Below, piece after piece: positions 1 through 40,594 of a stretch of DNA of 40,594 bases. Below the pieces are notes generated by a model. That model saw only the letters and a program-made list of their open reading frames with translations, was not told the origin of the DNA and ran no database searches. Position 1 is the first letter of the stretch; each line of letters opens with the position of its first letter. Location of the stretch: NCBI GenBank assembly GCA_018663505.1, contig JABJQG010000004.1, forward strand, positions 1 through 40,594, written 5' to 3'. Both the position numbers and the translations under genes were made by a program. The DNA comes from Pseudobdellovibrionaceae bacterium (GTDB lineage Bacteria > Bdellovibrionota > Bdellovibrionia > Bdellovibrionales > UBA1609).

Positions 1-1
1 C

Positions 2-469
2 ATGATCTTTTCAGGAGGGTTTCCTCGAAAAACAAATGAATCTTGCTTAGTTGCCACTCAAAAAACCATTTATCATGTACAAAAAAATATGGAAAACGTC
101 ATTTCTGCCACATACCCAGAGCGAGTTCTATTATGTGACCGAGGAACCGTAGATGGTTCTGCCTATTGGCCTGAAAGCCATGATGACTTTTTTAAACAAT
201 TAAAAACCACAAAAGAAAAGGAGTTTGCCAGATATGACGCCGTAATTTTTTTCGAGTCGGCTGCTGTTGGCGGAGATCAGATTGAAGGTGGAAATCCAGC
301 GAGGGTCGAGAGTCTGGCGGAAGCGGCAATTTTAGATGAAAAATTACGCAAGATTTGGTGTGAACACCCCAATTTTCATCTCATTCGTCACCAAAAGAGC
401 TTTTTCAAAAAAATTACTAAAGCTATTAATCTTCTTAACAAAATAATTCATAACGGACATAAGAAATAG
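2..469 (+). CDS. AAA_28/NadR-like P-loop ATPase, C-terminal part (5' truncated by window edge)
   Basis: This is the C-terminal ~155 residues of a P-loop nucleotide-binding protein. The visible start resembles the segment after the Walker A helix in AAA_28 family proteins (FSGGFPR, then a HVQ helix). It is followed by a Walker-B-like strand and the motif LLCDRGTVDGSAYWP (about residues 43-57), which is characteristic of this NadR-like family. The true N-terminus with the GxxxxGKT loop would lie before position 1, so the first Met here is probably internal. The substrate is unknown; family members are annotated only as ATP/GTP-binding proteins. The gene stops just before the promoter of the tRNA gene. 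Family assignment is fairly secure, function is not. Confidence 0.7.
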   Translation: MIFSGGFPRKTNESCLVATQKTIYHVQKNMENVISATYPERVLLCDRGTVDGSAYWPESHDDFFKQLKTTKEKEFARYDAVIFFESAAVGGDQIEGGNPARVESLAEAAILDEKLRKIWCEHPNFHLIRHQKSFFKKITKAINLLNKIIHNGHKK

Positions 470-472
470 TTA

Positions 473-501
473 TTGACTCCCTTTTGAGTTAAATATATAA
501 T
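473..501 (+). promoter_or_regulatory. sigma70-type promoter of tRNA-fMet
   Basis: A -35 box TTGACT (473-478) and a perfect -10 box TATAAT (496-501) are separated by exactly 17 bp. Transcription would start near 508, about 38 nt before the mature tRNA 5' end. It is the best consensus promoter in the window, as expected for a stable-RNA gene. Confidence 0.8.
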
Positions 502-545
502 CACGTTTCACAAATAAATATGAATTTAATATTTATTTTCCCTGG

Positions 546-622
<77 letters not shown>

Positions 623-758
623 ATTTTATAAAATAAAAGGATCTCCTCACTTAACTGCATATCACACCGCACACATCAAAAAATACAAGCACTTAGAACC
701 CTAAGTCGGTACAGCTAACTCAAATTTAGTTTTTCAAATCTATTTTATTTAATCTTTA

Positions 759-2582
759 TTACTGACTTACATAGTCACTTAGGGTCATTTGCGTAGCACA
801 CCAGCCATCTGTGCGTTCACTTTGACCCCCACACATTTCTGTGCGCCAGCGAGGATCATTTAAAAAGCTAGTATTTAAGTTAAGTGTCGCACCTGTACCT
901 GACCCTGAACAGTTGCCAGAGCTTATGTTACTAGCTGTTAATTTAACCGATCCATTACTCCAAGAATCACAAGTGGATGCCGTGGAATTCACAATATTAG
1001 TCGTACCATCTAGGTTAAAATTGAGGTCGCCAATATTATTGGTGTAAAGAGTATCACATTTACCATTCCCACCAGACCAAAAACCTCCTCCCTTATAATC
1101 AATACTATTTTTTATCTCAACATCGTGACATAGGTTGCTTGTATGAGCATTAATACCAAGGCCTCCTAAGAGCTCAGAATCATTTTGAGCTGTGGAATTT
1201 TGATCTAAATTCACACAGCCATCACAGACTACGTTGTTTGAATCATAGATATTTATTGCTGCATTGGGTTCATATTCATTGCAGGAGGCTTTTTCGCCCC
1301 ATCCTCCATCTACTCGAAATATGGCATTAGTTATTTGTACACCAGATGCTTCATAAGTTAAAAACAAATATCTTCCACCAAGACCAAAGAACGCTGAATC
1401 TTTAATAGTGGTATTATTTCCCGCATTAGTATTCACTACATTACCACAGTCTGGGCCTCCCACAAAAGACATGCGTTCAAAAGTTCCGTTGCTCAAAGAT
1501 TTTTCTTTATTACTACTGACAATAAACCCACGCATACTGAAGCCACTGGGATTAAAACTACCTGTATAAGTTACACCACCATCAGTGGCGGCGCATACAA
1601 CTGCCCCTGTGGGAAAACTGTTTCCATTAATATTTGTATCGTAGGTTCCGTCAGGAATAACCACCGTACAGTCAGCAGAGGCAGGAGGGCCCGAAGCTGT
1701 TATGGTGACAGAAACAGTGGCTCTCTTTGAATTTACAGTACCATCGTTGGCCACAAACCTAAAACTATCAGCACCAGTAGCATTGGAATTTGCCATGTAA
1801 GAAAAACTTCCATTTGAATTTATTGTAGCTACGCCCTTGGAGGGGTTAACTTTAATTGAATATGTAAGTGCGTCACCATCGGCATCAGTGGCCAAAAGTT
1901 GTCCGTCATGTGTGGCACCCTCGTTTAAACTAAAAGATAAGACAGAGGCTATAGGAGCTGAATTTTGAGGGGGAGGAGTATCTAGCACACAAGTGTTATC
2001 TTGCAAGGTGAATCCATTCATACAAGATTGAATAGAACAAGTAGTGCCAATACTGTAGCTTTGTTCATCCTCATTACAAGTTCTAGTCTTAGTTGCAATT
2101 AATGCGAAATTTACCTCATCCACACAGCTAATACTGTCAACAATAGACGCTTGGCAAATTGGATCGGGGTTAGGCGTAACTGTAACACACAAATTGTTTG
2201 AAACACTAAACCCTTCGGCACATTTTTTCAAATCACAAGAGCCTCCAAAAACAAATTCAGATCCTGATGCATTACAAACTTTAACACGTGACGCTTCCAT
2301 AGAACTAGCTATTTCAATAGTGCAGTCATTAGCTATTTTTTGGCCAGGTACACAAAATGTTTTTTGAGGCAAACTAGATCCATTTTCTTGAGACTCTCTT
2401 TGTACACTATTGTCAGATTCAAAAGATCCTCTACAGTTTTGAAAAAAAACTAGAATTATACTTAAAAAAAGTACAGAAACAAATTGTTTTATTTTAACAG
2501 TATAATTATTGTTTTTGATAAATATATGGCCCCTTTTACAAGTACTAGTTTTAATGCAAGATATGTCCCCATTTCCCCACAT
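759..2582 (-). CDS. Secreted lipoprotein with Cys-rich repeats, cadherin-like domain and beta-helix
   Basis: This is a large cell-surface lipoprotein. After a long N-terminus and a hydrophobic segment there is a lipobox-like VFFQNC (Cys near residue 50), a form common in Bdellovibrio lipoproteins. Two Cys-rich modules follow (about residues 73-135 and 142-200), each ending in CxxGFxxxxNxC. Next comes a cadherin/Ig-like domain with the ATDADGDALTYS signature (about 207-295). The remaining ~300 residues are short Asn/Gly/Ser-rich beta strands typical of a right-handed parallel beta-helix. An adhesin or surface-glycan role is inferred. The annotated ATG lacks a visible Shine-Dalgarno sequence. 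A good SD-like AAAAGGGG lies inside the gene (fwd 2530-2537) with no ATG/GTG/TTG after it, so the true start is uncertain. It is divergent from the LolA-like pseudogene. Confidence 0.75.
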   Translation of the reverse strand: MWGNGDISCIKTSTCKRGHIFIKNNNYTVKIKQFVSVLFLSIILVFFQNCRGSFESDNSVQRESQENGSSLPQKTFCVPGQKIANDCTIEIASSMEASRVKVCNASGSEFVFGGSCDLKKCAEGFSVSNNLCVTVTPNPDPICQASIVDSISCVDEVNFALIATKTRTCNEDEQSYSIGTTCSIQSCMNGFTLQDNTCVLDTPPPQNSAPIASVLSFSLNEGATHDGQLLATDADGDALTYSIKVNPSKGVATINSNGSFSYMANSNATGADSFRFVANDGTVNSKRATVSVTITASGPPASADCTVVIPDGTYDTNINGNSFPTGAVVCAATDGGVTYTGSFNPSGFSMRGFIVSSNKEKSLSNGTFERMSFVGGPDCGNVVNTNAGNNTTIKDSAFFGLGGRYLFLTYEASGVQITNAIFRVDGGWGEKASCNEYEPNAAINIYDSNNVVCDGCVNLDQNSTAQNDSELLGGLGINAHTSNLCHDVEIKNSIDYKGGGFWSGGNGKCDTLYTNNIGDLNFNLDGTTNIVNSTASTCDSWSNGSVKLTASNISSGNCSGSGTGATLNLNTSFLNDPRWRTEMCGGQSERTDGWCATQMTLSDYVSQ

Positions 2583-2707
2583 ATAAGAACTTGTAAAGTT
2601 GATTAATATTCACCACTTAAAAATTTTGAGGTACCAGATGTCTCATAATGACTGACCACCTTTTGATATTGATTAAAAGTTCGATAATTTTAATAAAGTC
2701 TACTGAA

Positions 2708-2718
2708 TGTAATATATG
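2708..2718. repeat. Upstream copy of the palindrome half-site
   Basis: The 11-mer TGTAATATATG recurs exactly in the right arm of the 36-bp palindrome (2861-2871), about 150 bp downstream within the same divergent intergenic region. The sequence is AT-rich, so chance recurrence cannot be excluded. Confidence 0.35.
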
Positions 2719-2812
2719 GAAAATTCCGCAATACCTCAAAGATCTACACAATAATTTTTACATGTGTATTATCAGTAGTATATGAAACTATATTCACATA
2801 ATGATTAAACTA

Positions 2813-2842
2813 TTGACATATTATAAAATCATAATGTATACA
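2813..2842 (+). promoter_or_regulatory. Candidate promoter of the LolA-like gene
   Basis: A perfect -35 box TTGACA (2813-2818) is followed after 18 bp by TATACA (2837-2842, 4/6 to consensus). The predicted start near 2849 falls inside the left arm of the 36-bp palindrome, so a protein bound there would block polymerase. Confidence 0.55.
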
Positions 2843-2876
2843 GATCATATATTACATATATGTAATATATGATCTG
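2841..2876. promoter_or_regulatory. Perfect 36-bp palindrome, putative operator
   Basis: The left arm CAGATCATATATTACATA (2841-2858) is exactly complementary to the right arm (2859-2876), with no spacer and no mismatch. It overlaps the predicted -10 box and start site, and its last G begins the GGAGGG Shine-Dalgarno (2876-2881) of the gene starting at 2886. Because transcription would begin inside the left arm, a double-stranded operator is more likely than an RNA hairpin. The cognate regulator is not identifiable here. Confidence 0.75.
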
Positions 2877-2885
2877 GAGGGATAG

Positions 2886-3814
2886 ATGAGATTATTTATA
2901 ACAGTAATACTTTTAATTGCTTGGACAAGCTGTGTAAATGCTACAACGAAAAACCTAGAGTATATACCTGGTGAAGGTGCTTCAGCTACACAAATTATGC
3001 AACAGGTTTACTATGTGAACCAATTTTATTCATTCAGCCATGTGCCGTTTGTTAACCAACCCAAGGGACTATTCACCTTAATTAAAAAAGGAGTAAAACA
3101 AACATACGGACTTCAATTTGAACGCTATATGAACTTTGATTATTCCGGTCATATAAAAGCTAAAGACCTTGTTATTATGAAAACAGGAAAGTTTAACGGG
3201 ATTTCAATGCTTATTACTGATTACAATGATTTAAAACGTTCAAGCATGGTTCAAGCATGGTTCAAGTGTGGCTGCCACAATTAAGGAAAGTTCGCCGCAT
3301 TTCCGAGCCTCTACCTGATGATTCATGGTTTGGAGCCAACTTTACTCAAGGCGATATGAAGCTCCGTTTGCCTATAGATGAAAATCACGAAATCATTGAA
3401 ACAACTCTATTCAACTCATGCGCTCAAGGTATTAAAATTTCTAAAAAATCTCAATGGCACTCCTACACACAAAACCAAGTCCCTTGTATGAGTAAAGGAA
3501 AAGAGGTTTTCGTTTTAAAAAGCCGACCATCAGCAGAGTATCCAGCAAACTATGATTATAGAATCAGCTACATTGACACAAAAACTTATGCCGATTACAG
3601 AACGGAATACTATGAAAATAATAAGCTGGTAAAAGAAATTGAAAAGAATTGGCTACCAGCTGGCATGCCAATGCCAAGAGCTCAAATATTTTCACATTGG
3701 TATGTTAAAGACCATAGAACTTCTTCGGAAAGCTTGTTAATTATGATGCCTTTAGAAAAGAAGTCTTACCCAAAAATGTGGACAGATTCGTTTTTAAGAA
3801 AAACTAAGCGTTAA
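2886..3814 (+). pseudogene. LolA-like outer-membrane lipoprotein-sorting family gene, frameshifted by 11-bp tandem duplication
   Basis: Two overlapping frames (2886-3284 and 3257-3814) are pieces of one gene. The first starts with a signal peptide (residues 1-19) after a strong GGAGGG SD. The second contains WLPQLRKVRRIS and DSWFGANFTQGD, the conserved core of the LolA-like outer-membrane lipoprotein-sorting family (COG2834-type; tentative). At 3239-3260 the 11-mer TTCAAGCATGG occurs twice in tandem, followed by a degenerate third copy. Removing one copy restores the continuous reading SSMVQVWLPQLRK and a 305-residue protein. The gene is therefore broken as read, by a duplication whose length is not a multiple of three. 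A reversible slippage switch or a sequencing/assembly error are alternatives. Confidence 0.8.
3239..3271 (+). repeat. 11-bp tandem repeat causing the frameshift
   Basis: TTCAAGCATGG is present at 3239-3249 and again at 3250-3260. A related TTCAAGTGTGG (9/11) follows at 3261-3271. The extra copy shifts the downstream frame by +2, exactly the offset between the two open frames. Confidence 0.9.
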
Positions 3815-3871
3815 GCTGGCCTGACTCCGTATAGTTTTGAATTTATTAAATGAGGTAATTACTTGAATCGA

Positions 3872-3904
3872 CCCTGTGGATCACGTAAGTTAGATCATAC
3901 AGGG
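3872..3904 (+). promoter_or_regulatory. Possible SD-sequestering hairpin upstream of the Fe-S protein gene
   Basis: CCCTGT (3872-3877) can pair with ACAGGG (3899-3904), and GATC on each side can extend the stem imperfectly. The right arm includes most of the AGGGGG ribosome binding site (3901-3906) of the gene at 3912. This layout could control initiation, but the stem is short. Confidence 0.35.
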
Positions 3905-3911
3905 GGTAAAA

Positions 3912-4118
3912 ATGGCGTCAAAAACAGTGTGCTACTGTTTTAAATACACAGAAAAAATGATTCAAGATTCATGTAGAGATTATGATAATCATAAAGTCTT
4001 AAATGAGATTAAAGCTAAAATGAAGGACCCTGGTTGCTTTTGCAAAACAGCTAACCCATCAGGTAAATGCTGTTTAGGTGATGTAAAAAAAGTTATAGCT
4101 CAATTTGTACGGGATTAA
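3912..4118 (+). CDS. Small (2Fe-2S)-binding protein, CopZ N-terminal/BFD-like family
   Basis: This is a complete 68-residue cytoplasmic protein with two Cys clusters: VCYCF at residues 6-10, and GCFCKTANPSGKCCLGD at about 41-57. The spacing CxC ... CxC ... CC resembles the zinc/[2Fe-2S] domain at the N-terminus of CopZ and the related small (2Fe-2S)-binding proteins (Csac_0668-like). A metal- or electron-transfer role follows from the family; the partner is unknown. It has a strong AGGGGG SD, partly covered by a possible hairpin, and is followed by a clear intrinsic terminator, so it is probably monocistronic. Confidence 0.7.
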   Translation: MASKTVCYCFKYTEKMIQDSCRDYDNHKVLNEIKAKMKDPGCFCKTANPSGKCCLGDVKKVIAQFVRD

Positions 4119-4140
4119 GTCACTTAACTCAGACATAAAT

Positions 4141-4168
4141 GAAGGGATGAAGCCCTTCTGTTTTGTTT
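4141..4168 (+). terminator. Rho-independent terminator after the Fe-S protein gene
   Basis: GAAGGG (4141-4146) pairs perfectly with CCCTTC (4153-4158) across a 6-nt loop and is followed by TGTTTTGTTT. It lies 22 nt after the stop at 4118, and before the end of the convergent gene at 4189. Confidence 0.8.
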
Positions 4169-4188
4169 CCCAGTAAAATTTGACTTTT

Positions 4189-4758
4189 TTAATTCTTTCG
4201 ACGAGCTAACAATTTTACTACAACATTAGTGAATTTATCATAAACAACATCTGTAATTTTAGAATTCGGTAAATCAATGACAGTTTCTTTTTCTCCAGTG
4301 TCCATATCACCACAACGTGCATTGTTGTCACTTTTAGGTGATATTTTTGAATAAATATCAAAGCGTCTTGCATTGCCGTCTAAATCTAAAACTAAATTTT
4401 CTCTTAAAAAACGGTAGTCAGTATGATTTTTATATTGAAAATCACAATAGGGGAGTTCTAATGCGAAAAATTCGAATTGCTTTGGAGTAAAATCATAGGT
4501 ATCGGGATCCCAGCTTCCTGTTACTTCCACCAAGTATTCTATGGCATACTTTGAATCTGCATTTTCTATTATCGGCCCATGGGCCATATAGCCAATCACC
4601 TTTTTGTTTTTATCCGGGTATTCTCGATAGTAATGATTTTTATCTATAATGAATTTGATATAGGATTTTAAAGATTCTGATTTAACAATAGGAGGAAAAG
4701 CAAAACTTATTGAAGAGTATAAACTTATAATAATCACTAAAGAAAAAAATCGAATCAT
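4189..4758 (-). CDS. Exported protein of unknown function
   Basis: This 189-residue protein has a clear Sec signal peptide (MIRFFSLVIIISLYSSISFA, residues 1-20) and a strong SD (AGGGGGA) just before its ATG. The mature part has two Cys residues (in LPYCDFQ and NARCGDM), which may form a periplasmic disulfide, and is rich in aromatic and charged residues. I recognise no domain. It sits between the convergent Fe-S protein gene and the helicase gene, which is on the same strand, with 168 bp separating it from the latter. A periplasmic location is supported; no function is proposed. Confidence 0.7.
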   Translation of the reverse strand: MIRFFSLVIIISLYSSISFAFPPIVKSESLKSYIKFIIDKNHYYREYPDKNKKVIGYMAHGPIIENADSKYAIEYLVEVTGSWDPDTYDFTPKQFEFFALELPYCDFQYKNHTDYRFLRENLVLDLDGNARRFDIYSKISPKSDNNARCGDMDTGEKETVIDLPNSKITDVVYDKFTNVVVKLLARRKN

Positions 4759-4926
4759 GGTTCCCCCTTGGATTTTTCTAGACAGTATTCAATTTAACAT
4801 TGCATGTACTTGTGCTCAACAAAGGCACCACAGACTTTCCCCCAATTTTATGTTTTTTCTAGGCTTAAGAGTAGGAACTCACGCTATTAAGAACTATAGA
4901 AAAGAATCTCGAAGAACTAAATATAT

Positions 4927-6279
4927 TTATTTTGCAGCTCTAGGTTTGGCTTGAGAACGCTTTCCACCAAAATTCTTTTTAGCACCGTCTTTTCTTACAG
5001 AAGACTTTTTAGCGCCAGCAGGCTTATTAGAATTACCGCCACGTCCTCTTCTTGAAGGCCCTCTTCTATCGCCCTCAATTTTTTTCTTAGCGGCACCAAC
5101 CTTAGTTGTTTTTGCATTTTCAGCCACATCTGAGTGGTAAGGTTGATCTTTGTCCACAGAAATTTTTTGTTTTATAACACGTTCTACATTAGCTAAATAA
5201 GATTTTTCGTCTCCAGTTACTAGTGAAATGGCTTTTCCAGAAGCTCCCGCACGTGCTGTTCTACCAATTCTATGAACATAGCTTTCTGCAATGTTGGATA
5301 GTTCATAATTGATAACGTGTGTTATCCCGTCAATGTCAATGCCTCTTGAAGCAATGTCAGTGGCCACTAAGACATTTGTATTTCCCTGAGAAAAGTCTTT
5401 AATAGCCTTTTGGCGAGCTCCCTGTGTCTTGTTTCCATGAATCGCTGATGAGCCAATGCCATTTTTTACTAGCTTTTCAGAGACTTTATTTGCCACATGT
5501 TTCATTTCAACAAAAACCAAGGTTTTTTGTTTTTTATTATCTTTTAACAAATGTACAAGTAAATTCAGCTTATCTTTCTTTTCCACAAACATAACTGATT
5601 GGTCAATTTTCTCTACAGTGGTTGCTTGTGGTGTAACTTCTACCTTTTTAGGTCGAACTAAAATAGTTTCTGCCAGCTTTTGAATTTCTTTAGGCATGGT
5701 GGCAGAAAAAAAGAGATTATGTCTTTTCTTAGGAAGCATGGGCAGAATTCTTTTAATATCTCTCATAAACCCCATATCCAGCATTCTATCGGCCTCATCC
5801 AGGACAAAAACCTCTACGCTATCAAGATTTAAATATCTTTGTTGAATGAGGTCTAACAACCTGCCTGGTGTAGCCACAAGAACATCAACTCCACGCCTTA
5901 GTTCTTTTACTTGTTTTGTCTGGCCCACTCCTCCAAAAATCACACTATATGTTAAGCTTAAATCACTTCCATATTCGCGTAAGTTTTCATGAATTTGAAT
6001 GGCCAGCTCTCGAGTTGGCGTTAGGATCAAGCTACGAGGCCTTTGTGATTGACGTCTAGTGGTGCTTTTGTGCAAGTGATCCAATATTGGCAAACAAAAG
6101 GCCGCTGTTTTTCCAGTACCTGTTTGTGCAATACCCAATAAATCATGACCATTTAAAACCAAGGGTATAGCTTTTTGTTGAATTGGTGTTGGTGTTTCAT
6201 AACCAATTCTTTTCAATGCTTTATTTAGTGGGGCTATTAAATTTAAATCAGAAAAACTTACTTGTTCCATATTGTCCAT
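4927..6279 (-). CDS. rhlE: DEAD-box ATP-dependent RNA helicase, RhlE type
   Basis: This 450-residue DEAD-box helicase unwinds RNA duplexes, typically in ribosome assembly or RNA decay. All core motifs are visible: the Q motif (YETPTPIQQKAIP), motif I AQTGTGKT, Ia PTRELAIQ, Ib TPGRLLDL, II DEAD, III SAT, V ATDIASRGIDID and VI HRIGRTARAG. The last ~60 residues are a Lys/Arg/Gly-rich tail of the sort that gives RhlE-like proteins general RNA binding. Two starts are possible (ATG at 6279 or three codons later) and neither has a convincing SD. A hairpin in its leader at 6329-6359 might regulate it. The helicase identity is very secure, the RhlE subfamily likely. Confidence 0.93.
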   Translation of the reverse strand: MDNMEQVSFSDLNLIAPLNKALKRIGYETPTPIQQKAIPLVLNGHDLLGIAQTGTGKTAAFCLPILDHLHKSTTRRQSQRPRSLILTPTRELAIQIHENLREYGSDLSLTYSVIFGGVGQTKQVKELRRGVDVLVATPGRLLDLIQQRYLNLDSVEVFVLDEADRMLDMGFMRDIKRILPMLPKKRHNLFFSATMPKEIQKLAETILVRPKKVEVTPQATTVEKIDQSVMFVEKKDKLNLLVHLLKDNKKQKTLVFVEMKHVANKVSEKLVKNGIGSSAIHGNKTQGARQKAIKDFSQGNTNVLVATDIASRGIDIDGITHVINYELSNIAESYVHRIGRTARAGASGKAISLVTGDEKSYLANVERVIKQKISVDKDQPYHSDVAENAKTTKVGAAKKKIEGDRRGPSRRGRGGNSNKPAGAKKSSVRKDGAKKNFGGKRSQAKPRAAK

Positions 6280-6328
6280 TCGAAAAAGAGAATCTTACTT
6301 TTACCTTAGTGGAAGCTAATCGTCCATG

Positions 6329-6359
6329 AACATCTAGGTTACACATACATTTAGATGTT
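6329..6359 (-). promoter_or_regulatory. Inverted repeat in the helicase leader
   Basis: AACATCTA (6329-6336) and TAGATGTT (6352-6359) are perfect inverted repeats with a 15-bp spacer, about 50 bp upstream of the helicase start. It could be an operator or a leader hairpin. Confidence 0.35.
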
Positions 6360-6444
6360 TAATTCATTAAATTAACTATTTTTGAACAATATTACACGGT
6401 CTAGCACAGCTTAGTATTCTATTAAGGTCAGATGTAAGGCTCAT

Positions 6445-6954
6445 TTACAAGATAGTCGCTTCAGAAATAAGATCCTCTGTAGTTGGAATGGTTGGAAGTT
6501 CTGTGGAATACTGGCTTTGTGTATTGGAACAACTCCAGCTACTTTCACCAAATGCTTTTAAAGCTTTATAAGAACTTTTTGCTACTTTATCGCATGCCTT
6601 TTTCCAGAAAGTAGTTTTACAAACTTGCTTTAAATTTTCATAGAATGCAATGTCACAATCATTCTTAGATTTTCCATTAGATGCTGGTTCATGATGGTAG
6701 CAGTGATCATGTAATACACAAGAATCAAAGAATAATTCACCATAGCCAGTCACTGATGCTGTACAACCATTATAGAAACTATTCTCTACAATACAAAAGC
6801 TACCTTTTCTTTTTTCCCCACTGTTTGGGCACACGAGCTCAGAAACAAGCTCTCCTGCATTTTTATCACAAGAAAACTGTAAAAAATCATCAGACGCCAG
6901 TAATGGTTGTACTAAAAACAAAGAAAGTACAAATAAATATATTTTAATAACCAT
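6445..6954 (-). CDS. Secreted phospholipase A2-like protein
   Basis: A signal peptide (residues 1-20, ending LLA) is followed by a small Cys-rich domain. It contains SCVLHDHCYHH (about residues 78-88), the CxxHDxCY active-site signature of secreted phospholipase A2. His82 and Asp83 sit on the catalytic helix, and further Cys residues at about 100 and 112 match disulfide positions. Such enzymes hydrolyse the sn-2 ester of phospholipids with Ca2+. The usual Gly-rich calcium loop is only loosely recognisable (VTGYGELFFD). I place the start at the ATG at 6954, which has an AAAGG SD upstream. The longer frame begins with a TTG and would add an unlikely n-region. Membrane degradation, for example of prey, is an inference. 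Confidence 0.75.
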   Translation of the reverse strand: MVIKIYLFVLSLFLVQPLLASDDFLQFSCDKNAGELVSELVCPNSGEKRKGSFCIVENSFYNGCTASVTGYGELFFDSCVLHDHCYHHEPASNGKSKNDCDIAFYENLKQVCKTTFWKKACDKVAKSSYKALKAFGESSWSCSNTQSQYSTELPTIPTTEDLISEATIL

Positions 6955-7253
6955 AAAAAGACCTTTTGTTTTCAAATTAAAACTCAAAAAGTAATATCAC
7001 ATATTGAGCATACAATATATGTCCAGAAGTAAGGTGTATAAAAATCACACCCCCTTTGCTTTGTAATTAAGCTCAAGTATGTAATTACTTCCTGTATATA
7101 ATTTTGACATTCCAAGTGGATTTATGGCTTCTTTTCACAACTTAGTATTTATTTTCTATTCCATAAAAATCAATGATAATCTAGGTTTCTAAAAATTAAC
7201 CGATCTCACATTTGCTCTCAAGAGATGTGATAGCTCAACACAAGGAGTTTATT

Positions 7254-7904
7254 TTGTTTTTTAAATATTTGGCCATAGCCACAAGTCTCAGCTTGATTAC
7301 CATTAGCAGTTTTGCTGAGATTAAACCTGTGGACACCAGCAGCAAAGTTAAGCAACAACAGTCTAAAGAAAGCTCTGAAGTTCAGTTCAACCAGCAAAAA
7401 AACACCCAAGAAGTTATTGAGAATAGTCGACCAAGGTTAACCAATAAAACTCTTGAATTTAAAGACCTCACTGATGAAGAAAAAGATATTTTACTAGACG
7501 GTGAGGTTTCTCCCCCCATGTGGATCCTCGGCGGCTTAGTAGGCACATTCTATGGGTTTGGTTTAGGTCACATTTTACAAAGTAGATATAGTTCAAGTGG
7601 TTGGAAATTTACTGTAGGCGAAATTGGGTCACTCATAGTTTGGTTTACCTCTATCTCTTGCTCATCATATAATTACAGCAACGAATATCGTTGCAAAACG
7701 GATGGTGTCGGGTCTTTAGCTATGGGAGCATTCGTGGGTTTTAAGATTTGGGAAATCATTGATGTGTGGGCTGGCCCACACACAAAAAATAGAAAGTACC
7801 GAAGATTAAGAAAACTAACTGGAGATAAATATTCAAATGCAAGGTTGTTTATAATCCCTCAACTCACAGGTGGAGCCATGGCTGGATTACAATGGAGTTT
7901 TTAA
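7254..7904 (+). CDS. Exported/envelope protein of unknown function with Gly-rich hydrophobic segments
   Basis: This ~216-residue protein has a signal peptide (FFKYLAIATSLSLITISSFA). A Gln/Ser-rich linker follows, then two hydrophobic Gly-rich segments (WILGGLVGTFYGFGLGHIL and SLAMGAFVGFKIWEIIDVW) and a basic tail (TKNRKYRRLRKL). The arrangement resembles small Bdellovibrio membrane proteins with paired glycine-zipper helices, but I do not recognise a named family. I chose the TTG at 7254 because a perfect AAGGAG (7242-7247) lies 6 nt upstream. The longer frame starting at 7212 has no such site. It is followed on the same strand by a beta-barrel-like gene. Confidence 0.65.
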   Translation: MFFKYLAIATSLSLITISSFAEIKPVDTSSKVKQQQSKESSEVQFNQQKNTQEVIENSRPRLTNKTLEFKDLTDEEKDILLDGEVSPPMWILGGLVGTFYGFGLGHILQSRYSSSGWKFTVGEIGSLIVWFTSISCSSYNYSNEYRCKTDGVGSLAMGAFVGFKIWEIIDVWAGPHTKNRKYRRLRKLTGDKYSNARLFIIPQLTGGAMAGLQWSF

Positions 7905-7984
7905 TCTAATTCAATAAATAAAGTGGTTAATGCTATAGTATACAAATAGTTGACCTACTTATTTATTCACTCTAGCCTAAGCTC

Positions 7985-8536
7985 ATGTATTTTAAATTAC
8001 TCAATTCTTTTTTGCTCCTACTTACCCTTGAAGCCACGGCGTCTCCTTGGAATATCCGAATGCGAGCCCGAGAGCATTTCGTTGAAAACCATTCTCTCCA
8101 TTTTGCAGACAATAAACAGTATCAGTATGCAGGGCTTTCAAACACAATCAATATTTGGCAAGAGGTCCCTTTTGTTTATTCTTTAGGATTATCCATTTCA
8201 CCAGCTCTTGGCCAAAGTAAACCAAAAGGAGCTATTGTACCAGAGCTAGGAAGTAGCTTTGAGCTTCGAGCTTATGGAGTCGAGGGTAAGTATTACCCTA
8301 TAAAACACGGCAAGGTTTTTCTAAGGGCTGGAGTTAGTCATATCAGTCTTGCAACAAAAGGACTTCTCGGTGTTGTTAATGGTCATGGCTATTACATAGG
8401 TTTAGGGTATGAATTTCCATTTTATATGATTCATTTAGCCCCTGAAATAGCGTACCGTATGAGTGAGCTTGACCAAGGCATTCAAGTCAAAACCACAATG
8501 TTTGCCATTGGTTTTCATTTTTATAAGAACTTATAG
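7985..8536 (+). CDS. Predicted outer-membrane beta-barrel protein of unknown function
   Basis: This 183-residue protein has a signal peptide (cleavage near EATAS, about residue 20). The rest alternates polar and hydrophobic residues in short strands such as FELRAYGVEGKYYPI and VFLRAGVSHISLATKG. It ends in an aromatic-terminated strand (FAIGFHFYKNL), typical of small outer-membrane barrels. No SD is obvious before the ATG. It converges with the HD-GYP gene, with only one base between the two stop codons. The barrel assignment rests on sequence character only. Confidence 0.6.
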   Translation: MYFKLLNSFLLLLTLEATASPWNIRMRAREHFVENHSLHFADNKQYQYAGLSNTINIWQEVPFVYSLGLSISPALGQSKPKGAIVPELGSSFELRAYGVEGKYYPIKHGKVFLRAGVSHISLATKGLLGVVNGHGYYIGLGYEFPFYMIHLAPEIAYRMSELDQGIQVKTTMFAIGFHFYKNL

Positions 8537-8537
8537 A

Positions 8538-9626
8538 TTAAGAAGCAAGGTCCATAGGGAAATCACTAGTGATATTTCTAAGAACCTTAAACACCTCTTT
8601 ATCAAAAGGTTGCCCCATAGTGTGCTCCATATACAAAATCGCCTCTCGAGGCGATTTTGGAATAGGGCAATTTACATTTGCCAATACAAGGTGCACGAAG
8701 GTGTCAGCACAGGCAACAACCTTAGCTAATGGATGCATTTTTAAATTTCTTAAACGCCGAGGGAACCCCTGGCCAATAGCATTTTCATGATGTTCATATA
8801 TAATTGAAACAATATCATCAGGCACCACTCCAAGACTCATAACCATTTCCATACCTTTAAAGGGATGTGATTCATAAATTGTTAATTCTTCCGATGTCAT
8901 CTGAATCTTTGGTTTGCAAATAAGCTCTGGGGGCAGCGCTTTTAAACCTATATCATGCATCAACCCGCCCAAGGATAACTTTTCAATTGTATTTTTGTTT
9001 TTCCAGCCCAGTCCCATCCCTAAAACCACACTTAAAGCACTCACTGCCATTGAGTGACGAACCAGCTCACTAGAGGAACCCTTCATTGATTCAAGTAACC
9101 CAAGTAAGTCATTATGGTTTTGTACTAAAGTGACGGTAACATTTGTCACAAGTTTTGCTTGTTCAAAAACCTCATGAGTAAGACCAATGTGTTCAAATTC
9201 ATTAAATATATGTGTGGCCGCCTGAGATACAAACTTTGCTTTCTGGGGCGTTGTTGTTTGATCGCTATTAACGGCTATGCCAGCCACAACCACCGAGTGC
9301 TCAGTCATTTTTGCATACTCAGATTCCTTTGCCCATAAATAGCGAATACTTTTTTCTTTATATGCGGCTAATTGAGATTGTTCCGTTTTCAGTCCATTTT
9401 TAAATACTAAAACAAACTTTTCGTCAGAGAGCCTAACATATAAATCAACAGCAGCCTTCATACCTGTTAAAAAATCTTCAATAGGCAGGGGTACAAAAAA
9501 CTCATCATTACTACTTTTTATCTTTTTTGGATCCATATTTTTTAATCGGTATATAAGCTTATACACATTAGCTAATATGTTAAATATCTCTAATAAATCG
9601 CTCATATAATATACATTTACATGCAT
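8538..9626 (-). CDS. HD-GYP-type phosphodiesterase (c-di-GMP signalling)
   Basis: This 362-residue protein has a C-terminal HD-GYP-like domain: RHSMAVSAL, the metal-binding MHDIG, the conserved HPFKGMEM, and HHENAIGQGFPRRL followed by ACADTF. The hallmark GYP is GFP here, a conservative change seen in active members. The N-terminal ~150 residues include VPLPIEDFL and VDLYVRLSDEKFV, like the domain preceding HD-GYP in many Bdellovibrio proteins. Hydrolysis of cyclic di-GMP is the family role. Starts at 9626, 9605 and 9536 are possible, and none has a strong SD. The last one (MDPKK) would begin right before the recognisable domain. Confidence 0.8.
   Translation of the reverse strand: MHVNVYYMSDLLEIFNILANVYKLIYRLKNMDPKKIKSSNDEFFVPLPIEDFLTGMKAAVDLYVRLSDEKFVLVFKNGLKTEQSQLAAYKEKSIRYLWAKESEYAKMTEHSVVVAGIAVNSDQTTTPQKAKFVSQAATHIFNEFEHIGLTHEVFEQAKLVTNVTVTLVQNHNDLLGLLESMKGSSSELVRHSMAVSALSVVLGMGLGWKNKNTIEKLSLGGLMHDIGLKALPPELICKPKIQMTSEELTIYESHPFKGMEMVMSLGVVPDDIVSIIYEHHENAIGQGFPRRLRNLKMHPLAKVVACADTFVHLVLANVNCPIPKSPREAILYMEHTMGQPFDKEVFKVLRNITSDFPMDLAS
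8634..8659. terminator. Perfect hairpin inside the HD-GYP coding end, possible terminator of the convergent gene
   Basis: CAAAATCGCCT (8634-8644) and AGGCGATTTTG (8649-8659) form an 11-bp perfect stem with a CTCG tetraloop, about 100 bp past the stop at 8536. The T-tract is only the four Ts inside the stem, so termination is uncertain. Confidence 0.35.
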
Positions 9627-9657
9627 TGACTTGGTCTGAGACGTTATTAAGTCTATA

Positions 9658-9686
9658 TTGAAACGTCTTGAGTCTTGTTATTTAAT
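9658..9686 (+). promoter_or_regulatory. Candidate sigma70 promoter of the ABC exporter
   Basis: TTGAAA (9658-9663) and TTTAAT (9681-9686) are each 5/6 matches to consensus with a 17-bp spacer. They lie just upstream of the SD (GAGGGG) and ATG at 9706. Confidence 0.5.
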
Positions 9687-9705
9687 TATGCTGTGAGGGG
9701 CGCCA

Positions 9706-10620
9706 ATGATTCCACTGAAGGTTTCAAATTTAGTAAAAAAATATGGGGACCTTGAAGCTGTAAAAAATGTCAGTTTTGAGATCCAATCAGGAGAAATATT
9801 TGGATTACTTGGTCCAAACGGTGCAGGAAAAACCTCAATAATCTCCTCAATCACCACAATTGAAAAACCAACCTCAGGAAGCATAGAGTTATTTGGCGGT
9901 AGAGTGGAGCGAGAAAATAAAGCAGCAAAAGCTATTCTCGGAGTTGTCCCCCAAGAACTTGTAAACCATGGATTTTTTAGTGCCTTTGAGGTTTTAGAGT
10001 TTCACTCTGGCTACTATGGAATTAGAAGCAATAAAAAACACATTGAATTTTTGTTAAATAAACTAGGTCTATGGGAACATAGAGATAAAAAAATAAAGCA
10101 AATGTCAGGTGGCATGAAAAGAAGACTGCTTATCGCAAAGGCTCTAGTCCATCAACCCAAGTTGCTTCTTTTAGACGAACCTACTGCAGGAGTGGATATT
10201 GAACTCAGGGCATCTCTTTGGGACTTCGTTAGAGAGCTGAGAGATAGTGGCACCACCATACTTTTAACGACTCACTACCTAGAAGAAGCCGAAGAACTTT
10301 GTGATCGAGTGGGCGTTATTAACCATGGCAAACTCATAAAAATAGGCCCCACAAAACAACTCATCAAAGAACTTACTTCAAGACAAGTGGCCATATATTT
10401 AAAAAATAAATTGCCCCCATGCCAACATATAAACCTTATAAAAAGCAATGCTCAAGAAAAATCCATGTTATTTGAAATTTCAAATCAAACAGGTATAGGT
10501 GAGCTTTTAGCACAACTTAAGTTCCCCATGGAAGACATCATTGATATTCAGATTCAAGAAGGTCGTTTAGAAGATGCCTTTGTCAAACTCTTGGGGGATA
10601 AAAATGAACTCACCAGCTAA
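9706..10620 (+). CDS. ABC-2 type transporter ATP-binding protein
   Basis: This 304-residue cytoplasmic ATPase has a Walker A GPNGAGKTS (about residues 38-46), signature MSGGMKRRLLIAKAL, Walker B LLLLDEPTAGVD and the switch His in TTHYLEEAEEL. The C-terminal extension after residue ~220 is typical of DrrA/YadG-like exporters. It energises the permease encoded immediately downstream, whose start overlaps this gene by 17 bp, so the two are translationally coupled. The ATG follows a good GAGGGG SD. The substrate is not predictable; YadG-like and drug or lipid exporters are the closest groups. Confidence 0.9.
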   Translation: MIPLKVSNLVKKYGDLEAVKNVSFEIQSGEIFGLLGPNGAGKTSIISSITTIEKPTSGSIELFGGRVERENKAAKAILGVVPQELVNHGFFSAFEVLEFHSGYYGIRSNKKHIEFLLNKLGLWEHRDKKIKQMSGGMKRRLLIAKALVHQPKLLLLDEPTAGVDIELRASLWDFVRELRDSGTTILLTTHYLEEAEELCDRVGVINHGKLIKIGPTKQLIKELTSRQVAIYLKNKLPPCQHINLIKSNAQEKSMLFEISNQTGIGELLAQLKFPMEDIIDIQIQEGRLEDAFVKLLGDKNELTS

Positions 10621-11419
10621 ACCTTTCGTAAGCCAAGAACTCACCTGGACTCCTTTTTTCTCTTTATTAAAAAGAGAAGTTCAACGGTTTTTAAAGGTGG
10701 CCGTTCAAACTCTTTTGGCCCCCATGATAAACTCCGGCCTATACTTACTTATTTTTGGATTAAGCTTAGGAAGTCGCATACAAATAAGTGATGGTACAAG
10801 TTACCTCTCATTTTTAATTCCAGGCCTTATTATGATGGGCTGCTTAAATAATGCCTTTTCCAATTCATCATCCTCTGTTGTGGGGTCAAAGTATGGAGGC
10901 GAATTAGAGGACTACAAAGCAGCCCCTTTATCCTCCCAGCAGATAATTTGGGCTATTAGCCTTGGAGGACTTTTTAGAGGTTTATTGGTTGGACTGGTCA
11001 CTTTTATTGTGGGCGAGGCTTTTTTATATTTTCAAAACGGAGAATTCCTCAGCATTCAACATCCAGTGCTGCTCGTGTTTTTTCTCACAGTGGGTGGACT
11101 TTCCTTTGCAAAACTAGGACTTTCTGCTGCCTTTTGGGCAAAATCCTTTGATCACCTGGCTGCATTTGGCACATTTATATTAATGCCACTCATTTATTTG
11201 GGCGGTGTTTTTTACTCTCTAGAGCACCTATCGCCATTCTGGCAGACCCTTACTCAATTCAACCCTTTGTTTTACTTTATTAATGGAGTTCGTTATAGCA
11301 TATTGGGCGCCTCTGATGTAAATGTTTGGATGGCCTTTGGGATTTCTCTAATTATGCTTTTACTATTTCATGGTTTTGCGTTATTTAGTTTAAAAGGCGG
11401 TTCGTTTAACCGTTGGTAA
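10604..11419 (+). CDS. ABC-2 type transporter permease (YadH-like)
   Basis: This ~271-residue integral membrane protein has about six hydrophobic helices. It has the ABC-2 signature region near the C-terminus (LMPLIYLGGVFYSLEHLSP, then NPLFYFINGVRYSILG), very like YadH/DrrB permeases. The ATG at 10604 is preceded by TTGGGGGAT within the end of the ATPase gene and is preferred over a longer frame starting at 10574. It forms a two-gene exporter with the upstream ATPase. Only 14 bp separate it from ffh, so read-through into ffh is possible. Confidence 0.88.
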   Translation: MNSPAKPFVSQELTWTPFFSLLKREVQRFLKVAVQTLLAPMINSGLYLLIFGLSLGSRIQISDGTSYLSFLIPGLIMMGCLNNAFSNSSSSVVGSKYGGELEDYKAAPLSSQQIIWAISLGGLFRGLLVGLVTFIVGEAFLYFQNGEFLSIQHPVLLVFFLTVGGLSFAKLGLSAAFWAKSFDHLAAFGTFILMPLIYLGGVFYSLEHLSPFWQTLTQFNPLFYFINGVRYSILGASDVNVWMAFGISLIMLLLFHGFALFSLKGGSFNRW

Positions 11420-11433
11420 TATAAGGAATTTTT

Positions 11434-12777
11434 ATGTTTGAAAATTTATCAGATAAGTTACTTGGCACTTTAAAAAAAATAAAAGGCCAATCTAAGATTA
11501 CAGAAGAAAACATTCAACAAGCAGTTAAAGAAATTCGACTTAACTTATTGGAAGCTGACGTAAACTTTAAAGTTGTAAAAGAATTTATTACCAACGTAAA
11601 AGAAAAAGCCTTAGGCGCAGAAGTTCTAAATAAAATTGGAGCCGGCGAGCAGTTTGTGAAAATCGTTCATGAGGAATTAGTTTCTGTTCTAGGTGGAGAA
11701 GCCACTGAACTCATTGTTCGAGGCACTCCCGGGGTCATTTTCCTTGTGGGACTCCAAGGAACTGGAAAAACCACATCAGCTGCAAAACTAGCTCTGCATA
11801 TAAGAAAAAAATATTCAAAACGTCCAGGCCTCATCCCTGCAGATATTTATCGACCTGCGGCCATTGATCAATTAACAACTTTAGCAAATACCAATCAAAT
11901 CCCTGTTTTTCCTTCTAATGTTTCTCAAAAACCTGAAGAAATTTTAGAACAAGCCAAAGCTTGGGCCAAGGAAAACATGATTGATGTGGTTATTGTAGAT
12001 ACAGCTGGTCGACTACAAATAGACGATGAGCTTATGGGCGAATTAGAACGCCTTAAGAAAATTTGGGAGCCAAAAGAAACATTATTAGTTGCTGACGCAA
12101 TGTTAGGACAACAGTCTGTAAATGTAGCCAAAGGTTTCCACGATTTACTTGGCTTGACTGGACTTATTTTAACCAAAGTAGATGGTGACGCCCGTGGTGG
12201 TGCTGCCTTAAGTATCAGAAAAACCACTGGGATTCCAATAAAGTTCCTGGGTGTTGGTGAAAAGGTGAGTGCCTTAGAGGTATTTCATCCTGACAGACTG
12301 GCATCGCGTATTTTAGATATGGGTGATGTCCTAAGCTTAGTGGAAAAAGCTCAAGAAGTAATTAATGAAAAAGACGCCCGAGATGCTGCCAAAAAAATGG
12401 CAAAAAATAAATTCTCAATGGATGATTTTTTAAAACAAATTCAAATGATGAAAAAAATGGGTGGCATGGAAGGCATTATGAAAATGATTCCTGGGGCTGG
12501 TCAAATGATGAAAAAAATGAAGAATATGTCCCCCCCTGATGACGAAATTAAAAAAATTGAAGCCATCATTAGATCCATGACCTTAAAGGAGCGTTCTAAT
12601 CACAAGATATTAAATGGTTCTCGGCGCATTCGTATTGCCAATGGCAGTGGAACTCAAGTGAGCGATGTAAATAAATTTGTGAAACAATTCGAAGAATCTC
12701 AAAAAATGATGTCTAAAATGATGAAAATGGGAATGGGCAAGGGCGGCGGAATGCCAGGCATGAAAATGCCCTTCTAA
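11434..12777 (+). CDS. ffh: Signal recognition particle protein Ffh (SRP54)
   Basis: This 447-residue GTPase binds signal sequences and 4.5S RNA and delivers ribosomes to FtsY at the membrane. The N domain (residues ~1-90) is followed by the G domain with GLQGTGKTTSAAKLA, DTAGRL and TKVDGDARGGAAL. The Met-rich M domain (from ~300) holds MKMIPGAGQMMKKMKNM, the RNA-binding HKILNGSRRIRIANGSG, and a final Met-rich tail. Length and motif order match the family. It stands first in the ffh-rpsP-khpA-rimM-trmD cluster. Confidence 0.98.
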   Translation: MFENLSDKLLGTLKKIKGQSKITEENIQQAVKEIRLNLLEADVNFKVVKEFITNVKEKALGAEVLNKIGAGEQFVKIVHEELVSVLGGEATELIVRGTPGVIFLVGLQGTGKTTSAAKLALHIRKKYSKRPGLIPADIYRPAAIDQLTTLANTNQIPVFPSNVSQKPEEILEQAKAWAKENMIDVVIVDTAGRLQIDDELMGELERLKKIWEPKETLLVADAMLGQQSVNVAKGFHDLLGLTGLILTKVDGDARGGAALSIRKTTGIPIKFLGVGEKVSALEVFHPDRLASRILDMGDVLSLVEKAQEVINEKDARDAAKKMAKNKFSMDDFLKQIQMMKKMGGMEGIMKMIPGAGQMMKKMKNMSPPDDEIKKIEAIIRSMTLKERSNHKILNGSRRIRIANGSGTQVSDVNKFVKQFEESQKMMSKMMKMGMGKGGGMPGMKMPF

Positions 12778-12866
12778 ACTTAAATCTCTCCAAGTAAACT
12801 TAAAAAAAACTCACAGAGTGCTGCCATAACCTCCATATTTGGCCTGCTCCATCCTAAAAAAATAAC

Positions 12867-12911
12867 CAAGCACTTGTAAAATGTAGAAAACCCAGTCTTT
12901 TTACTTGCTTG
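12867..12911 (+). other. Imperfect inverted repeat in the ffh-rpsP intergenic region
   Basis: CAAGC plus GTAAAA on the left (12867-12881) can pair with TTTTAC plus GCTTG on the right (12899-12911), with a small internal loop. It lies 70 bp before rpsP. It might be a leader hairpin or a remnant terminator of ffh; no T-tract follows it. Confidence 0.3.
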
Positions 12912-12981
12912 AGAGAATAAAGTTGAGTAGAGTCTGATACTTTGAAAACGCTATTTATAAGTAGCACTTAAGGAGATTTTA

Positions 12982-13230
12982 ATGGTAGTCATTCGTTTAG
13001 CTCGATTTGGTAAAAAAAGACACCCTATGTACCGTATAACAGTTGCTGATCAAAAATTTGCAGCCACAGGCCGTTACATTGAAATTGTTGGACAATATAA
13101 CCCCAGCCCAAGTGGACAAGAAAAAGAAGTTAGCCTGGACATGGACCGTGTTAATCACTGGATTAAAAACGGGGCTCAACCAACGAAAAGAGTAAAGTCA
13201 GTTATTAAGATTGCGGAAAAAGCTAACTAA
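12982..13230 (+). CDS. rpsP: 30S ribosomal protein S16
   Basis: This 82-residue S16 has the conserved start VVIRLARFGKKRHPMYRI and the later GxYNP (GQYNPSP) and DRVNHWIKNGAQPTKRV segments. It binds 16S rRNA in the 30S 5' domain. The ATG has an AAGGAG SD (CTTAAGGAGATTTTA). The protein is of usual length. It is followed after ~120 bp by khpA, as in many bacteria. Confidence 0.97.
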   Translation: MVVIRLARFGKKRHPMYRITVADQKFAATGRYIEIVGQYNPSPSGQEKEVSLDMDRVNHWIKNGAQPTKRVKSVIKIAEKAN

Positions 13231-13349
13231 TAGACTATTTTTCAATTATTTAGTTGGTATTTGCTAGCTGTTTCCCTCAAATTAGAGTATTTAATTTATA
13301 AGGGGAATTGTAATAATTACCTTTTCTGATGTTACATGAGGAGAAAAAA

Positions 13350-13595
13350 GTGGAAGATGGAAGCTTAAGAGATCTTGTTGAGTTTATGGCAAAAGCGCTA
13401 GTTGATAATCCAGAAGAAGTGGACGTAAACGAGATCATCGGCGAACAAACCACAGTGGTTGAACTTAAAGTTGCTAAAGAAGACCTAGGTAAAGTCATTG
13501 GAAAACAGGGCCGAACAGCTCGCTCCATGAGAACAATTTTAAATGCCGCCAGCACTAAGTTGCAAAAACGTAGCGTTTTAGAAATTGTTGAATAA
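13350..13595 (+). CDS. khpA: KH-domain RNA-binding protein KhpA
   Basis: This 81-residue single KH domain has the signature [20 protein letters not shown] (GxxG loop GKQG) and the family's N-terminal helix [19 protein letters not shown]. KhpA proteins bind RNA and influence RNA stability and cell-envelope regulation, often with KhpB. I start it at the GTG at 13350 because GAGGAG (13338-13343) lies exactly 6 nt upstream. The longer ATG frame at 13329 would run through that SD. It sits between rpsP and rimM, the standard location. Confidence 0.93.
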
Positions 13596-13605
13596 TTAAT
13601 ATTTT

Positions 13606-14181
13606 ATGACATCCCACAATTTAGAAACAAATAAAGGGTGGGTTTCTGTGGGTCGTGTGCACTCTGCTCACGGTCTTAAGGGTGATTTGTATATACAGCT
13701 TTTTTCTGGTGAAGCCCATTGGTTAAAGGAGCTCAAACAGGCCCTCTTTTCTCTAAATCCAAAATCCCAATCTCAAAAAAATCTAGATCTAATTAAATCT
13801 AACTGCGGCATACTAGATATACCGCACAAAAAAGTCTTTAAACAGGGATTGAAAATTCAATTAGAAAATATTGATAGTCGAACAAAAGCTGATGGTTTTG
13901 TAAATTTATTATTTTCAATACCGGAAGAGTTTTTAGTTTCAAAGCCAGGTGAAGAAATTTACCTAAGAGAAGTTATGAACTATGAAGTGTTTGACTCTGA
14001 CAAAAGTATTGGATTTGTCAGCGGTTTTTCATCAAACGGCATGCAGGACTTATTAATAGTAACAGATGAAAAAAAAGAGCGTTCATATGACATTCCTTTT
14101 ATCCATGAATTTACAGATCAAATAGATCATAAAAATAATAAAATTATTATGACTCTTCCAGAGGGCCTTTTAGATCTATGA
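13606..14181 (+). CDS. rimM: Ribosome maturation factor RimM
   Basis: This 191-residue RimM assists assembly of the 30S head, interacting with S19. The N-terminal barrel begins with WVSVGRVHSAHGLKGDLYI, close to the family signature GxxxxxHGxxG. The PRC-barrel C-terminal half includes EEIYLREVMNYEVFD and the closing DIPFIHEFTDQIDHKNNKIIMTLPEGLL. It follows khpA by 10 bp and overlaps trmD by four bases (ATGA), so the two are translationally coupled. It is more divergent and slightly longer than typical (~170-180). Confidence 0.93.
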   Translation: MTSHNLETNKGWVSVGRVHSAHGLKGDLYIQLFSGEAHWLKELKQALFSLNPKSQSQKNLDLIKSNCGILDIPHKKVFKQGLKIQLENIDSRTKADGFVNLLFSIPEEFLVSKPGEEIYLREVMNYEVFDSDKSIGFVSGFSSNGMQDLLIVTDEKKERSYDIPFIHEFTDQIDHKNNKIIMTLPEGLLDL

Positions 14182-14948
14182 AACAGTTTCATATTATCTC
14201 CTTGTTCCCTGAAATGATTCAGAATTTTTTCCAAGAAGGCGTAGTGGCCAGGGCCTCTAAAAAAGAACTCATTTCTTTAGAGGTGACCAACCCCAGAGAT
14301 TTTACTCATGACATACATAACACTGTTGATGATAAACCCTTTGGGGGTGGTGACGGGATGGTCCTAAAACCCGAACCAATCACTGAGTCCATAACATCGG
14401 CCAAGCAAGGCAAAGCTAATCCTTATGTCATCTATCTCTCCCCACAAGGGAATTTATGGAATGATCAAAGGGCCAAAAGTTTGGCAAAAGACAATAGGGA
14501 TTTAGTTTTAATATGTGGACGTTATGCCGGGCTTGATCAAAGAGTAATAGACGCTCATGTGGACGAAGAAATTTCCATTGGTGATTATGTCCTAAGTGGC
14601 GGAGAACTTGGCGCATGCGTGCTTATAGACTCCATAGCAAGGCAAATTCCAGGGGTGCTCGGCCATAACAGTTCCGCAGAGGAAGACAGTTTTAAAGATG
14701 GACTTTTGGAGGGCCCTCAATACACTCGGCCAAAAGAATTTGAAGGTCAGTTAGTCCCTGAAGTTTTGCTCAATGGTGATCACAAAAAAATTGCAGAGAT
14801 AAGACGAGCTTTTAAAATTATTTTTACCTACAGAAAACGCCCCGACCTATTTAAAGCCAGTGATCTCACTAAAGAAGATTATGAACACGCTTTAGCCCAG
14901 GTACGGACACACCTTGGTGTCCACAGCGCGTTATTCACTGACAAATAA
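14178..14948 (+). CDS. trmD: tRNA (guanine-N1)-methyltransferase TrmD
   Basis: This 256-residue TrmD makes m1G37 in tRNAs, which prevents frameshifting. The SPOUT fold is evident: SLFPEMIQNF at the start, then NPRDFTHDIHNTVDDKPFGGGDGMV. The trefoil-knot SAM site follows (YLSPQG, ICGRYAGLDQRVIDAHVDEEISIGDYVLSGGE). The C-terminal PEVLLNGDHKKIAEIRR is also present. Its start ATGA overlaps the rimM stop. The usual next gene, rplS for L19, is absent here and a HIT protein gene follows instead. Confidence 0.98.
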   Translation: MKQFHIISLFPEMIQNFFQEGVVARASKKELISLEVTNPRDFTHDIHNTVDDKPFGGGDGMVLKPEPITESITSAKQGKANPYVIYLSPQGNLWNDQRAKSLAKDNRDLVLICGRYAGLDQRVIDAHVDEEISIGDYVLSGGELGACVLIDSIARQIPGVLGHNSSAEEDSFKDGLLEGPQYTRPKEFEGQLVPEVLLNGDHKKIAEIRRAFKIIFTYRKRPDLFKASDLTKEDYEHALAQVRTHLGVHSALFTDK

Positions 14949-15003
14949 AAGCGAGGTATGCTGCATCCTTCAAATTGAATTCCAATCGGCAAGGAGAACT
15001 AAG

Positions 15004-15393
15004 GTGGCAAGCATTTTCACAAAAATAATTAACGGAGAGATCCCCTCATATAAAATTCATGAAGACGAGCTCACTTATACTTTTTTAAACATAAACCCAA
15101 TACAGCTTGGTCACTTACTCATTGTTCCTAAACAAGAAGTTGACCATATTATAGATGCTGATGATGAGTCCTATTTACAAGTTTATAAAAATGCAAAGAT
15201 CATCGGTAAGGCTTTGCAAAAGGTCACTAGTTGCAAACGCATCGGTTATGCCGTTCAAGGCTTTGAAGTCCCGCATTTTCACTTACACCTGATCCCAATG
15301 CTTAGTCCTGAAGATTTTTTATTTGAAAGACAAAAGCCTGCGGATAATAAAGATTTAGGAAACATATGTGAGAAAATCATAGAAGCTCTATAA
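15004..15393 (+). CDS. HIT-family nucleotide-binding hydrolase
   Basis: This 129-residue histidine-triad protein has the active-site HFHLHLIP (His91, 93, 95) preceded by GYAVQGFEVP. It starts ASIFTKIINGEIPSYKIHED, which is standard for HIT/Hint proteins. Family members hydrolyse nucleoside phosphoramidates or adenylyl conjugates. The GTG at 15004 is chosen because AAGGAG (14991-14996) sits 7 nt before it; the longer frame back to 14914 overlaps trmD and lacks homology. It is probably co-transcribed with trmD. Confidence 0.93.
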   Translation: MASIFTKIINGEIPSYKIHEDELTYTFLNINPIQLGHLLIVPKQEVDHIIDADDESYLQVYKNAKIIGKALQKVTSCKRIGYAVQGFEVPHFHLHLIPMLSPEDFLFERQKPADNKDLGNICEKIIEAL

Positions 15394-15414
15394 GTAAGCC
15401 CATCTCACTTATAG
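15388..15414. terminator. Short intergenic inverted repeat between convergent genes
   Basis: CTATAAGT (15388-15395) and ACTTATAG (15407-15414) form an 8-bp stem with an 11-nt loop, overlapping the HIT stop codon. It fills the gap between convergent genes. No T-tract follows, so it is only a possible terminator. Confidence 0.3.
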
Positions 15415-15418
15415 TAAA

Positions 15419-16198
15419 CTACATAAAAACCAACTTAAAGGCCCTTGGAGCGTTATAAATATCTCCAGAAAAAGTTTTAATCTCAGCTACATTATAACTT
15501 GTGATATTTGAATTATCACTCATCAACTTTACAGGCCCACCTGTGTGACCAGCTGAGGTATTTCCATAGACTACTAAATTCCCGGCATCACTAATTACAA
15601 ATGCAAGTGCGTCCTCTACACCAAGGAATTTTCGAGTGCCTGCTGCTAATTGAATTTGTTGCCACGCTGCTGAATAAGCACTTTCACTATATTTTTCAAA
15701 TTTTGTACTTAAAAGCGATTTTAACTCAAGATTCCCTTCAGCAAGCATACGTTTATACAAAGCTTCATTTTCAGCAAAACCGGATTTACGCCTCTCAACT
15801 CCTGCAGCGAAATCTTTTTGATGCAAACGTGACATTTCACTCAAAACATTCAAATATTTTTCTGTTAAAAAGTCTTTATGATGATTACCTAAAGCCCTGC
15901 TGAATATATATTTCTCTTTTTTATTAATTAATGCATTTAGCTCTTTATCAATAAGCCTTAATATCTCACGCCTTTCCTCAATGCGAAATCCCATTTTACT
16001 TGCCACAGAAAGAGCATCTGTACCCATAAGTATTTCAACAAACTTTCCCGGCCCATTTCTATATGTGCTTAGAAGCCTGCTCATCACACTTTGCCTCTGT
16101 CCAGCTTCAGCAAAATATGTAGGACATGTCTTTGCCGTTAATTGCGAACATGCGCATAGAACATAAACAGCCATAACAAATAAACCTAATGATTTCAT
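15419..16198 (-). CDS. Exported protein, possible lipoprotein, unknown function
   Basis: This 259-residue protein has a signal peptide and a lipobox-like VLCAC (Cys about residue 17). It has a clear AAAGGAG SD. The middle (residues ~80-175) is predicted to be helical and charged (KEKYIFSRAL, HHKDFLTEKYLNVLSEMSRLHQKDF). The C-terminal ~70 residues look like beta strands (EDALAFVISDAGNLVVYGNTSAG). I do not recognise a family. It lies downstream of the acyltransferase gene on the same strand, about 70 bp away, but a functional link is not shown. Confidence 0.65.
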   Translation of the reverse strand: MKSLGLFVMAVYVLCACSQLTAKTCPTYFAEAGQRQSVMSRLLSTYRNGPGKFVEILMGTDALSVASKMGFRIEERREILRLIDKELNALINKKEKYIFSRALGNHHKDFLTEKYLNVLSEMSRLHQKDFAAGVERRKSGFAENEALYKRMLAEGNLELKSLLSTKFEKYSESAYSAAWQQIQLAAGTRKFLGVEDALAFVISDAGNLVVYGNTSAGHTGGPVKLMSDNSNITSYNVAEIKTFSGDIYNAPRAFKLVFM

Positions 16199-16267
16199 AA
16201 GGCAACACTCCTTTGCTAAACAATATTTGCAAAGTCGAGGCCATTGAAATGGGTTTGGGACGAAAAA

Positions 16268-17272
16268 TCAACCAAGACTAATAAGAAAAGGATCTCGCTC
16301 TTGGCGCTGTTTAAACTGCTCTTTGGAGTTTATGCCTTGCCAGTTATTTTTCACCAGAGTTTGGCCAATTGCGCCGCCTAAAGAACCCCCTGGACCTAAT
16401 AGAATTAAGTGATCTGGATTGTACTCCTGCAAAGCCACTTCTATGGATTTTGTAAAGTCATATGTTTGAGTCACTTGATGACCTAAGGTATAGTCACGAA
16501 GATCTTCTAAATTAGAGGAGTAAGGAGACCACACTTTTCCCTGTCCATCAATAATGGGGACTTTTGGTAAATTCCAATTTAAATTCAACTCTTTAAATGC
16601 TCTTCTTGAAATTTCACTTAAAAGGGGAGTGTGAAAGGCTCCATGGTTGAGCAATTGAAAAGGGTAAGGGTCCTCTTTTGGTAGAGCATTTAACATAAAT
16701 TCTAAACCCTTTTTATTGCCGCCCATGACTAAGTACCCTCCAAGATAAATTGATGGGTAGATCTCTACATCAGGTAAATTATTAGCCTCTTCAAATAAAG
16801 CACTAATTAACATGGACTTTTCCTGGTCTGGTTGCCAGCTCTCATCCACCACAGAGGTAATTACTTGTCCACCAACAAGCCCATTCACCATCATAGAGCC
16901 CATTCCTTGAATAAGCTTATAACTGTCATGAAGGTTTAAAGCTTCGCTCATGGCTAGGGCTAAATACCAACCCATGGAATTTCCTAGCACAGCTTGCACA
17001 TCATAGTTTTCTTTAACATGAACTAAATAATCTAAATAACTACAAGCGTATATAAGAGTGGATGCATGTTCTCCTTTAGAGTGTGTTGACACTTTGTAGC
17101 TTTTTGCACTATCAAGTTCTGAAATCGTAGGGTAACCATCAGCAGCCCTAAATTGATCTAATGCAGTAATCACTCCTGAAAGTTTATTATAATGGGGATT
17201 CAGGTAACCCAAAGTTTCTTTAGTATAGCTCCCTCGACCGGGACAAACCACAACAGCTTTTTTTAAACTCAT
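16268..17272 (-). CDS. FabD-like acyl-carrier-protein acyltransferase, divergent
   Basis: This 334-residue protein has the malonyl-CoA:ACP transacylase fold. The nucleophile elbow is GNSMG (Ser99), in place of GHSLG. The second catalytic His is in GAFHTPLL (His214), and the C-terminal GPGGSLGGAIG is the family's glycine-rich end. The oxyanion-hole GQGS is PGRGS here (11-15). In the segment aligning with FabD LxxxRGxxM it reads LIQGMGSMM (120-128), so the malonate-binding Arg is Met124. A non-malonyl acyl substrate is therefore plausible. It begins 7 bp after the E1 fusion gene stops, so the two form an operon. Confidence 0.75.
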   Translation of the reverse strand: MSLKKAVVVCPGRGSYTKETLGYLNPHYNKLSGVITALDQFRAADGYPTISELDSAKSYKVSTHSKGEHASTLIYACSYLDYLVHVKENYDVQAVLGNSMGWYLALAMSEALNLHDSYKLIQGMGSMMVNGLVGGQVITSVVDESWQPDQEKSMLISALFEEANNLPDVEIYPSIYLGGYLVMGGNKKGLEFMLNALPKEDPYPFQLLNHGAFHTPLLSEISRRAFKELNLNWNLPKVPIIDGQGKVWSPYSSNLEDLRDYTLGHQVTQTYDFTKSIEVALQEYNPDHLILLGPGGSLGGAIGQTLVKNNWQGINSKEQFKQRQERDPFLISLG

Positions 17273-17279
17273 AGTTTCC

Positions 17280-19523
17280 TCACTTGTTTTTCTTAGTTTT
17301 AGAGGACAGCATCTCTAAAGCCTTGTGGAAGATGTCATCCTTTGAAGGCAAAGTAGCTCTAGCGCCAAGCCCTAAGGGTATCAGACAATCGTCTGCTGTT
17401 ATGAGCTCTAACTTTTTAAAATTCATCTTCTCCTGGTTTTGATAAAACAACAAAGAAAGTTGTTCTGACAAAGACCCAGTTTTTCTACACTCGTCTATAA
17501 TTAAAATATTCTCATAACTTGAAAGCTTTTTTATAAGCTCTTCTTCATTGAGTGGTGCTATCCATTTTAAATCTAAAACCGAAATATACTTTTTCTTTTT
17601 TTTCAGCTCAGCCTGTGCCTGAGCTGAAAGATAAACCCCATTTGCATAAGTAACTACAGCTAACTCTTTTTTCTTCGGTTCATAGTTATTAAAAAAACTT
17701 GAAGACCCCAGCTGGTCCTCTTCAGAAAGATCTGGATAGGGAAAGCTCCATTTTTTGTCTCCTTCATCAAGTAAATCCTTGGTCATATAAAGTGCAATGG
17801 GCTCTATAAACACACACACTCGACCTTTTTCATAAGCTTCCTTCACACAACACCGAAGCATTCGCACAGCATCAGCACCGTTTGAAGGAACAGCTATAAC
17901 CAGTCCAGGAATGTCCCTAAACACCGCTAAAGAATTATCATTATGGAAGTGACCACCAAAACCTTTTTGGTAAGCCAGGCCAGCTATGCGCACAACCATT
18001 GGGTTCTGATATTGACGTTGAGAAAAGAAACTTAATGTTGCAGCCTCTCCTCGTATCTGATCTTGAGCATTATGCACATAAGCCAAAAACTGAATCTCAG
18101 GTATTGGTAAAAATCCATTATGTGCAAGACCAATAGCCGTGCCTAAAATTGCTGTTTCATCCAGAGGGGAATTAAACACACGGCGTGTGCCAAATTTTTT
18201 ATAAAGGTCATCAGTGACATGATAGACCCCACCTTTTTGTGCCACGTCTTCGCCAAAAACTAATGTGTTACTATAGCGTAGCAAGATATCTTGTAAGCCC
18301 CAGTTTAATAACTTAGCCATATGTTGCGGATTGGAGAGCTTCTTATAATCTCGACCAAAACAATCCATTCGTGTTTGTGATTCAACTTCACTTGGAGCTC
18401 TAAATACACTTTGGTCATTTGTTTGTACGCACTGGATTTCTTTTGGGTCAGTTAGCTTTGGTCGCTTGATCACGTCTAAGGCCACTTGATCAATTTGATT
18501 TTTTATATCTTCATATATTCTCAAGATATCTGTAGAAGTTAAGATAGATTCTTCAAGTAAAATTCGAGCTGTATGAAGAAGGGGGTCCTGAAATTCCATA
18601 GCTTCTATAGCCTCTAAACTTCTATAGCTAGACTCCACATCCGATCCAGCATGACCTAAAAGGCGTACACAGGATATGTGTAAAAACACGGGTTTCTTTC
18701 TTTTACGGGCAATAAATTCTGCATGGCGCGCTTTTTGATATACATCCAGCACATTTAATCCATCGGCTTTTATATAATTAAGACCCGGTTTATGAGCAAA
18801 GTTTTTCTCAACCCACCCCTCTGAGGTGGGTGTGGAAATACCCATACCGTTGTCCTCACAAACAAAAACCAAAGGTAGCTTTACATGTTGGTAAGCAACT
18901 AATGCCGCCGTGTTAAAAGCACTCAATGCCGTGGCATGGTTCAGTGATGCATCACCAAAACTACACAACACCACAGAATCCTTAGGCATAGGTGCATCAA
19001 TATCTAAATCCTTAGAGCGATGTATAGAAAGGGCCGCTCCAACAGCTTTGGGGAGGTGAGAGGCTATGGTTGAAGTTTGCGGAGGAATAAACAAATTTTT
19101 AGAGCCAATAACTTTATGACGGCCACCAGATATGGGATCATCTGCTGAGGCAACTAAAGACAACAACATATTAAAAATAGGAGACTCTCCGGGAGATTTT
19201 TTTGACCTTTGAATATAAAAGGCCCCACTGCGGTAGTGCAAAAATGCCATGTCAGTCACTCGAAACACATCGGCAATCACCGCATTCCCTTCGTGCCCAG
19301 AGCTACCAATAGTGTAAAAACACTCCCCATTAGCTTTGAGTTCTCGAGCTTTGATATCCAATAGTCTCGAGGTCACTTGTGATTCAAAAATCTCAACAAG
19401 TTTACATGGCTCAAGATCCACATCATCTAACCGAGTTCTAGACTGGGGCGCAGGAAACGGCCCGTTGGCTTCAAAAATAATACGTCGAAATTGCTGATCT
19501 ACAGCTTGCGCTCTATTAAACAT
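17280..19523 (-). CDS. Fused alpha/beta E1 component of a 2-oxoacid (branched-chain type) dehydrogenase
   Basis: This ~747-residue protein joins both E1 subunits. The alpha half (about 1-370) has GSSGHEGNAV, HYRSGAFYIQR and the thiamine-diphosphate motif GDASLNHATAL ... CEDNGMGIS (190-230). The beta half (from ~385) has VFGEDVAQKGGVYHVTDDL, RVFNSPLDETAILGTAIGLA and VFIEPIALY. The reaction is TPP-dependent decarboxylation of a 2-oxoacid and acyl transfer to the E2 lipoyl group; branched-chain substrates are the usual assignment for such fusions. E2 and E3 are not in the window. I prefer the ATG at 19523 over a TTG at 19544; neither has a clear SD. It is co-transcribed with the FabD-like gene. 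Confidence 0.88.
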   Translation of the reverse strand: MFNRAQAVDQQFRRIIFEANGPFPAPQSRTRLDDVDLEPCKLVEIFESQVTSRLLDIKARELKANGECFYTIGSSGHEGNAVIADVFRVTDMAFLHYRSGAFYIQRSKKSPGESPIFNMLLSLVASADDPISGGRHKVIGSKNLFIPPQTSTIASHLPKAVGAALSIHRSKDLDIDAPMPKDSVVLCSFGDASLNHATALSAFNTAALVAYQHVKLPLVFVCEDNGMGISTPTSEGWVEKNFAHKPGLNYIKADGLNVLDVYQKARHAEFIARKRKKPVFLHISCVRLLGHAGSDVESSYRSLEAIEAMEFQDPLLHTARILLEESILTSTDILRIYEDIKNQIDQVALDVIKRPKLTDPKEIQCVQTNDQSVFRAPSEVESQTRMDCFGRDYKKLSNPQHMAKLLNWGLQDILLRYSNTLVFGEDVAQKGGVYHVTDDLYKKFGTRRVFNSPLDETAILGTAIGLAHNGFLPIPEIQFLAYVHNAQDQIRGEAATLSFFSQRQYQNPMVVRIAGLAYQKGFGGHFHNDNSLAVFRDIPGLVIAVPSNGADAVRMLRCCVKEAYEKGRVCVFIEPIALYMTKDLLDEGDKKWSFPYPDLSEEDQLGSSSFFNNYEPKKKELAVVTYANGVYLSAQAQAELKKKKKYISVLDLKWIAPLNEEELIKKLSSYENILIIDECRKTGSLSEQLSLLFYQNQEKMNFKKLELITADDCLIPLGLGARATLPSKDDIFHKALEMLSSKTKKNK

Positions 19524-19627
19524 AGCTAAAATTTTGAAGGCCAAAGCACAAATTGGCTACTAAAAACCATAGTTTAGCTGCACAAGGTCACAGTTAGTCA
19601 AAAGCTTTAGTTACGCCTATCGCATCG

Positions 19628-20986
19628 CTACCTTAAGACCAGAGATTCGCTTTCAATATTAAAAAGCTCAAAAATGTTTACCGAGTTCCCTCCTTTGCCA
19701 GACTTACCTTGCGAAGTGGACCAAACATACTTTCCAGATGGAGAAAAACCCAAACCTACTGGGTAAGAATTTACCATTACACGATTCAGAATTGTAAATG
19801 ACTCAAGGTCCACGGTGACTAACTGAGACTTATTATTTAAAGCAAGTACAGCTATGTCCTCTGAAGGTGAAATCGCCACAGTGCGAGCTCCTCTACCCAA
19901 ACTTAAAGTTTTATCAGGTTCCATCACCCCGTGAGGAGCCTTTAGCATATTAAAAAAACTTAGAATTCTCGGAATCGAAAACATAGATACAAAGCCCAGG
20001 TAGTTGGAGCTTATAATTAGCTCATCTCTTTTTCTTGCAACGTCCATATGTCTTACAGTGGCAGGCACCCCCTCAAAACTTCCTAAATATTTTCCATCTT
20101 CAATATCAAAGCCAAGGATATCACCTCCTCGCATTTCTCCCACTAAAAGTAAATTACTTTGGGGCAAAAAGCTTGCGCCACGTAAACAAAAGCCACAAGT
20201 TCGATCTCGATTAGTGCCCTCCAGGCCCTCTTGAGACATAGGGCGATTTTTCATTAGATGATAGATGTATTGAAACTCATTAGGGTTGTCAGAGGAGATA
20301 TCCAATACGCCCACTGTATTGTCACCCCAGTGCACAATAGCTGCCAGTCCTTTTTCCTCAGAGACAACAACAATTTTTGGTATTGGACCTGTGGGAATGA
20401 CTCGAACAATTTCATCTGTATTTGTGTCTATTACAGCAACCGCTGAGGGGGACTGTGCATAAGAATCATAATCTCGTCGATAATAAGTCACCCAAAGATA
20501 GCGTCCAGCATGGGAAAACGCCATTTCCACAGGCTTACCTTTAAAAAAGTTAGGATTCTTACCTGGTGACTCACTGTAAAATGGGTAATTAAAAACCGTG
20601 GTTAGATCCTGAAATAAAGGCAACGTGGTTTTGCCAAACTTATGGTAAATACTTTTTATCTTACGCGGAGCCCACTCTCCCTTATCCAAAGAGTACACAA
20701 TAGTTTTAAATCCCTCTAAAGAATTTACGTAAACCTTGTGATTATTTGGGTGAAACTTAACGGACTTAGGTGAATAAATCTCCGTATCATAAACGTCCCT
20801 GGAGTTTTCAACCTTTTCATTGTAGTTTTGAAAACGACCCACCAGCTGAATATTTATACTGGAACCTTCTTCTAACTCTCCTAGTTGCCCTATAGGTGGC
20901 CTCTGTACTTGTGCTAACAAGATAGGCGAAATAAAAAGGGCAGTGAACAGTTTAAAGATGAATATATTTTGCATAGATGTGTGCAT
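19628..20986 (-). CDS. Secreted YVTN-like beta-propeller protein
   Basis: This 452-residue protein has a signal peptide (hydrophobic to about residue 25, LLAQ). It carries repeated four-strand propeller blades: SPKSVKFHPNNHKVYVNSLEG, PVEMAFSHAGRYLWVTYY, AVAVIDTNTDEIVRVIPTG, NTVGVLDIS, TVAISPSEDIAVLALNN and PVGLGFSPSGKYVWSTSQG. The V-DTxTDEIVxxIPTG blade is the YVTN signature. An oddly placed CGFC sits at about residue 265. These proteins usually act in periplasmic binding or signalling; the ligand is unknown. The start could also be the ATG four codons later (20974). Confidence 0.8.
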   Translation of the reverse strand: MHTSMQNIFIFKLFTALFISPILLAQVQRPPIGQLGELEEGSSINIQLVGRFQNYNEKVENSRDVYDTEIYSPKSVKFHPNNHKVYVNSLEGFKTIVYSLDKGEWAPRKIKSIYHKFGKTTLPLFQDLTTVFNYPFYSESPGKNPNFFKGKPVEMAFSHAGRYLWVTYYRRDYDSYAQSPSAVAVIDTNTDEIVRVIPTGPIPKIVVVSEEKGLAAIVHWGDNTVGVLDISSDNPNEFQYIYHLMKNRPMSQEGLEGTNRDRTCGFCLRGASFLPQSNLLLVGEMRGGDILGFDIEDGKYLGSFEGVPATVRHMDVARKRDELIISSNYLGFVSMFSIPRILSFFNMLKAPHGVMEPDKTLSLGRGARTVAISPSEDIAVLALNNKSQLVTVDLESFTILNRVMVNSYPVGLGFSPSGKYVWSTSQGKSGKGGNSVNIFELFNIESESLVLR

Positions 20987-21117
20987 ATCACCAGTAAGTC
21001 ACTCATTATATAAAAGAGCCTTAAGATGCAAAATACAAAGAGGTGGTCATTTTTTGCTTTAAAGAACCATTACTTAAATTTATGTGCATTGTAGAATCTA
21101 TACTTAAGTCAGAAGCT

Positions 21118-22323
21118 TCAGTACGTTTGACAGTTTGGCTGTGAATTTAATATATTTTGTTGCACACCTAAAAAGGATTTTGAATTTATATGATGCTCTC
21201 CCTGACCTAAATACTTACAAAACTCACTGGTCCGATTCGAAAGCCCTTCTTCCACTACAACTTCGTCAATCATCAAATGAATATCTGAATTTCCTAAGTA
21301 CATATTTAAAGCCAAGTGCATTACACCGGAACCATAAATTGGGTTTTCAGACATATTCATTCCATTTAAACACATATTATCCAGACCTTCGGTGACACCA
21401 AGTGTTCCATAGCCATTATAGCTTTGAGCCATCATACTCATTTGATAATAGGGATTTTCATGTTTATCCTTCCAAGTCTGTGTCTTTACCCAAACACCCT
21501 TGTCCATAGAAATTAAGTGCCTCACATGATTAAATTTTTTTTTCATAAAAAGAATGCCCATTTGTGATCGGATCTTTGAATTTTCCTCTTTATACAAATG
21601 CTCAGTATCAGGGTTAAATTTTATATGATCGACCATCACACCTGATACCCAAAAATAGCATCCCTTTGGTGCTTTATTTTTTTTCACCTTCTTAAGGATT
21701 TCCTGTACTTCAGCATTAGATCTCACGGGACCAAAGGTCGAAGTCATGCCAATATTATTCATACTAAAAAGTAGTCGTTCCCCTTGAGTGTTTATCACAA
21801 TTTCAGTTAATGAACTATTTCTGTTTGATACAGGAATCTCACCAATATCCCCTTTGCCTATTCTAATACAGTTCACAGCAGATGCTGCCGCAGGACCATC
21901 CACTGGTGGGTTTCCCCAGCTGTTTCTATATTGATCTGTACGCCCTTTATAAATTTGAGGAGACTCCATAGAAACTATAGCTAAGGCCACAAAGGGATCA
22001 AACCCCTCATTTAAAGAATAGCGAATAACTTCCTTAAGCATCTCTATAGAATATTTACCGGATCTATTACTATAGTAAGATTTCATGCCATCTTGAAGAT
22101 CAATCCAGCCTTCTGAGGTGTCTAAACCACCTTTTGTATCTAGACAACCTGGGACTCCATTTTTATTTTTTATACAGCTTTGGCTCAGCCTCTCTGTGAC
22201 ACGATCAAGATCTGTCATCTGTCCATTATTACTACAAGTCAGTTTATAATCAAAATCCAGTAAAGCCCCGTAGCTGTTAAAGCTTATTGTTGCTATTACT
22301 GCAAAGCAAAATAATATTTTCAC
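21118..22323 (-). CDS. Secreted lysozyme-fold/lytic transglycosylase-like protein
   Basis: This 401-residue exported protein has a signal peptide (VKILFCFAVIATISFNSYG). About residues 80-110 read KEVIRYSLNEGFDPFVALAIVSMESPQ, matching the SLT helix with its catalytic-type Glu (MES). Later comes AQSYNGYGTLG (about 307-317), the family's AxxYNGxG. A Cys-rich C-terminus follows. Peptidoglycan cleavage is the likely activity, though a ~200-residue insertion makes it unlike standard Slt. I start it at the GTG at 22323 because a TTTTGGAG SD lies 6 nt upstream. The ATG two codons earlier directly abuts the SD. Confidence 0.7.
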   Translation of the reverse strand: MKILFCFAVIATISFNSYGALLDFDYKLTCSNNGQMTDLDRVTERLSQSCIKNKNGVPGCLDTKGGLDTSEGWIDLQDGMKSYYSNRSGKYSIEMLKEVIRYSLNEGFDPFVALAIVSMESPQIYKGRTDQYRNSWGNPPVDGPAAASAVNCIRIGKGDIGEIPVSNRNSSLTEIVINTQGERLLFSMNNIGMTSTFGPVRSNAEVQEILKKVKKNKAPKGCYFWVSGVMVDHIKFNPDTEHLYKEENSKIRSQMGILFMKKKFNHVRHLISMDKGVWVKTQTWKDKHENPYYQMSMMAQSYNGYGTLGVTEGLDNMCLNGMNMSENPIYGSGVMHLALNMYLGNSDIHLMIDEVVVEEGLSNRTSEFCKYLGQGEHHINSKSFLGVQQNILNSQPNCQTY

Positions 22324-22392
22324 GGCCATCTCCAAAAATTACTCATGTTCAGAAAACTAAGAAGAGCCAATTATCGTCATTTCGAACGACAG

Positions 22393-22417
22393 TTATTCAT
22401 AAAAAAATCATGAATAA
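22393..22417. other. 8-bp inverted repeat in the intergenic region
   Basis: TTATTCAT (22393-22400) and ATGAATAA (22410-22417) flank a 9-bp A-rich spacer, about 70 bp upstream of the transglycosylase-like gene. It may be an operator or nothing. The remaining intergenic sequence to 22621 shows no gene. Confidence 0.25.
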
Positions 22418-22621
22418 TCAATGGGTTAAGAATTTGAACCCGCCTAATTTCTTAGTTTCTAACTTCAAAATTGCAAAACATCGGCCAAGCATATGAGCTA
22501 ACTTCTCTGAAGGAGCGGGCCAACATGAATTCAAAATAAAACACTATAAAGAGCCACACGGTCTAGGGTTTAAAAGATACTGGATTAAAATATTTGTCAA
22601 AACTATGTGGAGGGCCTTCTT

Positions 22622-23371
22622 TTAGCCCTTCATAATAGCTGGAATTTCCTTAGAATCATCTGCGTTTTTAACAACCTCATCAAATTCAGCCAAGCAATCA
22701 TAGAGCTGGTCTTCATTTTCCAAAATAAATAGACGTTCCTGGATATGATCAATGTCGAATTCCTGATAAGCCAGGGCCTCTATGGAAAAAGGTAGGATCT
22801 CGGGTTTGTCACTTAAAGCGTAATGACACTCGGACTTTGAGGAAACAATGCCTGCTCCAAAAATACGTGGGCCTTCTTCTGTTTTAATTAAGCCAAACTC
22901 AATGGTGAACCAAAATAAACGCTCATACATTCTTAGTCTTTTAGGATCATCCAAATATTTTGAAGCTAATGCTCCATACTCTTGGCAGAATTTGGCATAT
23001 TTTGGTTCAAATAAAAATGGGATGTGGCCATAGAGGTCATGAAAAACATCCGGCGCAGGAGTGTAGGCGAGGTCATCCTTAGATCGTAAAAAATTACCTA
23101 TGGGAAATTTTTGATCGCGTAATCCAGGGTAGAAACTATCTCCTTCTTCAAGCCCCTCAACAGGAACTCCCTGCCAACCGGTTTTAGCTTTTAATCGCTG
23201 ATTAACCTCTGCTAAATCTGGGGTATGGGCCTCACTAACGCCTAGGGCCTCTAAACCAATTTTAAAATAGGGGTGAATTAAGTTTTCACGCTCTTCTATC
23301 AAATTAGTAAATAAAATCTTCCAGGTTTCTTCTTCTTCAGCAGTAAATGTTTTATAAACTTGAACCTTCAT
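22622..23371 (-). CDS. phhA: Phenylalanine 4-monooxygenase (aromatic amino-acid hydroxylase)
   Basis: This 249-residue enzyme converts phenylalanine to tyrosine using tetrahydropterin and O2. The non-heme iron ligands are visible: PDVFHDLYGHIPFL gives His111 and His116, and FWFTIEFGLI gives Glu158. The TGWQGVPVEGL and FPIGNFLRSKDDLAYTPAPD segments are conserved pterin- and substrate-site regions. The length fits the bacterial single-domain form without a regulatory ACT domain. I choose the ATG at 23371, which has GGAGG upstream; the longer frame adds 11 residues without support. Confidence 0.95.
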   Translation of the reverse strand: MKVQVYKTFTAEEEETWKILFTNLIEERENLIHPYFKIGLEALGVSEAHTPDLAEVNQRLKAKTGWQGVPVEGLEEGDSFYPGLRDQKFPIGNFLRSKDDLAYTPAPDVFHDLYGHIPFLFEPKYAKFCQEYGALASKYLDDPKRLRMYERLFWFTIEFGLIKTEEGPRIFGAGIVSSKSECHYALSDKPEILPFSIEALAYQEFDIDHIQERLFILENEDQLYDCLAEFDEVVKNADDSKEIPAIMKG

Positions 23372-23627
23372 TGGAACCTCCGTTATTTCAAAAAAGACTA
23401 GCAAATTAAATGCCTTGTGACCACAAAAACCACATATTCTGCTAACGCAGTCTTTCTATTCGTCTTTTTAAGCAGTTTGAGACTTAAGGCAGTGAATAAA
23501 TAAACAGCAATTTTTTAATCCTGATTATTAAATGAGCTCTAATTATTTTTTTAAATATTAACTCACAGTAGCTTTTCTTTGCTTAAATAGTTATAAATAT
23601 CCTACAAATATTGAGAGGATACACAAA

Positions 23628-24623
23628 ATGAAAACCATACTTACTGGAATTAAACCCACCGGACAAATTCACATTGGTAACTATTTGGGCGCTATGAAGC
23701 CAGCCATTGAAGCTTGTAAACTCTCTCAAGATACCTCTTATTTATTTATTGCGGATTACCATGCTTTGACTGCCACTCATGATAAAGCCACATTTCAGGA
23801 AATGGTTTACGAAGTGGCCGCTGCATGGATTGCCTGCGGTATAGACCCTAAAAAAACAGTGGTTTACCTACAGTCTGATGTACCAGAAATTTTTGAATTG
23901 GCTTGGATTTTATCCTGTTTCACCCCCAAGGGTTTTATGAACAGAGCTCATGCCTACAAAGCTAAAATTGCTGAAAATGAACAGAACGGGAAGAAAGATT
24001 TAGATTTTGGCGTAAATATGGGGCTATTTAACTACCCGGTGTTAATGACGGCGGATATCTTAGCTTTTGACGCTCATGAAGTCCCCGTAGGCGAAGATCA
24101 AATCCAACACTTGGAGTTTGCACGTGATATTGCTCAAAAATTTAACAATAATTATGGGGAAACTTTAAAAATGCCAAACCCTATTAAAAAAGGGGAGGCA
24201 AAACTAATCACAGGCATTGATGGCAGAAAAATGTCTAAGAGTTACAGCAACTCCATCCCATTGTTTGCCCCAGAAAAGAAATTAAGAAAACTTGTGATGA
24301 AAGTAAAAACAGATTCCTTAGCACCAGAAGCGCCAAAAGATCCTGAAGGCTCATTGCCTTTAGAGTATTTTAAAGAATTTGCCACAGATGAAGAAGTTAA
24401 GATTATGTTAGGACGCTATAAAGAGGGCGTGGCATGGGGCGATGTAAAACAAAATCTATTTGAAGTAATGAACCGAGAAATTAGTCCCATGAGGCAAGTT
24501 TATGATGACCTGATGGCCGATAAGTCCAGTATAGACGCTGTTTTAAAGGAGGGGGCCTCAAAAGCTAGAGAGAGATCCCAGGATGTGATTTCCCGTGTTC
24601 GCATGGCTATCGGAAAAAGATAA
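23628..24623 (+). CDS. trpS: Tryptophanyl-tRNA synthetase
   Basis: This 331-residue class I aminoacyl-tRNA synthetase charges tRNA-Trp. The HIGH motif appears as PTGQIHIGNYLGAM (residues ~11-24) and KMSKS as GRKMSKSYSNSIPL. Other TrpRS landmarks are IADYHALT, VGEDQIQHLEFARD and NYPVLMTADILAFDA. The ATG follows a GAGAGGA SD. The 256-bp region upstream shows no T-box, attenuator or other recognisable leader. Confidence 0.98.
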   Translation: MKTILTGIKPTGQIHIGNYLGAMKPAIEACKLSQDTSYLFIADYHALTATHDKATFQEMVYEVAAAWIACGIDPKKTVVYLQSDVPEIFELAWILSCFTPKGFMNRAHAYKAKIAENEQNGKKDLDFGVNMGLFNYPVLMTADILAFDAHEVPVGEDQIQHLEFARDIAQKFNNNYGETLKMPNPIKKGEAKLITGIDGRKMSKSYSNSIPLFAPEKKLRKLVMKVKTDSLAPEAPKDPEGSLPLEYFKEFATDEEVKIMLGRYKEGVAWGDVKQNLFEVMNREISPMRQVYDDLMADKSSIDAVLKEGASKARERSQDVISRVRMAIGKR

Positions 24624-24706
24624 TACAATTTTATACTTTCCTCTTGATTCTGTTTTTATATTTACACAAGATGAGCGCAATTAAAACTTAACAAAGGTGA
24701 AACTCC

Positions 24707-25639
24707 ATGACGTTATATAAAAATCTAATTAAATATTTATTAAAAATTGTACTTTGCTTAACCCTTTTTCCCGCTATTACACTGGCTTCCAAGCTTTCTG
24801 GTTCTGTAAAAATAGACGGCTCCTCCACTGTTTTTCCTATTACAGAAGCTGTGGCTGAAGAATTTCAAATAAAAAACCCAAGAGTACGAGTAACGGTGGG
24901 TGTGTCTGGTACAGGCGGAGGTTTTAAAAAGTTTCTCACAGGTGAGATTCACATTAATGATGCTTCTCGAGGAATCAAATCTAAAGAACTGAAGTTAGCC
25001 AAAAAAAATAAGGTCTCTTACTTAGAAATCCCTGTGGCCTATGATGGATTAACCGTAGTTATTAATAAGAAAAACACATGGGTGAAGTCTTTAGATGTGG
25101 CTACTTTACATAAAATTTGGAAGCCGAAAAGCAAAGTTAAATTGTGGTCTGACATAAATCCTAAATGGCCAAAAAAGAAAATTCTTCTATATGGGCCAGG
25201 CTCTGACTCTGGAACTTTTGATTATTTCACTAAAGTGATTAATGGCAAAGAACAAGCCTCCAGAGCTGACTATACAAAAAGTGAAGATGACAATGTGCTT
25301 GTTACAGGCGTAGCTGGAGATGTAGGTGCGCTAGGTTACTTTGGATATGCTTATTATGCCGAAAATAAGAACAAATTAAACGCTGTGCCCATTGTAAACA
25401 AAAAAGGTGAAAAAGTACTGCCCTCAATAAAGAGTATCAATAACGGGTCCTACAATCCATTATCAAGACCTCTGTTTATTTATGTGAGCAAAATTGCTAC
25501 AAAACAGCCACAGGTGAAGAGTTTTATTGAGTTCTACCTTAGTGAAACCGAAACTTTGGCAAAAGAAGTGGGTTATGTGCCTATGTCTAAAAAAGATTAC
25601 AAAGCTCAAGCAAAAACATTTGAATTATTTGCAAAATAA
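24707..25639 (+). CDS. pstS: Phosphate ABC transporter substrate-binding protein PstS
   Basis: This 310-residue periplasmic phosphate-binding protein has a signal peptide ending near ITLAS. The family start GSVKIDGSSTVFPITEAVAEEF is followed by VGVSGTGGGFKKFLTGEI and NDASRGIKSKE, and the binding loop appears as GPGSDSGTFDYF. It delivers phosphate to PstCA and is the first gene of pstSCAB-phoU. An AAAGGTGA SD precedes the ATG. I could not make out a convincing Pho box in the 83 bp upstream. Confidence 0.95.
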   Translation: MTLYKNLIKYLLKIVLCLTLFPAITLASKLSGSVKIDGSSTVFPITEAVAEEFQIKNPRVRVTVGVSGTGGGFKKFLTGEIHINDASRGIKSKELKLAKKNKVSYLEIPVAYDGLTVVINKKNTWVKSLDVATLHKIWKPKSKVKLWSDINPKWPKKKILLYGPGSDSGTFDYFTKVINGKEQASRADYTKSEDDNVLVTGVAGDVGALGYFGYAYYAENKNKLNAVPIVNKKGEKVLPSIKSINNGSYNPLSRPLFIYVSKIATKQPQVKSFIEFYLSETETLAKEVGYVPMSKKDYKAQAKTFELFAK

Positions 25640-25722
25640 GTAGATTGTACGCAAATATTAATTAATAACTAATATTACTATTATCTTTTATAACCCAAAA
25701 AGGGTAAATGTTGCTGTAAATT

Positions 25723-26613
25723 ATGACTACAGATAGACTTAAAATTTATGACTATAGTATTGCCCTAGTTTTATTAGCTATCACATTAATTAGTGTGAGC
25801 GTTACCATTGTTATCATGGGTATTCTAGGGATAGAGTCCTATAATTTTTTCCAACTGGTTCCTGTGACAGATTTTCTTTTCGGCACACAATGGGAACCCT
25901 TTTTAGAGCCAAAATCCTTTGGAGTCTTACCTTTAATTACTGGGACACTGATCATTGTTATTGGTTCAAGTATCATTGCTATTCCATCGGGCATAGTTAT
26001 TGCGGCCTACCTCAACGAATACGCATCTAAGAAAACAAGAAAAATAATCAAGCCACTGCTAGAAATTTTAGCTGGAATCCCCACTGTGGTTTATGGTTAC
26101 TTTGCTCTGACATTTATCACCCCCCTTATTAGAAATTTTTTGCCAGACACACAGGTTTTCAATGGTCTTTCTGGGGCCATTGTTGTGGGTATTATGATTT
26201 TACCTATGATCTCTTCACTTTGTGATGACGCCTTTTCCTCACTTCCAAGCTCCTTAAAACAAGGAGGCTACGCCCTAGGGGCAATGCCCTTTGAAGTTGT
26301 TTCACAAGTTATTATTCCAGCTGCAAAAAATCGTATTGGCGCCTCAGTTATTTTAGCCATGTCACGTGCCATAGGAGAAACTATGGCCGTAACCTTAGCT
26401 GCTGGGGCCACTGCCAAGCTCACACTTAATCCATTAGAAAGCATTCAAACAATGACAGCTTTTATTGTCCAAGTAAGTCTTGGCGATACACAGCAGGGCG
26501 GAGCCGCTTATTTAACTTGTTTTTCCGTGGCTGGACTTCTGTTTTTAATTACTTTTTTATTGAATATTGTTGGACATAAGTTAATGACTCAATCTAAACA
26601 CGGAGGCTTTTAA
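25723..26613 (+). CDS. pstC: Phosphate ABC transporter permease PstC
   Basis: This 296-residue inner-membrane permease has six hydrophobic segments. The MetI-like signature is ILAGIPTVVYGYFAL and the EAA-type loop GGYALGAMPFEVVSQVIIPAAKNRIGAS. SRAIGETMAV follows it. The ATG at 25723 is preceded by only a weak SD-like AAAAAGGG. The gene ends in TAATG, so PstA initiation overlaps its stop by one base. It is one half of the channel with PstA. Confidence 0.94.
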   Translation: MTTDRLKIYDYSIALVLLAITLISVSVTIVIMGILGIESYNFFQLVPVTDFLFGTQWEPFLEPKSFGVLPLITGTLIIVIGSSIIAIPSGIVIAAYLNEYASKKTRKIIKPLLEILAGIPTVVYGYFALTFITPLIRNFLPDTQVFNGLSGAIVVGIMILPMISSLCDDAFSSLPSSLKQGGYALGAMPFEVVSQVIIPAAKNRIGASVILAMSRAIGETMAVTLAAGATAKLTLNPLESIQTMTAFIVQVSLGDTQQGGAAYLTCFSVAGLLFLITFLLNIVGHKLMTQSKHGGF

Positions 26614-27467
26614 TGAGTCTCTCACGATCACAAAAAAATTCCTTGTTTAAATTTTCCTGCCAAGCAGTTACAGCCATATCACTTTTAGTACTTGTAGTTC
26701 TTCTTTATCACATTATGAAAGAGGGGTTTGCTTATTTAAACTTTGATTTTTTAAACCACTTTCCTTCTCGACGCCCTTCAAGGGCTGGTATTAAGTCGGC
26801 CTTGTTTGGTAGTCTTTGGATTATGGGACTTACAGCTATGATCGCCATCCCCGTAGGTGTGTGTACGGCCTTATTTCTAGAAGAATATACAAATCGAAAA
26901 AACAAATGGGTAAAGCTGGTTGAGTTAAATATTTCAAACTTAGCGGGCGTACCTTCTATTGTTTATGGCCTTTTAGGTCTTACCGTATTTGTTCGATTTT
27001 TAGGAATGGACAGAAGCTTAATTGCAGGTGCTTTAACATTAAGTTTACTCATTTTACCTGTAATAGTAGTTACAACCCAAGGAGCACTGAGGGCCGTTCC
27101 AGATGCCATCAGGTACGGAGCTTACGCCCTTGGCGCAAGAAGATACCATGTAGTGTTTGGCCAAGTATTACCGGCGGCAATTCCTGGCATTATGACTGGT
27201 GTTATTTTATCTATGTCTAGAGCCATTGGAGAAAGTGCTCCCTTAATTATGGTAGGAGCTTTAAGTTTTGTAGCGTTTACTCCTGAAAGCATCACCGACC
27301 CCTTTACTGTTTTACCTGTTCAAATTTATAACTGGGTGGGGCGTCCTCAGGAGGCCTTTCATGGACTAGCCGCAGCCGGGATCATTGTCTTATTAGCTGT
27401 TTTATTTACATTTAATATTATTGCCGTGTTTATAAGAGAAAAATTTCAAAGGTACAAAAATGACTGA
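26613..27467 (+). CDS. pstA: Phosphate ABC transporter permease PstA
   Basis: This 284-residue permease pairs with PstC. It has [40 protein letters not shown] and [15 protein letters not shown], the PstA forms of the same signature. Its SD (GGAGG) lies within the end of pstC, and the two are joined by TAATG. It overlaps pstB by 8 bases, so the operon is tightly coupled. Confidence 0.94.
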
Positions 27468-28233
27468 ACTTAAGGACAAAGATCAACAAGCTATTATACA
27501 ACTTAAGGATCTTTCCATTTTTTATGGGGATAACCAGGCTGTAAACAAGATTAATTTGGACTTTTATAAAAATAAAGTCACAGCCATCATTGGCCCATCT
27601 GGTTGCGGTAAAAGTACGGTTCTTAGGTCCATCAATCGCATGAATGATTTCATTGATATTTTACATACCAAGGGAGAAGTGGTTTATGAAAATCAGAATA
27701 TCCTTGATAAAAATTTGGATCCAACCCGGCTAAGAAGAGATATCGGCATGGTATTTCAAAGGCCAAATCCTTTTCCTAAGTCAATTTACAATAATATTAT
27801 TTGGGGACCAAAAATTAATGGGTTTTTAAAAAATCCAGATGAGTTGGTGGAGAAATCTTTACGCCGGGCGGCTCTCTGGGACGAAGTAAAAGATCGGTTA
27901 CACGATTCGGCACTTGGTTTATCTGGGGGCCAACAGCAACGACTATGCATAGCTAGAACAGTGGCCATGAACCCCTCTGTTATTTTAATGGATGAGCCTT
28001 GCTCGGCATTAGACCCAAAAGCTACCATTCGTATAGAAAATCTAATTGATGAATTAAAAGATGATTATACCATCTTAATCGTTACTCACAATATGCAACA
28101 GGCGGCAAGAGTGTCTGATTATACGGCTTTCTTATATGAAGGGGAGCTTGTGGAGTTTGGCGAAACTGATGGTCTTTTTACCAATCCAGTGGAGAAGCAA
28201 ACTGAGGATTATATTACAGGGCGATTTGGCTAA
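27460..28233 (+). CDS. pstB: Phosphate ABC transporter ATP-binding protein PstB
   Basis: This 257-residue ATPase powers phosphate uptake. Its Walker A is GPSGCGKST, then RSINRMNDF, the family's [16 protein letters not shown], the signature [16 protein letters not shown], Walker [14 protein letters not shown] and the switch [13 protein letters not shown]. Length and motifs are typical of PstB. It starts inside pstA (8-bp overlap) and is followed after 87 bp by phoU. Confidence 0.97.
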
Positions 28234-28320
28234 TGAGTCTTAATGGCCACGCAAATTATAAATGAATATTGAATTAAAAATTTAAACAGGCTTATAAAAA
28301 GTCATAAAGAAAGAATAAAT

Positions 28321-28989
28321 ATGCCAAATCATTTACAAAACGCAATTAGCTCCCTAGAAGAAAAATTATCTTTACTTAGCCATAATGTAGAGAAGCAACT
28401 TAAGGGATCCATTAAAGCTTTAAAAAACCGCGACATTGAACTTGCTCAAAAAGTCATTACCAGAGATGAAGAAATTGATGTGATGGAAGTGGAAGTGGAA
28501 GAAGATTGCTTAAAAATTTTAGCGCTTCACCAACCTGTGGCCATTGATTTAAGGTATGTAACAGCCGTACTAAAAATCAACAACGATCTTGAGCGGGTCG
28601 GAGATTTAGCCGTCAACATTGCAGAACGAGCCATCTACCTGTCTAAAAAAAGTCATATTGAAATTTCTTTTGATTTCGAAGAGATGACCACAAAAACTAT
28701 GGCGTTAATAAAAAAATCTTTAAAATCCCTCTATACTCGTAGCACAGAACTTGCCTACGAAGTGATTCATGAAGACGAAGAAATTGATGATATGAATCGT
28801 AAGATGTACAAACGCGTATATGAGGAAATCAAAAAAGCACCTGAAAACGTAAAAGTTCTAGTTCATTGTTTATCAATTTCAAGGCATCTAGAGCGTGTGG
28901 GGGATTATGCCACAAACATTGCTGAAGATGTGATTTATATGATCGAAGGCAAAATCATACGACACTCAGCTGAGGTTTATGAAGATTAG
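28321..28989 (+). CDS. phoU: Phosphate-uptake regulator PhoU
   Basis: This 222-residue all-helical PhoU links PstSCAB activity to phosphate signalling. The two repeats contain the metal-binding DLRYVTAVLKINNDLERVGDLAVNIAERA and the matching CLSISRHLERVGDYATNIAEDV. This is the last gene of the pst operon; no phoB/phoR is present in the window. The SD is weak. A large multi-arm inverted-repeat element begins 5 bp after its stop. Confidence 0.96.
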   Translation: MPNHLQNAISSLEEKLSLLSHNVEKQLKGSIKALKNRDIELAQKVITRDEEIDVMEVEVEEDCLKILALHQPVAIDLRYVTAVLKINNDLERVGDLAVNIAERAIYLSKKSHIEISFDFEEMTTKTMALIKKSLKSLYTRSTELAYEVIHEDEEIDDMNRKMYKRVYEEIKKAPENVKVLVHCLSISRHLERVGDYATNIAEDVIYMIEGKIIRHSAEVYED

Positions 28990-28993
28990 GGCG

Positions 28994-29193
28994 TTTTTCC
29001 GTCCATGGGAAATCGAGGCTGGCCAGCCTCGATTTCCGCAATTTAATGGCATCGTGCCATTAAAACTAAAAAAAAACTAATAATCGTGTTCTATTGAATT
29101 CATTTTCTTTCCTTCAATAGATTTCCCCACACGACGTGGGGAAATTGGTGGGTTCGGGTCGCCTTTAGGCCCGATCTCCCATGGATGGAAAAA
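28994..29193 (+). ncRNA. Multi-arm inverted-repeat element between phoU and asnB (structured RNA or MITE-like)
   Basis: An outer stem pairs 28994-29010 with 29177-29193 over 17 positions: 16 Watson-Crick pairs and one G29001-T29186, which is a G-U wobble only in plus-strand RNA. Inside it lie a perfect 30-bp palindrome (29008-29037, sharing bases with the outer stem) and a 10-bp stem with TCG loop (29042-29064). A 9-bp stem (29090-29098 with 29113-29121), a 10-bp stem with ACGAC loop (29121-29145) and a short TCGGG/CCCGA arm (29154-29174) follow. Some pairings are mutually exclusive. Nothing in it looks coding. It resembles a multibranch RNA or a palindrome-rich miniature transposon; no second copy was seen in the window. 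The structure is seen directly, its role is unknown. Confidence 0.6.
29068..29134 (-). terminator. Probable intrinsic terminator of asnB within the inverted-repeat element
   Basis: On the minus strand, TCTATTGAA pairs with TTCAATAGA (fwd 29121-29113 and 29098-29090). It can extend through TCGTGT/ACACGA (fwd 29134-29129 and 29089-29084) around a 7-nt bulge. A TTATTAG spacer and nine Ts follow (fwd A-run 29068-29076). It lies 112 nt after the asnB stop. Confidence 0.55.
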
Positions 29194-29245
29194 TCATCAA
29201 CTTTGCACTAAAAGCCTCAAAGCCAAATCTACCATAAAACACCCT

Positions 29246-30829
29246 CTACACACCAGAAGCCCCATAGTTTGGCAACACTCTTGCGCTAGGGTCCTCAACG
29301 TCACAGTTTTCCCAGTCTCTATTGGGTAACCAAAAATCTTTAACCAACTGACTTTGACCTGTGAAACGGGATTCAAAAATCTCTCTATACAACAGAGCCT
29401 CTTTTGTTCTTGGGGTTGCATGTTCATACTTTACCTGTGCTAAAAACAAATCCTTATCCGAATATTGAGTAGCGGCATAAGCAACTAAATAGTCTACCAC
29501 GGAGTGACCAACGGCATCGGAGAAGGCTGCTTTTTCTCGATACAAAATATCTTGAGGTAAAAAGTCACCTTCAAAAGCTTTTCGCAAAAGATGTTTTCCA
29601 ACACCTGTGGAATTCATTTTTAACTCTGGATTAATACTTAAAGCGTATTGTACAAAATCCGTGTCACTAAATGGGACTCTGGCCTCTAAGGAGTTGGAAG
29701 CTATACACCTATCTGCTCGTAGTATGTCATACATATAGAGCTCTTTTATGCGTTTTTCAGACTCTTTTTGAAACTCGTAGGCGTTAGGGGCAAAGTCCGT
29801 ATATTTGTAGCCAAACAGCTCGTCACTGACCTCTCCTGTTAGTAGTACTTTTACGTCAGTTTCTTTTTGAATGTACTCACAGAGCAAACTCATGCCCATG
29901 GAGGCTCTGATACTAGTTATGTCATAGGTTTCCAAACGGTAGATTAAATCGTGTAGCGTTCTAAAGATATCTTCTTTTTTAAATAAAACCTCATGATGCT
30001 TAGATCCAATATACTCTGCTACCACTTGTGCATATTTCGTATCTATTGGCTTTTCGTTAATGCCCACGGCAAAGGTGGTAATTGGCTTTTTTAAAATCTT
30101 CGTGGCTATAGAGCATACAAGACTAGAGTCTAAACCACCACTTAATAAAAACCCTAATGGAGCATCAGAATCTAATCTTTTATTCACTGCCTCAATAAAC
30201 AAATCTCTAATGTTTTTTAAAACCTCTTTTTCTGAATGAGTGGAAAACTTTTTAACCTCTTCAATAATTAAATAAGGCTTTATCTCCTTTCCATCAAAAT
30301 AATGACCTGGTGGAAAGGGTTTTATATCTTCACAGAGTGCTGAAAGTGATTTAACCTCACTGGCAAACGCATATCTACAGGACTTATCATTTTTAATTTT
30401 TCCATAGAACAGAGGGCGAACACCCATGGGGTCACGAGCAGCAACGTAAGTTGCCCTTTGCTCATCAAACATCACAAAGGCATACTCACCATCAAGCTGC
30501 AAACAGGTTTGTTGTAAACCAAATTTCTCTATTAAAGGCAAAATCACTTCACAATCGGAATTGGAATGAAGTTTTAAATCATGTTGTTTAGCTAGGCCTT
30601 TATAATTATAGATCTCCCCATTACAAACCAAATGCTTTTGCTGACTTACGAATGGCTGGTGACCTGAAGGGGAGAGATCCATTATTGCCAACCTGTGAAA
30701 ACCAATAAAATGATCCTTAAACCATACTTTATTGGAGTGGTCAGGGCCTCGATATTGAATACGTTGAAACTCATTTTCAACTTGCTGTTCATCCCCCTTA
30801 GCAAAAGGTCCCGTCATAAATCCACACAT
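29246..30829 (-). CDS. asnB: Asparagine synthase (glutamine-hydrolysing) AsnB
   Basis: This 527-residue amidotransferase makes asparagine from aspartate, glutamine and ATP. The glutaminase domain begins MCGFMTG, with Cys2 as the N-terminal nucleophile. This fixes the start at the ATG at 30829, which also has a GGAGG SD, and rules out the longer frame. The domain also contains QYRGPDHS, NGEIYNY and ARDPMGVRPLFYG. The synthetase domain has the ATP-binding SGGLDSS and LLTGEVSDELFGYKY. It is divergent from asnC, and its terminator seems to lie in the inverted-repeat element downstream. Confidence 0.96.
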   Translation of the reverse strand: MCGFMTGPFAKGDEQQVENEFQRIQYRGPDHSNKVWFKDHFIGFHRLAIMDLSPSGHQPFVSQQKHLVCNGEIYNYKGLAKQHDLKLHSNSDCEVILPLIEKFGLQQTCLQLDGEYAFVMFDEQRATYVAARDPMGVRPLFYGKIKNDKSCRYAFASEVKSLSALCEDIKPFPPGHYFDGKEIKPYLIIEEVKKFSTHSEKEVLKNIRDLFIEAVNKRLDSDAPLGFLLSGGLDSSLVCSIATKILKKPITTFAVGINEKPIDTKYAQVVAEYIGSKHHEVLFKKEDIFRTLHDLIYRLETYDITSIRASMGMSLLCEYIQKETDVKVLLTGEVSDELFGYKYTDFAPNAYEFQKESEKRIKELYMYDILRADRCIASNSLEARVPFSDTDFVQYALSINPELKMNSTGVGKHLLRKAFEGDFLPQDILYREKAAFSDAVGHSVVDYLVAYAATQYSDKDLFLAQVKYEHATPRTKEALLYREIFESRFTGQSQLVKDFWLPNRDWENCDVEDPSARVLPNYGASGV

Positions 30830-30845
30830 ATTTCCTCCAATTAAT

Positions 30846-30930
30846 GATAAATACATCTTATTTATCGTAATATTATGACAATTTGTTAAGTATAAAAGGT
30901 TAATCTTGATTATTATATAGATTATATCTA
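30846..30930. promoter_or_regulatory. Candidate AsnC operators between asnB and asnC
   Basis: The 137-bp AT-rich divergent region contains three inverted repeats: GATAAATA/TATTTATC (30846-30866), TAATCTTGATTA (30901-30912) and TAGATTATATCTA (30918-30930). Multiple phased AT-rich dyads suit an Lrp/AsnC-family regulator, but AT richness makes some of these likely by chance. Confidence 0.45.
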
Positions 30931-30966
30931 TTTATATTGATATCTTCGTATAATAAGGGGTAAAAA

Positions 30967-31440
30967 ATGACTTTAAACTACCAAATTGATAGCACCGACC
31001 TGGCCATAATTCAGGAATTACAAAAAGATGCAAGAAAACCCTTCTTAGAAATAGCCCGAAAGCTCAACGTATCTGGCGGCACTATTCACCAAAGGTATTT
31101 AAAGATGCAAGAGCTAGGAGTGATTAAAGGCTCTCACTTAGAGGTAGATTTAAAAAAATTGGGCTTTAATATGGAAATTATTTTAGGAATTCACTTAAAG
31201 TCAGCCAAAGACAACGAAAAGGTCATCCAGAAGCTAAAGCGCCTTAACGAAATCACTGAGATCTACTTTACCACTGGCAACTATGCCTTACTTATTAAAA
31301 TTACCGTAAAGGACATCGACCATTTCCACGAATTCCTAGTTAAAAAGTTGCAGGCCATACCTGAGGTGGACTCCACAGAGTCCTTCATTAGTTTAGCCCG
31401 CCCACTAAAACGTGAGTTAGATATTGAAGCCTTTCTATAG
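30967..31440 (+). CDS. asnC: AsnC-type Lrp-family transcriptional regulator
   Basis: This 157-residue regulator has an N-terminal winged helix-turn-helix (LAIIQELQKDARKPFLEIARKL ... GTIHQRYLKMQELGVIKG). The RAM/ActD ligand-binding domain has LGIHLKSAKDN and ITEIYFTTGNYALLIKI. The phrases GTIHxR and LKSAKD match AsnC rather than Lrp. It is divergent from asnB, the classic target, so asparagine-responsive control of asnB and itself is expected. The SD is GGGG with the ATG 6 nt later. Confidence 0.93.
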   Translation: MTLNYQIDSTDLAIIQELQKDARKPFLEIARKLNVSGGTIHQRYLKMQELGVIKGSHLEVDLKKLGFNMEIILGIHLKSAKDNEKVIQKLKRLNEITEIYFTTGNYALLIKITVKDIDHFHEFLVKKLQAIPEVDSTESFISLARPLKRELDIEAFL

Positions 31441-31633
31441 CTTTGTTTGTATTTTTATAAGCATTTGTAATTTCGAGTCAAATCCTTAAATCTGATGGTA
31501 TTTTTACCCACTTTGTTCGCACACTAAAACTAACATTATGTTTTTGTGATGTTTTCAAAAATTGTTACCGTTTAAAATTTAGCTATGCATAATTCATTGA
31601 GAGTAAATCTATGCAGTCTAGAGCATGGCATAA

Positions 31634-33475
31634 ATGATGAACTACAAAAACTATATGCATACTAGCTTAACTCTAAAAAAACTAAGGTTCCACATAGCTA
31701 TTCTAGCTCGGTTTCTTATATTTTTAGCAAGCCTTAGCTCTCACACTTTTGTTTTTGCCTCCTCGGGTCTGTGTGTTCAAATTTTTAATAACTCCTCTAA
31801 AACAAACTCCTTTGAATTTCCCCTTGGCTACAAACTTACTGAAGAACAAATTACTACAATATATAAGAGGAATTCATTAAGGCCCTTATTGAATGGACAA
31901 AAAAATGTTATCGACCTCATCGAAAACATGAGCAATGAGCACTGGTTAAATTTATCTGAACATTTAGAGTCTAGTCATTTGTGGGAAAGTGTTAAATCAG
32001 AATCCGATTTGCAAATTCTTTCAAAGGAAAGTAAATACAAAGAATTTCCCTATGATTTTTGGAAGCAATATTTATCTAAGAAAGATCCAAAGATGGAATC
32101 CGTGTTTAATAAATTTTTCCAATTAAAAAATCACTTCTTAAACGATTTACCAGCGGAAACATTAGTTTTGCTAGCTTACCATCTTCGTGGCGTTAAACCA
32201 CCTGTGGTTTTTAAATCCCGAACGTTAACTGAAGAATTAGACTTTACAGATATTAACCATTTAGGTCGACGAATTAATGATTTTATAAACGAATACAACA
32301 GAAGGCATTGGTCGCCACCTCCTCTAATAGAATTATTGCAAGCAAATAAGTATATTTTTAATTTATTTTTCGATATTTTAAGCGTTAAATATATGGACAA
32401 AGAACAAAAAAAGATTTTTTTGGCAAGAAAAAATTATTCATTATCAGAGTATAATGAAAACTTAAAACAGTCCGAGTTTGAGCACAAACTCTCGCCTACA
32501 TCATCGATGAAGGAAGTTGAAAGTTACTGCATGAACCGCTTTGGAAACAATGGTATTGAAGCTTTTCATATATACAAACTAATTCGTAAGAATTCAAATG
32601 CTTCCAAAAAAGTCGGTGCTGATCTTATTCCAGAAGTCTTAAGCAAGTACCTCTTTAAACACTTAGAAGAGCTAATGATTGTCAGAAACTCAAATCATCC
32701 ACATACAAATTTAGATAATTATCTAAAAGAGAACTTCCAAGGTTCAAATGAAGATGTCTTTTTGGTTTTTCACCAATTCTTTTCTTACATTGCCTTGGAT
32801 GTACCTGTTCAGAGAAAGCTGACTACCCATAAGCCTGAGGTTTTGGTTAGTATCAATAAAATAAATGTGGATCTTAGAGCCAATTTGAAAGCTGCACCGT
32901 CTATAAATGACACTCAGTCTAATATCAGTAATGTGAAGTTTATATATAGAAATTCAATTGTCAGCAAACCTCCACCTAAAAACCCTCTGAAAAGGAAACA
33001 TAATAAACAGAACTCAACGAAAAAAATAGCTTCGGATCTCAATGAACTGAGTGAAGGCGAAATAAAAGTTAAAGATAATGCTATGGACCTAGAGTCATTT
33101 AGTGAAAATAGCTATTCTCCAAACAACCTCTATTATGTACATGACTTTATGATAAAATCTGAAGGGCTTAAAGACATTCAATATATTAAAATATCACCAC
33201 AAGTACTTAAAGACTTGTCCAAAAAACAAATGAATATTGACAGCTGGATCTCGGCTTTTAAACACGGGAAAGTATCATACAAGAGTAAAAATGGCATAAA
33301 ACAACTGATGTATATTGTGAAAGATAAAAGCTGTTGGGAAATAAAAGTGATGGATGTTAATTATAGAATTATCATGAGACGAGACAAAGGCTCAAACACA
33401 TGGCACTGGTTAGCACTTGTGAAACATGACCAAGTTTCTGCTTTTTTAAGAGTTCAAAATTCTAGAATTAATTAA
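31634..33475 (+). CDS. Large exported protein, unknown; C-terminus with RelE-like character
   Basis: This 613-residue protein has an N-terminal hydrophobic signal (about residues 20-42, ending FVFAS). The body is helical and charged. A low-complexity basic linker (about 440-470, KPPPKNPLKRKHNKQNSTKK) precedes the last ~110 residues. These contain CWEIKVMDVNYRIIMRRDKGSNTWHWLALVKHDQVSAF, with the strand order WEIK-YRI-WLALVKH seen in RelE/HigB-like ribonuclease toxins. That resemblance is a visual inference. No antitoxin gene is adjacent. It may be a secreted effector with a toxin tip. The start lacks a good SD. Confidence 0.6.
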   Translation: MMNYKNYMHTSLTLKKLRFHIAILARFLIFLASLSSHTFVFASSGLCVQIFNNSSKTNSFEFPLGYKLTEEQITTIYKRNSLRPLLNGQKNVIDLIENMSNEHWLNLSEHLESSHLWESVKSESDLQILSKESKYKEFPYDFWKQYLSKKDPKMESVFNKFFQLKNHFLNDLPAETLVLLAYHLRGVKPPVVFKSRTLTEELDFTDINHLGRRINDFINEYNRRHWSPPPLIELLQANKYIFNLFFDILSVKYMDKEQKKIFLARKNYSLSEYNENLKQSEFEHKLSPTSSMKEVESYCMNRFGNNGIEAFHIYKLIRKNSNASKKVGADLIPEVLSKYLFKHLEELMIVRNSNHPHTNLDNYLKENFQGSNEDVFLVFHQFFSYIALDVPVQRKLTTHKPEVLVSINKINVDLRANLKAAPSINDTQSNISNVKFIYRNSIVSKPPPKNPLKRKHNKQNSTKKIASDLNELSEGEIKVKDNAMDLESFSENSYSPNNLYYVHDFMIKSEGLKDIQYIKISPQVLKDLSKKQMNIDSWISAFKHGKVSYKSKNGIKQLMYIVKDKSCWEIKVMDVNYRIIMRRDKGSNTWHWLALVKHDQVSAFLRVQNSRIN

Positions 33476-33683
33476 CTATGTTTAGAATTTAAACATACAT
33501 ACAATAGGGCGCTATGCCTGTGATTAGGTAAAAAAATAGTAAAATCAATAAACACCTCAATACGAGGGTTTAGCCACGTCACATCGATCCTGACTTCTTT
33601 AACATATTTACAAAAATAAATGCTTTTTATTCCTCGCAAATAATTTGTGGTATTCTCGCTACAAAGACAACAAAAAGGAAATC

Positions 33684-35351
33684 ATGCCAATAAAAAACAT
33701 TTTATTTTTTAGTTTATATTTAACTCTTTTAATAAATCTCCCAAACCCTCTATTAGCGGCTAATCAAAATACAGAGAACCCTAGCACCACTGAAGATGTC
33801 CAAACAAATGAAACTCGAATTCATTGGTGGAGAATAGAAGAATTTGAATTTGGCATTGACGCTATTTTAAAAAATATTGTAGGTGCAACCCAAATTCTTA
33901 ATGGCATGCCGGCCAGTGCTGACACTAGAGGCAATCCCGGAGCCGTGGTAGCAGCCCCTAGTACTAATGTAGACACTCAAACAAATGAAGTTCATGATTA
34001 TAATTGGACATGGAAACGAGATGCCGCCATTGTTATGAAATCTGTTTTAGATTTATGGGAGCACGGCTACTTTCACAATAAAAACAAAGAGCTTTTTGAA
34101 ATCATGTCAAACTACGTTGAGTTTTCTCGGCAAGATCAAGTTAATCTAGAAAAAGGCACTTATGGAATTGGTGATGCTAAGGTCACTCTTAATAATTCTC
34201 CTAACCCCAATGAGTGGGGTGGGCCTCAAACGGATGGACCAGCTCTTCAGAACTTAACTCTTATAAAACTTTTTAATCATCTACAGACTCTGGTAAAGGG
34301 ATCTGTTGATTTAAATTCCATTTCACAACTTCGAGAAATCATTCTTAAAACCGTCATCACAAATACTGAATACACAATACACAACTACAATCAGTTAAGT
34401 GTAGATACCTGGGAGGAAGTAAAAGCAAAGTCTCACTTTGCTACCCTTATGGTACAAAGAGAGGCCTTAGCTCAAGCAGAAGCCCTTTATCACAAGCTGC
34501 AATCTCAAAACACAAATCTTGATATTTCAAATTTAAAAAATCTACTATATAAAATAAGAACTACCCAAAGATTGATTAAGGCAAAAATAAAAAAAGATCA
34601 CCTTTCTAAAGAGTACGGCTACATATTGGCTCATCATGGTGTAGAAAAAGAAATGAGTTTAATGAGGGATAAAGTAGGCAACTTAGACACACAAGTTAAC
34701 CTAGGGTTATTACAAGTTCATACCCCCAAAACTCTCTCCAGTAATGATAGTTTTCTATCTCCGAGTAACCCATGGTTTAGGGCAACTGTAGAGCAACAAA
34801 GACAGAATTTTATGAGGATGTACGCCATAAATAGTAACGGGGTTACAGAATCTGGAAAAAGAATAAAAGGATATGGAGTTGGACGCTATGAGGGAGACAG
34901 GCATTTTGGCGGTCAAATCTGGACATTAACAACACTAGCAAAAATCAAGGGCTATCTTTCTGATGCTATTGAAAGCTCTTTAAAAGGTAAATTTGTGATT
35001 ACTAATCTAGATCGCCAATACTTCTTAAATTTAGAGACCGGACTCAGCGACCACTTATTAACAGGAACCATAAAAAAACATGATTATAGATTTGAAATAA
35101 TTATGAACGCCTTAATGAGACGCTCCAAATCAATATTTTACCGAGTTATGGACCATACGGGACCCGACGACTTTGTACTCACTGAAATTATTGACAAAGA
35201 TTCGGGGTTTAAAAGAGGCATTGAAAATCTAACATGGAGTTATGTGGAGTTTATCAATGCCTATCGACTACTACTGAAAGCTCAAAAAATGGGTTTATCA
35301 ACAAAACCTTCAGATAGAGCAAGAAGCTTGATGTGTCGGAGTTTTTTTTAG
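33684..35351 (+). CDS. Secreted GH15 glucoamylase-like glycoside hydrolase
   Basis: This 555-residue exported enzyme has a signal peptide ending near LLAANQ. It has the (alpha/alpha)6 glucoamylase signatures YNWTWKRDAA (106-115), NEWGGPQTDGPALQ (176-189), TWEEVKAKSHFATLMVQREAL (general acid Glu244 after Trp243), GVGRYEGDRHFGGQIWTLTTLAK and, near the end, LTEIIDKDSGFK (probable catalytic base) followed by LTWSYVEFINAY. It should release glucose from alpha-glucans. The ATG at 33684 is chosen because AAAAAGGAA precedes it; an ATG 13 codons earlier has none. It could support use of prey or environmental glycogen/starch. Confidence 0.85.
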   Translation: MPIKNILFFSLYLTLLINLPNPLLAANQNTENPSTTEDVQTNETRIHWWRIEEFEFGIDAILKNIVGATQILNGMPASADTRGNPGAVVAAPSTNVDTQTNEVHDYNWTWKRDAAIVMKSVLDLWEHGYFHNKNKELFEIMSNYVEFSRQDQVNLEKGTYGIGDAKVTLNNSPNPNEWGGPQTDGPALQNLTLIKLFNHLQTLVKGSVDLNSISQLREIILKTVITNTEYTIHNYNQLSVDTWEEVKAKSHFATLMVQREALAQAEALYHKLQSQNTNLDISNLKNLLYKIRTTQRLIKAKIKKDHLSKEYGYILAHHGVEKEMSLMRDKVGNLDTQVNLGLLQVHTPKTLSSNDSFLSPSNPWFRATVEQQRQNFMRMYAINSNGVTESGKRIKGYGVGRYEGDRHFGGQIWTLTTLAKIKGYLSDAIESSLKGKFVITNLDRQYFLNLETGLSDHLLTGTIKKHDYRFEIIMNALMRRSKSIFYRVMDHTGPDDFVLTEIIDKDSGFKRGIENLTWSYVEFINAYRLLLKAQKMGLSTKPSDRARSLMCRSFF

Positions 35352-35450
35352 TCATTAGTCTAATATAATTACGCCACCAAAAGTCAGTCCGTACTTTATA
35401 CTTGTTAAGCTTCAATACTTGCTGTGAACACGTTTGTCTTATTTCGGTAA

Positions 35451-36263
35451 CTACTGCCAGTTAAACCTTCCGCAAACTCTGGGCAAACTGTCCAGGGAAA
35501 GCACTTTTTTTTGTTTCTTCCACTGTCGATCGTCTTCAAAAAAGACAACTGAAGTGGTTATTGTGTCATGACCTAAAATAGGGACATATAAGTCAAAAAG
35601 GCTTCGAGCGGATGTCCGAGCAAAACGGTTCCGATAGAAGGTTTTTAAGAAAAGACCTAGCTGCCCCTTCTCAGCTGAAAAACCAATAAAGAATCGGTAT
35701 GGAGCATAATCAGTTTTACCGTATATTGAGCCAGGAAGCTTTTTGGACGCCTCGATTAAACCAGCTTTTGTAGCCTCAGATGTGTAATCATATATGTGAT
35801 CACTGAGTACCGAAACACCATGCTTTTCCCACTCCAAACTTTTTTTTGCCCTAATCCCCACAATCTGATCCATCTCATTTTTTCCGTACTCATAAAATGT
35901 GTTCTCAATTTCTTGCTCGATATCCTCTTTAAAAAGCTCATCAATCTCATCATCTGAGTAATTACCTTCATCAAAAGCCAACTTATAGGCTTGCATGTTT
36001 TCAACAAGTTCCGTCTTTGTTTTTAAGAAAGTCAGTAAGCTAGAAAGCAGTTCCCCCTGAGGAGCCTTAAAAGATTCAAACGCCTTGAGCATTTCACTCT
36101 TTTCTGTCTCAATATTCAAATTTAGCGTTTCTAGTTTATCTAACCTTTCTTTATTCAGCTTCTCACACCGATCAAAAACGGGGTCAGCCGCTGCCAATTG
36201 TGGAATCACAATAAATAATGAAAAACATAGTACCAGCAAACGATTATTTAGACACATTGACAT
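35451..36263 (-). CDS. Exported protein of unknown function, helical
   Basis: This 270-residue protein has a signal peptide (LLVLCFSLFIVIPQLAAA). Its charged helical stretch (about 25-130) is rich in Glu/Lys, with heptad-like repeats (KLNKERLDKLETLNLN). The C-terminal half is more mixed and contains LPGSIYGKTDYAPYRFFIGFSAEKG. I recognise no family. The start is set at the ATG at 36263, with a very strong AAGGAGGGG upstream. The next upstream ATG, 24 bases earlier, would put the SD inside the gene. Convergent with the GH15 gene. Confidence 0.65.
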   Translation of the reverse strand: MSMCLNNRLLVLCFSLFIVIPQLAAADPVFDRCEKLNKERLDKLETLNLNIETEKSEMLKAFESFKAPQGELLSSLLTFLKTKTELVENMQAYKLAFDEGNYSDDEIDELFKEDIEQEIENTFYEYGKNEMDQIVGIRAKKSLEWEKHGVSVLSDHIYDYTSEATKAGLIEASKKLPGSIYGKTDYAPYRFFIGFSAEKGQLGLFLKTFYRNRFARTSARSLFDLYVPILGHDTITTSVVFFEDDRQWKKQKKVLSLDSLPRVCGRFNWQ

Positions 36264-36518
36264 TTTGCCCCTCCTTATAAGACTCATGTATAGAGAGTTT
36301 TTTAGAGAAATTTCAAATAATTTTCAAGGTTTATATGGGTGGCTGCAATATAGGGTAAAATTTACACGATCTAATTGATTCATAAGGTAATAAACCGACA
36401 ATATTTGTTGTTTTGAATAATATATTTTAAATTTAAATAGGCTAATGCTGCGTAAGTTATTGATATTTATAGGCTATGAAATACTAATTCACTGCACAGA
36501 TCTTGCACTTAAAAAGAT

Positions 36519-37502
36519 GTGAAAAAACCCTTAAGTGCTATATTTAGAAAATTAACAATACTCTTTGTGGTAATGAGTCAGGCCTCTGTTTCAGCAGCAT
36601 CAATTGCATCTATACATCAGAATACGAACAAGAGTAATGTTAAAGCTGCAAGCTCTGCTGCTGCTATGGTCATGTTAATCGATTTTTTTAATACTCATTT
36701 TTCAAAAGCTGTAAACATCCAGCCACTTTATTCAAATTATCCAGAAAATGGTATGATTATATCAGACCTCAATTCAGAAAAAAATATTCAAATTGAGTAT
36801 AAATATGAAGTTAAAAACAATATCAGAACATTAGGTGGTATTATTATTAACGGAGTCAATTATCCACAATTAGCTCTAGATATAAATAATATATCAGCAA
36901 CTCTATCCAAAACTGATCTTTTAAAAATTGATAGACCTTCTGCAGAAAAAATACTACTAAATCATTCTCGTGAGTTCATGATTAGATTTTCAGATATCAT
37001 AAGGGATAATGAAGGGTGGAATGTAAAAAGGTCTTTGCCTCTTTCTGCAAAACTAACAGATAGAGCCGCTAAAAGTGGTATAATCTTCACTATTTTGGGT
37101 ACAGCTCTTGTTTTATCAGCAACTCCAATTTTTGTGGCTATACAACACGATGCTTCTGCTTTAACGTCTCTATTTGCTTTAGTTTTGGGAACGGTTTTAA
37201 GTTCGGCATTTCTCTATAAATTTATAGAGTTAAACAAAGTTAAATCTTATATATATAAATTTGCCGAAAAAGTCGAACACCTAAAATTACAGCTAAGAAA
37301 AAAATCTATTGAGTCCGATAACTTGAAACAAATCATTGTAGATTATCTCAATCATAGATTAAATATTCGTGATCATCTTACGTCAAACAACAATATTGTC
37401 CAATCATCAAACAATACAGTGACTTCAATATTTAAAAATAAAACACGTTCTATAGATAGGAATAAACAATGCATAATATTGTTTCGATTGTCTTCTCATT
37501 AA
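36519..37502 (+). CDS. Exported/membrane protein of unknown function, two TM segments
   Basis: This 327-residue protein starts at a GTG and has a signal peptide (about 10-27, ending SVSAAS). Two adjacent transmembrane helices (about residues 188-208 and 213-233, IIFTILGTALVLSATPIFVAI and LTSLFALVLGTVLSSAFLYKF) are followed by a coiled-coil-like segment (KLQLRKKSIESDNLKQIIVDYL) and an Asn/Ser-rich tail. No family is recognised. Its end overlaps the start of the next gene by up to 34 bp, so the two are probably translated together. Confidence 0.6.
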   Translation: MKKPLSAIFRKLTILFVVMSQASVSAASIASIHQNTNKSNVKAASSAAAMVMLIDFFNTHFSKAVNIQPLYSNYPENGMIISDLNSEKNIQIEYKYEVKNNIRTLGGIIINGVNYPQLALDINNISATLSKTDLLKIDRPSAEKILLNHSREFMIRFSDIIRDNEGWNVKRSLPLSAKLTDRAAKSGIIFTILGTALVLSATPIFVAIQHDASALTSLFALVLGTVLSSAFLYKFIELNKVKSYIYKFAEKVEHLKLQLRKKSIESDNLKQIIVDYLNHRLNIRDHLTSNNNIVQSSNNTVTSIFKNKTRSIDRNKQCIILFRLSSH

Positions 37503-38980
37503 TGAATTTCCATATGGTGATCAATTTTGCAGTTATCCTTTTAACTTTATTTTCCACTTTAGCTTACTCTCAGTCATATCAATGTAGAAACATCTTTAAC
37601 TTTGAAAGGTATATAGATAAATATTCTGTGGATACCATTTTAGATTATATTCCTGCCGTTCATGGATTTAGATTTATACCACCACGAGGAACACTAATTG
37701 CAAACCCAGTAGAGCTAGGTACGAAGCCTGGTGACACTGAGTTCCCTCACTTTCGTCCCACAGTTCACTGGACGTTAGGAGCTCTAATGCCACAACATTA
37801 TGGTAATAACCACGAAAATTCGCTAGGAGCCGTAATTGTACCTTTAAGAAATTTAGTGGAATCAGGTCAGCTTGTAAATATAAATGCCTACGATACCTTT
37901 TTAGTAGGAGACTTAAAAATTCCTAAAAATGCAATTATAGTTATTCAAAAGGGTAGTGAATCTCAATTAGATGGAGTAAAAAATGTAGTTATTTTTGACC
38001 CAAAAGTAACTAGCTTGAGAGAAACTGTTGATAAAGTCATTGCTGACAACAATTTCTGGTCTCTAAAATTAGAAAGTCATTTAGCAAGTGGTCGAGGTTC
38101 GGCATTATTAAATGGAAAAAATATTAACTCTCCTCAATTTTTCTCTGATCTTTTAAAATTAATCCCAACGCTTGGATTTGGCGATCACATTAATGGCCAA
38201 CATGGATTAGGAAGTTTATTCGGAATTCTTGACCAGAGTATGCAGAGTTTTGGAAGAATTTATTTTAGAGAGCGCAATGCTGAGTTCCCTAATCGAGCTA
38301 AAATTTTACTTTTAAAGGCTGTCATTAATAAGAGCATCAAAAAACTGAATATTTTATTTCAAGAAAGAGACTTTCCACACCCTACAAGGCAAGCATATGA
38401 AGAAAATCGAAAGAAAGTTCGAATTTTGCTTAGTCAAATAGAACTACCGGGTCCAATCATTGGAAAATTGACATGGTGGGCAGACCCTGTTTATGTAGAG
38501 AATCAGGTTAAGATCTTAGCTAATTTTAAGCCCGAAGAGGCGAGTGACATACTAAGCAAAAGTCCAAATCTGCAAACCAGATCAGAAGGAAAAGTATTTT
38601 GGGCAGCCTATGCCATGAACAGAACAGCCTTGATAGGTATAGAAAAAGCAAAGGTTGAAGGTTTGTTACAACTTTTTGAATCTAATTTAAAAGGTTTAAT
38701 AATTAAAAGTAAAAAAAGGCGCTTATGGTTTTACTACTTAGCAAAAGAAGTCTATAAAGAAATTGAGCTAAATCGAGTGAATTCTGAAGTTTATGTGCAT
38801 TTTGCTAGAAATCCTGAGTTTTTAAAGGCTATAAGCAAATACTTCGGTGTAACAATTATTAAGAGTGACTCCACTAGCCAAATTAAATCTAAATTAGGAA
38901 AAATTAAGGAGCATCTGTCCCTGTGGGATCGCCTGTACTTCCATATGAAACCTACATCCATTGAGGAGGATATTTTTTGA
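37469..38980 (+). CDS. Large exported protein of unknown function, partner of upstream membrane protein
   Basis: This 503-residue protein has an N-terminal signal sequence (FAVILLTLFSTLAYSQS). Its middle contains VHWTLGALMPQHYGNNHENSLGAVIVPL, a Trp/His-rich block, and DTFLVGDLKIPKNAIIVI. The C-terminal half is helical and basic. I do not recognise the family; the motif-rich block suggests an enzyme. Starts at 37469 (AGGA-like SD), 37502 (TAATG with the previous stop) or 37514 are possible. Because of the overlap it is probably co-expressed with the upstream gene. A terminator hairpin follows. Confidence 0.6.
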   Translation: MHNIVSIVFSLMNFHMVINFAVILLTLFSTLAYSQSYQCRNIFNFERYIDKYSVDTILDYIPAVHGFRFIPPRGTLIANPVELGTKPGDTEFPHFRPTVHWTLGALMPQHYGNNHENSLGAVIVPLRNLVESGQLVNINAYDTFLVGDLKIPKNAIIVIQKGSESQLDGVKNVVIFDPKVTSLRETVDKVIADNNFWSLKLESHLASGRGSALLNGKNINSPQFFSDLLKLIPTLGFGDHINGQHGLGSLFGILDQSMQSFGRIYFRERNAEFPNRAKILLLKAVINKSIKKLNILFQERDFPHPTRQAYEENRKKVRILLSQIELPGPIIGKLTWWADPVYVENQVKILANFKPEEASDILSKSPNLQTRSEGKVFWAAYAMNRTALIGIEKAKVEGLLQLFESNLKGLIIKSKKRRLWFYYLAKEVYKEIELNRVNSEVYVHFARNPEFLKAISKYFGVTIIKSDSTSQIKSKLGKIKEHLSLWDRLYFHMKPTSIEEDIF

Positions 38981-38994
38981 TTAGGATTTTGATC

Positions 38995-39765
38995 TTAAAA
39001 CGGAGTGCCGTTTTTGAAATTTGGAGAGATTAGGTGGCCGTCATTACCGGTCACTTTAATTTTACAATAGGCTGCTCCTGCAACCGGTGTTTGTGCGACT
39101 CCGGAATCGCTACAGCACATTATGCTTGCAGCTGATGTACTATTAGCCATTGTGTAGGAACAGTTGTCTGAGCTAACAGCTCCCCCGCCCATACTCCCGT
39201 TGTTACACATATAAGCCGGCATTGCGTTATTATAAATATGTGGGATATAATTTGGATAACCATAATCATTCCATGTGCCACCTGTATCCCATGTGGTAGA
39301 GAAGGTTCCACTATTACCCAGAAAAGCAAATTCATTTGGTAATCCTGATTTTGTGTTTTGCCACTCATCAAGACTACAGGCATGATGACCGGGGCTACAT
39401 GCATTGACAATGTTATTATACATTTTCCAATCACCAGTGGCTGACCCAACCCAACATTCTTTTGTTCCGTTTAAATGATTCGATCGTGAACCATAGCTAC
39501 AAGCTGAACTACTCACTTCACCAACAGAATGTACATTTGAAGCTTTAGAGGCCAATGAATTTCCCGTGATTGCATGAGAGGCACCACCATTAAAGGAAGA
39601 ACAAGATAAATCATAATTCATAACTTGAGTTGAAGGATTAGTTATCATAATGCTTTTCGAATTCCCACCATCATGTGGGTAAACACTCACTTCTCGATCA
39701 GCAACAGCTACGTTCAAAGATAAAAGTGTGTAAACAAAAGAGACGAATAATAATAAGTACTTCAT
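38995..39765 (-). CDS. Cys-rich secreted protein of unknown function
   Basis: This 256-residue protein has a signal peptide (LLSLNVAVA, about residue 22). At least ten Cys residues follow, including the cluster CSPGHHACSLDEW (about 119-131) and MCCSDSG. This Cys pattern and the aromatic/Gly-rich sequence resemble disulfide-rich secreted domains seen in predatory and myxobacterial proteins, but no specific family is identified. An AAAGGA SD lies only 12 bp after the stop of the lipoprotein gene, so the two are an operon. Confidence 0.6.
   Translation of the reverse strand: MKYLLLFVSFVYTLLSLNVAVADREVSVYPHDGGNSKSIMITNPSTQVMNYDLSCSSFNGGASHAITGNSLASKASNVHSVGEVSSSACSYGSRSNHLNGTKECWVGSATGDWKMYNNIVNACSPGHHACSLDEWQNTKSGLPNEFAFLGNSGTFSTTWDTGGTWNDYGYPNYIPHIYNNAMPAYMCNNGSMGGGAVSSDNCSYTMANSTSAASIMCCSDSGVAQTPVAGAAYCKIKVTGNDGHLISPNFKNGTPF
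38997..39015 (+). terminator. Intrinsic terminator overlapping the end of the convergent gene
   Basis: AAAACGG (38997-39003) pairs with CCGTTTT (39008-39014), loop AGTG, then TTTTT. It follows the gene ending at 38980. It overlaps the last codons and stop of the minus-strand Cys-rich gene, and could work in both directions. Confidence 0.7.
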
Positions 39766-39777
39766 AATAGTTTTCCT

Positions 39778-40380
39778 TTAAAAATAACTCACCTGAGAAA
39801 TTCTAGGTGAAAATGTTTCTAGGGGGTTAGACAAATTTCCAGCTTCAAATAATTGGCCCGCTTCATCTAAAACAAATAAACGGTCCCCATATCCTGCACT
39901 AAATGATTTAAATCGAACATAGCCATCACAACCGGCCTCAAAAGGACAAGGACCCCCAAATTTTGGAGTTCCAGTTTGATCAATTTCAACAATTAACCCA
40001 TAAGACATTAAGCCATATAATTGCAATGTGTCTGGTTTATAACTTGCCGAAACTATTCTTGGATCTATATTATATGGAAGTGATCCATGACTATCAGCCA
40101 ACAAACCTGTCATAATAGTGTATGTGTCATACCCATCTATTTGCTCTCGATCTGAGCGCATAACACAATTGTTTCTAGGGTCAGACAAGTCAGAGGTAAA
40201 TTTGCTAAATTGACTATTTGTAACACTACCGTCAGATAGCAAAAGTGCATTTGCAGAAACATTTAATTTACTCGGGTAGAGGGATGTGATTTCTGGAATT
40301 GAACTTGTACAACCTACAACAATCTGAAGACCCATTAGGAACAGTAAAACAAAGAGGATTTTACGTACAACATTAAACAT
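39778..40380 (-). CDS. Lipoprotein of unknown function, first gene of a two-gene unit
   Basis: This 200-residue lipoprotein has a good lipobox VVGC (Cys about residue 24) after a hydrophobic signal. The remainder is beta-rich and Gly/Ser/Asp-rich. Its YGLMSYGLIVEIDQTG and RLFVLDEAGQLFEAGN stretches look like single propeller or WD-like blades, but there are too few for a full propeller. No family is recognised. It is upstream of, and close to, the Cys-rich secreted gene. No clear SD is seen. Confidence 0.6.
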   Translation of the reverse strand: MFNVVRKILFVLLFLMGLQIVVGCTSSIPEITSLYPSKLNVSANALLLSDGSVTNSQFSKFTSDLSDPRNNCVMRSDREQIDGYDTYTIMTGLLADSHGSLPYNIDPRIVSASYKPDTLQLYGLMSYGLIVEIDQTGTPKFGGPCPFEAGCDGYVRFKSFSAGYGDRLFVLDEAGQLFEAGNLSNPLETFSPRISQVSYF

Positions 40381-40594
40381 ATATAATTATCGGAATTTCT
40401 CACTCAGACTTAAGTGCTTATTTGAGATAATACAGTTATACCAAGCTCATCTTAGGCTTGCTCCTGGTTCTTTGTTATTTTTGTTGAAGAAAGCCTATAA
40501 ATCTCAAAAAAGATCAAATATTTACTTAAATTGTATCAGAATAAGAATAGAATACTGCTGAAATATAAATCAAATTACAAAAATGCTTTGAAAA
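40381..40594. other. Intergenic region at window end
   Basis: These 214 bp upstream of the lipoprotein gene are AT-rich. I see no ORF, RNA gene or strong repeat; a promoter for the lipoprotein gene probably lies here. Confidence 0.4.

Follow-up and report, generated by a model that had tools for sequence, protein, structure and literature searches.

The window element

What is the 200-nt, multi-arm palindrome that lies between two convergent genes, phoU and asnB, in a Pseudobdellovibrionaceae genome: an RNA derived from the 3′ UTR of the pst operon, a bidirectional terminator or a miniature, palindrome-rich element? A sequence-only reading of the window, that is, of the whole 40,594-nt stretch of contig JABJQG010000004.1 analysed here, had put forward all three. 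The phoU stop lies at 28989 and the asnB stop at 29246, and the palindrome sits in the gap between them. Its architecture is real, as the outer stem, the 30-bp palindrome and all of the internal hairpins were confirmed. Its extent is in part as claimed: positions 28994–29193 hold, but the element is larger, as a right outer arm runs to about 29243, so that it spans nearly the whole distance between the two stop codons. Folding of the 200 nt gave −90.6 kcal/mol for the plus strand (z −10.5, 0 of 200 shuffles as good) and −81.4 kcal/mol for the minus strand (z −7.5), an energy that again no shuffle reached; on both strands the fold is well beyond that of shuffled sequence.

The outer stem pairs 28994 onward with 29193 backward. 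Read along the plus strand, the left arm of this conserved stem (28994–29012, TTTTTCCGTCCATGGGAAA), an inverted repeat, leads into left hairpin 1 (29008–29037), which is identified by its inverted repeat and by comparison with other copies as a perfect 30-bp palindrome, and then into left hairpin 2 (29042–29064), with a conserved ATCG loop and a stem of the type TTAATGG/CCATTAA. A variable centre (29065–29119) that includes a copy-specific hairpin (29090–29121) lies between the two half-units. Right hairpin 2 (29121–29145, ATTTCCCCACACGACGTGGGGAAAT) has the loop ACGAC and is followed by right hairpin 1 (29154–29174, TCGGGTCGCCTTTAGGCCCGA), which in other copies has an IS481-family element inserted in its loop region, and by the right arm of the conserved outer stem (29175–29193, TCTCCCATGGATGGAAAAA), the other part of the inverted repeat. 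The right outer arm (29190–29243, ATCAACTTTGCACTAAAAGCCTCAAAGCC...CATAAAACACC), recognized by alignment of outer arms across copies, ends beside the asnB stop codon. Its left counterpart is absent or cut short at phoU, where the last codons of the gene (28974–28989, GGTTTATGA) show a weak sequence resemblance to the left terminal repeat and may preserve a remnant of it.

A dispersed family of inverted half-units

At least 40 places in the source genome match the 200-nt stretch (search of 3.78 Mb, 72 contigs), and a 14-base core, CCCACACGACGTGG, occurs 56 times with one mismatch allowed, against 0 for the reversed control. R1, a covariance model derived from 41 of the copies, finds about 59 dispersed loci in the same genome at E 1e-9 or better, and matches the window copy at 28996–29189 with E 2.7e-36. 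The count of 59 is our own, with C27:20 and C53:50160 taken as one copy because the sequence of these two contig ends overlaps. The copies are intergenic and nearly all of them lie at genes other than the pst operon; together with 0 matches at the phoU loci of 80 other species, this rules against a pst-operon 3′ UTR RNA. By contrast, the 59 dispersed copies, their terminal inverted repeats and their TA flanks bear out the suggestion of a miniature element. The spread of copies over the genome may be uneven. In a 400-kb sample (L143–L162), for which about six hits to the 14-base core are expected, there are none, and the same sample holds one copy only (L148). One copy in the genome carries an expanded run of TTTC repeats (L032, element centre near 1640–1690).

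Each copy consists of two inverted half-units with two hairpins apiece. Within a half-unit, CATCC(N)xATC is followed by hairpin 1, by a short linker (GAGCWCCGCAAT, AAACCCGCAAT or AACCYRCCAAT) and by hairpin 2 with a conserved loop; the variable centre comes next. Different kinds of half-unit mix: a GAGGC hairpin on the left can be joined to a CGGGCC hairpin on the right, and in L219 the left hairpin is of the AGGGC kind and the right one of the GAGGC kind. The conserved outer stem of an intact copy is extended by outer arms ~50 bases long that terminate in TGGGTTTATGAGTGGGT. Of 18 unique ends, 13 have TA as the two adjoining bases (genome frequency 8%, p 5e-11), which makes TA the candidate target site duplication of the element, though it could belong to the repeat itself. 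Shorter elements of 60 bp (L209) and 95 bp (L216) have identical ends and share these ends only. The former (L209:1558–1617) is a hairpin of two terminal repeats and nothing else, and may represent the element in its smallest form. The latter (L216:1469–1563) is a palindrome with the same terminal repeats and a different interior, and a second long, near-perfect palindrome (TATGAACGCACTTCGTCGCAAAAAG...) comes directly after it, about 20–90 bases downstream.

Stems change, loops stay

How is the structure maintained in so many copies? Of the 2082 cells in an alignment of 41 copies, 93.1% are paired, a cell count that overstates independence because a few ancestral events were inherited by many copies. 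Sliding the partners by one column lowers the pairing to 45–52%. Double-sided changes are found at 23 of 51 pairs, against 11.6 in shuffles, and they lead from one Watson–Crick pair to another with few G-U intermediates. In hairpin 2 the whole stem is swapped (TCTAATGG, TTCTTCAA, TTCTCCCA) around a near-constant loop; in general, the two sides of a stem are exchanged together, and the loops and linkers remain as they are. The outer arms likewise match within a copy and differ between copies: in 11 of 31 copies no right arm of the whole set matches better than the one from the same copy, and in 0 of 20000 random pairings was the observed mean reached (p < 5e-5).

The perfect palindrome of hairpin 1 occurs only in the window copy, and the other copies with that half-unit have GCCGCCTCGAGCWCC or a close variant. 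Compared with these, the window hairpin has one inserted A and a change of GC to TT, all of which improve the palindrome. Correction of quasipalindromes by template switching is an established mechanism, and a perfect hairpin in one copy beside imperfect ones in the others is the pattern that it is expected to leave (PMC7202029). We infer that the symmetry within copies is probably restored in this way; selection on structure is a possible alternative source.

The very stable fold, the strong covariation, the conserved loops and the position of copies directly after stop codons could also be taken as the signature of a structured RNA family, either a 3′ UTR element or a small RNA, with stems under RNA selection and perhaps a role in protecting mRNA 3′ ends. 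Several observations make this unlikely. The passage from Watson–Crick to Watson–Crick pairs with few G-U intermediates argues against it, and in Rfam no family scored above the gathering cut-off for the element, or came near it; the only hit was a tRNA elsewhere in the window. The single G-U pair of the outer stem, which had been read as a hint of a plus-strand transcript, is present, but the hint does not survive comparison across the family, in which G-U and A-C deviations stand at 22:20 (one constant pair is left out, and the outer stem is counted without copies that have the other left end). If stems were kept as plus-strand RNA, G-U would exceed A-C. In tandem gene gaps the element lies 8 times along the genes and 8 times against them, with no orientation preference. 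From both balances we read the structure of the element as strand-independent.

Copies gather at the 3′ ends of genes

Among copies with both neighbours known, 23 of 44 lie in convergent gaps, compared with 42 of 204 genome gaps (p 4e-5), the baseline being gaps 30 bases or longer from 440 kb of this genome, drawn on 20 stretches of 20 kb and processed with the same simple gene caller as the copies. Of the gene ends that flank copies, 69 of 98 are 3′ ends, with copies mostly right after stop codons, and divergent gaps hold only 5 copies. This distribution, together with the nearly complete bridging of phoU and asnB, is what a bidirectional transcription terminator for convergent genes would show. 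Such a terminator is nevertheless very improbable, as a search of both strands of the window gap for a hairpin followed by a T run, the canonical intrinsic terminator, returned 0 sites. In a few cases a separate terminator does separate the gene from the element, and such terminators are rare at gene ends across the genome (5 of 69 at copies, 14 of 154 in the baseline). We considered separate upstream terminators as an argument against a termination role and set it aside: their rate equals the genome baseline and favours neither view.

An insertion sequence found only in hairpin 1

Where several of the copies break at contig ends we found an insertion sequence of about 1.27 kb (L022:1–1284, C56). 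Its 384-aa transposase has IS481-type domains, and its ends are identical at every junction seen. All junctions found in the genome (8 left and 10 right ends, 18/18) fall inside hairpin 1, and the insertion sequence has a single orientation relative to this hairpin. The left flanks finish CCTT, CCCT, CCGT or CCCC and the right flanks start CCTT, CCCT or CCCC; one right end (C56) has only two bases of flank, CC. The recurring tetramers point to a target duplication of 4 bp, which is deduced from the flanks as a set, not from single copies, as the two ends of one copy are mostly on different contigs. Almost all junctions coincide with contig ends, which makes the insertion sequence the cause of many assembly breaks and means that poorly assembled copies elsewhere could be missed. 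It is seen at the ends of contigs C3, C6, C14, C24, C26, C31, C34, C36, C38, C53, C58, C64, C66, C69 and C70.

Relatives in other families

Is the element restricted to its source genome? In 46 other genomes of the same family R1 gave no convincing match. In a genome of another family of the same order (G095) it gave nine, the best at E 1.4e-8. A model of the half-unit, R2, was run on 141 genomes and made 23 matches at no fewer than 18 loci in G095. It also made two matches, at E about 1e-5, in a genome of a third family (G030), and on reading both of these sequences carry the conserved CATCCTG..AATCGGGGC and the linker. The linkers and loops of G095 are the same or nearly so, and its stems differ; taken together, the half-units of the source genome and G095 are 97.7% paired, with 13 of 17 pairs doubly changed. 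Single R2 matches in six further genomes (L251, L252, L253, L254, L255 and L256; E 0.0015 to 0.004) are near what chance gives over 141 genomes; on reading, all six resemble coding sequence or unrelated hairpins that lack the conserved linker, and we treat them as chance. An exact-pattern scan found no copy in GTDB 220 genome contigs or in viral contigs, and as relatives were later found by structure we judge this pattern too rigid.

The presence of relatives in other families implies that the element is older than the source species or has moved between families. The patchy occurrence fits a mobile element. Alternatively, the conservation of linkers and loops across families could reflect a selected function.

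A model for the element

We interpret the window feature as a member of a dispersed family of palindromic elements that are non-coding, probably mobile and similar to REPINs and MITEs, and we assign this reading a probability of roughly 0.72. No pair of filled and empty sites was found, so that mobility is something we infer; the same holds for the upkeep by template switching and the absence of an RNA role. According to this model the hairpins would matter as DNA, extruded as cruciforms or formed on the lagging strand in either orientation, rather than as strand-specific RNA. Copies would spread by transposition, a putative transposase recognizing their ends, and template switching at quasipalindromes would restore the symmetry inside each copy, as in hairpin 1 of the window. 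The bias towards 3′ ends would mainly reflect the survival of the least harmful insertions, and a passive effect of copies on the flanking mRNA 3′ ends is possible.

Which enzyme might move the element? The genome holds no IS630-type DDE_3 gene. Y1_Tnp gives ten matches at nine loci, and a true REPIN moved by a resident Y1 (RAYT-like) transposase would account for an inverted doublet that forms a hairpin, is extragenic, occurs in many copies and is targeted by an insertion sequence. We consider such a REPIN distinctly unlikely. None of the nine Y1 loci has an R1 match, an element hairpin, a part or an end nearby, and linkage to Y1 transposases was rejected on this ground. The GTAG/CGTC tag is absent from the base of the hairpins, which by eye are flanked by ATC and by CCGCAAT or similar, the units are far larger than REPs and the ends are TA-flanked terminal repeats. 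Nor was an isolated terminal repeat seen beside a recognizable transposase, in an analysis that covered some transposase families individually, DDE_3 and Y1_Tnp among them. The Y1 (TnpA_REP-like) loci themselves (L227, L229–L236) have few strong hairpins near them, and one of the genes is broken by a stop codon.

A more speculative extension, which we hold only tentatively, is that the half-unit is the recognition unit of a novel mobile or chromosome-organizing system that spans three or more families of one order. A putative factor would recognize the half-unit in its folded DNA form, and the IS481-family element would have come to use it as its only safe landing site.

What are the implications of such a repeat? 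Here is a family in which hairpin form and loops are kept and stem sequences turn over completely, both within a genome and between families of bacteria. This makes the origin of covariation testable, as selection on structure or as correction by template switching. Moreover, a strong covarying fold beside a gene need not mean a regulatory RNA.

Comparison with known systems

TA-flanked MITEs of the IS630/Tc1-mariner type are short, non-coding, intergenic and bounded by terminal inverted repeats next to TA. The element is likewise short, non-coding and intergenic, with terminal inverted repeats next to TA and internally deleted versions. It differs in that IS630-type transposase is absent from the genome and in that its interior is made of conserved, modular hairpins. 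bcr1 is a long, highly structured, dispersed intergenic repeat of bacteria, and the element resembles it and similar repeats in length, structure and dispersal, a likeness at the level of description. Stem-loop repeat families of bacteria have been surveyed (PMC2267715). With REPINs and REP doublets the element has in common many extragenic palindromic copies, two inverted hairpin units that form a hairpin, compensatory changes and targeting by insertion sequences (PMC3116915, PMC3733652). Unlike REPINs, the present family measures about 200–300 bp, carries a pair of hairpins in each half where a REPIN has a single short REP, shows no link to a RAYT gene, and has TA-flanked terminal repeats and wholesale stem replacement. 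REPs are known targets of insertion sequences of the IS3, IS110, IS4, IS256 and IS5 families; IS1397, IS621 and ISPpu9 are examples of insertion sequences with copies at one position of a palindromic repeat (PMC1525189). Here the invader belongs instead to the IS481 family, apparently an example of an IS481-family insertion sequence restricted to the hairpins of a repeat.
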